From Paenibacillus aceti (GTDB lineage: Bacteria; Bacillota; Bacilli; Paenibacillales; Paenibacillaceae), in NCBI RefSeq assembly GCF_003614185.1, contig NZ_KZ987724.1, positions 2,457,360 to 2,521,359 on the forward strand: a stretch of 64,000 nt of DNA. Direction: 5' to 3'. The position numbers and the translations under genes were made by a program. The notes under the pieces were generated by a model that had not been told where the DNA came from, did not search any database, and was given only the letters and a program-made list of their open reading frames with translations. Positions 1 to 64,000 of the stretch are shown in pieces (position 1 is the first letter of the stretch; each line of letters begins with the position of its first letter).

Positions 1-981
1 GTTCTCGATCCGCTCCATCAGCTTCTTCACAGCCCGGCGGCCGATCGCCTCTTTGGGCACATTTACAGTCGTCAGCGAGATCGCACCTCTCGTCGCATCG
101 TCGATATTATCGAATCCCGAGACCGAGACCTGCTCTGGAACAGAGACGTCAATCTCTTGCAGTATGGCGATCACCTGCAGTGCAATCAAATCATTCGCAC
201 AGACCAAAGCTGAAGGGAGCTTGTCCTCTCTCTGCTTAGATCTGAACAATTCAGTCAACTCTTCAGCGTATTCGCCGGACTCGACTCCTTTGAGACAGAG
301 CATAGGGTCATCCATCTGCTGAGGCTCTAGTCCGCTTCGTTCCATTGCATCCCGAAATCCAAACCAGCGATCACGGAAGCTGCGCGAGAAGGATAAGTCG
401 CCGATGAAGCTGAGCTTCCTGTGCCCAAGGCCAATCAAATGGGTGCACAGCCGGGCGATACTATCCATATTGTTCGCGAACACGGTATCGGTCGGAATCA
501 AGGCGTCCTCATGATCCACCAATACGGTGGCAATCCCAAGACGATGAACCTCTAGCAGCAAGGAGGAATCGATCTGCCCAACCCCGATCATCCCCAGGAT
601 CCCCCCAGGATTCAGAATATGAAGGATATTGTCCACCCGGGACTCCGATATAATCACCATTCCCAGCCCGCGCCGTTCTAACTCCCCGGAGATTCCCTCC
701 AGAATTCTTCCCCAATAGAGAGACTCTCTCGTCTGAAATCGTATATTAGGCATTAGCACAATCACCGATTGCCTGCTACTTGTCTCGGAATATGAATGTG
801 GATCTGCCTGATTTTTGATGTAAGCATTCTTTTGGGCAAAATAACCCAGCTGTGAAGCCGCCTCAATCACCCGATTCTTAGTGGCCTCATTCACCCCGCC
901 TTTGCCGGATAGCGCCTTGGATACAACGAATTTGGATACTCCCAAATGATCAGCGATCTGCTGCATCGTAATCTTCTTCAA
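1..981 (-). CDS. LacI/PurR-family transcriptional regulator (3' end outside window)
   Basis: A sugar-responsive DNA-binding repressor by family; the effector is unknown. The N-terminus is a LacI helix-turn-helix (MQQIADHLGVSKFVVSKAL, about residues 6-24), followed by the hinge segment with VIEAASQLGY. The periplasmic-binding-like domain follows, with VIVLMPNIRF, a GLGHRKLSFIGD block and a VSVSGFDNIDDATRGAISLTTV block near the end. About 327 codons are present and the family usually runs 330-345, so only the extreme C-terminus is missing. The start is taken as TTG at 981 behind a GGGGG Shine-Dalgarno stretch; ATG at 966 is the alternative. It lies downstream of yqxA on the same strand, where lepA is found in Bacillus subtilis. 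Confidence 0.9.
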   Translation of the reverse strand, partial: MKKITMQQIADHLGVSKFVVSKALSGKGGVNEATKNRVIEAASQLGYFAQKNAYIKNQADPHSYSETSSRQSVIVLMPNIRFQTRESLYWGRILEGISGELERRGLGMVIISESRVDNILHILNPGGILGMIGVGQIDSSLLLEVHRLGIATVLVDHEDALIPTDTVFANNMDSIARLCTHLIGLGHRKLSFIGDLSFSRSFRDRWFGFRDAMERSGLEPQQMDDPMLCLKGVESGEYAEELTELFRSKQREDKLPSALVCANDLIALQVIAILQEIDVSVPEQVSVSGFDNIDDATRGAISLTTVNVPKEAIGRRAVKKLMERIEN

Positions 982-999
982 CTTTATAATACCCCCGGA

Positions 1000-1040
1000 A
1001 CAAACAATAACAGTTTGTGTTTTTAGTTAGTATTATTATA
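1000..1040 (-). promoter_or_regulatory. Promoter and candidate operator of the LacI-type gene
   Basis: Read on the minus strand, TATAAT (1035-1040) sits 17 bp from a weak TTTATC. Just downstream is a perfect inverted repeat, ACAAAC-N7-GTTTGT (1000-1018). Its position between the -10 box and the start codon suits an autoregulatory operator. The promoter assignment is inferred; the palindrome is seen directly. Confidence 0.5.
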
Positions 1041-1069
1041 ACAAAGCTGTCTGCGGGGATAAACAGCTG

Positions 1070-1543
1070 TTATTCCTTGTCAGTGCCGAACCAGGAGGCG
1101 AACCAGCGGATTCCCCGTTTGGACATTTGCTGCAGCAGATTAGCTGTTTTATCGGCGATCTGGTCCACTGCCGGGGCTTCTGCCGGAGGCATGAGCAGCT
1201 GGCCTGGAGTCGGCATAGCTCCCGTTCCCGGAAGCTGCTGCTGATGCTGAGGAGAGCCTGCTTGAGACTGGGGATCGATATAATAGCCATTACCGGGGTA
1301 GCCAGGGGCAATTCCTTGATAGCCGGGACTCCCGTTCCCGTTCGTCCAGGCCGGCTGATTTCCCGTAGAGCCATACTCATATCCATTCGACCATACTCCA
1401 CCATGTCCGGTATTCACCTGGGCATAGCTCGGATTATAGGCTCCGGATGGGCTTGTTCCTGGCTCGCCCATTTGCATCCCCAGAGTCACTCCAGCCGCAA
1501 GCAGAACCATGTAAAATACCGCTCTCCTCATTTTTCTGCTCAT
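1070..1543 (-). CDS. yqxA: YqxA-like small membrane-anchored protein downstream of spoIIP
   Basis: Function unknown. The 157-residue product has one N-terminal membrane segment (about residues 8-24, FYMVLLAAGVTLGMQMG). A low-complexity linker rich in Gly, Asn, Pro and Tyr follows, and then a C-terminal helical part (DQIADKTANLLQQM). It starts 4 nt after the spoIIP stop codon, with AAAGGAG 10 nt upstream, so it is co-transcribed with spoIIP. The gene order and N-terminal shape match YqxA (DUF3679) next to spoIIP in Bacillus; the linker is longer than I expect for that family. The assignment rests more on position than on sequence. Confidence 0.6.
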   Translation of the reverse strand: MSRKMRRAVFYMVLLAAGVTLGMQMGEPGTSPSGAYNPSYAQVNTGHGGVWSNGYEYGSTGNQPAWTNGNGSPGYQGIAPGYPGNGYYIDPQSQAGSPQHQQQLPGTGAMPTPGQLLMPPAEAPAVDQIADKTANLLQQMSKRGIRWFASWFGTDKE

Positions 1544-1547
1544 TCGG

Positions 1548-2786
1548 TTAACGCTCCTTTCCGGCTTTCGCCAGCGTATCCACCTTCTCCGTCGCCTGGC
1601 TCTCCCAATAAATATCAGCGATAATATCCGCCAGCACTTTGGCCGTATTATTCAGTTCTTCCTCTGAACTATCTACACCGCCAATTTCAATAAGTATACT
1701 GTTAGGCGACAGGGACTGATTATATTCTCCATTGCCTTGCGCTGAAGTTTTCCCCCATACGCCACGGGATATGCCCGGATAGCTCTTCTTCATCCGCTCA
1801 TGAATCGAGTTGGCAAACTCCTCATTCTGTCGCCAATTCTCATTCTTATGCCCGATAATGAAGTACACCTGCGCATAATTGACGCCATCTATCGTCGCTG
1901 TCGTATTCTTATGGCGCGCGGAATCGCGATGAATATCGAAATAGTATTGCAGCTTGCCATTCTCCGACATCGCCTGTTTAACTGTCTCTCTTGAATATTT
2001 ATATGAACGATAATAGTTATAATCACTCTCTGTCGCCTGATAATTCACAAAAGAGTGCAGCGTGGCTACGCCCTTCTTCTCTAGCGCGCTGGCCAGCAGC
2101 TTGCCGACAAATCCAACATTCTTGCTCTCGTCTGAAGAGTTCGGACTGGCCACATCCGTACCAAGTAACGGATTAAATGATTCATGTGGGTGAGAATGAT
2201 AGATCATCACGATATTTTTATTGCCCGGTTTAATAGAAGGCTCTTGGTCCTGTGTTGTCTGATTGCCTCCCTTATGCTGTGAATCCGGCTCTGGGAGACT
2301 CTTATCCTCTCCCTCATGGTCCGGAGCGCTGCCATCCGCACCTGCACCGGGCCTATAATCCTCAGGAGCTGTCGCAGTATGATTATCGGAGCCGCTGCGC
2401 AGCAAGATCGGGCTGTCTGCTCCGAGGCCAGGGACCTCGCGGGCAATCAGGCTCTTCGGATCAGAAGGATTCACATCCGTGAGCAGTTGAAATACGAAGT
2501 TCGTCACCTCCTTGCCATTGAATGCCGGCGACTGCTTCTCATTCACCGAATGGGGAAGCTCCATCCCTACCATATCAATAAAGAATCGGCTCGATAACGA
2601 GGCGGCAAGCCCCCTCATTGAAGATACCGGGGAAGTGTTCAAGCTCTTCTCGGCGATGCCCAGAGTACCCAGCAATACAAAAAATATGGCCGCCAGCACC
2701 GACAATAACAAGAAGGTTCGTCCCATCGCCAGGATGTGCATCATGCTTCGTTTTATTTTTCCGATATTCCACGCTTTGAATTTCAT
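1548..2786 (-). CDS. spoIIP: Stage II sporulation protein P (peptidoglycan hydrolase)
   Basis: SpoIIP is an amidase/endopeptidase that, with SpoIID and SpoIIM, degrades septal peptidoglycan so that the mother cell can engulf the forespore. The 412-residue product has a cytoplasmic N-terminus and one membrane segment at about residues 21-43. The middle is low-complexity. The catalytic domain begins at IVMIYHSHPHESFNP (about 192-206) and includes YFDIHRDSARH and ILIEIGGVDSSEEELNNTA, all typical of SpoIIP. The ATG start has GGAGG 8 nt upstream. It lies in the conserved gpr-spoIIP-yqxA order. Confidence 0.95.
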   Translation of the reverse strand: MKFKAWNIGKIKRSMMHILAMGRTFLLLSVLAAIFFVLLGTLGIAEKSLNTSPVSSMRGLAASLSSRFFIDMVGMELPHSVNEKQSPAFNGKEVTNFVFQLLTDVNPSDPKSLIAREVPGLGADSPILLRSGSDNHTATAPEDYRPGAGADGSAPDHEGEDKSLPEPDSQHKGGNQTTQDQEPSIKPGNKNIVMIYHSHPHESFNPLLGTDVASPNSSDESKNVGFVGKLLASALEKKGVATLHSFVNYQATESDYNYYRSYKYSRETVKQAMSENGKLQYYFDIHRDSARHKNTTATIDGVNYAQVYFIIGHKNENWRQNEEFANSIHERMKKSYPGISRGVWGKTSAQGNGEYNQSLSPNSILIEIGGVDSSEEELNNTAKVLADIIADIYWESQATEKVDTLAKAGKER

Positions 2787-2832
2787 GCTTCCGTCCTCCC
2801 TAGCCCGTTGGTCTGTTCATTCCTTTACTCCA

Positions 2833-2860
2833 AATCTATGAATCTATTCAATTGAATAGA
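2833..2860 (-). promoter_or_regulatory. Candidate sigma-E promoter and 18-bp palindrome upstream of spoIIP
   Basis: On the minus strand CATAGATT (2833-2840) resembles the sigma-E -10 box CATACANT. A perfect 18-bp palindrome, TCTATTCAATTGAATAGA (2843-2860), lies immediately upstream, where the spacer and -35 region would be. SpoIIP is a known sigma-E target in Bacillus. The palindrome could be an operator; that is inference. Confidence 0.4.
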
Positions 2861-2876
2861 ACCTGCAATTCTCACA

Positions 2877-2909
2877 AATAAAAAGAAGTCCGCTAGATTT
2901 GCGGACCTC
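2877..2909 (-). terminator. Rho-independent terminator of gpr
   Basis: On the minus strand GAGGTCCGC (2901-2909) pairs with GCGGACTTC (2885-2893) across a 7-nt loop, and is followed by TTTTTATT. It lies between gpr and spoIIP, so these two genes are separate transcription units. Confidence 0.8.
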
Positions 2910-2961
2910 GTGTATTCACGGTTTATTTATAGGGAGTGGGAGAGGGATTACCATCGATATA

Positions 2962-3978
2962 TCAATGAGTATAGCTCGCGACATTATCCGGTGTTATTGC
3001 TTCATGCAGCGACAGGTTGAGCCCGCTGGCGATCACATTGGCGATATCCTCGATAAATTCGTCGATTTCCTTCGGTGTAACGATCAGATCATGTCCTAGC
3101 GGCTCCAGAACTTCCTTGACGAGTCCCAGTCGCTCGCCTTCGCTCAGATCATTCAGCAGTCCCATAATCTGCTTCGTCTCCGTACCTTGCCCGTTATCGC
3201 TCTCAGCATTGAAGTGGGATTTCATCAAATCGAGCACATTGTTAACGATCGTCGAGGCATAGCACACCGTAGGAACACCGATTGCAATACAAGGAATCCC
3301 CAGTATCTCTTGCGTCAGCCCACGCCGCTTATTGCCGATGCCCGAGCCCGGATGGATGCCGATATCAGCAATCTGAATCGTCGTATTCACTCTCTCCAGC
3401 GATCTGGAGGCCAGCGCATCGATCGCGATGATCAGATCCGGCTTCGTGCGTTCCACGATTCCCTGCACCACTTCGCTTGACTCGATCCCGGTAAGACCCA
3501 ATACGCCCGGAGCGATGGCGCTGACCTCTCTGTAACCAGGCGCAACCTGATCCCTCGCCAGCTCGAAAAAATGTCGGGTAACGAGCACATTCTCGACCAC
3601 TAGCGGCCCAAGTGCATCCGGCGTCACATTCCAGTTACCCAGCCCGACAATTAGCACCTTGGCTCCAGCGGCGATGCCTATTTTATTGAGAAATTCACCA
3701 AACTCCTTCGCGAAGGCTGCGGACACCTTCTCCTGCAAATCGGTATCATGGCTGCGCAGCCCCGGTACCTCTATCGTAATATAATGTCCCATCATTCTCC
3801 CGAGCTGGCGTGAAGCATTCTCATCGGTGACATCGAGCCGGGTAATCTTGATCCCGTCCTGCTCCTCCACCTGCTCCTGAACCCCAGATAGCGGGCCGCC
3901 ATGCACAGTCTCGGCTATTTCCTTCGATTCAACGGCCAAATCAGTTCTGACCGCGTAATTGCGTAAATCCAGATTCAT
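2962..3978 (-). CDS. gpr: GPR endopeptidase (spore germination protease)
   Basis: GPR degrades small acid-soluble spore proteins at germination; it is made as a zymogen in the forespore and self-cleaves. The 338-residue product carries the family blocks YAVRTDLAVESKE near the N-terminus, VGLGNWNVTPDALGP, APGVLGLTGIE, AIDALASRSLERVNTTIQI, GIHPGSGIGNKR and a C-terminal LVTPKEIDEFIED-type segment (residues as LIVTPKEID). The length is slightly shorter than the Bacillus protein (about 370). The ATG start has a strong AAGGAGG upstream. A forespore-type promoter lies about 40 nt before the start. Confidence 0.97.
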   Translation of the reverse strand: MNLDLRNYAVRTDLAVESKEIAETVHGGPLSGVQEQVEEQDGIKITRLDVTDENASRQLGRMMGHYITIEVPGLRSHDTDLQEKVSAAFAKEFGEFLNKIGIAAGAKVLIVGLGNWNVTPDALGPLVVENVLVTRHFFELARDQVAPGYREVSAIAPGVLGLTGIESSEVVQGIVERTKPDLIIAIDALASRSLERVNTTIQIADIGIHPGSGIGNKRRGLTQEILGIPCIAIGVPTVCYASTIVNNVLDLMKSHFNAESDNGQGTETKQIMGLLNDLSEGERLGLVKEVLEPLGHDLIVTPKEIDEFIEDIANVIASGLNLSLHEAITPDNVASYTH

Positions 3979-4017
3979 CAGATCCAGACCTCCTTTTCCT
4001 CTCTTGCCTATACCTGT

Positions 4018-4047
4018 TATTGTGCAGGAAAGGAAATGCGATTATGC
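4018..4047 (-). promoter_or_regulatory. Candidate sigma-F/G promoter of gpr
   Basis: On the minus strand GCATA (4043-4047) and CACAATA (4018-4024) are exactly 18 bp apart. This is one mismatch from the forespore consensus GNATR-N18-CATNNTA. It would start transcription about 30 nt before the gpr start codon. gpr is a known sigma-F/sigma-G gene in Bacillus; the match here was made by eye. Confidence 0.6.
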
Positions 4048-4051
4048 AAGC

Positions 4052-4072
4052 AAAGTGAATCTTGTTCACTTT
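4052..4072. repeat. Perfect 8-bp inverted repeat between the gpr and rpsT promoters
   Basis: AAAGTGAA (4052-4059), a 5-nt loop and TTCACTTT (4065-4072). It sits between the divergent gpr and rpsT promoters. It could be a regulator site or a hairpin; no protein can be assigned. Confidence 0.5.
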
Positions 4073-4097
4073 TGTTAATTCACTTTAGATGAATTCA

Positions 4098-4126
4098 TTG
4101 CAATTTGACGGGTCGCGTGATAAAAT
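4098..4126 (+). promoter_or_regulatory. Candidate sigma-A promoter of rpsT
   Basis: TTGCAA (4098-4103), a 17-bp spacer and TAAAAT (4121-4126), placed about 55 nt upstream of the rpsT start. A TTGACG starting at 4105 has no properly spaced -10 box. Confidence 0.6.
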
Positions 4127-4180
4127 ATTTTAAGTTGTGAATCATCTGGCTTGATATATGCTTTACAGGAGGTGAATGCA

Positions 4181-4453
4181 ATGCCAAACATTAAATCCGC
4201 AATCAAACGTGTTAAAACTAACGACAAACGTCGCCAACTTAACGCTTCGCAAAAATCTGCACTGCGTACTGTAGTTAAATCTGCCGACACTGCGTTGGCG
4301 AACAATGATGTGGAAGCAGCTAAAGCCGCTTTCGCCGCTGCTACCCAAAAATTGGACAAAGCCGTTACTAAAGGCTTGATCCACAAGAATGCAGCATCCC
4401 GCAAGAAATCGCGCTTGGCTAAAAAATTGAACGCCCTTACGTCTCAAGCGTAA
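4181..4453 (+). CDS. rpsT: 30S ribosomal protein S20
   Basis: S20 binds 16S rRNA early in assembly of the small subunit. The 90-residue product begins [18 protein letters not shown] and ends in a Lys/Arg-rich helix ([19 protein letters not shown]), the full usual length. The start is ATG 4181, with a perfect AGGAGGTG at 4167-4174; an in-frame codon further upstream has no ribosome binding site. As in Bacillus subtilis it is transcribed opposite to its neighbours holA and gpr. It has its own promoter and terminator. Confidence 0.98.
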
Positions 4454-4485
4454 TAGGCGACATTTTAATAAACTGAAGCCTGAAG

Positions 4486-4516
4486 AGACCTGAACGATCA
4501 TCGTTCAGGTCTTTTT
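4486..4516 (+). terminator. Terminator of rpsT
   Basis: AGACCTGAACGA (4486-4497) pairs perfectly with TCGTTCAGGTCT (4501-4512) across a 3-nt loop, followed by a T run. This is a textbook intrinsic terminator. Confidence 0.95.
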
Positions 4517-4558
4517 GGATGCATTTTTAGTTTGATTCGGGAGCCTTGGGGAGAAATT

Positions 4559-4574
4559 CCTGCAAATATGAGAG
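4559..4574. repeat. Degenerate family-B palindrome unit
   Basis: CCTGCAAATATGAGAG preceded by AAATT looks like a decayed unit of the CCTGC-N6-GCAGG family found at 42.5 and 61.0 kb. The right arm is lost. It directly abuts the family-A array. Confidence 0.4.
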
Positions 4575-4575
4575 T

Positions 4576-4760
4576 GTAACGAAACTACATATCGCTATTT
4601 GCGTCAAAAGGAGTGATTTGGAAATCTAACGAAACTGGATATCGCTATTAGAGTAAATCAGGGGCGAAATGGCGGAATTTCATCCCAATAACGATATGGT
4701 GTTTCGTTAGATTTGAGTTGGTGCTGTTTTCGCCGAAATAACGTTATGGAGTTTCGTTAG
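4576..4760. repeat. Four-palindrome intergenic array, family A (copy 1)
   Basis: Four related 21-bp units of the form TAACG-N11-CGTTA (allowing TAGCG/CGCTA) start at 4577, 4627, 4689 and 4739. The first two are in one orientation and the last two inverted. Start-to-start spacing is 50, 62 and 50. Units 2 and 3 can pair into a long hairpin, since AAATCTAACGAAAC faces GTTTCGTTAGATTT. The same element lies in reverse orientation at 42.7 kb with identical spacing and related linkers, including GGGGCGAAATGGCGGA in the central linker. It fills the gap between the convergent rpsT and holA genes. No ORF is supported here. Confidence 0.85.
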
Positions 4761-4796
4761 AGCTCCAAAATGTGCAGATTCATTTTACGATTCACT

Positions 4797-5816
4797 CTAC
4801 GCCCCGAGCTTCAGCAGGAACATCTCCAGGCCCAGCACCTTGTCGATGCGTCCGCTCTTCATTTTGTAATCGAGCTCAGCCAGCTCGGACAAAATGCTGC
4901 GCAACATAGCCGCATCGAATTTACGCGCTTGCTCGCCAGCGATCTTCACCGCATAGGGATGCAGGCTTAGCTGGGAAGCGATCTGCTGCTGGGAATAGCT
5001 CTGCCGGGCCAAATCCTTGACCTGCAGCATAATTCGGAACTGACGGGCGATTAACGCGGCAATTTTGATGGGCTCCTCACGCTGCTTCAACAGCTCGTAA
5101 AATATGTCCAGCGCCTTGTCCAACTTCAAATTAGCAATATTCTCGACCATGACGAACACATTCTGCTCCGTGCTCCTCGCCACCAATTGCTCCACGGTCG
5201 CTGGCTCGATCTTGCCGCCCGGGCCGGCATACAGACATAGCTTGTCCACTTCAACCGCCAGTGCGGACATTTGCACGCCAGCGGAAGCGATAAGCGCTTC
5301 GGCCGCATCTGTACCAATCCGGCTGCCCCGGCTCTCTACCTCGCGGACGACCCATTGCACAAGCTCAGCTCCGCTAACCGGCAAGAAGGAGAGGGCTATC
5401 CCCGCACTCTTTATCGCTTTGACCACCTTCTTGCGCTCATCGAGCTTCTCACTGTTCACAACAAAGACAATCACACTATATTCAGCCGGATTCTTGCTAT
5501 AGTCCAGCAATGTCTCAACCTTATGCTCGATTTTACTGCCGTCTCTGCCAGCTGTAAACAAAGCCGAATCCTTGGCGATAATCAGCTTACGCTCTGCCAG
5601 AAAGGGCGGGGTCTCCGCTTCCTCAATGACCACCTCAACCGGGGTCTCCGTCAAATCAAAATGGGCAAGCGCGAAATCCCGCTGATCCGGGTCCACCACT
5701 TGCTCCTGCAGCAAGGCAATAAACTGCTGTATCTGGTACTTCTCTGTACCATAGCATAAATATAAAGGGGAAATTTTCCCTTGTTTAATCTCTTTGATCG
5801 CAGTCTTTACATCCAC
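4797..5816 (-). CDS. holA: DNA polymerase III subunit delta
   Basis: Delta is the clamp-loader subunit that opens the beta sliding clamp. The 339-residue product has the N-terminal ISPLYLCYGTEKYQIQQF block, a central EYSVIVFVVNSEKLDERKK segment and the C-terminal LDYKMKSGRIDKVLGLEMFL, all typical of HolA. The start is GTG 5816 (VDVKTAIKEIKQGK), because a strong AAGGAGG lies 8 nt upstream. A TTG 21 nt further out would place this ribosome binding site inside the gene. The position between the com genes and rpsT matches Bacillus yqeN. Confidence 0.93.
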   Translation of the reverse strand: MDVKTAIKEIKQGKISPLYLCYGTEKYQIQQFIALLQEQVVDPDQRDFALAHFDLTETPVEVVIEEAETPPFLAERKLIIAKDSALFTAGRDGSKIEHKVETLLDYSKNPAEYSVIVFVVNSEKLDERKKVVKAIKSAGIALSFLPVSGAELVQWVVREVESRGSRIGTDAAEALIASAGVQMSALAVEVDKLCLYAGPGGKIEPATVEQLVARSTEQNVFVMVENIANLKLDKALDIFYELLKQREEPIKIAALIARQFRIMLQVKDLARQSYSQQQIASQLSLHPYAVKIAGEQARKFDAAMLRSILSELAELDYKMKSGRIDKVLGLEMFLLKLGA

Positions 5817-5944
5817 CGCTTCCCCCTCCTTATCCAACTAATATCATATCCCGAAAAGCATCGCTAGTCCAAGCCGGAATTTCCCGCACCAATCCCAAGC
5901 CCCGAACTTCGTCCGATCCATCCGAGACATTCTCCATAAACGCA

Positions 5945-5984
5945 ACAAAGGGACCCGGCTTAATCAGCATGCAGGTCCCTTTGT
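5945..5984 (-). terminator. Hairpin between the anti-sigma gene and holA
   Basis: ACAAAGGGACC (5945-5955) pairs perfectly with GGTCCCTTTGT (5974-5984). On the minus strand it is followed by a moderately T-rich stretch, so it probably ends the sigma/anti-sigma transcript. The rest of 5817-6111 shows no gene. Confidence 0.65.
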
Positions 5985-6111
5985 CCCAGAGCATCTATAT
6001 AAACGCGGGCTGAAAAGCTCTAGAAACTTTTCCGCCGGCGGTCATACGACGATCAGGGTCAGTTATCTCTCTAATCTATATAACCTATTCCATATCTCAT
6101 GAAAAGGTGAC

Positions 6112-7356
6112 TCATTTATTTTTCGGGGCGTGATCCGTATTCTCAGATGCATCCGCGCCAGAATCCGCATTGGTCTGCATCGTATATGCGGAGGTCACCC
6201 CATCCTTCTCTATCTCATATTGAAATTCTGTGCCATCCTCCGACCAATTGCCCTGTACCCAGGTGCCATCGAATTCTGTATCCGCGATCAGCTTGCGGCT
6301 ATCGCCGCTGTCCGAATGATTCTGATACAAGTAGAGATGGCCCTCGTTCACTTCGACGGTGAACCCTCCATCCGGTGAAGTCCATGGATCAAAGGCCATA
6401 AACCCGATAATGCCCTTAACATCTGCCTTGAAACGGTTATCCTCCAAGCCCCCGACCTCTACTGAATCCGCTACAGCCCCGTCGAAACTTCTGTTACTTG
6501 AGTTACTATCAGCCGCGGGATCTGTCGCGTTACCGCCTGAAGCTGGTGTTTGCCCCTGTTTCGACTGGTTGGAGCCGTCTTTCTGCTGATTTCCGGTCTG
6601 ACCGCTCTTAGTAACAGCAGGCGTCTTACCCCCTTTGGCATCCTTAGCCCCAGCAGAATCTGGCTTACTTGCCTTTGGAGTAGCATTACGCTCCTGACCG
6701 ATAGCGGTATCACCATCACCATCACCCGCAGTATTCGCATCTCCTTTACCGGCATCCCCGCCCGGCTTCGCTGCATTATCCTGATCATTCAAGCTACCTT
6801 CTGCGGGCTGATCTCCTGTCGGTGGAGACAATTCACTCTTGATGCCTTCATCCGCATTGGGGCTGTCTGTATTTGCACTGGATTGTTCCTGATCGTTGCT
6901 GCTGGATAGGGATTGGGCCACCATCTCTGCATCCGACATCGTACGGGGTTGGTAATTGTATATGAATATACCGAGCACCAATGCCGCGGTAACGCCCATC
7001 GTTCCGAACCGGAAAGCACGATTCCGCCACGGACTCTGCCGGCGGCTGCGACTTGCCGATTCGTCAGACTTGGCAACCAATGGCTCCCTAACTGGAATCA
7101 TTTCAGAAGCGCTGCCTTCCTCACGGCGTGCCCGGTCAATCTCCTCAAGCTGAGGAAGAATCGAATCGACCAGACTGATCTTCGGAGTCACCTTGGGAAG
7201 CTGCTCCAACCGGGAATTCAACCTGTTCAATATCTCAAATTCTTCGGCGCAATCTCTGCAGCTACGAATATGCTCGAACAATTGAGATCTTTCCTCTTCG
7301 TTCAAGTCATGGTCTAAATAACGATGCATCCATTCCACCGCCTCCGAACATTTCAT
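6112..7356 (-). CDS. Transmembrane anti-sigma factor with zinc-finger (ZAS) domain
   Basis: It binds and silences the ECF sigma factor encoded just upstream until envelope stress destroys it. The N-terminus is a ZAS domain: C3 and then HIRSCRDCAEEF give the His-x3-Cys-x2-Cys zinc motif at about residues 29-36. One membrane segment is at about 118-135 (FGTMGVTAALVLGIFIYNY). A long extracytoplasmic region rich in Asn, Asp, Gly, Gln and Lys follows, then a more ordered tail of about 100 residues (GIIGFMAFDPWTSPDGG). The extracytoplasmic half is longer than that of B. subtilis RsiW, so I do not use that name. The start codon overlaps the sigma stop (ATGA), indicating translational coupling. Confidence 0.88.
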   Translation of the reverse strand: MKCSEAVEWMHRYLDHDLNEEERSQLFEHIRSCRDCAEEFEILNRLNSRLEQLPKVTPKISLVDSILPQLEEIDRARREEGSASEMIPVREPLVAKSDESASRSRRQSPWRNRAFRFGTMGVTAALVLGIFIYNYQPRTMSDAEMVAQSLSSSNDQEQSSANTDSPNADEGIKSELSPPTGDQPAEGSLNDQDNAAKPGGDAGKGDANTAGDGDGDTAIGQERNATPKASKPDSAGAKDAKGGKTPAVTKSGQTGNQQKDGSNQSKQGQTPASGGNATDPAADSNSSNRSFDGAVADSVEVGGLEDNRFKADVKGIIGFMAFDPWTSPDGGFTVEVNEGHLYLYQNHSDSGDSRKLIADTEFDGTWVQGNWSEDGTEFQYEIEKDGVTSAYTMQTNADSGADASENTDHAPKNK

Positions 7357-7901
7357 CCTGACACACCACCTTTCTGATAATCTTGGAGTAAGTGCTGAAG
7401 CTGCTGCCGCGCTCTAAATAAATAGGATTTCACCGTATTGAGCGGCAAATTCAAGCAGTCAGCGATTTCATTGTACGAAAAGTCCTGCAAGTATCTCAGA
7501 ACAACAACAGAACGGTGATGTTCCGGCAGCTGATCGATCGCTTCGCGAATGTCCTCGGCTATGTAGCCTGACATCACTTCTCTCTCGACACTCTCTTTTC
7601 CTTGAAAAACAAGCTCATGCTCTTCAATGGAAACCGTCGGTTTACTCCTACGGAACTTATCGATACATATATTAGTCACGATGCGCTGAACCCATGTTTT
7701 AAACTGCGCCTTCTCTTCATAGGAGTTAATCTTCGTATAGACCCGGATTAGCGCCTCCTGAGCTGCATCCAGCGCGTCCTGTTCATTATTCAAAATATAG
7801 TAGGCCGTTCGGTACACATGTGTTTCTATTTCACGCAATAGGGTGATTAGAGCGTCGCGATCGCCCTGTTGAGCGGCTCTGATGAGTTCCTGCTCTACCA
7901 C
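7353..7901 (-). CDS. ECF-type RNA polymerase sigma factor
   Basis: Directs RNA polymerase to an envelope-stress type regulon. The 182-residue product has region 2 (DALDAAQEALIRVYTKI, then FKTWVQRIVTNICIDKFRR) and region 4 (AIDQLPEHHRSVVVLRYLQDFSYNEIADCLNLPLNTVKSYLFRARQ split over two helices). It is closest to SigW/SigM-like proteins, but the exact group cannot be fixed by reading. The start is GTG 7901 with GGAAGGGGGAG upstream. It forms an operon with the anti-sigma gene and shows an ECF-like promoter of its own. Confidence 0.93.
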   Translation of the reverse strand: MVEQELIRAAQQGDRDALITLLREIETHVYRTAYYILNNEQDALDAAQEALIRVYTKINSYEEKAQFKTWVQRIVTNICIDKFRRSKPTVSIEEHELVFQGKESVEREVMSGYIAEDIREAIDQLPEHHRSVVVLRYLQDFSYNEIADCLNLPLNTVKSYLFRARQQLQHLLQDYQKGGVSG

Positions 7902-7917
7902 TAAGGCTCCCCCTTCC

Positions 7918-7958
7918 TTGCAACATTACAGACGATATCGGGTAGCGATATGTTGCAA
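7918..7958 (-). promoter_or_regulatory. Candidate ECF autoregulatory promoter inside a 9-bp inverted repeat
   Basis: On the minus strand TGCAAC (7952-7957), 17 bp, CGTC (7931-7934) resembles ECF promoters (TGAAAC-N16/17-CGTC/A). The whole promoter lies between perfect arms TTGCAACAT (7918-7926) and ATGTTGCAA (7950-7958). The arms are seen directly; their role as an operator is inference. Confidence 0.5.
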
Positions 7959-8193
7959 TGTTGATACTCTATTTTTTTGGACAAAATGTTAGAATTCACT
8001 AATCTTAAAATTTCATATAAGTTCTCAATCTCACCTAAGAATACCAAAAAAAAGAGACTGCGTCATCCAGCGCTCCTTGTATACGTATACCAAGCAGAAG
8101 CCTCTATGGCAAGCTCCTGACGGAATCCGTCGTTGTATGGGACGCAGGAACCAGTGAAAAGTTTCTAGCCGGATGGCGAATTTTTTGTGGACT
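7959..8193. other. Intergenic stretch between comEC and the sigma gene
   Basis: No coding region supported. It holds a perfect 12-bp palindrome, GTATACGTATAC (8079-8090), and a short GACGGAATCCGTC hairpin about 40 bp further on. Neither has a T tract that would make it a clear terminator for comEC. Confidence 0.5.
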
Positions 8194-10836
8194 TTATTGC
8201 GATTGGGCCAGGCCATATTTAGGTCTTGCTTGAATAGCGCCCTTCCGTACAATAATCTGGATTTCCCCCTGTTGGTCCGTACGGAAGATCATGCTGCCCG
8301 ACTGTACGAGACGATCCACGACATCTGCATGAGGATGTCCATAGATATTGTTAACTCCCGCTGATACGACCGCAGTTGCAGGACGATATCGTCTGACCCA
8401 TAGGGCTGAGGTCGAGGTCTTGCTGCCGTGATGCGCCACCTTGAGCATATCGACCGGCTTCATATCGGGATCCGTTCCCTCTGGGGCGTCCTGATTTTCC
8501 AGGGCCAGCATTTTACGCTCGGTTACCTTATCAGTATCGCCAGTGAACAGGAAACTCGCTTCCTCCATCTCCAGCTTGAAAACGATGGATTCAGCATTCT
8601 GATCCTTAATATGCGGCAATGAAGAACGGGATGCATCCCAAGCGGTGATTGGCGCTAAAAATTCTAGCTTCGTCCTGGAATCAGGCTTCAAGACCATACC
8701 GCGCGAGACAGCATAAATCGGGATTTTCTTGCTCACTGCCGTCTGCATCAGCTTAGCGAGCGTCGCCGACTCGGAGAAGCTTCCATTGAATAATAGCGCA
8801 CCGACCGGAAACTGTTCGATAATCGCCTGCAATCCCCCGATATGATCCTGATCCCCGTGCGTAGCGATCATGATATCAATGCGATGGACCCCTCTTTTTT
8901 TAAGCAATGGAGCAACGGTCTTGGCCCCTACCTCGAACGGATCACGCCGTTCGCGCCAGCTGTCCCCTGGTTTACGGAAGGACACCGTTCCTCCACCGTC
9001 TACCAGAATGTTAATCCCTCTCGGGGTCGTAATCAGAGCACTATCCCCCTGACCCACATCGATAAATTGAATATGGCCGCTTCCTCCAGAATTCAGCGGA
9101 CGGTATCCGTAAATAAGCAGGGCTGTCAAACTGATTACTAGACTAGACAGGAGCACATAATGTCTGATTCTCCCGCTGGTTACACTGTAGTAGCTCTTGC
9201 GTGGCGGGGAAACAGGACGAGAGGGCAAGGGAGCTGTATCATCCATCGCAGCTTGAAGCGGATGACGGAGCAGCAGCTTCGCACTTAATCGCAGCATGGT
9301 ATAAATAATGAAATAGTAGACGAGAATCCACAGCAATGCCGGCGACTTCCAGTAAGTCATAAAACCGCTGTGACTGGTTAGCCAGCCAGTTGCCAGAAAA
9401 GTTAGCTTATTCACGATGATTACCGGATAGGCGATCCACGTACCTAGTTTGATCCAGATCCAGCTTGATAATAAAGCCGTTGTACCGAGCGGCAATGCGA
9501 TAAGACCAATCACAGGCACGATGAATAGATTCGCTGCCAGAGAGAGCAGTGAGAGCTGATTGAAGTAATAGATGGTTAATGGAAAGGAGACAAGCTCTGC
9601 AGCAACAGTAATCGCCACGGTACTGCGTATTTTGGATGGCAGGAAGCGAAGTAGAGGGAGAAGCTGCGGCACGAAAATAATCAGCCCGGCGGTAACCGCA
9701 AAGGATAGCTGAAAGCTGATATTAAGCAAATAGTTCGGCTCCCACAGAAGCATGAGCAGCGCCGCGGCTGACAACACATTCAGACCATCCTTCAGTCTCC
9801 GCTGCCGTAATAAATATAAGCCCAGCATCGTCATCATTCCGGCCCGGATCACGGAAGGGGAGAAGCCGGTCAGCAATACATAGATCGGCACGAAGCAGAA
9901 TACGATGATGATCGAGGTCTCACGTGTAACCCGGCAAAGACGGAGCAGGCCGAATAACAAGCCTACATTGATGGCTACATGGCTGCCGGAGATCGCTAGG
10001 ATATGTGTCAGTCCCAGCTGCGTGAACTGGATGTACTTATCTGGCTCCAGCTCATCCGCCAGCCCGACTAGCAGTCCTTTCATATAACCTGCCTGCCATT
10101 CCGGAAATAGCTGCTCTACCCGGGCTCCTATCCGTTGCCGCAGCTTGTCCACTTCCCCCAGCAGAGCCGATCCGCTCAATCCCCCGGATTGAACCTCGAT
10201 CGACGATGCTCCCGCTACCTTGAAGATCCAATGAATGCGCTTGGATCGCAAATACTCGCTATAGTCGAACCCGCCGAAGTTCCGCGCCTCTGCTGGCTGT
10301 TCTATGCTTCCAAGCAGCTTGACCTTCTGCCCCCGCCTCCAGGACGCTGCTATATTCTGCTCCGCCTGTGCGGCCAGCTTAACTTGTACAGCCACCCTCT
10401 CACCGGAAATGGCGGTCTTGGTCTTCCCTGCAGCCGGATTTATCCCCGCTTCAGCAGTAGAGTGGCGTTCAATGCTATGTATAGAAGCTGTGAAAGCAAC
10501 CCGGTCGCCGTCAATTTTAATGGCAGATACGATGGTTCCCGCCGCTAGGACTGACATAGCGTCCTTCTTCATTCCCGACACTTTCATTTCTAGCACAGCG
10601 CTAATTTCACTAGTATTTCTACTATCATTAATCATCCAGTATACCACGCCAAGTGAGAAGGCAAGCCATAATAGAATCAGCTGTCTAGGTTTGTATCTCA
10701 GTACAATGCCAAACAATGGAATGAGCAGAGTGAGTCCGCCCCACATCAGCCACACTGAGCTTCCATGAAGCAATATGACGCTCCCACTCCCAGCAATCCA
10801 GCAGCAGGCTATCGCGGCCAATGGTCTATTTTTCAT
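8194..10836 (-). CDS. comEC: DNA internalization competence protein ComEC/Rec2
   Basis: ComEC forms the membrane channel through which transforming single-stranded DNA enters the cytoplasm. The 880-residue product has N-terminal membrane segments, an OB-like extracellular region (DUF4131), and a Competence domain with many helices that includes GLTHILAISGSHVAI. The C-terminal metallo-beta-lactamase-like domain carries IQFIDVGQGDSALI, ATHGDQDHIGGLQAI and KVAHHGSKTS. The start is ATG 10836 (MKNRPLAAI) behind GGAAGGGGGAG. It is complete. Unlike the tight Bacillus operon, a terminator lies between comEB and comEC. Confidence 0.96.
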   Translation of the reverse strand: MKNRPLAAIACCWIAGSGSVILLHGSSVWLMWGGLTLLIPLFGIVLRYKPRQLILLWLAFSLGVVYWMINDSRNTSEISAVLEMKVSGMKKDAMSVLAAGTIVSAIKIDGDRVAFTASIHSIERHSTAEAGINPAAGKTKTAISGERVAVQVKLAAQAEQNIAASWRRGQKVKLLGSIEQPAEARNFGGFDYSEYLRSKRIHWIFKVAGASSIEVQSGGLSGSALLGEVDKLRQRIGARVEQLFPEWQAGYMKGLLVGLADELEPDKYIQFTQLGLTHILAISGSHVAINVGLLFGLLRLCRVTRETSIIIVFCFVPIYVLLTGFSPSVIRAGMMTMLGLYLLRQRRLKDGLNVLSAAALLMLLWEPNYLLNISFQLSFAVTAGLIIFVPQLLPLLRFLPSKIRSTVAITVAAELVSFPLTIYYFNQLSLLSLAANLFIVPVIGLIALPLGTTALLSSWIWIKLGTWIAYPVIIVNKLTFLATGWLTSHSGFMTYWKSPALLWILVYYFIIYTMLRLSAKLLLRHPLQAAMDDTAPLPSRPVSPPRKSYYSVTSGRIRHYVLLSSLVISLTALLIYGYRPLNSGGSGHIQFIDVGQGDSALITTPRGINILVDGGGTVSFRKPGDSWRERRDPFEVGAKTVAPLLKKRGVHRIDIMIATHGDQDHIGGLQAIIEQFPVGALLFNGSFSESATLAKLMQTAVSKKIPIYAVSRGMVLKPDSRTKLEFLAPITAWDASRSSLPHIKDQNAESIVFKLEMEEASFLFTGDTDKVTERKMLALENQDAPEGTDPDMKPVDMLKVAHHGSKTSTSALWVRRYRPATAVVSAGVNNIYGHPHADVVDRLVQSGSMIFRTDQQGEIQIIVRKGAIQARPKYGLAQSQ

Positions 10837-10870
10837 AAATTCTCCCCCTTCCTGGCATCTATCACATAAG

Positions 10871-10911
10871 CAAAAAAACAAAAACCCCACCTGCTAATAA
10901 GCAGATGAGGT
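10871..10911 (-). terminator. Terminator between comEB and comEC
   Basis: On the minus strand CCTCATCTGCT and AGCAGGTGGGG pair across a 4-nt loop and are followed by a T-rich run. It would stop or reduce read-through from comEA-comEB into comEC. Confidence 0.85.
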
Positions 10912-10955
10912 TCTTCCTACATCATTGTGCATGAAAATCTATATTTAAGGCGCCT

Positions 10956-11480
10956 CTAGTTCTCCACCGAGCTCGCTGCCTCATGTGGCGGCTGATACGA
11001 GTCCAACCTGCGGAACTTGATCCCTACCTGTTCCATCATCGCCCTGACTTTATCGGTATCCTTCGGATAAGGACGATGGAAGACCACTTCTGTAATCCCA
11101 CTGTTCGCAAGCATATTCGCGCAGGTCCAACACGGCTCATCCGTTACGTATACGCTAGAACCTTCGCGGTCGATGCGGTCGGTGAACAGCAGCAGATTCT
11201 GCTCTGCATGGATGGTACGGACACAGCGCTGTTTTTTGACCATGGTTTCTCGACCATCCTGGATGACCAGCTCATATTCCTCGGAGATCATACAGCCCGC
11301 TTCAGAGCAGTCTGGAACGCCAGAGGGCGCTCCATTATACGCAGTTCCAAGCAGTTTCTTCCCCTGCACCAATACAGCGCCGACATGGCGACGGCTGCAG
11401 CGGGAACGGGTTGACACCATATAGGCGATATCCATGAAGTACGTATCCCAGTCTTTACGTCTTTCATGATCATGAGTCAT
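10956..11480 (-). CDS. comEB: ComEB, deoxycytidylate deaminase family
   Basis: Deaminates dCMP to dUMP. It is encoded in the comE operon but is not required for DNA uptake in Bacillus. The 174-residue product has the zinc site His-Ala-Glu at 91-93 and PCWTC at 116-120, and the upstream GTAYNGAPSGVPDC block typical of dCMP deaminases. The ATG 11480 start lies 14 nt after the comEA stop, so the two genes form an operon. Confidence 0.95.
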   Translation of the reverse strand: MTHDHERRKDWDTYFMDIAYMVSTRSRCSRRHVGAVLVQGKKLLGTAYNGAPSGVPDCSEAGCMISEEYELVIQDGRETMVKKQRCVRTIHAEQNLLLFTDRIDREGSSVYVTDEPCWTCANMLANSGITEVVFHRPYPKDTDKVRAMMEQVGIKFRRLDSYQPPHEAASSVEN

Positions 11481-11494
11481 CGTTCGTTAGCCTC

Positions 11495-12079
11495 CTAGTT
11501 CAGCCCAATATACGGCTTCATTTTTTCAAGCATTTTTGTGCCGATCCCTTTCACTTGAGTTAGATCGTTAACCGACTGAAAAGAGCCGTGCTCGTTCCGG
11601 TAATGAATAATTGCCTGCGCCTTCTTCTCGCCAATTCCAGGAATCTCCTGAAGCTCAGCCAAGCCAGCCGTATTAATATTAATTAATCCGCTCTTGCCTT
11701 GAGTCTCAGCGACCGATTCATTCCCTTGCTTGGCGCCATCCGATGAAGTAGCAGCTTTTACATCTAACCGATCATTCTGTCCCTTATCGTTGACAGCTGC
11801 CCCTGTCCCTTCTCCAGTAGAAGTCTCCGTTGAGGGAGCTACCTGTTCTCCGCTTGAGATTCCGACCGCTTGCCTTGAAGTCTCCGCCGCATCCACAGCC
11901 GATTGGCTAGTTGCCCTATTCGCTCCGCTCATCGACTCCTCTAGACTCATGGCGACTTCTCGGTTCACCGGGGTCCAGCCCTCTATCCCGGACGCCCGGC
12001 TACCTCCCAGGGCCAGGAGCATTATTGCAGCGCCTGCCAGAGCAGAACAGATTGAGGTGATAATATAGCCTCTCTTCAT
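11495..12079 (-). CDS. comEA: ComEA, DNA receptor for transformation
   Basis: Membrane-anchored double-stranded DNA receptor. The 194-residue product has an N-terminal membrane segment (about residues 4-22), a flexible Ser/Thr/Gln/Glu-rich stalk, and a C-terminal helix-hairpin-helix pair: ININTAGLAELQEIPGIGEKKA and then VNDLTQVKGIGTKMLEKM (shortened here). The start is ATG 12079 with GGAG 8 nt upstream; a GTG 9 nt earlier is less likely. Divergent from comER, as in Bacillus. Confidence 0.94.
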   Translation of the reverse strand: MKRGYIITSICSALAGAAIMLLALGGSRASGIEGWTPVNREVAMSLEESMSGANRATSQSAVDAAETSRQAVGISSGEQVAPSTETSTGEGTGAAVNDKGQNDRLDVKAATSSDGAKQGNESVAETQGKSGLININTAGLAELQEIPGIGEKKAQAIIHYRNEHGSFQSVNDLTQVKGIGTKMLEKMKPYIGLN

Positions 12080-12180
12080 TATATACACTCCATTCTCAAA
12101 AGAATCTGTACCGTGAGGTCATGAAGATCCAATCAAGATGCATACATATATAAAAACACTGCATAGAGCTCATATGTCGC

Positions 12181-12265
12181 TAACGAAACCACAGAACGCT
12201 CCCCCGTTCCGTTACCATTTTCAGCTGCCCTTTTTGGCGCAAATAGCGATACTCTGTTTCGTTAG
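12181..12265. repeat. Degenerate family-A palindrome array (copy 2)
   Basis: GTTCCGTTAC (12206-12215) and GTTTCGTTAG (12256-12265) are exactly 50 bp apart, as in the last two units of the 4.6 and 42.8 kb arrays. The TTTTGGCGCAAATAGCG lead-in matches the 42.85 kb copy. A forward half-unit TAACGAAAC is at 12181. It lies between comEA and comER, ending 16 nt before the comER ribosome binding site. Confidence 0.7.
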
Positions 12266-12293
12266 AAATCTATGCACGAAAGGAGGGAACGGG

Positions 12294-13130
12294 ATGAAAG
12301 TGGCTTTCATCGGAACAGGATCAATGGGCGGTCTGCTGATCGAAGCATTTCTACGCTCCGGTGCGCTACACCAAAGCTTCATTTGCATTAGCAATCGCTC
12401 GCAGCAAAAAGCAGAACAAATTGCAGGTCGCCATCCCGGAGTTCGTGTCGTAACCAGCAATGTCGATGCCGCACGGGAGAGCCAGATTATATTCCTATGT
12501 GTGAAGCCGCTAGACTTCCCTGGAGTCCTCTCGGAAATCAAGGATGTGCTGACTGAAGGGCAAATTATCGTCTCGATTACGAGCCCTGTACAGATTGAAA
12601 TGCTCGAACGAGCCGTCCCGTCACGCATCGCCAAGATTGTTCCCAGTATCACGCACTCCGTCCAAAGCGGAGCCTCGCTCTGTATCTATGGATCACGCAT
12701 CCAACCCGAGGATCGCCTCTTGCTAGAGCAGCTCATGTCATCCATCAGCACCCCGCTAATGATCAAGGAATCGCAGACCCGGATCGCCTCCGATATTTCC
12801 AGCTGCGGCCCGGCCTTTATCGCCTTTATTCTGCAGCGTTGGGCTGAGACGGCCGCCGAAATGACCAGTATCGATCGAGCCGATGCAATCTCTCTGGGGG
12901 CGCAAATGCTGCTCGGCACAGGGAAGCTGCTTACGGAAGGCGGACTCTCCCCGGAAGAGCTCCAGCGGCGCGTCGCCGTACCCGGCGGAATCACAGCCGA
13001 AGGGATCGCCATTCTGGACTTGGGGCTTCAGGACGTATTCTCCAAGCTTATCGACGCCACACATCAGAAATATAATGAGGATCTGGACAAATTAGACATA
13101 TTGTTCAACGAAACATTTGATGATTATTAA
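12294..13130 (+). CDS. comER: ComER, pyrroline-5-carboxylate reductase-like protein
   Basis: A ProC-family NAD(P)-dependent oxidoreductase; in Bacillus, ComER is divergent from comEA and linked to competence, sporulation and biofilm control. The 278-residue product has the N-terminal Rossmann motif KVAFIGTGSMGGLLIEAF, then IIFLCVKPLDFPGVL and the C-terminal dimerisation helix region with RVAVPGGITAEGIAIL. The start is ATG 12294 with AAAGGAGG directly upstream. A longer in-frame reading would run through the repeat array and has no ribosome binding site. Confidence 0.93.
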   Translation: MKVAFIGTGSMGGLLIEAFLRSGALHQSFICISNRSQQKAEQIAGRHPGVRVVTSNVDAARESQIIFLCVKPLDFPGVLSEIKDVLTEGQIIVSITSPVQIEMLERAVPSRIAKIVPSITHSVQSGASLCIYGSRIQPEDRLLLEQLMSSISTPLMIKESQTRIASDISSCGPAFIAFILQRWAETAAEMTSIDRADAISLGAQMLLGTGKLLTEGGLSPEELQRRVAVPGGITAEGIAILDLGLQDVFSKLIDATHQKYNEDLDKLDILFNETFDDY

Positions 13131-13202
13131 TTCAACGAGTTAACGAGCTTCCCATTATTTCAAGCGATGCTTCACTACATATTCTAATGTATATAGCAAG
13201 AA

Positions 13203-13232
13203 AGGAAGACCGCCGGGATCGGCCGGTCTTCC
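13203..13232. terminator. Bidirectional terminator between comER and leuS
   Basis: GGAAGACCG (13204-13212) pairs with CGGTCTTCC (13224-13232), with an additional GCC/GGC-rich inner stem. It lies between convergent gene ends and probably serves leuS, whose T-rich side is on the minus strand. Confidence 0.75.
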
Positions 13233-13261
13233 CAGTCCTTGTCTAACATTTATAAAATGGA

Positions 13262-15700
<2,439 letters not shown>

Positions 15701-15733
15701 GATTCTTGAATCCTCCTCTTAAACATCTCCTGA

Positions 15734-16060
15734 AATGTAAAAAACCTCTCCATCCATAGCGTTTATCGCTAGGGACGAGAGGAAATTTCCCGTGGTACCA
15801 CCCTAGTTAGCGTCGGACATGCTTTGCCCTTCGCTCCCTTATGTACCCAGTAACGCGGGTAAGACGATGATGTTACAGAACTGTGCCACTGTGCCAAAAC
15901 ACTATCGACATCAGCACCCTGACCAAGATGGCCAAAGCCAGATCCGTTCGCATCATGACTCCGAGGTGAGTTCATTTGCCCGCTCCAACCGGCTTGCACC
16001 AACCGCCGGCTCTCTGAATGGTGCAGAAATCAAACTAATAATCCTCATCAAAGTCGCATA
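15734..16060 (-). promoter_or_regulatory. T-box leader of leuS (leucine specifier CUC)
   Basis: This RNA leader binds uncharged tRNA-Leu and then prevents termination, raising leuS expression under leucine starvation. The T-box AGGGTGGTACCACGGG is at 15789-15804 (minus strand). Stem I has the AGAGAG bulge with the GGTTGGTGCAAGCC apical element, and the specifier loop reads GAACTCACCTC near 15963-15973, giving CUC (Leu) at 15968-15970. The competing terminator pairs CCTCTC with GAGAGG at 15745-15782 and is followed by T6. Confidence 0.95.
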
Positions 16061-16080
16061 TATCCAATGAGTCACCCTAT

Positions 16081-16109
16081 ATTATATAGAAAGTTTCTTC
16101 CAAACGCAA
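16081..16109 (-). promoter_or_regulatory. Sigma-A promoter of the leuS T-box transcript
   Basis: On the minus strand TTGCGT (16104-16109), exactly 17 bp, TATAAT (16081-16086), just upstream of the T-box stem I. Confidence 0.7.
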
Positions 16110-16239
16110 CAGCCCACGTAATAGCCCTGATTTTTCAAAACTCCATCCCTTTACAGGTTTTCTCAACAGGAGTATAATTGCAGTTGTTCCCTTCAGTTCA
16201 TCATTTGCTGCACTTGATGAGTGGATCGGATTCTAGCGC

Positions 16240-16313
16240 CGAGACGTGGCTCAGCTTGGTAGAGCGCTTGCTTCGGGAGCAAGAGGTCGCAGGTTCAAAT
16301 CCTGTCGTCTCGA
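16240..16313 (+). tRNA. tRNA-Pro (anticodon CGG)
   Basis: A complete cloverleaf. Acceptor CGAGACG pairs with CGTCTCG, the D-arm has GCTC/GAGC, and the anticodon stem CTTGC/GCAAG encloses the loop TTCGGGA with anticodon CGG. The T-arm has TTCAAAT. The discriminator base is A at 16313 and CCA is not encoded. A short T run follows. It stands alone, divergent from leuS. Confidence 0.96.
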
Positions 16314-16883
16314 TTTTTATAGTAAATAAGGGTTTCTGGACTTTCGAGCATTAATTCGTTTAGTGGTCAGAGGCAGAAGCTGCTCTGTAACTACGGACAA
16401 CTACCTGATGGATTATCGATCTTGGGGAGTTGTTTTTTTGTGTTTGCAGCATAATCGGTACGAATAGATGTATAAAAGCAGTTATATCACGGGTGAACAG
16501 CAAAACGCACCAATATAGCTGCATATTCACACTTATCTTATTAAGTAACTTTAGTGTTGGAGGATGAGGCATTGCTGGGACACTAGCGACTATTGATCAC
16601 TTTTCAGAACACTTGAGTGTTTTCTAGAGCCACTTTTGAACAGAGTAACTTCAAGCAACTTTGTTTAAATGCAGAGGGTACACCTATTTCGCAAGAAAAC
16701 CGTTAAGCACCACTTATAATTGTATTTCGTACATCTAAATAAATTATTCCTGCGATTATAACCGAAAATCAGCATTCTAAGTGTAAGTTTTGCAATTAAA
16801 GTAACGCTGGGATCGGTTGGTGAGGATTTAGTTGTACATTGTGCTATTAACTAATTAGGCGAGGTTAAAGGAGAGTTCTTATC
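16314..16883. other. 570-bp gene-free stretch after tRNA-Pro
   Basis: AT-rich, with no reading frame having both a ribosome binding site and protein-like composition. A 70-codon frame on the minus strand (16360-16572) lacks both. A short ACACTTGAGTGT palindrome near 16609-16620 is the only structure noticed. No clear remnant of an integrase or insertion sequence was seen. Confidence 0.5.
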
Positions 16884-17258
16884 ATGACTAGGAAAAATAT
16901 TGCTTTAGCATCTCTGTCTGTTTGCCTGATCGTGGCAGTTATCTTCCTTTTTTATCAGCAGCTTCAACTCCATCAGGATCCGAAAGTCTATAGCCTCACC
17001 GTTGAAACAGCGGACTTACGGATTAAGGACATCGAAGTTGTTGTCTATCCTAACTCTGTGTATGTATCAGATCACGATTTGGAGGTCATTGGGGAAGATA
17101 AACAATTTGATGGTGTAGCATACAGCGTTTCTATCGGCGGAAACATGGTACTGTCGAATAGTCAAGCCGATGATCCATTTACTTTACCCGACGCCCTTCA
17201 AGGCAAGTTGCACTATACAACCACTGGCGACCATGGGAAAAATGTAATTCGACTATAA
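16884..17258 (+). CDS. Small membrane-anchored or secreted protein of unknown function
   Basis: The 124-residue product has a short positive N-terminus and one hydrophobic segment (about residues 7-24, IALASLSVCLIVAVIFLF). A soluble domain of about 95 residues then looks beta-rich (DIEVVVYPNSVYVSDHDLEV, FDGVAYSVSIGGNMVLSN). It has no Cys lipobox. The ATG is preceded by AAAGGAGAG at good spacing, so translation is likely. Its 3' end overlaps the convergent XRE gene by 6 nt. No family recognised. Confidence 0.65.
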   Translation: MTRKNIALASLSVCLIVAVIFLFYQQLQLHQDPKVYSLTVETADLRIKDIEVVVYPNSVYVSDHDLEVIGEDKQFDGVAYSVSIGGNMVLSNSQADDPFTLPDALQGKLHYTTTGDHGKNVIRL

Positions 17259-17459
17259 CACTTCATCCTCCTCATAAATAAAAATATCTTCGATCGCCAT
17301 ATTGAAATATTTAGAAATTTTAAATGCCAATAGAATAGATGGGTTGTAGCGTCCATTCTCGAGCGAACCGATGGTTTGCCTTGAGACCTCTAGGGCCTCC
17401 GCAAGATCCTCCTGCTTTATCCCTCGTACTCTTCTGATTTCTGCCAATCTGTTTTTCAT
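17253..17459 (-). CDS. Small XRE/Cro-type transcriptional regulator
   Basis: The 68-residue product is essentially one helix-turn-helix domain: MKNRLAEIRRVRGIKQEDLA, then EVSRQTIGSLENGRYNPSI, and an acidic tail IEDIFIYEEDEVL. This shape matches the small YozG-like repressors usually next to a membrane protein gene, but no such partner is seen. Two near-identical palindromes upstream are its likely operators, suggesting autorepression. Confidence 0.88.
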   Translation of the reverse strand: MKNRLAEIRRVRGIKQEDLAEALEVSRQTIGSLENGRYNPSILLAFKISKYFNMAIEDIFIYEEDEVL

Positions 17460-17498
17460 CTTTTCCCCCAGTTACAGCAACGATTTTCACGTTCGTTA

Positions 17499-17562
17499 TG
17501 GAAAGCTCACTTTCCATATATAATATGGCACTTCCACTCAGTAATGTAAAGCGCACTTTCCA
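17499..17562 (-). promoter_or_regulatory. Paired palindromic operators upstream of the XRE gene
   Basis: Site 1, TGGAAAG-CTCA-CTTTCCA (17499-17516), is a perfect 18-bp palindrome. Site 2, TGTAAAG-CGCA-CTTTCCA (17545-17562), differs by one arm base. Their centres are 46 bp apart. On the minus strand a possible promoter lies between and over them: TTTACA overlaps site 2 and TATTAT lies between the sites. Repression by the XRE protein is inferred from placement. Confidence 0.6.
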
Positions 17563-17681
17563 TCAGGTATTAAAAACATTCCCCCATTAGACAAAAATCC
17601 CCCTACTCGGTATGATGAACTAAAGCTACTATCATGCAAAAAACAAATTACAACTTCAACTTAACAACAATGGAGATACAT

Positions 17682-18509
17682 ATGATATCGGTCTATCAGA
17701 ACTGGAATATGGATGCTGAGCTTCCGCTGGTGATACATCGGATTGTGAATCTGTCTTTTTATCCGCATTTTCATAATGAGATTGAATTTGTCTATGTGGA
17801 GAAAGGCGAGATGGTCGTTGGAGTCAATGAAGAGCGACGTCTGCTTCGGGCGGGGGATATGGTCATTTGCTGCAGTAACGATATCCACTATTATGAGAGC
17901 AAAGATGCGGAATCCGAGGTATTTATGTTGATTTGTAAGCCAGAGCTGATCGGCACAGCCAAGAGCTGGCCTGTTGATTTCCGGTTCGCGTCCCCGTTTA
18001 TCGATTCGACACCATCAGAACTGTCCCGGGTTCGTCATTTAATGCTGCAAATACTTCAGGAAAAAGAAAGCGCCATCACCGGCTACCCTATGTACATCAA
18101 GAGCTATCTACTGGAGTTGTTCGGGACATTATGCAGACATCTCCCCACCGTTCCCTTTGAGCGCAGCTCCAACCAGCGGTTCGAGAGCAAGCGGGCTAAG
18201 TTTCAACAAATCATTACTTTTATCGAAGCGAATTATTCCCTGGACCTGTCCGTAGAGATGATGTCAGAGCGGTTCGAGATGAATCCGTCCCACTTCTGCC
18301 GTTCCTTCAAAAAAGTAATCGGAATGAACTTCAAAACCTACCTCAACACGATCCGGGTACTTATGGCGGAGCATATGCTCGTTAACACACACGCCAGCAT
18401 CACGGACATCGCACTGGAATGTGGATTTGGCAGTATCCGTACCTTTAACCGGGTGTACAAAGAGCTAAAAGGCTGCTCTCCCTCGGACACCCGCAGCAAT
18501 ATTCACTAG
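17682..18509 (+). CDS. AraC-family transcriptional regulator with N-terminal cupin domain
   Basis: A ligand-responsive activator by family. The 275-residue product has an N-terminal cupin-like sensor (FYPHFHNEIEFVYVEKGEMVV at about residues 25-45, then RRLLRAGDMVICCSNDIHYY). The C-terminal AraC double helix-turn-helix follows: MSERFEMNPSHFCRSFKKVIGM and ASITDIALECGFGSIRTFNR. The start is ATG 17682, with GGAG 6 nt upstream; earlier in-frame codons have no ribosome binding site. It lies directly upstream of the ThuA and Gfo/Idh genes and may control them. Confidence 0.88.
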   Translation: MISVYQNWNMDAELPLVIHRIVNLSFYPHFHNEIEFVYVEKGEMVVGVNEERRLLRAGDMVICCSNDIHYYESKDAESEVFMLICKPELIGTAKSWPVDFRFASPFIDSTPSELSRVRHLMLQILQEKESAITGYPMYIKSYLLELFGTLCRHLPTVPFERSSNQRFESKRAKFQQIITFIEANYSLDLSVEMMSERFEMNPSHFCRSFKKVIGMNFKTYLNTIRVLMAEHMLVNTHASITDIALECGFGSIRTFNRVYKELKGCSPSDTRSNIH

Positions 18510-18545
18510 AAATATGTATGTTGAATAAGGAGGCGACCCCTGATT

Positions 18546-18582
18546 AAAAATTCCATTAGAAAATTGGGCTAGAATTTTTTTT
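18546..18582 (+). terminator. Possible terminator after the AraC gene
   Basis: AAAAATTC (18546-18553) pairs with GAATTTTT (18572-18579) and ends in a T8 run. The stem is AT-rich and so weak. Confidence 0.4.
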
Positions 18583-18696
18583 GTGAGAACGCATTTTTTG
18601 ACTATATTCCTGCAGAAACTGGCGAGTGCGAAGGATGTCTTTTTTCTATAATGTCCGTAAGCAATATCAATCTTGAATTATGGAGGACAGATAACT

Positions 18697-19368
18697 ATGA
18701 AAAAAGCATTGATCGTCTGGGGCGGCTGGGATGGACATGATCCGGAGCGAGTTGCTGCTGTTTTCAGTAATATTCTACGAGAGCATCAGTTTGAAGTGGA
18801 GGTAGCCAATACCCTTGATGCATTTGCAGATGCCGAGAAATTGCTCGGGCTGGATCTGATCGTACCTGTGTGGACGATGGGCGAAATTTCCGAGACTTAT
18901 GTAAACCATGTGTCAGCGGCAGTACAAGCCGGAACCGGGTTAGCTGGATGCCACGGCGGGATGTGCGACTCCTTCCGTAATAATGTGGATTGGCAATTTA
19001 TGACTGGCGGACAATGGGTGGCCCATCCAGGTAATGATGGCGTCGAATACAAGGTAGAGATTACTAACTCCTCCAGTCCGATCGTTGCAGGAATCTCTGA
19101 TTTCACAGTGACCTCGGAGCAGTATTATTTACATGTCGATCCCGCTGTCGAAGTGCTGGCCACGACCCGATTCCCTGTTGCTGATGGTCCGCATCGTCTG
19201 AACAAAGCCGTGGATATGCCTGTCGTCTGGACAAAACGCTGGGGACTAGGACGAGTATATTATAATTCCCTGGGACATCAAGCCACGATCGTAGAGCTTC
19301 CTCCGGTGAAGGAACTGATGGCGCGCGGATTGCTCTGGGCAGCGGAAGGCAAGCAGCAGGTGCAGTAG
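18697..19368 (+). CDS. ThuA-like protein (trehalose utilization family)
   Basis: The 223-residue product is a ThuA-fold protein (class I glutamine amidotransferase-like); members act in sugar catabolism, often with Gfo/Idh dehydrogenases, in keto-sugar metabolism. Visible family blocks are KKALIVWGGWDGHDPERV at the start, GLAGCHGGMCDSFRNN, QWVAHPGNDGVEYKVEI, DFTVTSEQYYLHVDP, PVVWTKRWGLGRVYYNSLGH. The start is ATG 18697 with GGAGG upstream. It is followed 94 nt later by a Gfo/Idh oxidoreductase, the usual partner. Confidence 0.9.
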   Translation: MKKALIVWGGWDGHDPERVAAVFSNILREHQFEVEVANTLDAFADAEKLLGLDLIVPVWTMGEISETYVNHVSAAVQAGTGLAGCHGGMCDSFRNNVDWQFMTGGQWVAHPGNDGVEYKVEITNSSSPIVAGISDFTVTSEQYYLHVDPAVEVLATTRFPVADGPHRLNKAVDMPVVWTKRWGLGRVYYNSLGHQATIVELPPVKELMARGLLWAAEGKQQVQ

Positions 19369-19462
19369 GTACTGTAGGATTGAGCCAACAAAGGTGGCAC
19401 GCAATGTAATAATAAGCTTGGCTGAAAATCAGTACGACAACGCATAAAAGGGGGAGACATCC

Positions 19463-20566
19463 ATGAGTAGGCAGAAAGTCGGCATTATTGGCTGCGGTAA
19501 AATAAGTGACATCTACATGCAAAACTGCACCAAATTCGGAATTTTAGAGCTTACCGCTTGTGCTGACCTGGATATGAACCGGGCACAGGCACAGGCTGAA
19601 AAATACAATATCCCACGGGCCTGCACCACCGAAGAACTGCTTAGCGATCCGGAAATCTCCATCATTATTAATCTGACGATTCCGGCGGTGCATGCAGAGA
19701 TTTGCCTCCAGGCACTTGAGGCTGGCAAGCATGTGTATGGGGAAAAACCGCTAGCGGTTACACGCGAGGAAGGGCAGCGGATTTTGCAGACGGCAGCGGA
19801 GAGAGGACTGATCGTAGGCAGTGCGCCGGAGACCTTCCTCGGCGCGGGCATCCAGACGGCCTTGAAGGTCATCGAAGAGGGTACCATTGGCCGTCCGGTA
19901 TCAGCGACCGCCTTCATGATGAGCCGCGGGCATGAGCACTGGCATCCTGACCCTGAATTTTACTACGCAGAAGGCGGCGGACCGCTTTTTGATATGGGAC
20001 CCTATTATTTAACAGCGCTGGTTCAACTGCTCGGCCCCATCTCCCGAATCGCCGGGATCACCGGAATGGCTCTGCAGGAACGGACCATATCCAGTGAGAA
20101 AAAGTGCGGCAAGAAGATCCCTGTTGAGATTCCGACCCATGTTGCCGGAACGATGGAATTCAGCAGCGGGGCTATTGCTACATTAATTACGAGCTTCGAC
20201 ATCTTCGGGGGCAGCACCCTCCCGCCGATTGAAATTCACGGCACAGCCGGGACGCTACTCGTTCCTGATCCGAATACGTTCGGCGGTCCCGTCAAATATC
20301 GTAAACTTGGAGAGGAAGAGTGGACGGAGGTACCGCTGCTATCTGGGTATAGTGAGAACACCCGCGGTATCGGCGTCGCCGACATGGCCTATGCCCTGCA
20401 ATCCGGCCGGCCACACCGTGCTAATGGAGAGATGGCTTACCATGTGCTAGAAGCGATGTGGGGCTTCCATGATTCCTCCGACTCCGGGCAATATTATCAA
20501 ATGCAGAGCAACTGCACACGCCCAGCGCCGCTGCCGATCGGACTTGAACGGTACACTTTGGATTAA
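19463..20566 (+). CDS. Gfo/Idh/MocA-family oxidoreductase
   Basis: An NAD(P)-dependent sugar or polyol dehydrogenase by family; the substrate is unknown. The 367-residue product has the N-terminal Rossmann motif [17 protein letters not shown], the hallmark [16 protein letters not shown], and a C-terminal substrate domain with [20 protein letters not shown]. The ATG 19463 start has AAGGGGGAG upstream. With the ThuA-like gene it forms a likely two-gene sugar-modifying unit under the upstream AraC regulator. Confidence 0.92.
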
Positions 20567-20597
20567 AAGGCGGACAGCCAGCGATCATGCCAACAAC

Positions 20598-20654
20598 AAG
20601 AGCAAGCCTCTAGGCCTTTATTGCCTTGAAGCTCGCTCTTTATCTTTTATAGTA
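20598..20654. terminator. Bidirectional terminator between the Gfo/Idh gene and kdgA
   Basis: AAGAGCAAGCCTC (20598-20610) pairs, with two mismatches, with GAAGCTCGCTCTT (20638-20650). T-rich tails are present on the plus side. It lies between convergent genes. Confidence 0.6.
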
Positions 20655-20656
20655 AC

Positions 20657-21322
20657 TTAGATCCCTTTTGCCTGACGATAAGCTTCAACATAAGCAGCAG
20701 CCTTGTTGCGGATCAGCGAGAAGTCCTGCTTCTTCACCGCTTCATTCGTTAAATCAGAGCCGATCCCGACTGCGACCGCACCCGCCTTGATCCACTCGCC
20801 CAGATTATTCAGCGATACACCACCCGTTGGCATAATATTCGCATGTGGTAATGGACCCTTGATTGCCTTGATTACGGATGGTTCATACAGATTACCCGGG
20901 AATAGCTTGATAATATCCGCCCCTAGCTCAAGCGCTTCGTTGATCTCCTTCACCGTCATCGTACCCGGCATCACCGGTACACGATATCTGTTACATAGGG
21001 TCACTGTCTCAGGACTGAGGAACGGAGATACAACAAATTCTGCACCGTTAAGAATTGCAGCACGCGCTGTCTCAGCATCCAGTACCGTTCCTGCCCCAAT
21101 AATCGCATAGGTCGACTCATCCGCTGAATTCCATGTATATTTACGAGATAATTCTTCGATCGCTTTCAATGCGTAAGGAACCGTCATCGTGATCTCGATG
21201 ACTTTGATACCGCCGGCGATAGCCTCTTCGGCCATAGCGACAACTTCCTCTGCCGACTCCCCGCGAAGAACGGCAACGACACCTTCCTCAACAATCTTCT
21301 GAATAAGCTGGATTTTCTTCAT
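20657..21322 (-). CDS. kdgA: KDPG/KHG aldolase
   Basis: Cleaves 2-keto-3-deoxy-6-phosphogluconate to pyruvate and glyceraldehyde 3-phosphate, the last step of the pectin/uronate route. The 221-residue product has Glu43 in KVIEITMTVP, the phosphate-binding VMPGTMT, and the Schiff-base lysine K139 in ADIIKLFPGNLYEP, then NIMPTGGVSL. The ATG has GAGGAG upstream. Divergent from kduI, with clustered TGAAC half-sites in the shared 288-bp promoter region. Confidence 0.95.
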   Translation of the reverse strand: MKKIQLIQKIVEEGVVAVLRGESAEEVVAMAEEAIAGGIKVIEITMTVPYALKAIEELSRKYTWNSADESTYAIIGAGTVLDAETARAAILNGAEFVVSPFLSPETVTLCNRYRVPVMPGTMTVKEINEALELGADIIKLFPGNLYEPSVIKAIKGPLPHANIMPTGGVSLNNLGEWIKAGAVAVGIGSDLTNEAVKKQDFSLIRNKAAAYVEAYRQAKGI

Positions 21323-21390
21323 ATTGGTCTCCTCACTCTCAAATATTTATGAGATTTACTAGCTGTCTATTGGATATCGAACAAGCCATC

Positions 21391-21569
21391 GTTCACTTCC
21401 GTTCACAAGCCCATTCACAAAACCACAATACTCCATTTACGTCCATATATCCATAGTTTTTTTGTTAACAAGCTCCAAACCCTTCACTACAATCCTAGAA
21501 TACATCACAATTCTCAAAAAATAAACACAAATGAACTTGATAAATGAACTCAAATGGAGTAAATTGAAC
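21391..21569. promoter_or_regulatory. Clustered TGAAC half-sites in the kdgA-kduI intergenic region
   Basis: GTTCAC at 21391 and 21401, ATTCAC at 21413 and TTCAC at 21483 face kdgA. ATGAAC at 21531 and 21544 and TTGAAC at 21564 face kduI; TGAAC is the reverse complement of GTTCA. Repeated half-sites spaced about 10-20 bp on both sides of a divergent promoter suggest one shared regulator. The neighbouring DeoR-family protein is the best candidate; that is inference. Confidence 0.5.
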
Positions 21570-21609
21570 AATATAAGAACTTATCATTTTGTAAAGGGGA
21601 CTTTTTCAA

Positions 21610-22443
21610 ATGGAAAGACGTTATGCTTCTCATCCAAATGAGGCTAAGCAATTCGATACGGAGCGCCTGCGCGAGGAATTCCATATTCCAACTTTGTTTA
21701 CTCCTGATAAATTGGAGCTTGTACTATCTCATGAAGACCGTCTTATTGTCGGCGGAGCAAACCCGGTTCACCAAGCTGTTAAATTAGAGACTGACCTGAA
21801 AGAGCTTGGCGTGTCCTTCTTCCTTGAGCGCCGTGAGCTCGGGATTATCAATATCGGTGGTGCCGGAAGCGTTACTGTAGATGGAACAAATTACGAATTG
21901 GAGAACAAAGAGTGCTTATTCGTAGGTATGGGCAGCAAAGAAGTTATTTTCAATAGTAAAGACGCTGCTAACCCTGCCAAGTTCTATCTGAACTCCGCAC
22001 CAGCTCACAAGGAATTTCCTACCGCCAAAGCTACGCTGGCAGATGCGGAATCGGCTGATCTGGGTTCGATCACCAATTCCAATGAACGTACGATCTACCG
22101 TTTCATTCACGAGAACGGCATTCAGAGCGCACAACTGGTTATGGGTATGACCTTGCTCAAACCGGGCAATATGTGGAATACAATGCCTGCTCACGTGCAT
22201 CCTCGCCGGATGGAAGCTTACTTGTATTTCGATCTTCCTGAAGATGCTGTAGTCGTTCACCTGATGGGCGAACCCACCGAAACGAGACATATCATCATGA
22301 GAAATGAAGAAGCGGTCATCTCCCCAAGCTGGTCGGTTCATAGCGGTGTCGGAACAAGCAACTATACATTCATCTGGGGCATGGCTGGAGACAACAAGAT
22401 CTACTCTGATATGGACCCGGTAGATATGAAAGAGTTAAAATAG
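21610..22443 (+). CDS. kduI: 5-dehydro-4-deoxy-D-glucuronate isomerase
   Basis: Isomerises the 5-keto-4-deoxyuronate released from pectin or other uronides to 3-deoxy-D-glycero-2,5-hexodiulosonate. The 277-residue product is of usual length and has MERRYASHPNEAKQFDTERL at the start and the cupin metal-binding signature MPAHVHPRRMEAYLYFDLPE, with GEPTETRHIIMRNEEAVISP after it. The ribosome binding site is AAAGGGG. First gene of a kduI-deoR-kduD operon. Confidence 0.97.
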   Translation: MERRYASHPNEAKQFDTERLREEFHIPTLFTPDKLELVLSHEDRLIVGGANPVHQAVKLETDLKELGVSFFLERRELGIINIGGAGSVTVDGTNYELENKECLFVGMGSKEVIFNSKDAANPAKFYLNSAPAHKEFPTAKATLADAESADLGSITNSNERTIYRFIHENGIQSAQLVMGMTLLKPGNMWNTMPAHVHPRRMEAYLYFDLPEDAVVVHLMGEPTETRHIIMRNEEAVISPSWSVHSGVGTSNYTFIWGMAGDNKIYSDMDPVDMKELK

Positions 22444-22495
22444 AAGCACTTCTAATTATAGAGAAAAAGATGTTTGAAAAGAAATGAGGCTAGTT

Positions 22496-23278
22496 ATGAA
22501 CCCGATCCGGCGTCACGAGAAGATTATGGAAGTATTGTTGATGAATAAAGAGGTTACAGTAGCGGAGCTAAGCGAGCGTCTGCAGGTGACAGGCAAGACG
22601 ATCCGCGAGGATCTGTCCAAATTGGAAGAGCAAGGCTTGATCCGCCGCATTCATGGAGGAGCCATTCTTGCCCAGGATGATCAGTTCGGCATTCTGCCCT
22701 CCAGAGAACCGCTCGCCAAAAATGCAGACGCCAAGGTTGAGATTGCCCTAGAGGCCCTCCGTCATATTAACAAGCATGATATTATCGCGCTTGACGGTGG
22801 CAGTACGACGCTTGAGATTGCTCGTCGTCTGGACAATCAGCCGCTAACTGTAGTTACCAACGATGTCTATATCATTAGCGAGCTTGCTGCCAAAGACCAA
22901 ATCCTTCTCGTCGTGCCTGGAGGCTACAGGGTTCGCAATATGCTTGCCGGATCAGAGGCGACCTCCTACATTCGGCAGCTGAATATTCAAAAAGCCTTTA
23001 TATCGACAACCGGTGTTCATCCTGAACATGGTCTATCTATATATACCGGTGATTTAATTGATTTCAAGCGTGCATTAATAGATACTGCCCGTGAATCTTT
23101 TGCAGTTATCGATCATCATAAATTCGGACAGACCGCTCTGCGAACCTTCGCATCTCTGGATGAAATCAGCGCTATTATTACCGATCGCGGGCTTAAACCC
23201 GAGACGGCGCAGCAGTACAGAGACATGGGCATCCGACTTCTGACCAGTGACTACAAACACGGTGAATCCAATCCATAA
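22496..23278 (+). CDS. DeoR-family transcriptional regulator of the KDG cluster
   Basis: The 260-residue product has the DeoR helix-turn-helix (MNPIRRHEKIMEVLLMNKEV then VAELSERLQVTGKTIREDLS) and the signature EQGLIRRIHGGAIL. The C-terminal sugar-phosphate sensor domain has DIIALDGGSTTLEIARRL and SFAVIDHHKFG. It lies between kduI and kduD, so it probably senses a KDG-pathway intermediate and acts on the divergent kdgA/kduI promoters. The start is ATG 22496 (GAGG 6 nt upstream) rather than ATG 22484. Confidence 0.9.
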   Translation: MNPIRRHEKIMEVLLMNKEVTVAELSERLQVTGKTIREDLSKLEEQGLIRRIHGGAILAQDDQFGILPSREPLAKNADAKVEIALEALRHINKHDIIALDGGSTTLEIARRLDNQPLTVVTNDVYIISELAAKDQILLVVPGGYRVRNMLAGSEATSYIRQLNIQKAFISTTGVHPEHGLSIYTGDLIDFKRALIDTARESFAVIDHHKFGQTALRTFASLDEISAIITDRGLKPETAQQYRDMGIRLLTSDYKHGESNP

Positions 23279-23293
23279 GGAGTGTTTTATCCG

Positions 23294-24046
23294 ATGAATT
23301 TATTCGATCTTACAGGCAAAACAGCCCTCGTTACCGGCGCAGCAAGCGGACTGGGTCAAGGCATAGCATTAGGACTAGCAGAAGCAGGAGCAGACGTTGT
23401 CTGCGCTTCATACAGCACCAGCGAGGAGACTGTGAAGGCCATCAATGGCATGGGACGTAAGGCTTCAGACCTCGTCGTTGACCTGAGCGAGCATTCCATT
23501 CTGCAACAGACTTTCGACAAGGCTCTTGAACTGACTGGCCATGTCGACATTCTCGTAAACAATGCCGGCATCATCCGCCGGACTCCGGCCAAGGATCATA
23601 GTGAGAAGGACTGGTTTGATGTTATCGATCTCAACCTCAGCACCGTATTCCTTCTGTCGCAAATCGCTGGCAGACATATGATTGAAAGAGGCAGCGGCAA
23701 AATTATCAACATCTGCTCGATGCTCTCCTACCAAGGCGGAATTAATGTACCTGGCTATACCGCGTCCAAACATGGCGTAGCTGGCTTGACGAAGGCCTTT
23801 GCTAATGAATGGGCTGATAAAGGCTTGCAAGTAAACGGTATCGCTCCAGGCTATATGGCTACTGACAATACTGCGCAAATTCGTGCAGACGAGGATAGAA
23901 ATGCTTCGATTACCGAGAGAATCCCTGCCGGACGTTGGGGAACACCTAAAGATGTGCAAGGCCCGGCTGTTTTCCTCGCATCCTCTGCTTCCGACTATTT
24001 GAACGGACATGTTCTCTGTGTTGACGGCGGCTGGATGGCAAGATAA
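23294..24046 (+). CDS. kduD: 2-dehydro-3-deoxy-D-gluconate 5-dehydrogenase (KduD-type SDR)
   Basis: Reduces 3-deoxy-D-glycero-2,5-hexodiulosonate to 2-keto-3-deoxygluconate. The 250-residue short-chain dehydrogenase has TGAASGLG at 14-21, NNAG at 89-92, catalytic Ser142 and Tyr155-x3-Lys159 (YTASK), and starts with FDLTGKTALVTGA, typical of KduD. The start is ATG 23294 with AAGGAG upstream; a GTG 12 nt earlier overlaps that site. Last gene of the operon, followed by a terminator. Confidence 0.92.
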   Translation: MNLFDLTGKTALVTGAASGLGQGIALGLAEAGADVVCASYSTSEETVKAINGMGRKASDLVVDLSEHSILQQTFDKALELTGHVDILVNNAGIIRRTPAKDHSEKDWFDVIDLNLSTVFLLSQIAGRHMIERGSGKIINICSMLSYQGGINVPGYTASKHGVAGLTKAFANEWADKGLQVNGIAPGYMATDNTAQIRADEDRNASITERIPAGRWGTPKDVQGPAVFLASSASDYLNGHVLCVDGGWMAR

Positions 24047-24059
24047 TCCAAGAAAAATA

Positions 24060-24104
24060 AAGAGCTGCCTGTGGTCATGCAAATGGCCTCGGGCAGCTCT
24101 TCTT
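24060..24104 (+). terminator. Terminator of the kduI-deoR-kduD operon
   Basis: AGAGCTGCC (24061-24069) pairs with GGCAGCTCT (24092-24100), followed by TCTTATT. It is symmetrical enough to serve the convergent esterase gene too. Confidence 0.75.
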
Positions 24105-24125
24105 ATTAGATTGAACAACAAGGAA

Positions 24126-24950
24126 TCAAGCTTCAAACAGACAGTTCAACCATTGAATACAAAGATCCATCCAGGTTGCTACGTGAGGATTGATCTGTTC
24201 TTCATTTGTGGCTGTGAGCTTGGTCGCCAGCGATAGTCCATGCGGACCTTCTGGATAGATGTGCAGTTCAAACGGAATTCCCTGCCTGCGCATAGCTTGG
24301 GCAAATAACAGGCTATTCTCCACGGGAACTAATTGATCCTCGAATGTATGCCAAATGAATGCAGGCGGAGTTTTCTCATTCACCTGTTCCTCTAACGACA
24401 TCTCCGCCAGCAATGATGCCTCCGGTTCCGCGCCTAACAGATTATTAAAAGAATCCCGATGCGCATGCTCTCCGCTTGAGATCACCGGGTAACTCAGAAT
24501 CAACGCATCAGGTCGGTTCGTTTCAGCTTGATCATCATATCCGTCCTGCAGGAACGGTTTATCCCAATGGACTCCCAGGCTTGCGGCCACATGTCCCCCT
24601 GCAGAAAATCCGCAAACCGCAATCTTATCTTTTACAATATTCCATTCCTCTGCATGCTCCCGAATCAGTCGGATCGACCGCGACACATCTAATAACGGCT
24701 GTGGATGCTTCCGCGGCGCAACGCTGTAATGCAGGACAAAGGCGTGGAATCCCGCGGCATTGAACTCCAGGGCGATAGGTTCAGCTTCGCGCTCGGAGGT
24801 ATACCCGTACCCACCGCCAGGACAGATCAGAACCGCTCCCCTTTTTTGCTCACCCTTTAAAATATAGGTCTCTATCTTAGGTGTAAAACCGTCCTCCAAT
24901 TGGCCAGTATATGTATCCTGATCCCATACTTCAACGATTCTCTCCATCAT
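24126..24950 (-). CDS. Alpha/beta hydrolase, carbohydrate-esterase-like
   Basis: Probably an intracellular sugar-ester esterase (acetyl-xylan-esterase-like); no signal peptide is present. The 274-residue product has the oxyanion loop VLICPGGGYGYTSEREAEPI, the nucleophile elbow GFSAGGH, an Asp region in FEDQLVPVENS and a catalytic His in YPEGPHGLSLA. The start is ATG 24950 (a second ATG follows at once) with GAGGAGAGGA upstream. It may deacetylate oligosaccharides feeding the uronate pathway; that role is inferred only from context. Confidence 0.82.
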   Translation of the reverse strand: MMERIVEVWDQDTYTGQLEDGFTPKIETYILKGEQKRGAVLICPGGGYGYTSEREAEPIALEFNAAGFHAFVLHYSVAPRKHPQPLLDVSRSIRLIREHAEEWNIVKDKIAVCGFSAGGHVAASLGVHWDKPFLQDGYDDQAETNRPDALILSYPVISSGEHAHRDSFNNLLGAEPEASLLAEMSLEEQVNEKTPPAFIWHTFEDQLVPVENSLLFAQAMRRQGIPFELHIYPEGPHGLSLATKLTATNEEQINPHVATWMDLCIQWLNCLFEA

Positions 24951-25024
24951 CTTGTCCTCTCCTCTATGCTGTATATCCTTCATACCATACTGCCATTATA
25001 CTGCAAATCCCCCTTATGATAGCA

Positions 25025-25048
25025 TAAAAAAAGCCCTTTACAGGGCTT
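25025..25048 (-). terminator. Terminator of the NAD operon
   Basis: AAGCCC (25031-25036) and GGGCTT (25043-25048), followed on the minus strand by T7. It ends transcription 10 nt after nadE. Confidence 0.88.
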
Positions 25049-25057
25049 GATGCAGAT

Positions 25058-25876
25058 CTATTTCCACCATTCATCATAAGGAGCGACGGGCATCTGGCGT
25101 TTATGCTCGCTACGCAAATAGCGCTCCTCGATGCTAGCCTGGGTCCCGGCATCGATCGATTGACCGGTCAGATAGGCATCCAGATCTGAATAGGTAATCC
25201 CGAGCTCAGCCTCGTCCGATTGCTGTGGCTTATCATCGAGCAGATCAGCGGTAGGCACTTTCAAATACAAGCGTTCAGGCGCACCTAGCTCTTGGAGCAG
25301 CTCACGCCCCTGGCTCTTAGTGAGACCAGCCAGCGGTACGATATCCGCTCCGCCGTCACCAAATTTCGTATAGAAGCCGGTTACCGCCTCGGCCGCATGA
25401 TCCGTACCAATCACAAGACAGCTCGTCTCCCCGCCTATCGCATATTGAACCATCATCCGCATACGCGCCTTGGCATTGCCCTTGTTGAAGTCAGACATCA
25501 CGTGACCGATGGACTCTTTAACCTGCTCGGCAAAAGCGAGAACCGGCTCCTGAATATTAACGACCAGTGAATGATCCGCTCGAATAAAAGCGAGCGCTTC
25601 GGCCGCATCCGCTTCATCCTGCTGGGTTCCGTAGGGCAAACGGACTGCATAGAAGGTCGCTTCATAGCCCTCTGCCCGCAGTTCCTCGACCGCAAGCTGG
25701 GCCAGCCGACCAGCCAGCGTGGAATCCTGGCCTCCGCTGATACCGAGCACAAAGCCCTTGGTTCTTGTCTTGCGGCAGTAGGCCTTCAGGAAATCAACCC
25801 GCTGCCGGATCTCCTCTTTAGCCTGGATCGTCGGCTTTACATGCAATGCCTTAATGACTTGTTGTTGGATACTCAT
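25058..25876 (-). CDS. nadE: Ammonia-dependent NAD(+) synthetase
   Basis: Amidates nicotinic acid adenine dinucleotide to NAD+. The 272-residue product has the PP-loop SGGQDST at 47-53, [37 protein letters not shown] and [17 protein letters not shown], all diagnostic of the short ammonia-dependent NadE. The ATG has GAGGAG upstream. Last gene of an nrtR-pncA-pncB-nadE operon. Confidence 0.97.
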
Positions 25877-25923
25877 TTGATAGCTCCTCTCTTATTTATG
25901 CAAAAATGCAGCTTCACTACTAC

Positions 25924-27423
25924 CTAAGCCTGGCCTCTTTGGCTGACCTGCTGCTTGATGTCGGCGATCAACCGCATTTTATTATCCCAGCACGCCTGGC
26001 TCAAGTCTACAGGATACTCGGCCGGATTCAGCATCCGCTTGTATTCATCCCATAGCAGCTCCAGATTCTGAGCTGTAAATTGCTGAATCTCCGCTAGCTC
26101 CGGCAGCTTATAAACCAATTTGCCTGCTTCGAAGATTGTCCGATGCAGCTCGCGCGCTTCGAAATTAGTGACGAACTTGGCGACATGCGTGTGCACCGGA
26201 TGAAACATCTTCAGTGGGTCCTCCTGCTGCGGATTCTCATGCTCCAGTGTGACATAGTCGCCTTCCGATTTCTGATTGCCTGTATTGATGATGCGGAACA
26301 CTTTCTTACGTCCAGGTGTCGTCACTTTCTCCGGATTCGAGCTGATCTTGATCGTATCCTGCATCTGGCCGTTCTCATCCTCGATGGCGATCAATTTATA
26401 TACTGCGCCCAGAGCAGGCTGGTCATAAGCCGTGATCAGCTTGGTTCCCACGCCCCATACGTCGATCTTCGCCCCCTGTGCCTTCAGGTTCATAATTGTA
26501 TGCTCATCAAGATCATTGGTCGCGTAAATTTTAGCCTGCTTGAAGCCGGCTGCGTCGAGCATCTTGCGCGCTTCCTTCGACAGATAGGCCAGGTCTCCGC
26601 TATCGAGGCGAATGCCGAGGAAGTTGATCTTCGGGCCTAGCTCCTTGGCGACCTGAATCGCCGTAGGTACTCCTGATCTCAGCGTGTCATAAGTATCCAC
26701 CAGGAACACGCAATCCTTATGGGCTGCCGCATATTTGTGAAAAGCGGTATATTCATCGCGATAAGCCTGAACCATCGCATGGGCATGGGTACCTACCGTC
26801 GGAATGCCGAATAGCTTGCCCGCTCTGACGTTCGAGGTCGCTTCAAAGCCGCCGATATAAGCAGCTCTTGCCCCCCAGATCGCAGCGTCCAGTTCCTGCG
26901 CCCGGCGGGTTCCGAATTCCATGCTGAGCTCATCGCCGATCACCTGCTTGATCCGCGACGCCTTCGTGGCAATCAAGGTCTGGAAATTGACCATGTTCAG
27001 CAGTGCCGTCTCAATTAACTGAGCTTCGCCGAGCGGAGCCTCGATCTGCATCAGCGGTTCATTGGCGAAGACAAGCTCTCCTTCCTGCATCGAGCGAACG
27101 GTTCCAGTGAAGCGCAGCTGTTCCAAGTAGGCCAGGAACTCCTCGCCATACCCGTCTTCCCGTAAAAAATCGAGATCGCTCTTCGTAAAGCGAAATTCAT
27201 TGAGATAGCGGACCACCCGCTCCAGCCCGGCAAACACGGCATAGCCATTCTGAAATGGAATTTTGCGAAAATAGACCTCAAATACGGCTTTACGCTCATG
27301 AATTTGATCCTGCCAATAAGCTTGAGTCATATTGATTTGATATTTATCGGTATGGAGAGTATGGCTGTCATCCGCATATGCGGCTGGCGGCAACAGTACC
27401 TCTGCTTCACGGCTATGTTTCAT
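25924..27423 (-). CDS. pncB: Nicotinate phosphoribosyltransferase
   Basis: Converts nicotinate and PRPP to nicotinate mononucleotide in NAD salvage. The 499-residue product has LHTDKYQINMTQAYW near the start, MEFGTRRAQELDAAIWGARA, GTHAHAMVQAY, and FLGIRLDSGDLAYLSKEARK, all in family order. The ATG has GGGAGG upstream, and the gap to pncA is 17 nt. Confidence 0.96.
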   Translation of the reverse strand: MKHSREAEVLLPPAAYADDSHTLHTDKYQINMTQAYWQDQIHERKAVFEVYFRKIPFQNGYAVFAGLERVVRYLNEFRFTKSDLDFLREDGYGEEFLAYLEQLRFTGTVRSMQEGELVFANEPLMQIEAPLGEAQLIETALLNMVNFQTLIATKASRIKQVIGDELSMEFGTRRAQELDAAIWGARAAYIGGFEATSNVRAGKLFGIPTVGTHAHAMVQAYRDEYTAFHKYAAAHKDCVFLVDTYDTLRSGVPTAIQVAKELGPKINFLGIRLDSGDLAYLSKEARKMLDAAGFKQAKIYATNDLDEHTIMNLKAQGAKIDVWGVGTKLITAYDQPALGAVYKLIAIEDENGQMQDTIKISSNPEKVTTPGRKKVFRIINTGNQKSEGDYVTLEHENPQQEDPLKMFHPVHTHVAKFVTNFEARELHRTIFEAGKLVYKLPELAEIQQFTAQNLELLWDEYKRMLNPAEYPVDLSQACWDNKMRLIADIKQQVSQRGQA

Positions 27424-27440
27424 GGCTTGTTCCTCCCGTT

Positions 27441-28001
27441 CTACTGAATATCCGCTCCTAATGATCCTTTGAAATGACGCAGCGCCCAGACATGCCCTTC
27501 CTGATCGAAGCTGGCTACAGCCGCTTCATGGATCACGATATGGAAGCCTCGATTGTAAGCATCCACCGCCGTATGCAGCACGCAAATATCCGTGCATACC
27601 CCAACCAGATGAAGCTCGGTTATTTCTCGAGCACGGAGCTGGATTTCAAGATCCGTCCCCGCGAACGCGCTGTATCTCGTCTTATCCATCCAATACACAT
27701 GTTCAGATGCCTTGTGCTGCTGATAGACCGCCTCCAATGCGCCATACAGCTCACGTCCCTTTGTACCCTCGAGATTATGCGGCGGGAACAGTTTGGTCTC
27801 GGGATGCAGCTGATCCCCCTGTCTATGAAGATCAATCGCGAACACAACATAATCATTATTGCCAATAAACTGTTTGGTAATGTCGACCATCGCCCGCTCA
27901 ATCGCCTGTCCAGGCTTACCGCAGGTCAGCGCCCCATCATCAGCCACGAAATCATTCGTGTAATCAATATTGATTAATGCTCTTTTCTTCACATCTGTCA
28001 T
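27441..28001 (-). CDS. pncA: Nicotinamidase-type cysteine hydrolase
   Basis: Deamidates nicotinamide to nicotinate, feeding PncB. The 186-residue isochorismatase-fold product shows a catalytic Asp13 (NIDYTNDF), Lys107 (MDKTRYSAF) and Cys140 in GVCTDICV. The length and operon place support nicotinamidase over other cysteine hydrolases of the fold. The ATG 28001 start has GGGAGG upstream. Confidence 0.9.
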   Translation of the reverse strand: MTDVKKRALINIDYTNDFVADDGALTCGKPGQAIERAMVDITKQFIGNNDYVVFAIDLHRQGDQLHPETKLFPPHNLEGTKGRELYGALEAVYQQHKASEHVYWMDKTRYSAFAGTDLEIQLRAREITELHLVGVCTDICVLHTAVDAYNRGFHIVIHEAAVASFDQEGHVWALRHFKGSLGADIQ

Positions 28002-28033
28002 CCTGAAAACCTCCCTGATTTTAGCTTCGTAAT

Positions 28034-28819
28034 TTACTTTCTAACATGGTAAAGCGAATGATTCACATCGGCCGTCGTTTCAACGAAGTGGTACAATTGC
28101 GTCGGCTTCTTGGAGGTACGGGTCGTCTTCTTGCCGGGAACCTCTTGAATGAATGGCAAGGATTTGATTTTGCGGGCAAAGGATGCATCGAGTGCAATCG
28201 CTGAATCATCGGTAACAGTAAGCAGCACCGCTTGTAGCTCAGAGTATGTGAACTCTTCGGGCAGGAACTCCTTCGCCGCCGTCGTCTCCAGCAATTTGCG
28301 ACGGATCACATCGATCGCATCGCGGATAATCTGTTCATGGTCAAAGGCCAGCTCCAGCTTCAGCACCTCCTCCACCGGGAACAGCTCGACTTCACTGGCA
28401 TCATCCCCGCTCTGACGCTGCTTCAGAAGATGCTCCGGTACGATGGCATAATGTGCGTTAGAGATGATCCAGCCTCGCGGATCACGCCCCGGTGTGTCAT
28501 ACACGCCATAATGCTCCAGATGAATGCTATCTACTCCGGTCTCTTCCTTCAACTCCCGGGCAGCCGACTGGAACGCCGTCTCATCCGGATTCACGAAGCC
28601 ACCGGGCAACGCCCACTTGCCTGCTTCCATATTCGGGCGACCCTCGCTATCCGTCATGCTCCGCTTGATGAGCATAATATACAGCTTCATAACCGGGGGC
28701 TTGAACGGTTCGGACTGACCCGACAGAATCGTAAACACCGCGATATCAGACGTATAACCATCCGGCGTCCGGTACTTCTTGACATCATATTGCTCTAGTG
28801 CCTGTTCATTAGATCCCAC
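28034..28819 (-). CDS. nrtR: Nudix-winged-helix regulator of NAD metabolism (NrtR-like)
   Basis: NrtR proteins repress NAD biosynthesis genes and respond to ADP-ribose, using a Nudix domain as sensor. The 261-residue product has a full Nudix box at about 74-96 (GFVNPDETAFQSAARELKEE begins it; all catalytic Glu residues are present). A C-terminal winged-helix-like region follows (FTYSELQAVLLTV, FARKIKSLPFIQEV, QLYHF). An intact box means it could also be an active hydrolase. The start is GTG 28819 with AAGGAGG upstream. It is the first gene of the NAD salvage operon and has a palindrome at its own promoter. Confidence 0.85.
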   Translation of the reverse strand: MGSNEQALEQYDVKKYRTPDGYTSDIAVFTILSGQSEPFKPPVMKLYIMLIKRSMTDSEGRPNMEAGKWALPGGFVNPDETAFQSAARELKEETGVDSIHLEHYGVYDTPGRDPRGWIISNAHYAIVPEHLLKQRQSGDDASEVELFPVEEVLKLELAFDHEQIIRDAIDVIRRKLLETTAAKEFLPEEFTYSELQAVLLTVTDDSAIALDASFARKIKSLPFIQEVPGKKTTRTSKKPTQLYHFVETTADVNHSLYHVRK

Positions 28820-28844
28820 ACAGCGGCCTCCTTCTTCTTAACAT

Positions 28845-28893
28845 TTAACATATTGTTAATTGTAATTATACTGACCTTGTTCGCTAAAGTCAA
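28845..28893 (-). promoter_or_regulatory. Sigma-A promoter and palindromic operator of the NAD operon
   Basis: On the minus strand TTGACT (28888-28893), exactly 17 bp, TATAAT (28865-28870), a near-perfect sigma-A promoter. Just downstream, over the expected start site, is the perfect 15-bp palindrome TTAACA-TAT-TGTTAA (28845-28859), with a second TTAACA at 28839. Binding by the NrtR-like protein would block transcription; binding is inferred. Confidence 0.75.
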
Positions 28894-28927
28894 CCATATT
28901 TATGCAATTTAGGCTCTCACGGCCATG

Positions 28928-28962
28928 AAAAAATCGCCAGGCAGAACTCCCCCCTGACGATT
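28928..28962 (-). terminator. Terminator after the membrane AraC sensor gene
   Basis: AAAATCGCCAGG (28928-28939) pairs with CCTGACGATTTT (28951-28962), with one wobble. The T run is on the minus strand. Confidence 0.8.
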
Positions 28963-29034
28963 TTCCCGAAAATAAGTGTATTTCTGCAACTAACGTATAA
29001 CTTAATCCCCGGATTGTATGGATGATTCATCCTT

Positions 29035-31275
29035 TCACATCGCAATATCCACATATTCATCGGGCTTGATACCTTCGTATCGGATAAAGGCACGTTTGAA
29101 GGAATAGACATTCTCGTAGCCCACACGATGGGCGATATCATCGATGCCGCATTTCCGTTCTCGCAGCAGCTCCTTAGCTCTCTCCATACGGAGCCGACAT
29201 AAGTAATCATAGAAATTGATTCCGGTCACCTCCTTGAAGATTTTCGATACCTTGGAGACCGACATTTGGTATATTTCAGCAAGCTGCTTCAACGAGACGT
29301 CGGCGCTGGTGTAATTCTCGTTGACATATTGCAGCAGCTGGCTGCCGGTTTCAATCGTCATCATCGAATTCGAGTACCGATTGCGTTCGCAGATCAGGGT
29401 TACAACTTCATACATATAGCTCCACATCTCCCCGGCATCCGCCCCTTCCGCTTTAGCAGCGAATTGCTTCACGTAAATGCCGGTATCCAGATTCAACTCA
29501 TGCAGCACCCGCAGTATCGTCTCCATCAGTAAGGAGACCAGCCGGATTGTACTCGCCTCCGACAAGCAGCGCTTTCCGTTCTCCGCACTGATTTCATGCA
29601 GGATTTGTATCGATGTATCCAGGTTCCCGATCTTCAGGTTATTGATCAGCTGCACTTCCCAATCTGTCGGATAGTAATATTCCACGATGGTCTGAACGGC
29701 TTCCTCCTGCAAGTCGGGCAGATGGTCACGCGAGAACAAAATATACTGTAGACTTTCATTGGCCGCATAATACGATTTACTGATGCCGACTAATCCCTTC
29801 TCAACTGTCCCGGACAAGACATAAGGATGAAAATCGCAGGCCTGCTCGATTTCCTCTGTGATACTAAGCACGATTTGCTCCATGATCCCCTCCTGCCCAA
29901 AGACATCTTCCGAGGATAAAATCAGCGCCTTATCCGCATGAGTCACTTCGAATAGCTCATAATCCAGCCCATAGCGCTCCATCACCTTCTCGACAATCAC
30001 TAACGTCATCATTTCGATTTTGCGGATTTGGCAGAAATCCGAAACGTCGCGGAGGGCATGGAAGCTGATCAGCACTGTACAGTAATACATCTCATCGGTA
30101 TAGCCGATGCCCATTTTCTTCAATCCATTCATCTGCTGCTCATCCGTAAAATATCCTTTGAGCAGCCGTTGGAACAAGTTCGATTTGGCGGCCTTTTCGT
30201 AGTCCTGCATCGATCGCTGCAGCTTCTCATTTTCAAGCAGCAGCCGATCAAAGGATTGCTCAATGTAATTGTATTCGGAGCCGGAGCTGAGACTGCTCTT
30301 GACGTCATCATAACGGAGCGCGGCGGAAAGCTTGTTCAGCAAGGCCCCTAACGGGCGATAGCTGATCTTGGCCAGCAAGAAAGCCGTTAGCGCGCCAACC
30401 GCGGCGGAGATGAGTATCGCCAACAGCGAACTGAACAGATTGTTGATACCGATCACACTGTTATCGAGATAAGAAATTTTATATTTCAGATCACTCTCTA
30501 GCGAAGGCACCACAAGCTCATAGCTGTGCTGTCCCCCCTGCTCCCCTCCGCTTAGCCCAGCCTGGGTCTGCCTGTAGATCGCCTGTCCTTGCGTCGTTAT
30601 TAAAATATCCGTGGACTCAATACTACCGAACCGATGCATATAATCCTCGAAGTAAGCGCTATCAATAAATAATACAAGCACTCCGCGCGGCTGATTCACC
30701 ACCTCCAGGCTTTGAAAGACCGGAATGACATGCTTGCTGTTCCCCCATAGCCTCATTGTTTCCGGCGGCAGCACCTTGAAATACTGTTGATCGAGCATGG
30801 CGCTCTCAAGCTGTTGCCTCGTCTCATTATCGAATACCGCAACGTTAGAAAAAAAGTCATCCTCCGTAAAGGCTCCCCAGGAGGTAAAAACCTGTCCTTT
30901 CTCCGGGAACACAATCATGCCAAAGGAGAGGATATTCAAAGAGTTAATGGAATTCTCGAAGTTTCGGCGAATCTCTAGCATTTTCAGAAAATCAAATTCA
31001 TTCTCATACACATCTGTATTCTGCATCATTTTCCGCACCCAAGACTCTTCGCTCAGCCGTTTGCCTAATTTTTTGAGCTCCTGTAATTTATCATCGACGA
31101 CGACCGCAATCCGATTGGCATCCGAGATATGCTTGTCATGCAGCCGCTGCCTCTCCTCCATAATGTTCCGCTGTACATTCAAGCTGCTGAACACAATGAT
31201 GGGAATGATCAGGATCACGGTATAAGATAAAAATATCTTTCGAAACGTGACACTTCCAAAGCTTCCATGCCGCAA
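29035..31275 (-). CDS. Membrane-bound AraC-family regulator with extracellular sensor
   Basis: A one-component sensor-regulator common in Paenibacillus, usually controlling an adjacent sugar ABC system. The 746-residue product has a first membrane segment at about 14-31 (LSYTVILIIPIIVFSS) and an extracytoplasmic sensor of about 250 residues. A second membrane segment lies at about 280-303 (LLAILISAAVGALTAFLLA), followed by a linker and a C-terminal AraC domain (LKQLAEIYQMSVSKVSKIFK, then GIDDIAHRVGYENVYSFKRA). The start is taken as TTG 31275 with GGAGGAGGGG 7 nt upstream; an ATG at 31314 has no ribosome binding site. Last gene of the ABC operon. Confidence 0.85.
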   Translation of the reverse strand: MRHGSFGSVTFRKIFLSYTVILIIPIIVFSSLNVQRNIMEERQRLHDKHISDANRIAVVVDDKLQELKKLGKRLSEESWVRKMMQNTDVYENEFDFLKMLEIRRNFENSINSLNILSFGMIVFPEKGQVFTSWGAFTEDDFFSNVAVFDNETRQQLESAMLDQQYFKVLPPETMRLWGNSKHVIPVFQSLEVVNQPRGVLVLFIDSAYFEDYMHRFGSIESTDILITTQGQAIYRQTQAGLSGGEQGGQHSYELVVPSLESDLKYKISYLDNSVIGINNLFSSLLAILISAAVGALTAFLLAKISYRPLGALLNKLSAALRYDDVKSSLSSGSEYNYIEQSFDRLLLENEKLQRSMQDYEKAAKSNLFQRLLKGYFTDEQQMNGLKKMGIGYTDEMYYCTVLISFHALRDVSDFCQIRKIEMMTLVIVEKVMERYGLDYELFEVTHADKALILSSEDVFGQEGIMEQIVLSITEEIEQACDFHPYVLSGTVEKGLVGISKSYYAANESLQYILFSRDHLPDLQEEAVQTIVEYYYPTDWEVQLINNLKIGNLDTSIQILHEISAENGKRCLSEASTIRLVSLLMETILRVLHELNLDTGIYVKQFAAKAEGADAGEMWSYMYEVVTLICERNRYSNSMMTIETGSQLLQYVNENYTSADVSLKQLAEIYQMSVSKVSKIFKEVTGINFYDYLCRLRMERAKELLRERKCGIDDIAHRVGYENVYSFKRAFIRYEGIKPDEYVDIAM

Positions 31276-31326
31276 AAGCTGTCCCCTCCTCCAGTTATTG
31301 ATCACTCGTATCATGTAGCAGAAGGA

Positions 31327-31374
31327 GGAAAATGGCGAACTCCCCTTAATGACCGGAGAGAACGCCTATTTTCC
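31327..31374 (-). terminator. Strong hairpin between the solute-binding protein gene and the AraC sensor gene
   Basis: GGAAAATGGCG (31327-31337) pairs with CGCCTATTTTCC (31363-31374) with one bulge; an inner CTCC/GGAG extends it. It could be a partial terminator or an mRNA stabiliser that keeps the binding protein more abundant than the regulator. Confidence 0.55.
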
Positions 31375-31388
31375 CAATAGTATAATCG

Positions 31389-33020
31389 TTATTCGATGCT
31401 ATTATATCTATCAAGCAACTGCTGGTCGATCTCCATCAATTGGTCCAGTCCCAGCTTCTTCAGCTCGGAAATATAATCATCCCAATCATCGAGTGATTTC
31501 TGACCCAGGGCCAGCTTGGTGGCCAGCTCTTCCGAATAGGTTCTGAGATTCGTTAAGATCTTCGTCTTGTTCTCAAGCTGCTGATCATCTGGAATCGCCA
31601 GGTAGTTAGCGTTCATGTTGACGAAATACGGCTTGTATTTCAGCATTTTCAGCTCATGATCCGCTTTCCCCTTGGACACGCCAGACAGCTCGAATTCCAG
31701 ATTGGCGAATTGGACGCGAGGGAATACCGTATCTCCGAACAGCGGACGCCCGGTAACCTGGCCCGATTTAGCCAATTCTTCGTCCGATCCGTTGTTGATA
31801 TATACTTTCGCCCCATTCTCATCTCTTTTGTAGGTCTGCCCCTCGATCCCCCAATATAGCAGGTCAGCATATTCCTCAGAGTAGATCATATCGAAAAAGC
31901 GAATAGCTGCTTCTACATCCTTGCATTCTTTGGTGATCGCATATTTCTGCCAGACCAGAAATGGCGGTTCCAATTGTGCGGCCGGGGTAATATGGTCAGC
32001 GGCTTGAAGCGGCATCAACGGGAGGAAGTCCCCGCCACCATTGATCGTCGGCTCCAGATAAGTCTCCAGATTGTAGTCGCTGATGGATGCAACCTGGTTT
32101 TCAGATATTTTCTGCTGCTTCTGCTCCCCGGTTGCCCCGATCAGGCTTGTATCGAGCACGCCTTCCTTGACAAGCTGCTGCAGATAGCGGAAGTAATCCT
32201 TGATGCCTTCTTGATACCAGGGGGATACGACTGTTTTATTCTCTACATCTACTGCCGTAATATCAGTCCCCAGTCCGAACCATTGAGCGATAGCTCCTTC
32301 AAATTTACTAGTATCATAGATGAGAACCTCGTCCTGCTTGCCATTGCCGTTGGCATCCTGCTCTCTCAGCGCCTTTAATGTATCCAAATATTCCTGGGCA
32401 TTGGTCGGAACCGGGAGATTCAGCTTATCCAGCCAATCTTTGCGGATCAGCATGCTTAAGGCCACTGGTGCGGGATCCTTATCCTGATAGGTTTTTTTGT
32501 GCAGATCGCTGAACCAGTACATTTTGCCATCAGGGGAGGTCGTCGTTTTTTTGGCATAAGGGAATTCTTGATCATACATCTTCTTAATATTGCCGTTGCT
32601 GTATTGCTCAATCAATGGATTCAAATCCAGCAGCACGCCCTGCTTCGCCAGATTCAGAACCGTCGTGTTATCCAGCGCTGAAATATTCACAATGTCGGGA
32701 AGAGAGGAGCCTGAAGCCATTCGGGTCTGAATGACCACATTATATTGCTCGTTCGGCACCAGCTCATACTCCAGCTCCAGCCCAGCTTCCTGAATCATTT
32801 TATCGACTTCTGTCCATACCGGATATTTCTCTCTCTCCTCGAACTTAATGTACTTATTGGAGCCGGTTGGCCCAAGCAATTTCAGCTTGCTGACGGTCTT
32901 CTCCTCCGCCGAAGAACTGCCTTCTTCTTTTTTTACCTCGCCGCCACCACAGGCCGTGATGGTCCCAAACACAAGAACTGCCGCCATCAGAGACATCAAT
33001 GATCTTTTCCAACGTTTCAT
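31389..33020 (-). CDS. Extracellular sugar-binding lipoprotein of an ABC importer
   Basis: Captures an oligosaccharide or sugar for the two permeases encoded upstream. The 543-residue product has a lipoprotein signal peptide with the lipidation site at Cys24 (FGTITACGGG), then a Ser/Glu/Lys-rich linker and a family 1 solute-binding fold. It is as large as the LipO/YtcQ group that works with LplB/YtcP-type permeases. Substrate unknown; the nearby uronate genes make a uronic-acid oligosaccharide one possibility. Confidence 0.88.
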   Translation of the reverse strand: MKRWKRSLMSLMAAVLVFGTITACGGGEVKKEEGSSSAEEKTVSKLKLLGPTGSNKYIKFEEREKYPVWTEVDKMIQEAGLELEYELVPNEQYNVVIQTRMASGSSLPDIVNISALDNTTVLNLAKQGVLLDLNPLIEQYSNGNIKKMYDQEFPYAKKTTTSPDGKMYWFSDLHKKTYQDKDPAPVALSMLIRKDWLDKLNLPVPTNAQEYLDTLKALREQDANGNGKQDEVLIYDTSKFEGAIAQWFGLGTDITAVDVENKTVVSPWYQEGIKDYFRYLQQLVKEGVLDTSLIGATGEQKQQKISENQVASISDYNLETYLEPTINGGGDFLPLMPLQAADHITPAAQLEPPFLVWQKYAITKECKDVEAAIRFFDMIYSEEYADLLYWGIEGQTYKRDENGAKVYINNGSDEELAKSGQVTGRPLFGDTVFPRVQFANLEFELSGVSKGKADHELKMLKYKPYFVNMNANYLAIPDDQQLENKTKILTNLRTYSEELATKLALGQKSLDDWDDYISELKKLGLDQLMEIDQQLLDRYNSIE

Positions 33021-33076
33021 ATTTTTGATTCCCCCTAGAAATATTAATAACGCAAGAAATCGCTTACATATTCATG

Positions 33077-33985
33077 CTACTCTTTTAAGGAACCAAGCAG
33101 CGCTCCCTTGATAAAATACTTTTGGAAAAACGGGTACGTAAATATAACCGGTAAAGTCGTGAACACGATGATCGCATACTTCAATTGAATATTGGATAGC
33201 ATGTTGGCCACTGCATTCTTGGCATCATCCAGCGACAGCATCTTCAAATCGACCGATTGCTGCACGACAACCCGATACAGATACATCTGCAGCGGATGAA
33301 GCTTCTCATTCGGCAAATACACCAGCGCATCAAACCAGCTGTTCCAGATACCGACAATTGAGTAAATAGCGATAACCGCCAGGATCGGTTTGGAAATCGG
33401 AATGATGATCTTGAACAGCAATTGCAGATGGGAAGCGCCGTCGATAAAGGCGGATTCCTTCAGCCCATCCGGAATGGTCGTGAAGAAGGTCCGCACCAGA
33501 ATGATGTTCCAAATGCTGACCATGCCCGGGATAATGACCGCAAACATCGTATTGTACAATCCAAGCTTATTTACGAGCAGGTAAGAGGGAATAAGTCCGC
33601 CCCCGAAATACATGGGGATCAGCAGATACGCGACCACCCATTTTCGCCCCTTCAGATTTCGTACCGTTAACGGGTAAGCTCCTAATACAGCCATTAAGCA
33701 ATTTAATAAGGTACCGGCACTGACATAAATCAGAGTGTTGGAGTAAGCCCACCACATTTTCACATCTTTGACAATAAGCTCATACGAGCCGAGGTTGAAG
33801 CCCTTCGGATACCAGAAGACATTCATGGCCGCTACTTCTTGCGGTGAACTGATAGACATGATGATGACAAAATAAAATGGGTACAATGTGATTAAGCAGA
33901 TGATGAACGCGATCGTATAAAGGATAATGTCAACGACGATTGAGCCTTCTCTGATCTTGTTCGGATTTCTACGGATCGAGGCCAT
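33077..33985 (-). CDS. Carbohydrate ABC transporter permease (YtcP-like)
   Basis: The 302-residue product has six predicted membrane segments and the permease EAA loop (ESAFIDGASHLQLLFKIIIP). It begins with VVDIILYTIAFIICLITLYP and ends KYFIKGALLGSLKE, as in YtcP/LplC-type permeases. The start is ATG 33985 with AAGGAGG 6 nt upstream. It pairs with the permease encoded 11 nt before it. No ATPase gene is present, so a shared MsmX-like ATPase encoded elsewhere is likely. Confidence 0.92.
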   Translation of the reverse strand: MASIRRNPNKIREGSIVVDIILYTIAFIICLITLYPFYFVIIMSISSPQEVAAMNVFWYPKGFNLGSYELIVKDVKMWWAYSNTLIYVSAGTLLNCLMAVLGAYPLTVRNLKGRKWVVAYLLIPMYFGGGLIPSYLLVNKLGLYNTMFAVIIPGMVSIWNIILVRTFFTTIPDGLKESAFIDGASHLQLLFKIIIPISKPILAVIAIYSIVGIWNSWFDALVYLPNEKLHPLQMYLYRVVVQQSVDLKMLSLDDAKNAVANMLSNIQLKYAIIVFTTLPVIFTYPFFQKYFIKGALLGSLKE

Positions 33986-33996
33986 CGTACTCCTCC

Positions 33997-34929
33997 TTAC
34001 CACAAGGCATAGTCTGAAAATTTACGGCTAAGCGTGTTAGCGATATACAGCAGTGTAAAGTTAATTAATGATATGAATAATCCAACCGCCGTCCCCATGC
34101 TGAAATTGCCGCCAAGCAAGCCATCGCGGTAGAGATAGGTGCCAATGACATCTGCTGTTTCATACACCATCGGATTGTATATCAACAGAATAAATTCACT
34201 GTTCGCCGAGAGCAGACTGCCAATCGCAAAAATAAGCAGGATAAAGATGGTCGGACGGATGGATGGCAGTGAAATATGAAGCATTTGCTTGAAGCGATTC
34301 GCTCCATCCATTTTGGCTGCTTCGTACAAATTCGGGTCGACTGAGGACATGGCTGCCAAGTACAAAATACTGCTCCAGCCAAATGACTTCCATATGCTCG
34401 TGATCGTATAAATCGCCGGAAAGTAGGCCGGCTCGGTATTTAAAGCAATTGGCGTTCCGCCGAACATCTGGATGATGACATTAATAATCCCGTCCACATT
34501 AATGAAGGACAAGACCATACCAGCCACGACAACGTTGGAAATAAAATGCGGTAGATAGCTGGCTGTCTGCACGAACTTTTTGAAGACGCCATTCTTCAGT
34601 TCATTCAACAATAAAGAGAAGATTATAGGCACCCAAAAACCGAACACAAGATAATAGAAACTAAGCAGAAACGTATTACGTATCAATCTTCCGAAATAAG
34701 GTCCATTAAAAAAATTGATAAAATGCTTGAGTCCTACCCAGTTCGTATCTGCAAATGATAAGAAAGGTTTTCCCGGGTAATAATCCTGGAAAGCGATTAC
34801 AATTCCATACATCGGAATATAGCTGAAAATAAAGAGATGTACTAGAACGGGAAGCATTATCAGGTAAAGCTGAACATTGTCACGGATGTGAAATGATCGA
34901 CGCTTTCCCGGTTGACTGATAGCTCTCAT
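33997..34929 (-). CDS. Carbohydrate ABC transporter permease (LplB/YteP-like)
   Basis: The 310-residue product has six predicted membrane segments, the signature FSYIPMYGIVIAFQDYYPGK near the N-terminus, and the EAA loop YEAAKMDGANRFKQMLHISL. It belongs to the LplB/YteP group. The ATG has AAAGGGGAAG upstream. It is the first gene of the operon permease, permease, binding protein, AraC sensor. Confidence 0.93.
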   Translation of the reverse strand: MRAISQPGKRRSFHIRDNVQLYLIMLPVLVHLFIFSYIPMYGIVIAFQDYYPGKPFLSFADTNWVGLKHFINFFNGPYFGRLIRNTFLLSFYYLVFGFWVPIIFSLLLNELKNGVFKKFVQTASYLPHFISNVVVAGMVLSFINVDGIINVIIQMFGGTPIALNTEPAYFPAIYTITSIWKSFGWSSILYLAAMSSVDPNLYEAAKMDGANRFKQMLHISLPSIRPTIFILLIFAIGSLLSANSEFILLIYNPMVYETADVIGTYLYRDGLLGGNFSMGTAVGLFISLINFTLLYIANTLSRKFSDYALW

Positions 34930-35234
34930 GATCTTCCCCTTTCGTTGAAGCGATTGCGGTTAGTATTGGGCCCGTTCCGCACTTTCAATATAGTCACGCC
35001 CTGATTTGAAAGGCAAGCAACATAATTTTCTCGGGCTCGCAATATTTTCACAGGTAAGCTCCCATTGTCTGTAAAGTTCGTAAATTAACTGAATTTCACA
35101 GCTATAAAAAGTGGAAAATCGATAATATTCACTCAAAATCCGAACAATAAGCTTGCAAACTCGTCGTTTTTTATGTATTATAATTCTTGCGTGAACTCCT
35201 CATCACCAAAATCATTTAAAGTTTGAGGTGACTC
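34930..35234. other. Divergent promoter region between the sugar ABC operon and the MpsC-like gene
   Basis: 305 bp, AT-rich, no gene. It must hold the promoters of both divergent units. I see no convincing sigma-A pair or catabolite-repression site; CAATCGCTTCAA near 34945-34960 is only a partial match to the cre consensus. Confidence 0.4.
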
Positions 35235-35582
35235 ATGGTTCATACTGATTCCAATGAATTTAAGCAGAAGCTGAGCCAGGTATATAATGAGGTGTCCAAG
35301 GAATTGTTCGGCTTCGGTACTTCATTATTGAAGACCAGCGTACATCCTGAAGGAATCGTATTATATGCCAGACATCGTCGTTCTCCCCGCTCCACTGCTC
35401 TGGAAGGCGAGATTCCGGCTTTGAAATATGAGGTCGACTTTTATATGTCGATGATTTACAAGAAGAAGCTAAAATCCCGGCTTGAGGATGAGCTTGGACT
35501 TCAGATCGAAGTGCTGCTCCGGGATTATGATCCTGCCACGCAGTGGGCTGTCACGAACATCCTTTTAAAGGATGAAGTTTAA
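35235..35582 (+). CDS. DUF2294/MpsC-family protein
   Basis: The 115-residue product looks like the DUF2294 (MpsC) family, small soluble proteins linked in some Bacillota to a membrane-potential-generating system. Visible blocks are FKQKLSQVYNEVSKELFGFG, GIVLYARHRRSPRS, YKKKLKSRLEDELGLQIEVL and DYDPATQWAVTNILL. The ATG has GAGGTGACTC upstream. No MpsA or MpsB partner is nearby, so its role here is unclear. Confidence 0.72.
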   Translation: MVHTDSNEFKQKLSQVYNEVSKELFGFGTSLLKTSVHPEGIVLYARHRRSPRSTALEGEIPALKYEVDFYMSMIYKKKLKSRLEDELGLQIEVLLRDYDPATQWAVTNILLKDEV

Positions 35583-35813
35583 AAAGACCGCTTTTGATCA
35601 CGCAATATAAGTAGACTAAACTAGCGGCGCTTTCCTTCTGATTACATCTTAAGGATTGTCCGCACCCGATCCAAAAAGCAGATGCGGTTATTCTTTGTTT
35701 ACAATGAATAAGTGCTCTAGTTAGAGATTTTCTTCTACCTAGAGTGCTTTTCTTTTTTTCAATGCAAAATAGATTTATCAAAAACACTGAAAAAAACATT
35801 ACAGGAGTGAATT
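35583..35813 (+). promoter_or_regulatory. Structured leader with terminator before the purine-salvage operon
   Basis: No gene. A hairpin AAGTGCTCTAG (35710-35720) with CTAGAGTGCTT (35739-35749), 11 bp with two G-T pairs, is followed by a long T tract to 35759. A weaker CCGCA/TGCGG hairpin lies at about 35659-35687. The terminator may end the DUF2294 transcript or act as an attenuator for the operon. I looked for the purine riboswitch core (GTTTCTAC and its loops) and did not find it. Confidence 0.6.
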
Positions 35814-36893
35814 ATGGTGAAAAAAACATGGATTAAAGGCCTTCTCGCTTGTAGTCTTGCCACGGTTGTACTGGCTGGATGCGGAAGCAATAACAGTGAC
35901 GGAAAGAGCGCGGAGGGAAATAATTCGGGAGGCAAACAACAGAAGCTGGTCATCTCCACCTGGGGCTTCGCAGAAGACTTCTATAATAAAGAGGTCTATG
36001 AACCGTTTGAAAAAGCACATAATGTCAAGATCGTACTGGAAACTGGCAATAACGCGGATCGTCTGAGCAAAATCATGCAAGGCAGCTCCGATGTCGATGT
36101 CATCTATCTGTCTGACTACTATGCACAGCAGGGCATTGAAGCCGGCGTCTTCGAAAAGATCGACCGCAGTCATTTCAAGAACCTGGACCATATTTATGAT
36201 ATCGCCAAGGCGCCTAACGGCGAGGACTACGGTCCCGCTTATACGGTTGGACAGCTCGGCATCGCTTATGATCCGCAAGCGACCGGAACGACCATCGAAT
36301 CCTGGAGCGACCTGTGGAAGCCTGAGCTAAAGGGCAAGCTGACGATGCCAAGCATCACCTCGACCAGCGGTCCGATGATGGTGGATGCCGCATCCAAAAT
36401 CTCGGGAAGCGCAGACTTTAATGAGGATAAAGCATTCGAACAATTGACCGCGCTGAACCCGAGCGTCGTGAAATATTATAGTAAAACCTCTGAATTCGTG
36501 AACATGTTCACCCAAGGTGAAGCAGCAGCCGGGCCGATCATGCAAATGTATCTGAGCGATCTGCAGAAGGCGGTGCCTGGCATTGAATTCGTTACGCCTA
36601 AGGAAGGCGCCTATGCCATCATCAATACGCTTAATGTGGTGAAAGGAAGCAGGAACAAACAGCTGGCGGAAGAGTTTATCGATTGGCAGCTCAGCCAAGA
36701 GGTGCAAGAGAAAGCAGCTAAAGCCAAGGTGGATTCCCCGGCGAACAAAGATGTAAAACTGACAGATGAAGAAGCCGTCGGCGTTACTTATGGAGCAGAT
36801 GTCGTTGAGAATCTGCAGACGCTGGACATGGCGTTTGTGAACAGCCATCTGAAGGCTTGGACAGACCGTTTCAATCGTGAGGTTACTCGTTAA
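35814..36893 (+). CDS. PotD-like solute-binding lipoprotein of the purine-salvage operon
   Basis: The 359-residue product has a lipoprotein signal peptide with Cys23 (VVLAGCGSN), then a spermidine/iron-type binding fold: LVISTWGFAEDFYNKEVYEP, DVIYLSDYYAQQGIEAG, YTVGQLGIAYDP, GAYAIINTLNVVKGSRNK. By family it would bind a polyamine or similar cation. Being encoded with a nucleoside hydrolase and an adenine deaminase, it may instead bind a purine nucleoside or base; that is inference. The ATG has AGGAG 6 nt upstream. Confidence 0.85.
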   Translation: MVKKTWIKGLLACSLATVVLAGCGSNNSDGKSAEGNNSGGKQQKLVISTWGFAEDFYNKEVYEPFEKAHNVKIVLETGNNADRLSKIMQGSSDVDVIYLSDYYAQQGIEAGVFEKIDRSHFKNLDHIYDIAKAPNGEDYGPAYTVGQLGIAYDPQATGTTIESWSDLWKPELKGKLTMPSITSTSGPMMVDAASKISGSADFNEDKAFEQLTALNPSVVKYYSKTSEFVNMFTQGEAAAGPIMQMYLSDLQKAVPGIEFVTPKEGAYAIINTLNVVKGSRNKQLAEEFIDWQLSQEVQEKAAKAKVDSPANKDVKLTDEEAVGVTYGADVVENLQTLDMAFVNSHLKAWTDRFNREVTR

Positions 36894-36923
36894 TTAGTGT
36901 TATTTAGTGAAAGGGGAGTTAAC

Positions 36924-37862
36924 GTGAGGAAAGCCATATTAGATGTAGATACAGGCGTCGATGATGCGCTGGGCATCATGCTGGCGATCCGCAGCGGTGA
37001 GCTCGATGTACTCGGAATTACGACGGTTAACGGCAATGTATCGCTGGAGACAGCTACGAATAATACCTGCAAAATACTCGATTTGATCCACGCCGATCCT
37101 GCTATTGCCGTATATCCGGGAGCAGCGCAACCGCTGCTGCGTCACCCCGTGTTCGAGCACCGGATTCATGGGCAGGACGGGCTCGGCGGAGCCTTGGCTA
37201 ATATGCAGCCCGTAGACCGCGTCAAATCCGACGAGTTCGGTCCTGACTTTATGATTGAACAGGCCAGACGGTATCCGGGAGAAGTGACGCTGATCGCCAC
37301 CGGGCCGCTGACCAATGTCGCACTGGCGCTGGCCAAACGCCCTTCGCTTGTCCATGAGCTGAAGGAGATCATCATCATGGGCGGCGCCGTGCAAACCTAT
37401 GGCAATATCACGCCAGTGGCCGAATACAACATGTATGTTGATCCAGAGGCGGCGCGGCTTGTCCTGCAAGCTGGCTTCCCGAGGCTGACCATGATCGGCC
37501 TCGACGTGACCCGCCATGCGCTGCTGACGAGCGAGCATATCGATGCGATCGGCCCATCGGAAATTGCCGATAACGTCCGTCAGAGCACATCGGATTACAT
37601 GCAGCGCTACTTCGAGCGTAACGGCGTGCAGGCCTGCGCCATGCATGATCCGCTCGCCGTCGCCACCGCCATCTGGCCTGAGCTGGTCGAGACCGCGCAG
37701 CACTATGTCGATGTCGAGACCCGAAGCGAGCTATGTGACGGACAGACGGTATGCGATTTTCAAAACCGCCTTCAACGCGAGCCTAATGTAAGTGTCGGCC
37801 TGAAGGTGGACTCGAAGCAGTTTATCAACCGATTTATCACCGTCCTGCGCGACACAGATTAA
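36924..37862 (+). CDS. Inosine/uridine-preferring-type nucleoside hydrolase
   Basis: Splits nucleosides into base and ribose. The 312-residue product has the calcium-binding N-terminal motif DVDTGVDDALG (residues 7-17), VNGNVSLETATNNT, EVTLIATGPLTNVALAL, IIIMGGAV and the late Asp in CAMHDPLAV. The start is GTG 36924 with AAAGGGGAG upstream. It lies 30 nt after the binding-protein gene. Purine or pyrimidine preference cannot be read off, but the adenine deaminase at the end of the operon points to purines. Confidence 0.93.
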   Translation: MRKAILDVDTGVDDALGIMLAIRSGELDVLGITTVNGNVSLETATNNTCKILDLIHADPAIAVYPGAAQPLLRHPVFEHRIHGQDGLGGALANMQPVDRVKSDEFGPDFMIEQARRYPGEVTLIATGPLTNVALALAKRPSLVHELKEIIIMGGAVQTYGNITPVAEYNMYVDPEAARLVLQAGFPRLTMIGLDVTRHALLTSEHIDAIGPSEIADNVRQSTSDYMQRYFERNGVQACAMHDPLAVATAIWPELVETAQHYVDVETRSELCDGQTVCDFQNRLQREPNVSVGLKVDSKQFINRFITVLRDTD

Positions 37863-38004
37863 AGGGTAACCGACTCTTTTTGAAAATTGCAATTAATTAA
37901 AAGGATATGAATTCAAGATTCGATGTCGAGTTACTTCTTGACTTGACTTCGTGATCAAAAGTGAACTTTTTTGAACTACCTCTAAAAACAGGAGATTGCC
38001 ATTC

Positions 38005-38826
38005 ATGAAAAAGCGATACTTATACCTGCTCCTTGCACCGGGTTTTCTATTCCTGACATTGTTCATGATCATCCCGCTGCTCCTGACGGTCGGCTCGACT
38101 GTATTCCGGGACGGCGGCTTCTCGATCGGGATTTACACGCAATTTTTCAAAGATGCGTATTTCCTTGATATTCTCGGCACGACCCTGCTCGTCAGTGTGA
38201 TGACTACCCTGCTGTGCATTTTCATCGGTTTTCCGGTCGCTTATTATTTATCCAAGCAGCCGCCACGTAGAAAGGGGATTATGCTTGCACTAGCCATATT
38301 CCCGTTATTAACTAGCTCGGTCGTCCGCTCCTTCAGCTGGATGATCATACTCGGCAAGAACGGCCTGGTCAACAATCTGCTGACCTCCTTCGGTCTCGTT
38401 AAGGAACCGATCAGCATTCTATATACGCCTACAGCTATGATTATCGGGCTTGTACACCTGTTCCTGCCTTTGATCCTGATTACGCTGGTCGGCGTGATGG
38501 AGTCCATCGATCATGATTTGGTGCAGGCAGCGCAAAGCCTGGGCGCTTCCAAGCTGACTGCGTTCCGTAAGATCATCTTCCCGCTCAGCATACCGGGACT
38601 GATCGTCGGCAGTATCCTGGTCTTCGTCGGCAGCCTGACCGCCTATACAACACCAGCTCTGCTGGGTGGCAAGAAGCGTGTCGTGGCTACATTCCTGTAT
38701 CAGAATGCCATTACGCTGAACGATTGGCAGGCGGCATCGGCCATCGCGACCATCATGATGATCATTACCTTTATCGTCATTGGACTGATGAATAAAGCTG
38801 CGGCCAAATTCAAACCGAAGGAGTAG
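38005..38826 (+). CDS. PotB-like ABC transporter permease
   Basis: The 273-residue product has six predicted membrane segments, a PotB-like start (YLYLLLAPGFLFLTLFMIIP) and the EAA loop VQAAQSLGASKLTAFRKIIF. The start is ATG 38005 with AGGAG upstream. It follows a 142-bp gap after the nucleoside hydrolase and overlaps the function of the next permease. Confidence 0.92.
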   Translation: MKKRYLYLLLAPGFLFLTLFMIIPLLLTVGSTVFRDGGFSIGIYTQFFKDAYFLDILGTTLLVSVMTTLLCIFIGFPVAYYLSKQPPRRKGIMLALAIFPLLTSSVVRSFSWMIILGKNGLVNNLLTSFGLVKEPISILYTPTAMIIGLVHLFLPLILITLVGVMESIDHDLVQAAQSLGASKLTAFRKIIFPLSIPGLIVGSILVFVGSLTAYTTPALLGGKKRVVATFLYQNAITLNDWQAASAIATIMMIITFIVIGLMNKAAAKFKPKE

Positions 38827-38830
38827 AGCC

Positions 38831-39619
38831 ATGAAGAACAAAAATCCTGGGCTTGCCCTGTTTACCTTTCTCGTCTATGTATTCCTGCTCGGGCCGCTCG
38901 TGATTATCGCAGTGACCTCCTTTGAGCCTGGAACCGTGCTAAAATTTCCGCCGACTGGCTTTTCGTTGCGCTGGTATAAAAATATTTTTGAAGTCGATAT
39001 GTTCATGAGCACGTTCAAAACTTCGATTCTCGTCTCGCTGCTGGGCAATCTGATCGCCATTCTGCTCGGCATCCCTGCGGCTTACGCGCTCAATCGCGCA
39101 TCCTTCAAGGGCAAGGAGACACTGAACGCGCTATTCCTGTCTCCCCTGTTGATTCCGGGGATCGTGCTTGGTTTTACTTTGCTGAAATACGTCGTGATCA
39201 CATTCCATATTCCGGTTTATGCGGCGCTATTAATCGGACATACCGTCATTATGCTGCCATTTATTATTCGTGTCATCGGGTCCAGCCTGGCTGGCTTCGA
39301 TTTCGCTATCGAGGAAGCGGCGCTCAGTCTCGGCTCCAGCCGCCTGTCCACCTTCTTCAAGGTCGTGCTGCCCAATATCAAATCCGGCATTATCGCCTCA
39401 GTGCTGCTGGCCTTCCTGGAGTCGTTCAATAACGTGGACATTTCATTATTTATGACCGGCCCTGGCGTTAGTACGCTGCCGATTCAAATGCTGACTTATG
39501 TGGAGAATTATTTTGACCCGACCATCGCGGCCATCTCCGTGCTGTTGATGCTGATTACGGCAGGCTTTATGTTCTTGATCGAGAGACTGCTCGGACTCAC
39601 CTACTTCACTAAACAATAA
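38831..39619 (+). CDS. PotC-like ABC transporter permease
   Basis: The 262-residue product has six predicted membrane segments, the PotC-like start FLVYVFLLGPLVIIAVTSF and FSLRWYKNIF, and the EAA loop EEAALSLGSSRLSTFFKVVL. The ATG start lies 4 nt after the previous stop, with AAGGAG upstream, so the two are translationally coupled. Confidence 0.92.
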   Translation: MKNKNPGLALFTFLVYVFLLGPLVIIAVTSFEPGTVLKFPPTGFSLRWYKNIFEVDMFMSTFKTSILVSLLGNLIAILLGIPAAYALNRASFKGKETLNALFLSPLLIPGIVLGFTLLKYVVITFHIPVYAALLIGHTVIMLPFIIRVIGSSLAGFDFAIEEAALSLGSSRLSTFFKVVLPNIKSGIIASVLLAFLESFNNVDISLFMTGPGVSTLPIQMLTYVENYFDPTIAAISVLLMLITAGFMFLIERLLGLTYFTKQ

Positions 39620-39635
39620 ATGGAGGCATACATTG

Positions 39636-40691
39636 ATGGATTTATTGCAACTGGACAACATATCGGTCGCCTATGATCAGCAATATATTTTGAAGGACTT
39701 CAACCTTTCCATCGAGAAAGGCCACCTTATTTCCCTGCTCGGTCCCAGCGGCTGCGGCAAGACGACAACACTGCGGTTAATCGCCGGTTTCCTTGAAGCC
39801 ACGGACGGCAAGTTCAGCTTTGGCGGTCAAGACTATACCCGCGTTCCGATCAATAAACGCAACTTCGGCTTTGTATTCCAGAGCTACGCCTTGTTCCCGC
39901 ATATGTCGGTATTCGATAATATTGCCTTTGGCTTGCGGCAGCGCAAGGTCAAGGAAGATGAGATCAAGAAACGGGTCATGAATATGCTGGATGTCGTGAG
40001 TCTCAGCGGATTTGAGAAACGTTTCCCGCAGGCGCTCTCCGGCGGACAAAGACAGCGCGTTGCCATCGCGCGTGCACTAGTGATTGAACCCGATCTGCTG
40101 CTGTTCGACGAACCGCTATCCAATCTGGACGCTAATCTCAGAGTCAACATGCGCGTGGAGATTCGCCGCATTCAGCAGGAGCTGGGGATCACAACCGTCT
40201 ATGTATCGCATGACCAGGAAGAATGCTTCTCGATCTCCGACCGGGTTGCCGTTATGAACAAAGGCATCATCGAACAGCTCGACAAGCCCTCGGTCATCTT
40301 CCAATACCCGAAATCGGAGTTCGTGGCCCGCTTTATCGGCTTTAACAATTTCATTGATTTCCAGCAGCGTGAAGACGAAGGGGCATTCCACAATCTGCGC
40401 AGCGGAGACTACCAATTCCATGCCGCTAAAGTACCGGGAATGCCAGTCTCCATGAAGGGAGCGATCCGTCCAGATGATATTATCGCCGGAACGCTGCAGG
40501 AGATTCAGCCCGGCGATAATGTGCTGACAGGCAAGGTTAAAGTTAGCACTTATCTGGGGCGCAGCTATCAATATGTCGTCGTTACACCGCTTGGCGAATT
40601 TACCGTGAACAAGGAAATGCAGCAGCCCTATCTGAGCGGGCAAGAAATCCGTCTGTTGTTTCCATCGGAGAAACTCGTACTGGTCGAATAA
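39636..40691 (+). CDS. PotA-like ABC transporter ATPase
   Basis: Energises the PotB/PotC-type permeases. The 351-residue product has Walker A GPSGCGKTT (36-44), Q-loop VFQSYALFPHMSVFDN, signature LSGGQRQRVAIARAL (about 133), Walker B LLLFDEPLSNLD (about 157) and the H-loop VSHDQEE. A C-terminal TOBE-like domain follows. The start is ATG 39636 (preceded by an in-frame TTG) with GGAGG upstream. Confidence 0.95.
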   Translation: MDLLQLDNISVAYDQQYILKDFNLSIEKGHLISLLGPSGCGKTTTLRLIAGFLEATDGKFSFGGQDYTRVPINKRNFGFVFQSYALFPHMSVFDNIAFGLRQRKVKEDEIKKRVMNMLDVVSLSGFEKRFPQALSGGQRQRVAIARALVIEPDLLLFDEPLSNLDANLRVNMRVEIRRIQQELGITTVYVSHDQEECFSISDRVAVMNKGIIEQLDKPSVIFQYPKSEFVARFIGFNNFIDFQQREDEGAFHNLRSGDYQFHAAKVPGMPVSMKGAIRPDDIIAGTLQEIQPGDNVLTGKVKVSTYLGRSYQYVVVTPLGEFTVNKEMQQPYLSGQEIRLLFPSEKLVLVE

Positions 40692-40708
40692 CAATAGGGG
40701 GAACAGAT

Positions 40709-42430
40709 ATGCAAGCAGACTTGCTCTTATTACAGCCTCATGTGTATAACAGCTATTTCAAGCAATGGAAGCAGCAGAATGTAGCGATTAAGGATGGAAG
40801 ATTTCTATATGTTGGCCCGCGCGGTGAAGATACGTTTCAAGCAGAGAAAGTGATAGATGCACGCGGCCTGTACATGATTCCCGGCTTTGTCGATATCCAT
40901 CTGCATATCGAGAGCACGATGATTACCCCGGAATCATTCTCGCAAGGCCTGCTTCGCAAGGGCATCACGACCATCGTGCCGGAGCCGCATGAAATGGCCA
41001 ATGTGTTCGGCATTGAAGGAGTTCTGGAGATGATTAATGCAAGCCGGAACTGTACTGTAGATATGTTCTACGCCATTCCAAGCTCCGTGCCGGCCACGTC
41101 ACTGGAGACGACCGGCGGGGCGATTGAGATCGAGGATATGGATGCCCTGCTGGCTACCGGCGATGTGATCTGCTTAGGCGAAATCATGAACTATGTAGAC
41201 ATCATTCGCGATCCGGAATGCAAGACCAATCAGATTCTAAAGCATATGCGAGAGCGTTATCCAGACCTGGTCATCGAAGGCCATGTGCCGAAGCTGCTCG
41301 ATCTGGATCTGGCCCAGGTCATCTATGCCGGGGTCGATTCCGACCATACGCATCAGACAGTTGAAGGACTAGAAGCCCGGATCGGTGCGGGCATGTTCAT
41401 TGAGATTCAAGAGAAATCGATGACCCCGGAAGTGATAGACTATCTGATTCAGCATGACGTATCCGAGCATTTCTGCTTCGTGACCGACGATGTAATGGCC
41501 GATTCCTTCCGGGATCTCGGACACTTGAATCAGATCGTACGCAAGGCGATCCAGATGGGCATGGCCCCGGAGCAAGCGATCTATGCAGCCACCTTCTCCC
41601 CTTCGCGCCGGATGCGGATGCATGACCGGGGAGCGATTGCGCCAGGTAAAATCGCCGACTTCCAGCTCGTATCCAATCTTGGCGAGCTAACGCTAGAGTC
41701 GGTGTACAAGAAAGGCTCGGAAGCTTATTCGGCCTCTGATTCGGTTACCTCCTTGCAGGCAGCCGTAGCGTACCGCTTCCCGGATCACTTCTATCACAGT
41801 GTGAAGCTGCCTGAGCTTAGCGAAGCAGACTTCGCAGCTGCGGTTGACGTAGCGGATGGTACTTATCGCTGCCGGGTGATGACCGTGGCCGACGGTTCGA
41901 CATTCACCCAGGAAACTCAGGTTGAATTGACAGTTGCAGGCGGACTACTCCAATGGGAGAACAGCGGCTGCGGAATGATCGCCACCTTCGAGCGCTATGG
42001 CAAAGATGGCGGAAGGGCGTACGGTCTCATTACCGGGGATACGATCAAAAGGGGTGCTGTCGCCACGACCTACTCGCATGACAATCACAATCTGCTGGTG
42101 GTCGGCCATAACATACAGGATATGCTGCTGGCGGCAAATACGGCTATCAAGCAGCAGGGCGGCTTCTGCGTCGCTCTGGACGGGGAGATCAAAGCTAACA
42201 TGCATCTGCCTGTCGGCGGCATTCTGACGGAAGAGCCGCTGGACATCGCTGCTGAGTCGGTGAAACAACTGCGCGAGGCGATGCAATCGCTGGGCTACGA
42301 GCACTATAACCCGATCATGTCCATCGCCACCCATTCACTGCCGGTCAGCCCTTACTTGAAAATCACCGACCACGGCCTGATCGACGTAAACAGCGGCAAG
42401 GTCGTGCCGTTGATCGTGGAGCGGGTCTAA
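40709..42430 (+). CDS. ade: Adenine deaminase
   Basis: Converts adenine to hypoxanthine plus ammonia. The 573-residue product has the amidohydrolase metal site PGFVDIHLHIESTMITPE, then TTIVPEPHEMANVFG and ATFSPSRRMRMHDRGAIAPG. The C-terminal domain unique to Ade has TYSHDNHNLLVVGHNIQDML and NPIMSIATHSLPVSP. Full length for the family. Last gene of the operon binding protein, nucleoside hydrolase, permeases, ATPase, ade; in such an operon it would use adenine released by the hydrolase. Confidence 0.95.
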   Translation: MQADLLLLQPHVYNSYFKQWKQQNVAIKDGRFLYVGPRGEDTFQAEKVIDARGLYMIPGFVDIHLHIESTMITPESFSQGLLRKGITTIVPEPHEMANVFGIEGVLEMINASRNCTVDMFYAIPSSVPATSLETTGGAIEIEDMDALLATGDVICLGEIMNYVDIIRDPECKTNQILKHMRERYPDLVIEGHVPKLLDLDLAQVIYAGVDSDHTHQTVEGLEARIGAGMFIEIQEKSMTPEVIDYLIQHDVSEHFCFVTDDVMADSFRDLGHLNQIVRKAIQMGMAPEQAIYAATFSPSRRMRMHDRGAIAPGKIADFQLVSNLGELTLESVYKKGSEAYSASDSVTSLQAAVAYRFPDHFYHSVKLPELSEADFAAAVDVADGTYRCRVMTVADGSTFTQETQVELTVAGGLLQWENSGCGMIATFERYGKDGGRAYGLITGDTIKRGAVATTYSHDNHNLLVVGHNIQDMLLAANTAIKQQGGFCVALDGEIKANMHLPVGGILTEEPLDIAAESVKQLREAMQSLGYEHYNPIMSIATHSLPVSPYLKITDHGLIDVNSGKVVPLIVERV

Positions 42431-42484
42431 ATGACGAAGAAGCCTAGCATAGTTTGAAAGCCCCTTCCCATAGAGATAGAAAAG

Positions 42485-42663
42485 CCTGCGATTTTGCAGG
42501 AATTTCTTCAATATTTCTACCCGCGATGGTAAATTCCTGCGAAAATGCAGGCTTTTTCCTCTCAGCGGGTAGAATTCGCGGAAAAGAGTACAAAAGCCTG
42601 CATATTTGCAGGCTTTTCCTATTTACAGTTGATTTTATATGCTAATTCCTGCATATTTGCAGG
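42485..42663. repeat. Four-palindrome intergenic array, family B (copy 1)
   Basis: Four 16-bp palindromes of the form CCTGC-N6-GCAGG start at 42485, 42536, 42597 and 42648, spacing 51, 61, 51. Flanks alternate between AAAGCC/GGCTTT and AAATTCC/GGAATTT, so units 1 and 2 form a near-perfect 25-bp inverted repeat. Linkers are 35, 45 and 35 nt. TTCTACCCGC in linker 1 is exactly complementary to GCGGGTAGAA in linker 2. A second array with the same spacing is at 61.0 kb. Confidence 0.88.
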
Positions 42664-42695
42664 CTTTTGGTTGAGAACGGAGCAGTTCCGCAGCT

Positions 42696-42880
42696 CTAAC
42701 GAAACTCCATATCGTTATTTCCACGAAATCAGCACCCACTCAAATCTAACGAATCACCATATCGTTATTGGAGTGAAAATCCGCCATTTCGCCCCTTTTC
42801 AGCCCCAATAGCGGTGCCCAGTTTCGTTAGATTTTGAAAGGGCCTCTTTTGGCGCAAATAGCGCTACATAGTTTCGTTGC
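42696..42880. repeat. Four-palindrome intergenic array, family A (copy 3)
   Basis: Units TAACG-N11-CGTTA start at 42697, 42747, 42809 (TAGCG form) and 42859, spacing 50, 62, 50, identical to the copy at 4.6 kb. Its reverse complement matches that copy also in the linkers, for example GGGGCGAAATGGCGGA in the centre. It follows the family-B array with the same roughly 50-bp step. Confidence 0.88.
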
Positions 42881-42904
42881 AATTTAAACGGGCTGGGTAT
42901 AACT

Positions 42905-42934
42905 GGGGACACTTGGGCATACCCAAGTGTCCCC
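42905..42934. repeat. Perfect 13-bp hairpin before the end of the PfkB kinase gene
   Basis: GGGGACACTTGGG (42905-42917), CATA, CCCAAGTGTCCCC (42922-42934). There is no T run on either side, so it is not a standard terminator. Its centre is about 50 bp from the centre of the last family-A unit, continuing the array rhythm. Confidence 0.75.
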
Positions 42935-42953
42935 GAGATATGCATCAGGTTAC

Positions 42954-43916
42954 TTACCGCTCCACATGCGCCTTCCCGGCAAGCAGCCGCTCGATTTCAG
43001 CCGCGCTCGGCAGACCTTCCCAGTCCCCAATCGCCTGGATCACTTGAGAGCCGATCAGATTTCCGAGACGAACCGCTTCCTCAATCGTATATTCCTTCAA
43101 CAGACCCGCTAGAAATCCGGCACAGAAGCCGTCACCCGCTCCAACCGTATCGATCACATGCTCCACCTTATAGTAAGGAATCGCCGTCAGCTTGCCGTTC
43201 TCCAGTATATAAGTCTCATCATCGCCGCCTTTAATGATGCTTACCGCGGACAATTCACCAAGTCTGGAGATGATCTCCTCCATCGACTCCGTCTCATAGA
43301 GCAGCTTCAATTCATCCAGTCCTGGCAGGAAATAATCCGCCTTCTCCGCCAGTGGCAGCAGCACCTTTCTCGCCTCTTCCACACTCCATAGCTTCAAGCG
43401 TAAATTCGGATCGAAGCTCACCTTCACGCCGTGGCGCTTCGCCATATCCATCGCCGCTGCAGCGGTCTCCGCACAGGATGCGCTTAACGCTGGCGTAATC
43501 CCGGTGATATGCAGAATTTTCGCTCCGGCGATATATTCTTCATTCAGATGCTCGGGAGTCATCTTACTCGCCGCCGACAGCTTGCGATAGTAATAGACAG
43601 AGCTTCTTCCGGCTACATTTTCCCGGATCATCAGCCCGGTTGGCGCTTCTTCTGTGAAGGAGGCACGCGACATATCCACACCCTCACCACGCACCATTTT
43701 ATAGATACGATGTCCGAACGGATCATCGCCAAGCTGGCCGCACCAGCCAGCGGAATGTCCAAGCCGCGACAAGCCGATGGCTACATTCGTCTCAGCTCCG
43801 CCAAAGGACGGTGTCAGATTTGAAGTATATTCAAGCCCCTTGCCCCCCTCAGCGATCAATAATGCCATGCTCTCCCCGAAAGTGACTACTTCCGGAGATG
43901 AATTGCGGTAATGCAT
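42954..43916 (-). CDS. kdgK: PfkB-family sugar kinase, probable 2-keto-3-deoxygluconate kinase
   Basis: Would phosphorylate KDG to KDPG, the substrate of KdgA. The 320-residue product has FGGAETNVAIGLSRLGH, a GQLGDDPFGHRIYK block, VSFDPNLRLKLWS, and the ATP/anion site DTVGAGDGFCAGFLAGLL. The kinase specificity is inferred from similarity to KdgK-type PfkB proteins and because kduI, kduD and kdgA are in the same window, 19-22 kb away. The ATG start has only a weak ribosome binding site. Confidence 0.8.
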   Translation of the reverse strand: MHYRNSSPEVVTFGESMALLIAEGGKGLEYTSNLTPSFGGAETNVAIGLSRLGHSAGWCGQLGDDPFGHRIYKMVRGEGVDMSRASFTEEAPTGLMIRENVAGRSSVYYYRKLSAASKMTPEHLNEEYIAGAKILHITGITPALSASCAETAAAAMDMAKRHGVKVSFDPNLRLKLWSVEEARKVLLPLAEKADYFLPGLDELKLLYETESMEEIISRLGELSAVSIIKGGDDETYILENGKLTAIPYYKVEHVIDTVGAGDGFCAGFLAGLLKEYTIEEAVRLGNLIGSQVIQAIGDWEGLPSAAEIERLLAGKAHVER

Positions 43917-44055
43917 TCGTCTTCACCATCTCTTTCAATCTGTATCTGTCATAATATAAAACTTGTCTCCATTATCTCATTCCCAGACCGATTAGACTAT
44001 GTATATATTAACTTTTTTATGAAAAAAGAACCTAAATAAACCCCCAAACACACCT

Positions 44056-44101
44056 AAAGCGCCAAAGGGGAACTTAAAAGAACATTTCCCTCTGACGCTT
44101 T
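44056..44101 (-). terminator. Likely terminator of the RNase J gene
   Basis: AAAGCGCCAAAGGGGAA (from 44056) pairs imperfectly with TTTCCCTCTGACGCTTT (to 44101), directly after the RNase J stop codon. The minus-strand tail is only moderately T-rich. Confidence 0.6.
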
Positions 44102-44107
44102 ATTAGC

Positions 44108-45814
44108 TTAAACCTCCAAAATCGAAGGCATAATATGCGGAGTCCGACCTACCTCTTTTATGAAAAATCTGCGCAGTACCCGGTTTGTCGTCTTCACCCA
44201 GGCATTGCTGTCATAAGGGCCGTGCTCTCCCTGCCTCTTCAAGCTTCGCCGCAGTGCCATCTCCGCCCGTCTGAGTAAAGGTCTGGCATCCTGCATGTAT
44301 ACAAAGCCCCGGGTTACAATATCCGGCCCGGCGAGAATTTGGCGGGTTTCAACATCTACCGTCATCACGACGATGACGATCCCCTCCTGAGCAAGCTCTT
44401 CCCTCTCTTCTACCAATTCTTCCTCGAAAGTCCTAATCTCTCCATTGCTGACGATCACTTCGCCCGCAGGAACGCTGCGACCGCGTTTGGCACGGTTGCG
44501 GTAAATCGATAATGTATCACCGATATTCATCAGGAACACTTGCTCCTCGTCCATCCCAGTCTGCATGGCTAATTTTTTATGTGCGAGCAGCATCCGGTAT
44601 TCCCCGTGAATCGGTATAAAATATTTCGGCTGAATAAATCTCAGCATTAGCTTCAAATCCTCGCGGCAGCCATGCCCTGAAGCATGAATGGCGAATACAG
44701 GTCCATAAATCACATTCGCTCCAGCACGCATTAATAAATCGATACAACGATTGATATTAGTCCCATTGCCCGGAATAGGAGATGACGAGAACACGACCGA
44801 ATCCCCCGGATAAATGGAAACCGAACGGTGTGCCCCGGAGGCAATACGGCTTAACGCTGCATTCGGTTCACCTTGACTCCCCGTACAAATAATCAAAATC
44901 CGACGATCCTCGTATTTATCAATATGCTTGATATCGATTAACATACCGTCCGGGACACGGATGTATCCCAAATCCTGACCGATCGCAAATACCCGCTCCA
45001 TACTTCGACCGATAACGGCAATTTTCCGATTGCTCATAATCGCTGCATCCACAACCTGCTGCAGACGGTTCACATTGGAAGCGAACATGGCGAACAGAAT
45101 TCGGCCATGACAGTTATGGAAGGTATCCAGAATAGCGTTGCCGACCCGATGCTCGGAAGGGGTGAAGCCCTCCTTCTCACTGTTCGTGCTATCCGCTAGC
45201 AGGGCAAGCACACCTTCACTGCCAACACTAGCCATCTTCGCGATATTAGCCGGATGATCTTCCGGCGTGAAATCGAATTTGAAGTCGCCCGTGTGGACGA
45301 CCGCTCCGTATGGAGTATCTACAACAATACCAAATGCATCGGGAATGCTATGCGTTGTGCGGAAGAAATGAACCGCCAAGTGCTTGTAGGCAAATCTGTC
45401 ATTCTCCTGGAAAACATGCAATTCCGTTTGCTCCAGCATTCGGTACTCTTCAAGCTTCGCTCTTACCAGTCCAATCGTAAGTGGTCCCCCATAGACCGGA
45501 ACCTTGATCTGGCGGAGTACAAAAGGCAGGGCCCCAATATGGTCTTCATGTCCATGCGTCAGAAATAAACCTTTAATTTTATGCTGATTCTTAATTAAAT
45601 AACTGACATCTGGAATAATGTAATCGATTCCCGACAGCTTGGAATCGGGAAATTTCAGCCCAGCGTCGATAATAATGATCTCATTCCTAAACTCAATGCC
45701 ATACATGTTCTTACCGATTTCCCCGAGACCACCCAGCGAATAGATCCGTACAGGCGGTTGGGAAGGCTTGGAACGCCGGTAATTCTTTACCGGTTTTGAG
45801 ACTTCTTCATTCAT
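44108..45814 (-). CDS. rnj: Ribonuclease J
   Basis: An endo- and 5'-exoribonuclease in mRNA decay and rRNA maturation. The 568-residue product has a beta-CASP metallo-beta-lactamase core: YSLGGLGEIGKNMYGIE, the zinc motif HGHEDHIG (87-94), LADSTNSEKEGFTPSEHRVG, and IHASGHGCREDLKLMLRF, then the C-terminal domain with VSNGEIRTFEEELVEE. Whether it is RnjA or RnjB cannot be decided from sequence alone. The ATG has an AGAGGA site upstream. It stands alone. Confidence 0.95.
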   Translation of the reverse strand: MNEEVSKPVKNYRRSKPSQPPVRIYSLGGLGEIGKNMYGIEFRNEIIIIDAGLKFPDSKLSGIDYIIPDVSYLIKNQHKIKGLFLTHGHEDHIGALPFVLRQIKVPVYGGPLTIGLVRAKLEEYRMLEQTELHVFQENDRFAYKHLAVHFFRTTHSIPDAFGIVVDTPYGAVVHTGDFKFDFTPEDHPANIAKMASVGSEGVLALLADSTNSEKEGFTPSEHRVGNAILDTFHNCHGRILFAMFASNVNRLQQVVDAAIMSNRKIAVIGRSMERVFAIGQDLGYIRVPDGMLIDIKHIDKYEDRRILIICTGSQGEPNAALSRIASGAHRSVSIYPGDSVVFSSSPIPGNGTNINRCIDLLMRAGANVIYGPVFAIHASGHGCREDLKLMLRFIQPKYFIPIHGEYRMLLAHKKLAMQTGMDEEQVFLMNIGDTLSIYRNRAKRGRSVPAGEVIVSNGEIRTFEEELVEEREELAQEGIVIVVMTVDVETRQILAGPDIVTRGFVYMQDARPLLRRAEMALRRSLKRQGEHGPYDSNAWVKTTNRVLRRFFIKEVGRTPHIMPSILEV

Positions 45815-45927
45815 TATGTGCTTAATCCTCTCTAGAAAAATGCAGACGGGGCTAGATTAATTATACTGAAATCTACAACTAATAACTATTTAATTTTTAG
45901 GAGAACTCCAGAATCACTGGAAAAAGA

Positions 45928-45976
45928 CGCTCCCTTATGCCGCTCAAAGCAGCTAGACAGCGCCCTTTTGAAAATA
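45928..45976 (-). terminator. Possible terminator of the yqeG-yqeM operon
   Basis: On the minus strand a GC-rich imperfect stem, roughly AAAGGGCGCT against AGCGTCTTT, ends in T5 just after the methyltransferase gene. Confidence 0.45.
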
Positions 45977-45983
45977 TAATATA

Positions 45984-46781
45984 TTACTTCACTGCTACAT
46001 AGAAGAGTCGAGCCACATCCTCGCTCTCTTCTGCCTCGACCCACGTGAAGTCGGCATAGCAGTGAACCTCACGGAATCCGCATCGCAGCAGCTCCTGCTT
46101 CATCCAGGCCGGATCATAGGCCCGCTGAATGTGATACTCCTCAAAGCGGCGATAGAGATCCGCCCCCGGTTCAGCTTCCCTGGCGAAGATCGTCAAGTGA
46201 TGCTCAATCTCGCATTTCTCATCCTCGAACTCGCAGGTCCATATGTACGAGATCGCATCCTCATCCAATACAAATGGCTGCTCCTCATCGTACCGCCGCA
46301 GCGTATCCGGATGATGCACATCGAACAGGAAGGTCCCGCCCGGCTTCAGCCCTTGGTAAGTGCGCTGAAAGGTGCGGATCACCTCCTCCTCTTCGAGCAA
46401 GTAATTGATGCAATCGCAGAAGGAGATCACCGAATCCACCGGCTCAGGCAGCTCCCAGGCCGTCATATTCTGCTGCACCCAGTTCACTCGGCCATCATGG
46501 TAGAGACGAGCTCCCTGCGCGGTAGAATCCAGCCGCTGCCTCGCTACGGACAGCATGTCCGCCGACAGATCGATCCCGGTTACGGTCAAGCCTGAATCCA
46601 GCAGCGGGATCGTGATGCTTCCCGTCCCGCAACCCAGATCGACGACCGTCTCCGGCTGGCCATAACGCTCCCAAGCCTCATGAGCGAAGGAGAGCCAGTC
46701 CGAATAAGGCATATCCGCCATAAGCTCATCGTACACATACGCGAATTTTCGATATGAGGTCAAACTTTCCAATCCTTCCAC
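45984..46781 (-). CDS. yqeM: Class I SAM-dependent methyltransferase (YqeM)
   Basis: Substrate unknown. The 265-residue product has the SAM-binding motif VVDLGCGTGSITIPLL (about residues 46-61), GIDLSADMLSVARQRL, and a post-motif block SFCDCINYLLEEEEV. It begins with YRKFAYVYDELMADMPYSDW, as in YqeM. In Bacillus, yqeM is the last gene before comER; here it ends the same operon but comER lies 33 kb away. The start is GTG 46781, 9 nt after the cvfB stop. Confidence 0.88.
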   Translation of the reverse strand: MEGLESLTSYRKFAYVYDELMADMPYSDWLSFAHEAWERYGQPETVVDLGCGTGSITIPLLDSGLTVTGIDLSADMLSVARQRLDSTAQGARLYHDGRVNWVQQNMTAWELPEPVDSVISFCDCINYLLEEEEVIRTFQRTYQGLKPGGTFLFDVHHPDTLRRYDEEQPFVLDEDAISYIWTCEFEDEKCEIEHHLTIFAREAEPGADLYRRFEEYHIQRAYDPAWMKQELLRCGFREVHCYADFTWVEAEESEDVARLFYVAVK

Positions 46782-46790
46782 CTGACTTTC

Positions 46791-47696
46791 CTACTCTTGA
46801 TCGGCTTGTTCCTGCTCCGCGGACTTCAGATAGGTCCAGCTCTCCTTCTGGATGATCTTGCCTTCCTTCATCAGCTTGCCGAGCGCCCGCTTGAAAGCCG
46901 CTTTGCTGATGCCGAATTTCTGCTTGATCAAATCAGGCGGCGTCGAATCGGAATAAGGCATCCCGCCGGTCGAACGGCTCTCCAGGAAGGATAGAATCCG
47001 CTCCGCATCTTCATTGCGGCCAACCTCCTTGCGCTGGAACATGGACAGATTGACCCGTCCGTCCTCCTCACGCACATGTGTGACACGAACCCGGACCCGT
47101 TCCCCTAGCCGGAGCAGACGGGACCGTTCAGAGGAATGGATCATGCCGATCGCTCCGAAGCCGAGCACTCCTCCATCCACGACCACAAAAGTACCCATTT
47201 GCAGCGGTTTATAGACGATTGCTTCCTGCCACTGATTATTCCAGCTTGTCGGGGCATGGAAGGCAAGAGGAGCCAATTCCTGCTCTCCAGCGAGCTTGGC
47301 CTTCAACCGGCCTTGCTTATCATGCTCCATAATGACATACACATGGTCCCCGACCTGCGGATGCAGCTCATGCATTTCTGGCAGCTCGCGAATGGGCAGC
47401 AGCAGCTGGCGTCCCAGTCCCATCTCCAGGAAGCAGCCGAGCCGTGGATGAACGTCAGCCACCTCCAGGAGCGCCAGCTCTCCCAACGTCAGCGACGGAC
47501 GCTTCATCGTTGCCGCCAGCCGATCCTCCGTATCATAGAAGAGGAATACTTCCACTATGTCCCCTGGCTTAACTGGCTGTGTCAGCTCGGAATAATGAAG
47601 CAGTACATCCCGATCCCCATCCGTCAGAAAATAGCCATAAGGAGATACTTCCCGATCAACCGGAAGCGATACGATCGTACCTGCAATCAGACTCAT
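46791..47696 (-). CDS. cvfB: CvfB/YitL-family S1 RNA-binding protein
   Basis: An RNA-binding virulence regulator family in staphylococci, widespread in Bacillota. The 301-residue product has tandem S1-like domains (GTIVSLPVDREVSPYGYFL, RLGCFLEMGLGRQLLLPIREL, GTFVVVDGGVLGFGAIGMIH with RVRVRVTHVREEDGRVNLSM) and a C-terminal winged helix (LIKQKFGISKAAFKRALGKL). The start is ATG 47696, overlapping the rsfS stop as ATGA. Its presence inside the yqe operon differs from Bacillus subtilis. Confidence 0.92.
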   Translation of the reverse strand: MSLIAGTIVSLPVDREVSPYGYFLTDGDRDVLLHYSELTQPVKPGDIVEVFLFYDTEDRLAATMKRPSLTLGELALLEVADVHPRLGCFLEMGLGRQLLLPIRELPEMHELHPQVGDHVYVIMEHDKQGRLKAKLAGEQELAPLAFHAPTSWNNQWQEAIVYKPLQMGTFVVVDGGVLGFGAIGMIHSSERSRLLRLGERVRVRVTHVREEDGRVNLSMFQRKEVGRNEDAERILSFLESRSTGGMPYSDSTPPDLIKQKFGISKAAFKRALGKLMKEGKIIQKESWTYLKSAEQEQADQE

Positions 47697-48040
47697 ACGT
47701 TCTCCACTACTTTGGCATCGGACCAAAGACGTTCGATATTGTAATACTCGCGTTCATCGCGATGGAAGACGTGAACGACGACATCGCCTAAATCCATCAG
47801 AACCCAACGCGCCGAGTCCATCCCTTCGATACCGCGAATATTGGCGCCAAGGTCCTGAGCCCGTTTGCGAACCTCCGTCGCGATTGCCTGTACCTGGGTA
47901 TCCGAGTTACCGTGACAAATAATGAAATAGTCGGCGATCAATGAGATTTCTTTTAAATCCAAAACAACGATATTCATCGCTTTCTTATCATCTGCCGCTT
48001 GATATGCTGCATTCATCAATTCCTTAGGTGATACTGCCAT
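47693..48040 (-). CDS. rsfS: Ribosomal silencing factor RsfS
   Basis: Binds ribosomal protein L14 and blocks subunit joining under starvation. The 115-residue product has AAYQAADDKKAMNIVVLDL, EISLIADYFIICHGNSDTQV and GDVVVHVFHRDEREYYNIER, diagnostic of RsfS/Iojap. The start is ATG 48040 with AGGAGG 8 nt upstream. Confidence 0.97.
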   Translation of the reverse strand: MAVSPKELMNAAYQAADDKKAMNIVVLDLKEISLIADYFIICHGNSDTQVQAIATEVRKRAQDLGANIRGIEGMDSARWVLMDLGDVVVHVFHRDEREYYNIERLWSDAKVVENV

Positions 48041-48100
48041 CCAATCTACCTCCTGCAAATATTTATATCCTAAACTAATGCTTATTACCGCTTGATGCCA

Positions 48101-48682
48101 CTACTTGCCTTCCCGGTCAAGCTGTCTGACCAGGTCATTGCGAGCCAGCAAGGTTAACGGAAAAATTATCTTCCCCTTCTCGATTAAGAACGAAATGGTG
48201 GAATCGAATCCGGCCAACAGCGCCTGCTCTAGATTGTGCTCGGCCAGCTCACGGATGTGCTCTACACCGGGAAAATTACGCCCGGGCTCGATATAATCCG
48301 CCAGGCAGACGATCTTATCAAGCAGGGTCATGCCTACCCTTCCAGAGGTGTGATAGCGGACAGCATCAAGCACTTCGGGATCATCGATCCCATACTCCTG
48401 TTCAGCCACGAATGCCGCTACCTCGGCATGCAGCAGCTGTTTGTCATAATCCAGCAACTCGGGATTCAATCCCTGCTCGCGGACTACCGCCTCCTGCCGC
48501 TCGACTGGCCAGAATTTGGCCAGATCATGCAGCAGCGCAGCCAAATCCGCCTTGATCGGATCCGCGCCATAGCGATGGGCCAGACGAACGGAGGTTTCTA
48601 TTACGCCCTCCACATGCGTCCAGCGTCTGGCCGGCATTTGCGCGGACACTATGTCTAACAGCTCATTTCGAGTGTACCGCAT
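48101..48682 (-). CDS. yqeK: HD-domain protein YqeK (symmetrical Ap4A hydrolase type)
   Basis: YqeK hydrolyses diadenosine tetraphosphate to ADP. The 193-residue product has RRWTHVEGVIETSVRLAHRY, the HD motif LAALLHDLAKFWP, HAEVAAFVA, and the YHTSGR and LADYIEPGRNFPG segments. The ATG has AAGGAG 8 nt upstream. Its first 20 nt overlap nadD. Confidence 0.94.
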   Translation of the reverse strand: MRYTRNELLDIVSAQMPARRWTHVEGVIETSVRLAHRYGADPIKADLAALLHDLAKFWPVERQEAVVREQGLNPELLDYDKQLLHAEVAAFVAEQEYGIDDPEVLDAVRYHTSGRVGMTLLDKIVCLADYIEPGRNFPGVEHIRELAEHNLEQALLAGFDSTISFLIEKGKIIFPLTLLARNDLVRQLDREGK

Positions 48683-49259
48683 ACAAATCGCTCCTTACGA
48701 TATATTCATAGACCTCTTCTGTCACCATATAGCGGACCGAATGTCCGCTTGCCCTCCGCTTGCGGATCAGGCTGGACGAAATATCCACCAGCGGCATATC
48801 CGCCAGCAGCACCGCGTCCTGAATGAAGGAGGGGAGAAGATCAAGCTCAAGGAAGCTGCCCGGTCTTTGCAGGCCGATAAAGCGCAGCATCGTTACCAGT
48901 TCCTCAATTCCTTCCCATTTTGGCAAATAATTAACCATATCCGCACCGATGATGAAATAGAATTCAAGATCGGGATGAAGCTGCTTCAGCTCCCGGATCG
49001 TATCGATCGTGTAGGATACACCGCCGCGCTTAAGCTCGACATCCAGCGTCCGAAAATCAGGATGACTCCGCACCGCGGCCGCGACCATTTCAAGACGTTC
49101 CTGTCCGCTGACACCGGATTTGCTCTTATGCGGCGGAATATGGGAAGGCATGAACCAGACCTCATCCAGCGCATACTGCTCACGCGCCGCTTCAGCCGCC
49201 AATAAATGGCCCAGGTGGATCGGATCAAACGCTCCCCCCATTATACCAACTTTTCTCAT
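48663..49259 (-). CDS. nadD: Nicotinate-nucleotide adenylyltransferase
   Basis: Makes nicotinic acid adenine dinucleotide, between PncB and NadE. The 198-residue product has GGAFDPIHLGH (8-18), MPSHIPPHKSKSGVSGQERL, GADMVNYLPKW and ISSSLIRKRRASGHSVRYMV. Its ATG has GGAGG upstream. Together with pncA, pncB and nadE this completes nicotinamide-to-NAD salvage within the window. Confidence 0.97.
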   Translation of the reverse strand: MRKVGIMGGAFDPIHLGHLLAAEAAREQYALDEVWFMPSHIPPHKSKSGVSGQERLEMVAAAVRSHPDFRTLDVELKRGGVSYTIDTIRELKQLHPDLEFYFIIGADMVNYLPKWEGIEELVTMLRFIGLQRPGSFLELDLLPSFIQDAVLLADMPLVDISSSLIRKRRASGHSVRYMVTEEVYEYIVRSDLYAVHSK

Positions 49260-49326
49260 CAGGTCTTTCCTCCTGCTGCTCTCAAAGACGGTTCTGTTCC
49301 ATAAGTCCGCTGTTAGAACCCGTACT

Positions 49327-49617
49327 CTAAGGCAGTTCGATCTGCTTGTACTCTTTGGATTCCTTATAGAGAATAATCGTCCGGCCGATCAATTGTACCA
49401 GCTCTGCCCCAGCACCAGCGGCCAATTCCTCGGCGATTTCCCGTGGGTCATCCAGGTTATTGTTCAACACCGACACCTTGATCAATTCGCGACGCTCCAG
49501 CGCCTCTGAAATATGACGGATCAGCTGATCATTCGTTCCTCCTTTGCCTACTTGAAAGATAGGCTGAAGCCCATGGGCCAGTCCACGCAAATAACGCTTT
49601 TGTTTTCCACTTAACAT
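49327..49617 (-). CDS. yhbY: YhbY-family RNA-binding protein (YqeI)
   Basis: A CRM-domain protein associated with ribosome assembly. The 96-residue product has KQKRYLRGLAHGLQPIFQVG, the GKGG loop, ALERRELIKVSVLNNN and LVQLIGRTIILYKES. Full length. Located between aroE and nadD as in Bacillus. Confidence 0.95.
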   Translation of the reverse strand: MLSGKQKRYLRGLAHGLQPIFQVGKGGTNDQLIRHISEALERRELIKVSVLNNNLDDPREIAEELAAGAGAELVQLIGRTIILYKESKEYKQIELP

Positions 49618-49682
49618 CTACCATCAAAACCCCTTAAAGTTATTGAAAATCTTATCCTACCATAAAACTCAAGTACTTGGCT

Positions 49683-50546
49683 CTAGTCCAAGCTGGCCAA
49701 TACGGCCGCCTTCATCGCCTCGATGGGCGCTGGCTGACCCGTCCAGTATTCAAAAGCATAGGCCCCTTGATACACAAACATGCCAACGCCGTTGTGAACG
49801 GTACAACCCCGCTGCTTCGCCTGCCGCAGTAGCTCCGTCTGCAACGGATTGTAGATTAAGTCGCTGACGACAATCCCTTCCGGGATGTAATCAGGAGCGA
49901 TCGGCATCTCTGCGGTACGCGGATACATTCCGACTGAAGTCGTATTAATGAGAACATCGATGCCCGGCAAATGCGATTCGATCTGCTCCAGCCCGCAGCC
50001 CTTGATATTTCCTAAATGCGCCCATTCGGCAGCCAGCTTCTGCGCTGTACTCTCAGTGCGGTTAGCGACGATCACCTGACCGGGCTGCTCCTGCAGAAGG
50101 GCATATATAATGCCTCGCGCCGCTCCACCCGCACCGATCACCAGTACCTTGCGTCCAGCCAGATCAGGAACCACCTCATCCTTCAGCGAACGGATGTATC
50201 CCATACCATCGGTATTATAGCCCTTCAGCAGGCCTCCGTCATTGACGATCGTATTGACAGCTCCGATATAGCGAGCGCCCTCATCGATCTCATCGATATA
50301 ATCCATTACCTCTACTTTATGTGGAACGGTCACATTAACACCGCGGAAGCCAAGCGCTCTGATTCCCAGGATCGCCTGGCGCAGATCACCGCGCTTCACA
50401 TGAAAAGGCAAATAAGATCCTCGCAAGCCGGATGCCTGCAAGGCCGCCGTATGCATTGTCGGGGATTTGGACTGGATGATCGGATCACCCATGACACCCA
50501 GCAATAGCGGTAAGTTATGATCCCGCTCAGGATTTGTCTTCCCCAT
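49683..50546 (-). CDS. aroE: Shikimate dehydrogenase
   Basis: Reduces 3-dehydroshikimate with NADPH. The 287-residue product has the substrate site GDPIIQSKSPTMHTAAL, FRGVNVTVPHKVEVM with the catalytic Lys, GAVNTIV, the nucleotide motif VLVIGAGGAARGI, and INTTSVGMYP. The start is ATG 50546 behind AAGGGGGAG. Confidence 0.97.
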   Translation of the reverse strand: MGKTNPERDHNLPLLLGVMGDPIIQSKSPTMHTAALQASGLRGSYLPFHVKRGDLRQAILGIRALGFRGVNVTVPHKVEVMDYIDEIDEGARYIGAVNTIVNDGGLLKGYNTDGMGYIRSLKDEVVPDLAGRKVLVIGAGGAARGIIYALLQEQPGQVIVANRTESTAQKLAAEWAHLGNIKGCGLEQIESHLPGIDVLINTTSVGMYPRTAEMPIAPDYIPEGIVVSDLIYNPLQTELLRQAKQRGCTVHNGVGMFVYQGAYAFEYWTGQPAPIEAMKAAVLASLD

Positions 50547-50717
50547 GTCGTTCTCCCCCTTGATCATTAAAGCAGATATATCTTGAAATTGCCTACTGCA
50601 TCTATATAAGTTGAGCTTGATTTATTAGAATCCAACAGGTAGAAATCCATTCGCAAAGGCGAGCGCTCCGCTTCTCCAGAATCATTTCACCCTCTTGCCT
50701 ATTCCTTGCAACCTTCC

Positions 50718-51845
50718 TTAAATTATCGAAGGGCGCAGCATAACCTTGATTCCCTTCGGAACATGTACCGCGACAACCGCTCCGATATCATTGTTCACCT
50801 TGATCCAGCCCAGACCGGAAATGAAGATGTCCACCTTCTGGCCTCTGGGAATTTTGAATTCATGCCTGGTCCACTCCGGCAGCTTGTCCAGATTGTCACG
50901 GGTAGGCGGCGCCAGCAGCTCTCCAGCATGGTCCGCGAACAGCTCATCCGCCCGCTCCAGCTTCGTACGGTGCAGCTTGATCCGCGAGCTGCTGAAGCAG
51001 GTGAAGGATTGGCGCTCCCCATGAATGAAATCGAATCGGCCGAAGCCGCTGAAGAAGATGGTCTGGCCTTCATTCAATTGGTATACCGCCGGCTTAAGCG
51101 ACTTGTCCGGCATAATCGTCGCCAGATCCTGCGGGCTGACAAGCTCGCTGTACCGCGAAGTATACACGATCCCCGGCGTATCAATGATCGCCCCGCCATC
51201 ATCGAGCGGAATTTGTACCATATCTAAGGTCGTTCCGGGATAACGCGATACCGTCAGCTCCTGATCCAGATCGCTATAATCACGAATCAAGCGGTTGATC
51301 AGCGTTGATTTACCTACATTAGTGGCACCGACGACATATACATCACGATCACCCCGATGCTTCACTACCGCCTCCAGCAGTCTGTCAAAGCCGCTATTCT
51401 GCTTGGCGCTGCAAAGGATGACGTCCTCCACTTTCAGGCCCATCTCCTTGGCTTCCTTCTGTACCCAATTACGAATCTTGTTCCAATTCGATACCTTGGG
51501 CAGCAGATCGGTCTTATTCACCGCGAGCAGTACCGGGTTATTCCCGATAAAACGCTGCAGACCGGAAATGATGCTACCTTGAAAATCAAATAAATCGACG
51601 ATATGAACAACGAGTGCCTTTTTCTCGGCGATTTGACCAAGCAGTCTTAGGAATTCACTCTGTTCCACTGCAATGCTAGATGCTTCATTATAGTTCTTAA
51701 TGCGGAAGCAACGCTGGCATATCAACGGCTCCCTCTCCAGCGCCTGTGCCGGAGTATATCCCGGTTTGGATGGGTCCTCCGTCTGCAGCTTCACGCCACA
51801 TCCACTGCAATGAAGGGCTTGTTCTTGTACCTGGGCTTCTGTCAT
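50718..51845 (-). CDS. yqeH: Ribosome biogenesis GTPase YqeH
   Basis: A circularly permuted GTPase needed for 30S assembly. The 375-residue product has an N-terminal zinc finger (CSGC at 13-16 and CQRC at 43-46), then G4 VNKTDLLP and G5 before G1 GATNVGKST and G3 DTPG, the permuted order. A C-terminal domain has RQSFTCFSSSRIKLHRTKLE. Its start overlaps the yqeG stop (ATGA). Confidence 0.97.
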   Translation of the reverse strand: MTEAQVQEQALHCSGCGVKLQTEDPSKPGYTPAQALEREPLICQRCFRIKNYNEASSIAVEQSEFLRLLGQIAEKKALVVHIVDLFDFQGSIISGLQRFIGNNPVLLAVNKTDLLPKVSNWNKIRNWVQKEAKEMGLKVEDVILCSAKQNSGFDRLLEAVVKHRGDRDVYVVGATNVGKSTLINRLIRDYSDLDQELTVSRYPGTTLDMVQIPLDDGGAIIDTPGIVYTSRYSELVSPQDLATIMPDKSLKPAVYQLNEGQTIFFSGFGRFDFIHGERQSFTCFSSSRIKLHRTKLERADELFADHAGELLAPPTRDNLDKLPEWTRHEFKIPRGQKVDIFISGLGWIKVNNDIGAVVAVHVPKGIKVMLRPSII

Positions 51846-52369
51846 TTTGTCTTATCCTCCTCAAGCCATAATCCCGTCTTACCCAGACGTCGTTTCACGA
51901 TGCGCTCCAGCCTGCGGTTAATCCGGGTACCGAAACCTTCATCGGTTATAGAAATCGGCAGTACCAGAACCGTATATAAACCTTGCCGATTACCCCCGAA
52001 TACATCCGTCATCAGTTGGTCTCCAACGACGATCGTTTGCTCCGGACTGAGCTCCATCATCTGCATCGCTCTTCGGAACGGGGCTCCGACCGGCTTTCTT
52101 GCCTTATGCACGAATTCAATATTTAAAGGGGATGCGAATACAGACACCCTATGAAAATTGTTGTTCGACACAATCACCAGCTTCATCCCAGCTTGCTTCA
52201 CCTTCTCGAACCAATGGGTTAACTCTGGTGTAGCCGATGGTGCTTTGGCTCCTACGAGGGTATTATCCAGATCGGTAATAATCCCGCGGTACCCCTCGGC
52301 ATATAGCTTATCCAAATCGATGTCAAACACGCTATCTACACGCAAATCAGGCAAAAACTTCTCAAACAA
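51842..52369 (-). CDS. yqeG: YqeG-family HAD phosphatase
   Basis: A HAD-superfamily phosphatase related to phosphatidylglycerophosphate phosphatases. The 175-residue product has the nucleophile motif IITDLDNTLVG, KLVIVSNNNFHRV, and VVGDQLMTDVFGGNRQGLYT. The start is taken as TTG 52369 with GAGGTG 6 nt upstream. The resulting N-terminus (FEKFLPDLRV) lines up with the start of the Bacillus protein (MLKKFLPD). A GTG at 52396 has no well-placed ribosome binding site. First gene of the yqe operon. Confidence 0.93.
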   Translation of the reverse strand: MFEKFLPDLRVDSVFDIDLDKLYAEGYRGIITDLDNTLVGAKAPSATPELTHWFEKVKQAGMKLVIVSNNNFHRVSVFASPLNIEFVHKARKPVGAPFRRAMQMMELSPEQTIVVGDQLMTDVFGGNRQGLYTVLVLPISITDEGFGTRINRRLERIVKRRLGKTGLWLEEDKTK

Positions 52370-52430
52370 TTCGTTCACCTCGGTTTCATACGACACACTA
52401 TACCATAATCTTTCCCCGACTTCCTTATAT

Positions 52431-52471
52431 TTTAAAAAAGAAAATGCCCCCGGCGCAAGCGCTCAGGGACA
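52431..52471 (-). terminator. Probable terminator of the transglutaminase gene
   Basis: On the minus strand a GC-rich imperfect stem (CCCTGAGCGC against GCGCCGGGGG) ends in CATTTTCTTTTTT. It lies between the transglutaminase gene and yqeG. Confidence 0.6.
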
Positions 52472-52540
52472 AGCCTGTTACATTTGTTGAGCCTATGGGT
52501 TGAACTGAGGATTGTACGGCTTGAAGCAGCCTAGTCCTTG

Positions 52541-54793
52541 CTAATTCTTTAGCTCAACGCCTTTAGATTGTTCCTTCCTATGACCGATGCGAGACAGACT
52601 GTCACAGAGCTGCTGTACGCTCAGCCAATCATCCTCTGTCGCCGATTCGGGACTGTAGAGCGCTCCTTCATACTTCTGTAACAAATGCTCAAGGGTGACC
52701 GACAGCTCCGGCTGCTTCGCGCTGATTTGCTCGAATATTTCGCGGACCGTCTCATGTTCCTTCCGCTCGAAGCCCTGCCGCTGCCATTTTTTCACGGTGC
52801 GTAAGGTCGCATAGACCATTTTATCTCCGTAAGTCAAAGGTCTGCCCAAGCGCCAACGAAGCAGCCCGTAATAGATCCGTTGCCGATACTTGAACAACAG
52901 CCAGCAGAGCATGACCAAGAGAATTCCCAGCGATATATATCGAATCTTCTTATAATGTACGGTCATGAAGGAAGGGGTCATGTCTTCTGTTTCCTCTGGC
53001 AAGATCTCTTCTTGGTTCAATTCATCCGGGGCGATCTCTTCTTCCTTCTCGCCCTCATATAATAACGGAGCCATGAAACCCGGCGTTGCTTCGAATGGAA
53101 TCCAGCCATACTCCCCGAAATATAATTCAGCCCAGGAGTGTGCATCGGAATTTTTCACCTGATAAGCCGTATTGCCTGGTCTAGCCCTCAAATCCTCGGG
53201 GTCTGCCTGAATCCCCGGACCATACCCCTTCACCCAGCGCGCCGGAATGCCTTGTGACCTTGCCATCATCACCATCGCTGTCGAGAAATAATCGCAATAG
53301 CCCTCCTTCACTTCAAACAGGAAGCTGTCGACGAAATCCTTGCTCTTGCGCAGAGATACGTTTGGATTATTTGTATATTGGAAGCTAGTACGCAGATACT
53401 CCTGCAGCAGCTCCATTTTCTTGAAGGGGGTATCCGCCGTAGCCGTAATCTCCGCTGCCAGATCTTTAACCCGCTGTGTTAAAAAGGACGGAACCTGCAG
53501 ATACTGCTCATCGATCGCAGCTGAATATAACTGTTCATAACTGGCACTGCGCAGCTTCTCTAATGGAATAACAGGTATTCTCGAGGTCACCTTATATTTA
53601 ACCGGGTAGTCCGGCTGATCGTCGCGGAAGCCTCCTCCCCAGCGAAGCTCCGCCTCCTCCCTAGCCCAGGACAGCTTAGGTCTGCCTTGTCGCCGCTCAT
53701 CCAGCAGAGTGATCTCTGTCATGAAATAACCACCGAACAGAACGGGATAGACTTCCTCCGAGTCCATCGTAATGATCTGCTCCACTTGTCTCATTTCCAT
53801 ATTTCCAGTCTGTTTCTCAGTAAGAGCGATGGTGTCATTTAAACCTCTAAGCACTTCATAATCTCGATTTTCCTTGTCAAAATCAGCCCAGCCGTTCCCG
53901 GTATAGATGCGCCTGGTCTCTCCGCGCCAATAAGAAGGCAGTGAGGATTCGATCGACATGACCGGATCATAGCTGAATTCGAAGCCGCCACCAAGCTCGG
54001 TATCATCCCGGCTATAGCCGGAAGTAACCGCCTCTTGTCTGGATTGATCCTTTTCCTTGACCGCACTCGATATAGCCGTCTGTGCCTCTACGCTGCCAAC
54101 TTGTCCGCCGCTGCGTCCCTTCCAAGCTGTGTATGGATCAGTCAATATCGGAGCCACCGGGGGTACACTCGTACCGATGAATAGTATGCCGGCAAAAAGG
54201 AGCAGAATATTGGAGATGATCTTGAACGGATGCTTGCGCAGCTTAAGCCAGCCATAGGGATAAGATAGTTGGTAATTCCGTAAGTGAAGGCAGACTAGCC
54301 AGCCTAGTCCGGCGAACACCGTCCAGGCTACATTTTTCCATAAACGATAGGGAGAAAATGAATCTAATATAGCAAATGCAATCAAATCTGCAGCCAGAAA
54401 TAACAACACGGTCCTGTGTGTTCTCAGCAGTCTGAATATTAATTCGAACAGAAGCCAAGCCCCTAATGCGAACCAGATATAGGGAACGAACTCCGTGAAT
54501 ATTTGCCAGATCTGATCTGGATAAAGCTCTCCATACGGCATATAGATCCCGTACCTGATTAGCATCATTCGACAAATGAGAATAATGGAAATTAATTTAG
54601 CGATATTCCGCCATACAACATGCAGAGGCAAAAGATCGATAATCGCAATGACGATCAGCGTCCAGGCCACGATATCGGTCGTCTGCTGGAACCAGATCGG
54701 CTCCGTAAAGGAAACCCACTGCATGACCAAAATGACAACCCATACCGTCATTAAGATGCGGTACCAATACACCGGCTCATCCGGATGCTTCAA
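52541..54793 (-). CDS. Membrane transglutaminase-like protein (TgpA/YebA type)
   Basis: Role unknown; such proteins are encoded with DUF58 and MoxR partners. The 750-residue product has several N-terminal membrane segments within residues 12-200, a large extracytoplasmic part with a transglutaminase core (Cys near residue 500 in EGYCDYFSTAMVMMARSQGI, His near 551 in SDAHSWAELYFGEYGWIPFE), another membrane segment (about 645-665) and a cytoplasmic C-terminus (DUF4129-like). The usual catalytic Asp region reads FEATPG. The start is TTG 54793, overlapping the previous stop, with AGGAGG upstream. Confidence 0.9.
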   Translation of the reverse strand: MKHPDEPVYWYRILMTVWVVILVMQWVSFTEPIWFQQTTDIVAWTLIVIAIIDLLPLHVVWRNIAKLISIILICRMMLIRYGIYMPYGELYPDQIWQIFTEFVPYIWFALGAWLLFELIFRLLRTHRTVLLFLAADLIAFAILDSFSPYRLWKNVAWTVFAGLGWLVCLHLRNYQLSYPYGWLKLRKHPFKIISNILLLFAGILFIGTSVPPVAPILTDPYTAWKGRSGGQVGSVEAQTAISSAVKEKDQSRQEAVTSGYSRDDTELGGGFEFSYDPVMSIESSLPSYWRGETRRIYTGNGWADFDKENRDYEVLRGLNDTIALTEKQTGNMEMRQVEQIITMDSEEVYPVLFGGYFMTEITLLDERRQGRPKLSWAREEAELRWGGGFRDDQPDYPVKYKVTSRIPVIPLEKLRSASYEQLYSAAIDEQYLQVPSFLTQRVKDLAAEITATADTPFKKMELLQEYLRTSFQYTNNPNVSLRKSKDFVDSFLFEVKEGYCDYFSTAMVMMARSQGIPARWVKGYGPGIQADPEDLRARPGNTAYQVKNSDAHSWAELYFGEYGWIPFEATPGFMAPLLYEGEKEEEIAPDELNQEEILPEETEDMTPSFMTVHYKKIRYISLGILLVMLCWLLFKYRQRIYYGLLRWRLGRPLTYGDKMVYATLRTVKKWQRQGFERKEHETVREIFEQISAKQPELSVTLEHLLQKYEGALYSPESATEDDWLSVQQLCDSLSRIGHRKEQSKGVELKN

Positions 54794-56055
54794 TGATAGC
54801 CACCTCCTAACTGAACAGGCAGCTCTTGCAGCGCCGATATGGCGATCCCCTCGATCCCATAACGACCATGACCATGCATGGATTCAGAACGAATAGGCGA
54901 GTCTATCTCCCTTGAAGGACACGCCGTATGAATATGGTAGGGAATCAACTGACGGCCTTTCGCCCAGCGCACCATATTGAATAAATTCTCATCGGCCAGA
55001 GGGGTGACAATAATAACAAATGCTCCTGCCGGGAATAGTTCATGTCTTTCCTCCAGTTGGGTAGTATAATCCCCGGTACCATCCGCATTAACATCTATTA
55101 ATCGCTGCAGCATCTGATGGCGGTCAAATGGACTGTCTGTAGGCGCGTTGCCCCATAACTCTCTGCCGAGAATACAGAGCCCCATACTGATCTTTTCCCG
55201 GCCGCCATATTCCAATAGAGAAGCCGCTGTCGACACGGCCAGCTCAAATTGCTCCCGCTGGGTATAATGGATCGTATGAGCATCCAGGACAATCATCGTC
55301 TTGGGAATCGACTCCCGTTCGAACTCCTTGGATTTCCACTCACCGGTCTTGGCAGTTGCATTCCAATGAATTCTTGAGATTCTGTCGCCGTAGATATAAT
55401 CTCTGACTCCGTTAATCTGTGTCGTCTCCCGGCAAGACTGTAGCAACGTCGTCTCAGGCCCTGAATATCTTGAATGATGACCAAGCAGCTGCCAGCGCGG
55501 GATAAAGACCCTCTGGGGCAGCACGTAAAACTCTCCTTCCGTCTGGAATTTCCCTTCATGCTCCAGCAGCCCAAAAATATCTTGGGAACGGCATTCCGTC
55601 GCCTTAAAGTTGTAGCGTCCTCTTTCCAGTGGCGGCGTCTGATATATTAGCTCTGAATGACTGCCCAACCTGGGTACAACACTGTCTTCATATTTCCATG
55701 AATCTCCGTTATGCTTCTGCAGTTTCTCTCTGACAATCAGATAAGGCAGCGGCACAAATGTAGGCAACTGTAATCTCAGCCGCACTTCAACCTGAGTGCC
55801 TGCTTGCAGCGCTATTTTGGCTATGGGCTCACCCTTTACGGTCAGAATTCGCTGTCCCTTCACCCGCTCAACGCCTGCTATACTGCAGATGAACCAATAG
55901 ATCATGAGCACATTCACCATTGCAAACAGCATGATCGATGTTTTGCCGCCCTGAAATAATACGTACAGCAGGCATACCAGCCATAATGAAGCCGCTTTCC
56001 AGAAATTGCGGGATACGAGTCCTGTTCTTACAGTATTCCACATTACACGCATCAT
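54790..56055 (-). CDS. DUF58 domain protein
   Basis: Often fused to or encoded beside MoxR ATPases and transglutaminases; the biochemical role is unclear. The 421-residue product has two N-terminal membrane segments (about residues 20-55), then VKGEPIAKIALQAGTQVEVR and LERGRYNFKATECRSQDIFG. The DUF58 hallmark GVRDYIYGDRISRIHWNATA is followed by a von Willebrand A-like part (MIVLDAHTIHY). It starts directly after the MoxR stop (TAA-ATG). Confidence 0.93.
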   Translation of the reverse strand: MMRVMWNTVRTGLVSRNFWKAASLWLVCLLYVLFQGGKTSIMLFAMVNVLMIYWFICSIAGVERVKGQRILTVKGEPIAKIALQAGTQVEVRLRLQLPTFVPLPYLIVREKLQKHNGDSWKYEDSVVPRLGSHSELIYQTPPLERGRYNFKATECRSQDIFGLLEHEGKFQTEGEFYVLPQRVFIPRWQLLGHHSRYSGPETTLLQSCRETTQINGVRDYIYGDRISRIHWNATAKTGEWKSKEFERESIPKTMIVLDAHTIHYTQREQFELAVSTAASLLEYGGREKISMGLCILGRELWGNAPTDSPFDRHQMLQRLIDVNADGTGDYTTQLEERHELFPAGAFVIIVTPLADENLFNMVRWAKGRQLIPYHIHTACPSREIDSPIRSESMHGHGRYGIEGIAISALQELPVQLGGGYH

Positions 56056-57015
56056 TTATCTCCCTACGGCCACGGGTACATGAGTCTGCCGTAAAATCTG
56101 TAAGAGCACATGATCTCCGCTCATATTATTATTCATTCTGGACTCCGGACGCAGCAAGATCCGATGCCCTAGCACATAAGGACCCAGGATTTTGACATCA
56201 TCCGGGAGCACGTACTCACGGCCTTGCAGAAAAGCGAATGCCTTGACCGCGCTCAGGAAAGCGATCGAAGCCCGGGGCGAAGCACCGAGCAGAACATCTG
56301 GATGCTCTCTCGTTCTCCGCACAACCTCAAGCAAGTAATCCATCACCATTTCACTAATATGAACAGTTCTGATTTGCTGCTGGATCTGCGCAATCTTCTC
56401 CATGGTCGTAACGGATCTTAATTGCTCAACCGGCTGTCCCTGCATATGAGAGAGCAGCATGCTCTTCTCCGTGGCCGCATCGGGGTACCCGATCTGAATC
56501 TTCATCATAAACCGGTCCAGTTGGGCTTCGGGGAGATGATACGTACCTTCAAAGTCAATCGGATTCTGCGTCGCGCAGAGCATGAAGGGATGCGGCAGTT
56601 CATAGGTCACTCCGTCAGCGGTCACACAGCGTTCCTCCATGACTTCCAGCAAGGCGGATTGGGTCTTCGTCGTCGCCCGGTTGATCTCATCGACAAGCAG
56701 GATATTCGTCATCACCGGACCCGGCCGGAACACAAAGCGCTCTTCATGCGGATGGAACACCGAGACGCCTGTAATATCGCTAGGGAGAATATCGGGATTA
56801 CACTGTATTCTCCGATACTCGCCATTGATCGATTTGCTCAGAGCCTTGATCAACTGTGTCTTCCCGGTGCCAGGGACATCTTCTATTAAAACATGCCCTC
56901 CAGCCAGCAATGTCGTCAACAGAAGCTCAATTTCAAATGATTTGCCAAGTATACAAGCTTGCAGGTTATCTCTGATGGCAGATAATGCTCTCATCAATGG
57001 TTCATTTTTTGGCAT
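56056..57015 (-). CDS. MoxR-family AAA+ ATPase
   Basis: A chaperone-like AAA+ protein that probably remodels the DUF58/transglutaminase complex. The 319-residue product has Walker A VPGTGKT (47-53), the MoxR block RIQCNPDILPSDITG, Walker B NILLVDEINRATTKTQSALL, FMLCATQNPIDFEGTYHLPE and sensor 2 GASPRASIAFL. The start is ATG 57015 with GGAGG upstream. First gene of the three-gene operon. Confidence 0.95.
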   Translation of the reverse strand: MPKNEPLMRALSAIRDNLQACILGKSFEIELLLTTLLAGGHVLIEDVPGTGKTQLIKALSKSINGEYRRIQCNPDILPSDITGVSVFHPHEERFVFRPGPVMTNILLVDEINRATTKTQSALLEVMEERCVTADGVTYELPHPFMLCATQNPIDFEGTYHLPEAQLDRFMMKIQIGYPDAATEKSMLLSHMQGQPVEQLRSVTTMEKIAQIQQQIRTVHISEMVMDYLLEVVRRTREHPDVLLGASPRASIAFLSAVKAFAFLQGREYVLPDDVKILGPYVLGHRILLRPESRMNNNMSGDHVLLQILRQTHVPVAVGR

Positions 57016-57151
57016 GAACTCGTTCCCCTCCAATCAATGCATATCCTATATCTACCTATTTTACATGATTCAGCTAGACAAAGTACACCAAGGTTCTCCA
57101 TCGAACGGTAACGAAATGTTAGAAGAAGTCGATGGATTGGTGTGCAGGATG

Positions 57152-57205
57152 AAAAGAGGCTAGGGGCTGTCTCAAAAGTCGATCCTCCGACTTGGGGCCT
57201 CTTTT
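57152..57205. repeat. Nested inverted repeat upstream of the moxR operon
   Basis: Outer arms AAAAGAGGC (57152-57160) and GCCTCTTTT (57197-57205) enclose an inner AAGTCG/CGACTT hairpin. The text GGGGCTGTCTCAAAA inside resembles ends of some insertion sequences, but no transposase is nearby, so this is at most a remnant. Confidence 0.5.
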
Positions 57206-57255
57206 GCGTGCCCAGAAATGTGAACATCCCCTTGTTCTGGCCGGGTCACTCGGAC

Positions 57256-57436
57256 ACGGACATTATTGTCCGTTAGCGTTGATCCTGTGATACTCCCGCC
57301 CTGTAACGGACAATAATGTCCATTACAAGAGAAATTGCCGCGAAAAATTGCATTTTGCGCTTCTAAGGGTCAAAAGTGTCCGTTGGAGGAACATAGTTGT
57401 TGTTTTCATGCCCTAACGGTCATTTCTGACCGCTTG
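57256..57436. repeat. Four-palindrome intergenic array, family C
   Basis: Four 16-bp palindromes of the form CGGACA-N4-TGTCCG (or CGGTCA/TGACCG) start at 57257, 57307, 57367 and 57417; units 3 and 4 are the more diverged. Spacing is 50, 60, 50 and linkers are 34, 44, 34 nt. The sequence is unrelated to families A and B but the geometry is the same. It lies in the 510-bp gap between moxR and spoVAE. The rest of 57016-57526 shows no gene. Confidence 0.85.
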
Positions 57437-57483
57437 ATCCGTGCGATCACATCACTCCTCTGATTAACGTTATTTCTCGCCAA

Positions 57484-57512
57484 AAGGGGCTGCCCTTATT
57501 GGACAGCCCCTT
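57484..57512 (-). terminator. Terminator of the spoVA operon
   Basis: AAGGGGCTG (57484-57492) pairs perfectly with CAGCCCCTT (57504-57512), 15 nt after the spoVAE stop, with TTTT on the minus-strand side. Confidence 0.85.
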
Positions 57513-57526
57513 GATTAGTTATGGAA

Positions 57527-57877
57527 TTATCCCTTTGGCCTTACGACTAGCGCGGCGAGGAAGGAGAATATTATCGCCGCCGAGATCCCGGCGCTGGTCA
57601 CTTCAAAGATCCCGGTGATTACCCCGATCCAGCCATCCCGCTGCAGCTCTGACAGGGCTCCATGAACGAGGGAATTGCCAAAGCTGGTGATCGGAACGGA
57701 CGCTCCGGCCCCGGCGAATTTGACGAGCGGATCATATAATCCGAACGCATCCATCACTGCGCCGAGCACAACCAGCGTACTCATCGTATGTGCAGGGGTT
57801 AATTTGAAGATATCGAACATAATTTGCCCGACAACACAGAACAGCCCGCCAACCACAAAAGCCCACAGAAAAATCAT
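57527..57877 (-). CDS. spoVAE: Stage V sporulation protein AE
   Basis: Part of the SpoVA system that moves dipicolinic acid into the forespore and releases it at germination. The 116-residue product has three to four membrane segments with FVVGGLFCVVGQIMFDIFKL, AFGLYDPLVKFAGAGASVPI and TSFGNSLVHGALSEL. It resembles SpoVAC (paralogous fold). The start is ATG 57877, overlapping the spoVAD stop (ATGA). Confidence 0.95.
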   Translation of the reverse strand: MIFLWAFVVGGLFCVVGQIMFDIFKLTPAHTMSTLVVLGAVMDAFGLYDPLVKFAGAGASVPITSFGNSLVHGALSELQRDGWIGVITGIFEVTSAGISAAIIFSFLAALVVRPKG

Positions 57878-58896
57878 GATGAGCTCGCCTCCCTTTCCAG
57901 AGCAACCGCATGGGCGATACAAGGAATGCTCTCCCCTTGCTGATAAGACAGCGGAGATAGCAAGGCCCCCGTCGCAATGACTAAAACGCGGTTCAGCTCA
58001 CCTTTTTTCATTTTTTTCAGAATATGTCCATAAGTAACTACTGCTGAGCAACCACAGCCGCTCCCCCCGGCCAAGACAAAATTCTGCCTGTCCCGGTCGA
58101 AGATCATCAGGCCGCAATCATTGAATTCCGTCTTATCGATGGATAAGCCATCCTTGCTTAGAATATCCTTAACGATAGCATGTCCAACGGATGCCAGATC
58201 ACCCGTTACGATTAAATCATAGTCCTCCGGCTTCCGACCCGTATCGCGAAAATGAGCTACGATCGTATCCGCTGCAGCCGGGGCCATCGCGGCTCCCATA
58301 TTGAAGGGGTCCTTGACTCCCATATCCTGAATTCGCCCAATCGTCGCATGGGTAACACGCGGGCCCGAGCCTGCCGAGGCAACCACGGCACAGCCCGAAC
58401 CCGTAATGGTGTACTGAGCGGTCGGCGGCTTCTGAGAACCATATTCAGTCGGGTAGCGAAACTGCTTCTCCACCGTGCAATTATGGCTCGCTGTCCCGGC
58501 CATAGCGTACTTGGCTCCCCCGGCATCAACGATCATCGCAGCGAGCGCCAGGCTCTCCATGGAAGTTGAACAGGCGCCGAATACTCCAAGATATGGAGCG
58601 CCAACATCACGGGCGGCGAAGGTGGCGCTAATGATCTGATTCATTAGATCTCCGCAGACGAAGAATTGGAGCTGTTCCTTACTGATGCCAGCATGTACAA
58701 GCGCTAATGAGGAAGCATGCTGAAGCAGCTTGCGCTCCGCCTTCTCCCAGGTCTTCTCATCGATCTCCAAATTGTCGTAAATATGATCGAAGGTTGAGGA
58801 TAGCGGTCCATCCCCTTCTTCAGGCCCTACTACAGTCGCGGCCCCGATAATCGTCGGTTTACTGCGAAATTCCCAGGTCTGTGAGCCGATCAGCAT
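57874..58896 (-). CDS. spoVAD: Stage V sporulation protein AD
   Basis: SpoVAD binds dipicolinic acid; it has a thiolase-like fold. The 340-residue product has GSQTWEFRSKPTIIGAATVV, GVFGACSTSMESLALAAMIV, YGSQKPPTAQYTITGSGCAV, GMGVKDPFNMGAAMAPAA-like text (seen as MGVKDPFNMGAAMAPAA) and a late GGSGCGCSAVVTYGHIL. The start is ATG 58896 with AGGAG upstream. Confidence 0.96.
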   Translation of the reverse strand: MLIGSQTWEFRSKPTIIGAATVVGPEEGDGPLSSTFDHIYDNLEIDEKTWEKAERKLLQHASSLALVHAGISKEQLQFFVCGDLMNQIISATFAARDVGAPYLGVFGACSTSMESLALAAMIVDAGGAKYAMAGTASHNCTVEKQFRYPTEYGSQKPPTAQYTITGSGCAVVASAGSGPRVTHATIGRIQDMGVKDPFNMGAAMAPAAADTIVAHFRDTGRKPEDYDLIVTGDLASVGHAIVKDILSKDGLSIDKTEFNDCGLMIFDRDRQNFVLAGGSGCGCSAVVTYGHILKKMKKGELNRVLVIATGALLSPLSYQQGESIPCIAHAVALEREASSS

Positions 58897-58897
58897 G

Positions 58898-59398
58898 CTA
58901 ATGCACTCCTCCCAGACCAAAGATCACATGTACCAGCCCGACGATAAAAGCCGCTACCACACCGAAGACAATGACGGAGCCTGCTAATTTAAACATGTTG
59001 GCACCTACGCCTAGCACCAGTCCCTCTGCCTTGGATTCAATCGCTGAGGAGCACATGGAATTGGCAAATCCAGTGACTGGAACGGCCGAGCCTGCGCCTG
59101 CCCACTGGGCGATCTTATCATATACTCCAAGGGAGGTCAGAATCACGGATATGATAATCAATACGGCGACGGTCGGGCTGCTCGCCTCCTTGGCTGACAT
59201 TCCGGCAAAGGTCATAAATAACTGCTGAATGCACTGGCCAATGAAGCAAATGAAGCCCCCAACCAGAAAGGCCTTCAGGCAGTTCCAGAAAATATTCGTC
59301 TTCGGCTTATGAGAATCGGCGATCTGCTTATAGTCCTGTTCGGTCAAGGATATGGAGTTCAGCCTGAACCGGGTGCCTGATTTTGATTTGGTTGGCAC
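58898..59398 (-). CDS. spoVAC: Stage V sporulation protein AC
   Basis: Membrane channel component of the SpoVA complex, mechanosensitive in Bacillus. The 166-residue product has a soluble N-terminus (SLTEQDYKQIADSHKPKTN) and four to five membrane segments including FLVGGFICFIGQCIQQLFMT and WAGAGSAVPVTGFANSMCSS. The start is GTG 59398 with GGAGGG upstream. First gene of spoVAC-AD-AE; a sporulation promoter is expected but not clearly seen. Confidence 0.95.
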   Translation of the reverse strand: MPTKSKSGTRFRLNSISLTEQDYKQIADSHKPKTNIFWNCLKAFLVGGFICFIGQCIQQLFMTFAGMSAKEASSPTVAVLIIISVILTSLGVYDKIAQWAGAGSAVPVTGFANSMCSSAIESKAEGLVLGVGANMFKLAGSVIVFGVVAAFIVGLVHVIFGLGGVH

Positions 59399-59524
59399 GA
59401 TTGTCCCTCCTTCTTACAACTTAATTCCTCTCCTGACGGTGTATATTCATTATTTGCCACATCGCCGCTTGTTATGTTTGGAAAATCATCCATATCGATT
59501 GTTCGAGCTGTCTTTAAAGCAAAA

Positions 59525-59558
59525 AACAGTGTCTCCCAGTCGCCTGAGAAACACTGTT
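59525..59558 (-). terminator. Terminator of the 25-residue peptide gene
   Basis: AACAGTGT (59525-59532) pairs with ACACTGTT (59551-59558), with an inner TCTC/GAGA, followed on the minus strand by T6. It lies 23 nt after the peptide stop codon. Confidence 0.85.
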
Positions 59559-59581
59559 CATCTAATTGCTGTATGAGCAAT

Positions 59582-59659
59582 CTACAGATACTGCAAGATA
59601 AGAATAAGTAAAATAAATAGCAGAAAGATGACGATCCAATCCTTGGAATAGCGCTCCAT
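59582..59659 (-). CDS. 25-residue single-span membrane peptide
   Basis: The frame begins MERYSKDWIVIFLLFILLIL and ends in QYL. It has a charged N-terminus followed by one hydrophobic helix. GGGAGG lies 8 nt before the ATG and a strong terminator follows, so it is a complete miniature transcription unit. It sits between spoVAC and the M42 peptidase. Tiny hydrophobic peptides of this sort are common among sporulation genes; whether this one is sporulation-specific is unknown. Confidence 0.65.
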   Translation of the reverse strand: MERYSKDWIVIFLLFILLILILQYL

Positions 59660-59843
59660 CTTCGTTGCCTCCCAATAATATCCTTCACTTAATCGCAGTA
59701 TATGCTCCAGTCATGGTCGATGTGCGGTATTCGCCTAGCTTGGGCTTATCCGGGTTAATAAATAGACAATACGAGCAAGATGGCGCATACTTAAAGAGGT
59801 TGTTCAACTCGCAATTTATTTAACGCAAGGAGAGATACGAATC

Positions 59844-60917
59844 ATGGACAAAAAAACGCTGGAATTATTCAAGCAATTAACCGAATTTCCTGCGGCACCG
59901 GGCTTTGAACGTGAACTGCGTGCCTTTGTAAAGGATAAGATGTCCGCCTATACGCCGGAATTCCTGCAGGATCGCCTAGGCAGCTTATTCGGGGTACTGC
60001 GCGGAGACGATAACGGCCCCAAAGTCATGGTAGCCGGACATCTGGACGAGGTCGGCTTCATGACGACGGGAATCAGCGATCATGGCATGATTTCCTTCCA
60101 ACCGCTCGGCGGCTGGTGGAGTCAGGCTGTACTGGCGCAGCGCCTGCAAATTATTACACCACAAGGCAGAATCATCGGTGTAGTCGGCTCAACCCCGACT
60201 CATTTGCTGAGTGAAGCGGATCGCAGCAAGCCCGTCGATTTGAAGACGATGTATCTGGATATCGGTGCGGATAGCCGCGAACAGGCTGAAGCAGCAGGCG
60301 TCCGTCCAGGTCAGCAAATCGTGCCGATCTGTGAATTTACCCCTATGGTCAACCCGAAGAAAATCATGGCCAAGGCATGGGATAACCGCTACGGAGTCGG
60401 CTTGGCTATCGAGCTTATGGAAGCACTCCACAAGGAAAAATTGCCGAATACGCTCTACTGTGGCACAACGGTTCAGGAGGAGCTGGGATTGCGCGGAGCT
60501 CGCACTTCCGCTAATATGATCCAGCCTGATATTTTCTTCGGCCTGGATGCCAGCGCAGCCAACGACACGACCGGAGACAAGAAAGCATTCGGACAGCTGG
60601 GCGGAGGCGCTTTGCTGCGGATCTTCGACCCTACGATGCTGACCCATCGCGGCATGGTCGAATATATCCAGGACACAGCGGATACACATAAGATCAAGTA
60701 TCAATACTTCGTATCCCCTGGCGGTACGGATGCCGGCCAAGTTCATCTAAGCGGCAGCGGCGTACCTTCCACCGTCATCGGCATTTGCTCCCGCTACATC
60801 CACACCTCGTCATCCATCATCCACACCGATGATTACGATGCCGCCAAGGAACTGCTGATCAAGCTCGTTAAGGGCCTTGACCGCACAACCTTGAATACGA
60901 TTCTGGAGAATAGTTAA
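59844..60917 (+). CDS. M42-family metallo-aminopeptidase
   Basis: A tetrahedral-type glutamyl or broad aminopeptidase using two metal ions. The 357-residue product has [14 protein letters not shown], His66 and Asp68 in [12 protein letters not shown], the bridging Asp in [20 protein letters not shown], the catalytic Glu pair in [12 protein letters not shown], Asp in [12 protein letters not shown] and the last His in [15 protein letters not shown]. Full length. The ATG has AAGGAG upstream. Confidence 0.95.
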
Positions 60918-60932
60918 TTAGATGAGAGGCGA

Positions 60933-60970
60933 GTCCCCCGTTCAGCGGAAGCTGGGTGGGGGACTTTTTT
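60933..60970 (+). terminator. Terminator of the M42 peptidase gene
   Basis: GTCCCCC (60933-60939) pairs with GGGGGAC (60958-60964), followed by T6. Confidence 0.92.
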
Positions 60971-61018
60971 GCTTTTTTGGGAAAGGTCATCGCGCATAAA
61001 CGGCGCTTGGTGATAAAG

Positions 61019-61196
61019 CCTGCAAATATGCAGGAATTTAGTAAAAATTCCAACTCAAGAGAGTAAATTCCTGCGAAAATGCAGGCTTTTTCTTCAAATC
61101 AGCTCGATTTCAATCAGAACGGCCTAAAAGCCTGCACATTTGCAGGAATTTCTTAAAAATAGGAGGTTTCGGGTTAAAAACCTGCATTTTTGCAGC
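61019..61196. repeat. Four-palindrome intergenic array, family B (copy 2)
   Basis: CCTGC-N6-GCAGG units start at 61019, 61070, 61131 and 61181 (the last ends GCAGC). Spacing is 51, 61, 50. Linkers are 35, 45 and 34 nt, the same as the 42.5 kb copy, but their inner sequences differ almost completely; only the unit flanks (AATTT, AAATT, CTTTTT, AAAAG) are shared. The rest of 60971-61267 holds no gene. Confidence 0.88.
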
Positions 61197-61267
61197 TTTC
61201 GATTTTGCATGGAGAGTTTGTACGCGGTATATTGCATCAACTTAACTGAACACAGCTAAATTCGGAT

Positions 61268-61678
61268 TCAATTGAGAAGGCGAGTTAAAATATAGCCTGC
61301 CATCCCACAGAAAAATAACAGGTAAGCCCAAACTTCATAACCCGTGTAGGTACCAAAGGCCAGAGCAAGGAGATGTTGGCAAATGGTTAAAAGTAGAAAC
61401 ACTAGAACACCTAATAGAATGAAGAGAGGTTTATCTAAAACTGCTGCAAACACAAACAACACTAATGTCGATACATTCAAAATCGTATAAATCCAATTGA
61501 CTGGAATGATAAAAAGAACTCCCATTCCATATTCATATTTCATTTGATGCTTATCCATAATCTCAACCATAATTACAGTGTTCAAACAGACCAAATAAAC
61601 GACTAATAAAACTGTCCAAATTATCGCGTGCACTCTAGCACTACCTAGAAATTCCGGGATTATATTATTCAGAGCCAT
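61268..61678 (-). CDS. Small polytopic membrane protein of unknown function
   Basis: The 136-residue product has four predicted membrane segments (about residues 18-38, 53-70, 72-100 in two parts and 113-133), including IIWTVLLVVYLVCLNTVIMV and AYLLFFCGMAGYILTRLL. A GGGAGGG sits very close to the ATG. AT-rich compared with the genes to the left. No family recognised; it starts the accessory right end. Confidence 0.6.
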   Translation of the reverse strand: MALNNIIPEFLGSARVHAIIWTVLLVVYLVCLNTVIMVEIMDKHQMKYEYGMGVLFIIPVNWIYTILNVSTLVLFVFAAVLDKPLFILLGVLVFLLLTICQHLLALAFGTYTGYEVWAYLLFFCGMAGYILTRLLN

Positions 61679-61749
61679 CCCTCCCTTTTATCAGCTGGAA
61701 TTTGTAATTTTGGGCATACCAATTTCATGTAATATTACTCATTCCAGAA

Positions 61750-62228
61750 CTACAATACCAATTTATTGTATAAATATACACCATAGTTGCAGCATCGTTT
61801 GTTCAGTTTAGGCTGCTTATCACTTTTCACAATCTGATACAGCCTTTTAGCCTTTTTCTTGATAGTATCTTCATGTTTGCGAATGAACAAGGCTTGCTGC
61901 ATTAGTAGTTGTCTATATTTCTCGTCCGATACTGCGGCAATATCCATCGGAATAATAACCTCAGGAATTGTAGGAATCATGTTGTTAAGATTGATAATTC
62001 CTAATTTCCCCTGTTTTATTTTTATGACATCAGGTGCTGACTCTGCTATGTACTCATGTTTTGGTTTAGGGGACGATAGTGGAGCGAAATAGGAAAGGCC
62101 GTTAATTTCCAATACAACGCCAATAAATTTCCTGTTTTGAGAGGGTCCTTAGATACTAGATGGTCAAACTGTCGAAGATAATCCAGATAAACTTTTTCGA
62201 TTCCGCAGATTTTGAGTGTTTTACTCAT
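61750..62228 (-). pseudogene. toxN: ToxN/AbiQ-type endoribonuclease toxin, frameshifted
   Basis: Type III toxin-antitoxin toxins are endoribonucleases held inactive by a repeat RNA. The N-terminal frame (62228 down to about 62143) reads KVYLDYLRQFDHLVSKD. The C-terminal frame reads RKFIGVVLEINGLSYFAPLS, then SPKPKHEY, GIINLNNMIPTIPE, KYRQLLMQQALFIRKHEDTI and KRCCNY, all typical of ToxN. The two join perfectly if one C is added to the CCC at 62143-62145 (plus-strand GGG), giving KDPSQNRKFIG. So there is a 1-bp deletion or a sequencing error. The intact product would be about 159 residues. Confidence 0.85.
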
Positions 62229-62240
62229 CAGATCCTTCCT

Positions 62241-62280
62241 CTTTTAAAAATAAGGAGAGTAGCAATAAACGCCACCCTCC
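62241..62280 (-). terminator. Terminator directly upstream of toxN (end of candidate antitoxin RNA)
   Basis: On the minus strand GGAGGGTGGC (62271-62280) pairs with GCTACTCTCC (62254-62263), 10 bp with two G-T pairs and a 7-nt loop, followed by TTATTTTT. A terminator between antitoxin RNA and toxin is the rule in type III systems, where it sets the RNA-to-toxin ratio. Confidence 0.8.
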
Positions 62281-62380
62281 TTTTGCTTTTTCCGTACCTC
62301 ACTTATACGGCAGAGGATATCCTACTTTTTTCCAAAACTCTCTTTAGAGAAAGCTTAACCAATGGATTGGTTCTTGTCAA
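62281..62380 (-). ncRNA. toxI: Candidate type III antitoxin RNA region with promoter
   Basis: A perfect -35 TTGACA (62375-62380) lies 17 bp from a weak TAAGCT (62352-62357), predicting a transcript of about 100 nt ending at the terminator before toxN. Type III antitoxins are tandem repeats of about 34-45 nt. Here only a weak similarity is visible: GGAAAAAAG and GGAAAAAGC start 40 nt apart. The repeat array is either degenerate or absent. Position supports the call; sequence only weakly does. Confidence 0.4.
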
Positions 62381-62483
62381 GAAGCTTAAGGTTCTTTCCG
62401 TCCCGCAGAAAAGTAGAAAGTGAGCCTGAATCTCATGCCTGCACCACGCATCCAATCCTTGAAGATCGTTACTGATCGTTCGC

Positions 62484-62907
62484 TCATTTATATCGAACGA
62501 ACAGGCTAGAAAAGAAACCGTCGATGGGTGTCGGCTTTCCTACAACTTCTGAAGCACCAAATATTCGCGTATAGTAAGCATCGCCAGCTCTGTTCTGTCC
62601 CTGCATACTGTCTTTTGAATGCCAATTATCTAAAGAGTACTAAGCAAGATAAACTCACTATACTTCCGCTAGCAGAAAAGCCTCCGCTCCCCAATTTGTA
62701 GGCGGGACGACGATCTTTGTAGCTTTTGGATATTGCAAAAGTTGAATAATAAGTAAGGTCAATTAAATAACCCACTTGCTGGGAATAGATGCTTCCCTGA
62801 GGATCCTCTTTATAGAAGTTTTTAGTAATCAACTTGATAATGTCCGCTGTAAGTAGCAGCAGGCTCTTTAGGCAATTAACAACCGAAATTGGATATCGAT
62901 ATTTCAC
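62484..62907 (-). pseudogene. Unrecognised gene, apparently split by a frameshift
   Basis: A first frame (62907 to 62626, 93 codons) includes KSLLLLTADIIKLITKNFYK and ends AYKLGSGGFSASGSIVSLSC before a stop. Immediately after, one base out of frame, a protein-like stretch NWHSKDSMQGQNRAGDAYYT, then RIFGASEVVGKPTPIDGFFS, runs to a stop at 62484. Joining them gives about 140 residues. No ribosome binding site is obvious at the first ATG and no family was recognised. It could be a remnant. Confidence 0.4.
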
Positions 62908-62928
62908 TTAAGATAGTTTGGCCGAGAT

Positions 62929-63753
62929 TTATACCACTGGTTTCCCCATACATTTTTTTGCAGCATAATGGCCATAAATGAATATCACTCCCAAAGCGAT
63001 TATTCCTCTGAACCATGCTTCTGTAAAAATCACAGCTACAGGCAATCCGGGTACAAACATAAAAAATAAGATCCAATTTTTAAAGGAATGTTTAAATCGT
63101 TTTTTGACAAAGCCTTCAGTAATAATCAAGTACAGCAAAACAATATAAAAGAGTGCCGCGAATACCACGGAAAATATCCAGACTTGCTCCTTAATCGATG
63201 TGGCACTTAGTAGAGATATAGCAAACAGTACTAACAACATAAGGAAAATTATATTCACGTAAGTATGAATAAAAGGGACTCCGAATGGGGCTAATTTTGT
63301 TTTTATGTAATGATCAACAGCCATAAATATGTCTTTATTTTCTTTTAATGTAACGGAGTCAAGTTGTTTTAATTTTAGCCTCAAGATTTCTTCCTTTATC
63401 TCTTTATGAAACTCATTTAATAGATCCTTTTTCACAGCTTCATCTGTTATCTCTTTAAATTTGTTGTATTTTTTTATAAATTCATAAGGAAGAATAGATG
63501 TAGCTTTAGAAATTTGTTCGGTAACCGTAAACAAATCAGACTCTTCATTAAAGTATTTATATATCTCTAATTCTACATCCGAATAGATGTCGAGTGCTTT
63601 TTCTATCCGTAGTTGAATTGATTTAGTATCTTCGAGGTAGTTGCTTCTGAGCTCCTTATACATCCAGAAAACTAATACTAATAGAACTATAGCCACAGCA
63701 GCGGTTATAGTATCTGGAAATAGTGATTTGACAAGATCAATTATATAACTCAA
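62929..63753 (-). CDS. Membrane protein of unknown function
   Basis: The 274-residue product has an N-terminal membrane segment (about residues 15-31, ITAAVAIVLLVLVFWMY) and a helical, charged cytoplasmic middle (about 35-150, possible coiled coil). At least four membrane segments follow (FIHTYVNIIFLMLLVLFAIS, VWIFSVVFAALFYIVLLYLI, NWILFFMFVPGLPVAVIF and a last one). The start is TTG 63753 with AAGGGG upstream. It lies 38 nt downstream of a DUF2075 gene and may be its partner. No family recognised. Confidence 0.7.
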   Translation of the reverse strand: MSYIIDLVKSLFPDTITAAVAIVLLVLVFWMYKELRSNYLEDTKSIQLRIEKALDIYSDVELEIYKYFNEESDLFTVTEQISKATSILPYEFIKKYNKFKEITDEAVKKDLLNEFHKEIKEEILRLKLKQLDSVTLKENKDIFMAVDHYIKTKLAPFGVPFIHTYVNIIFLMLLVLFAISLLSATSIKEQVWIFSVVFAALFYIVLLYLIITEGFVKKRFKHSFKNWILFFMFVPGLPVAVIFTEAWFRGIIALGVIFIYGHYAAKKCMGKPVV

Positions 63754-63791
63754 TCTATCACCCCTTAATGAACGCTGCTCTATCGATTGAA

Positions 63792-64000
63792 CTATTGTTT
63801 AATATAAGATGACTCAATGGCTTTAAACTCCTTAGTTGTTTCTACCAATATTACCTTACCTAACTGCCCAATTATATAGTTCCGCAGCTCCGGGTTTCGG
63901 CAATACAGGAAACAACCTTTCATTCCTCTAGAGATTAACACTTTGTATATATTTTTAATTAGCTTTGTCAGTTGGTCATTGTCCTTTTTAAGTCCCTTTT
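63792..64000 (-). CDS. DUF2075-type protein, C-terminal end (5' part outside window)
   Basis: The frame enters from the window edge and ends at 63792. It contains LIKNIYKVLISRGMKGCFLY then CRNPELRNYI, which matches the C-terminal helicase-like motif of DUF2075 proteins (a nuclease/NTPase-related family). About 69 residues are visible. It heads the accessory cluster on the minus strand. The family call rests on this one motif. Confidence 0.65.
   Translation of the reverse strand, partial: KGLKKDNDQLTKLIKNIYKVLISRGMKGCFLYCRNPELRNYIIGQLGKVILVETTKEFKAIESSYIKQ

Follow-up and report, generated by a model that had tools for sequence, protein, structure and literature searches.

Arrays of four palindromes with a shared 50/60/50 layout are dispersed in the genome of Paenibacillus aceti

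The window, which is the whole 64,000-bp stretch of Paenibacillus aceti DNA that was analysed (G000:C1:2457360-2521359, genome size 5.6 Mb), contains six arrays of four palindromic units and a fragment of a further one. Exact motifs catch only part of the units, and the remaining ones were read directly from the sequence. Five of the arrays (two of family A, two of B and one of C) had been described in a sequence-only reading of the window, and all are present with the positions and spacings given there. The features are the following.

4577-4759, plus strand: A array in the convergent rpsT/holA gap, units starting at 4577, 4627, 4689 and 4739 (50/62/50).
12195-12281, minus strand: fragment of an A array.
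16666-16849, plus strand: E array (51/62/51), the sixth in the window, which lies downstream of tRNA-Pro and came to light in the sequence-blind scan.
42485-42663, plus strand: B array of four CCTGC-N6-GCAGG units starting at 42485, 42536, 42597 and 42648 (51/61/51).
42697-42879, minus strand relative to the family consensus: A array of four 21-bp units starting at 42697, 42747, 42809 and 42859 (50/62/50).
57162-57511, plus strand: larger MITE-like element around the C array, with the ends AGGGGCTGTCTCAAAAG ... TTGGACAGCCCC (limits set by eye).
57257-57432, plus strand: C array, units starting at 57257, 57307, 57367 and 57417 (50/60/50).
61019-61196, plus strand: B array, units starting at 61019, 61070, 61131 and 61181 (51/61/50).

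The degenerate units of the C array are units 3 and 4 (GGGTCAAAAGTGTCCG and CGGTCATTTCTGACCG). The A array at 42697 adjoins the B array at 42485, and the centre of its first unit lies 51.5 bp from the centre of the last B unit. A T-box leader on the minus strand was seen beside the tRNA-Pro gene, which is on the plus strand (window 15768-16313).

All three families are dispersed. One window copy of each array was searched against its own genome, and the first look gave 214 candidates for A, 145 for B and 48 for C. Among the 40 candidates scored per family, leaving the query aside, the identity was 78-88% for A, 69-76% for B and mostly 78-91% for C. A, B and C therefore all consist of high-copy extragenic palindromes, as REP/RAYT-type repeats do. 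Since A and B have dispersed copies, the window's two A arrays are paralogues, as are its two B arrays, and neither pair stands for independent origins. In a sample of 1.004 Mb (C1:100001-500000, 3000001-3400000 and 2417360-2621359, the last of which includes the window) we counted 83 arrays, some of them partial. Profiles found 35 of A, 20 of B and 7 of C, and the scan found 21 others with a score of at least 78, some of which are recent tandem copies. Complete runs of four units, called by unit motif in the same sample, numbered 22 for A, 9 for B, 5 for C and 12 for D.

The sequence-only reading had suggested a scan for four palindromes at 50/60/50 regardless of their sequence. A scan of this kind, in which A, B and C were masked and four 20-mers had to resemble one another whatever their orientation, revealed families D and E at about 51/60-62/51, and other unit types emerged in relatives. 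The D unit is approximately ATAGTTGCAT..ATGCAACTAT and the E unit TTAATTGCA..TACA..TTAA. The same reading had called the three families unrelated. This holds for the whole A, B and C elements, whereas half-sites compared by eye follow a pattern like TA[AG][CT][CT]G in families A, C, D, E and F.

We also left the geometry free (gaps of 42-60, 46-75 and 42-60) in 217 intergenic segments of the own genome that exceed 230 bp (134 kb in total, with a CRISPR-like region excluded). Out of 66 matches with a score of at least 78, 28 fell at 49-52/59-64/49-52. In the segments without A, B or C arrays this box, which is 0.9% of the allowed geometries, took 12 of 14 matches. Segments carrying A, B or C arrays held 36 of the 38 matches outside the box, and the 15 of these that were listed are mostly A, B or C arrays whose middle gap measures 55, 58 or 65-67, read as palindromes in shifted register. 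It had been argued that chance cannot easily give the layout five times. The window does not hold five independent events, as the A arrays are copies of each other and so are the B arrays, but the result of the geometry-free scan exceeds chance. The spectrum of repeat distances in intergenic DNA likewise has maxima at 50 (77 places), 51 (63), 112 (38) and 61 bp (33), with a median of 8; its peaks at 67 and 134-135 are put down to a CRISPR-like array.

At a low threshold (score of at least 64, A, B and C masked) all eight geometries compared yielded 47-66 matches. The top scores were 85-89 for 50-60-50 and 68-83 for the others, except for one tandem repeat at 105. The control geometry 62-65/73-78/62-65 gave 14 matches in the own sequence, versus 22 for 50-60-50, and the 14 are probably a CRISPR-like repeat with a period near 67. 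A CRISPR-like array with a period near 67 bp lies at about 14900-17000 of locus L238 (C1 near 2.556 Mb), and the assembly has N runs. Three near-identical segments, each a gene plus arrays of D and E, adjoin it. The duplicated ORF cluster that holds these D and E arrays was considered as an autonomous element and proved to be a gene duplication beside the CRISPR-like array.

Within the families the steps between adjacent units are narrowly distributed. In A, the short gap was 50 bp in 51 of 53 cases and the long gap 62 bp in 22 of 27, with single off-pattern steps at 13, 107, 111 and 118. The steps were 51 (19 cases), 50 (6), 61 (10) and 111-112 (4) in B, 50 (11), 51 (1), 60 (5) and 109 (1) in C, and 51 (20), 50 (8), 61 (12) and 62 (3) in D. 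A length of exactly 183 bp was found for 34 of 43 own A arrays and 95 of 103 A arrays in other species, in a collection that admitted only 49-51/60-63/49-51, so that larger shifts fall outside it. The consensus fraction of the A spacers was 0.67 in the own genome and 0.60 in other species, versus 0.93 in the arms.

The copies of the C element provide a comparison with adjoining DNA. Indels per 100 bp numbered 0.20 in the array, 1.57 in the left flank (30 copies each) and 2.66 in the right flank (28 copies), which makes them 8-13 times rarer within the arrays than in the adjoining sequence of the same copies. Substitutions per bp are also lower in the array (0.072 vs 0.099 and 0.284 beside it), and the ratio of indels to substitutions was 0.028 in the array, 0.158 on the left and 0.094 on the right.

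The spacing is also seen between arrays. Where A abuts B (within 160 bp), the nearest unit centres are 50.5-51.5 bp apart in four of five cases, which may be copies of one composite. In Paenibacillus sp. GM2, chains of 20 and 17 A units keep steps of 49-51 and 61-63 (L246 and L287), and recombination between palindromes could be their source. A arrays are tandemly amplified at the GM2 loci L246, L263, L278, L287 and L291, with periods of about 200-272 bp.

Orthologous loci were compared for the presence of arrays and for their variation in place. For the rpsT-holA gap 30 loci were fetched and 29 were readable (rpsT was not found in one). The gap is empty in G052 and G008, while G000 (P. aceti) and G003 have A-type arrays at different points; by eye, G043, G006, G050 and G015 hold other array types, some incomplete. 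The spot downstream of the rpsT terminator, inspected by eye in the 29 genus loci, holds different array families in different species. G052 lacks the C element at the site orthologous to that of the window copy. Thus both the A array of the rpsT-holA gap and the C copy show the presence and absence at orthologous sites that is looked for in MITEs. Two other loci carry A-type arrays in the same gap in all four species. In these orthologous arrays, 16 of 168 unit columns and 54 of 198 spacer columns are variable (p 1.5e-5; a small sample). The count used G008 and G003 at both loci and G052 at one of them; it omits the own copies, which are in the opposite orientation at one locus and have three units at the other, and the partial copy of G052. 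All five orthologous A copies compared are 183 bp long.

Taken together, these results support the earlier claim that selection acts on the geometry rather than on one sequence. At least five families in this genome share the layout, and the spacing is held while the spacers drift. Further support comes from the other four-unit types in the genus and from the 50-bp step of TAACG-type pairs, which recurs across the order. The claim had been set against the possibility that all arrays are copies of one recent element, and this is not what we see.

The spacers themselves have a rhythm, which we analysed with the units and 4 bp around them excluded. The strongest A/T period was 10.0 bp in own A arrays (34), 9.9 in A arrays of other species (95), 10.0 in B (19 and 18 arrays) and 10.0 in D (6). 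For A of other species a second peak at 11.9 bp was nearly equal to that at 9.9 (0.674 vs 0.692); peaks near 8.6 and 12 are taken as side lobes of the gap layout, which is unproven. The A/T profiles of the middle gap in A (144 arrays), B (37), C (30), D (12) and E (5) correlate in register with r of 0.66-0.87, and negatively at a 5-bp shift. In the outer gaps A, B and D agree, E agrees less and C does not. Related copies inflate the permutation counts and z-scores of these comparisons, and C counts as about one sequence.

Compared with the A template, own arrays had a mean r of 0.47 (67 arrays, A included; null 0.00, sd 0.20). The fit elsewhere was 0.38 in G008 (n 11), 0.11 in G016 (n 13, a mixed result), 0.24 in the survey (5) and 0.20 at the holA loci (12). 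The B-like and F/G-type arrays of G016 miss the template (r -0.48 to 0.13), and two arrays at order-level loci had r of 0.25 and -0.25 (mean 0.00). The A/T phasing is a tendency that is strongest in this clade and is not universal.

To describe the range we used the pattern TAACG-N11/12-CGYTA-N27-30-TAACG, that is, two units 48-52 bp apart, which is silent on the 60 and the second 50. It matches 243 of 393 genomes of the order, in 40 of 49 genera, with up to 145 matches per strand; about 120 genomes, by hand count of the table, have at least ten matches with both strands summed. The reversed pattern gave mostly 0-2 matches (maximum 6), so one or two matches in a genome do not exceed the control. 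Beyond the order, 9 of 183 genomes match, and more than twice only G528 (19/18), G412 (4/6) and G538 (2/2). Matches listed for a sharper A pattern include other Paenibacillus species and Cohnella zeiphila.

The four-unit scan at a score of at least 76 gave 6 matches in 400 kb of the own genome, 11 in 200 kb of G008 and 13 in 187 kb of G016, whose array units include other types such as TTAACGGGAAAATTTCCCGTTAA. In 15 further genomes of the genus (20 kb each) it gave 8 matches, at least one of which looks like simple or coding sequence. At the same score the control geometries 40-50-40, 70-80-70 and 64-75-64 gave 0-1 matches, and 45-70-45, 60-50-60 and 55-55-55 gave 0-8, which we read as the same arrays in shifted register, although this is unproven. 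The region of the window with the adjoining B and A arrays had no plasmid match, and among viral contigs the A pattern was found in none and the B pattern in one.

Gene positions were taken from a simple custom gene caller (coding fraction 0.80-0.85). One of the 83 arrays of the 1.004-Mb sample lies within a predicted gene. Of 82 arrays, 24 fall in convergent gaps, a class that makes up 87 of 600 gaps (p 0.0013), while for divergent gaps the figures are 10 of 82 and 101 of 600, which is not significant. In tandem gaps, 34 of 48 arrays lie nearer to the 3' end of the upstream gene.

A cognate protein was found neither in the 25 largest gene clusters beside arrays, which include no transposase, nor in RAYT or RsfA. 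The RAYT/Y1 transposase (PF01797) as a required partner does not track the arrays: it is present in 157 of 393 genomes, absent from the array-rich G013, G022, G011, G007, G054 and G005, and present eight times in G009, which has no TAACG-type match. RsfA, a Myb-like protein suggested by the Myb site YAACKG, is present in 59 of 62 genomes regardless of arrays, and the array-rich G246 is among the three without it. Both comparisons used counts of TAACG-type matches, so that a genome counted as empty may still carry other families. No recurrent neighbour gene emerged from the 25 largest gene clusters beside the arrays, the two largest of which look ABC-transporter- and AraC-type-like by eye.

The A units are polar, with a conserved TAACGAAAC half and a looser ATCGYTA half. 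Where their orientation can be called it runs ++--, so the element has an approximate dyad, and the units form subterminal inverted repeats of about 75 bp. Accordingly, these short, non-coding copies match the opposite strand of the query, for example with 65-71% identity over at least 138 bases. Conservation stops 3-6 bp beyond the outer half-sites in 146 A arrays, whose edges read YTC|TAACG ... CGTTA|GAR and carry neither a GTAG nor a CGTC tag beside the palindrome. In the same 146 arrays, a comparison of 30 x 30 flank offsets gave no consistent direct repeat of 4-9 bp as target-site duplication; the best 4-mer cell (9 of 146, mean 0.9) presumably reflects tandem arrays. In several species the A units tend to have G-rich 3-nt centres, with the G on the same strand in either half of the array (94 arrays with the same sign, 17 with opposite signs, the rest zero). 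A is therefore a directional element, which explains its low symmetry within the array. In 16 own arrays the G-richness had no clear relation to gene direction.

The sequence-only reading had offered three mechanisms for the fixed layout, one of which was a folded RNA with four hairpins. This is contradicted for family A, the family that our compensation test covers. In 129 A arrays the left arm (TAACGAAAC) is nearly invariant and the right arm varies. At pair 2 each unit has 55-63 changes on the right only and 0-1 two-sided changes, none of them compensated, and at any pair there is at most one compensated case. Position 18, which varies freely, shows no covariation between units 1 and 4 or between units 2 and 3. 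When alignment columns were paired in 30 copies each of A and B, the 25 strongest pairs formed no consistent stem, although single pairs compatible with pairing exist (for example B columns 80 and 107), and Rfam has no match over the window arrays. The centres of C units 1 and 2 had seemed to co-vary by eye, and this pair was not among the 25 strongest. An RNA or single-strand DNA element, with four hairpins or one long hairpin and with B units as bidirectional intrinsic terminators, is thus improbable to us. It would fit the terminator-like B units (5 such sites at 42400-43000, compared with a mean of 0.7 in shuffles), the enrichment in convergent gaps and near upstream 3' ends, and the tendency of the four A units to have their G-rich centres on one common strand. 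The B units, which resemble intrinsic terminators, may act as such.

The main rival is a selfish transposon. Units 1-2 and 3-4 of a non-autonomous MITE would be two transposase sites per end, the spacing would serve the transpososome, and there would be no host function. The inverted repeats of A and the end of conservation just beyond its outer half-sites speak for this, as do the changing contents of the rpsT-holA gap. On the other hand, the 146 A arrays have no peak of target-site duplication, the 25 largest gene clusters beside 162 array loci contain no transposase, and B units have no clear ++-- polarity by eye. Units that vary less than spacers at orthologous positions would not be expected of dead insertions either. 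We consider such a selfish element rather unlikely, although a mobile element that needs the layout, another of the mechanisms proposed earlier, remains a live rival given the arrays present or absent at orthologous sites. Several families may share an ancient common origin. Much less probable is that a single ancient element behind all families merely handed down its layout, with no selection on geometry. A TARYNG-like theme does seem, by eye, to recur in the half-sites of families A, C, D, E and F, and the 17- and 20-unit chains could stem from recombination between palindromes. Yet the spacers are dissimilar between families by eye and agree in length, indels are depleted in C arrays relative to their own flanks, and orthologous A copies keep their 183 bp.

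Of the three proposed mechanisms, a protein that reads the fixed spacing fits best, and better than a mobile element. Our best reading, to which we give an even chance, is that the arrays are dispersed platforms on which a protein binds bent DNA as dimers at four sites; from sequence we infer the binding, the dimers, the bending, the complex and its function. Each array, an intergenic segment of about 165-190 bp, would act at the DNA level as four sites for a sequence-specific dimeric protein. The sites would be about 5, 6 and 5 helical turns apart (50-51, 60-63 and 50-51 bp), and with A/T-rich segments every 10 bp in the spacers, four bound dimers would come to lie on one face of bent or wrapped DNA, joined in one complex. 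It counts against this that 50 and 61 bp are not whole turns at 10.5 bp per turn and are near 5 and 6 only at about 10.2. Related proteins with different site preferences would account for unit sequences that differ by family while the layout stays. The elements would spread within genomes as non-autonomous repeats, and at least some are constrained where they sit. Their most likely use would be a role at gene 3' ends, as a topological or transcriptional boundary of the kind proposed for BIMEs.

If spacing is the trait that is kept and site sequence the one that changes, the elements would expose a DNA-organising or mobile machine that has been active at hundreds of sites per genome across an order of common bacteria. 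Dispersed bacterial repeats would then prove open to selection for their three-dimensional layout, beyond sequence or mobility. We more tentatively consider, and lean against, an order-wide class in which paralogous proteins would each recognise a palindrome of their own and yet build one kind of four-dimer complex on wrapped DNA of 5-6-5 turns. Such a class would conserve the layout while the site sequence diversifies, and would represent a chromatin-like bacterial unit with hundreds of copies per chromosome at gene 3' ends.

In form the arrays resemble BIMEs or MITEs, and by the tests done they are outside the RAYT/REP system. REPINs of Pseudomonas, each with two REPs plus a cognate RAYT, are dyad-symmetric and non-autonomous, reach hundreds of copies and are vertically long-lived. 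The arrays are likewise dyad-symmetric, non-autonomous and high-copy, but have four sites each, and some array-rich genomes are without any PF01797 match. Looping or wrapping operators and centromere-type clusters (phage repressors, sopC/parC, RacA sites) also place several dimer sites at regular distances. They are few per genome and their protein is known, whereas the arrays number hundreds per genome and several site sequences coexist. The BIME/REP elements of enterobacteria are high-copy intergenic palindromes at regular distances, and passages in two papers report that they bind gyrase, IHF and Pol I (PMC2817692, PMC2267715). The arrays share the copy number, the intergenic position and the regular distances and have a 3' bias, but differ in their four sites at a fixed 50/60/50, in their several sequence families, in lacking the GTAG/CGTC tag (A) and in having no link to Y1. 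BIME units alternate in orientation, unlike the ++-- of A where callable. In the titles, abstract openings and passages that were searched, we found no description of a shared four-site geometry.

MITEs such as bcr1 are short, dispersed and non-coding. The arrays are so as well, with inverted repeats in A and with C inside a MITE-like element. They differ from MITEs in that A has no detectable target duplication, that no related autonomous element was found among the 25 largest gene clusters beside arrays and that the four-site geometry is common to several families. One paper calls bcr1, an element of the Bacillus cereus group, a MITE (PMC3733652). A further MITE-like repeat of about 190 bp with the ends GTTCAAAAA...TTTTTGAAC, and by eye with no 50/60/50 layout, was observed in part at 37908-37983 of the window and in the sample at C1 ~161353, 197088, 263648 and 283466.
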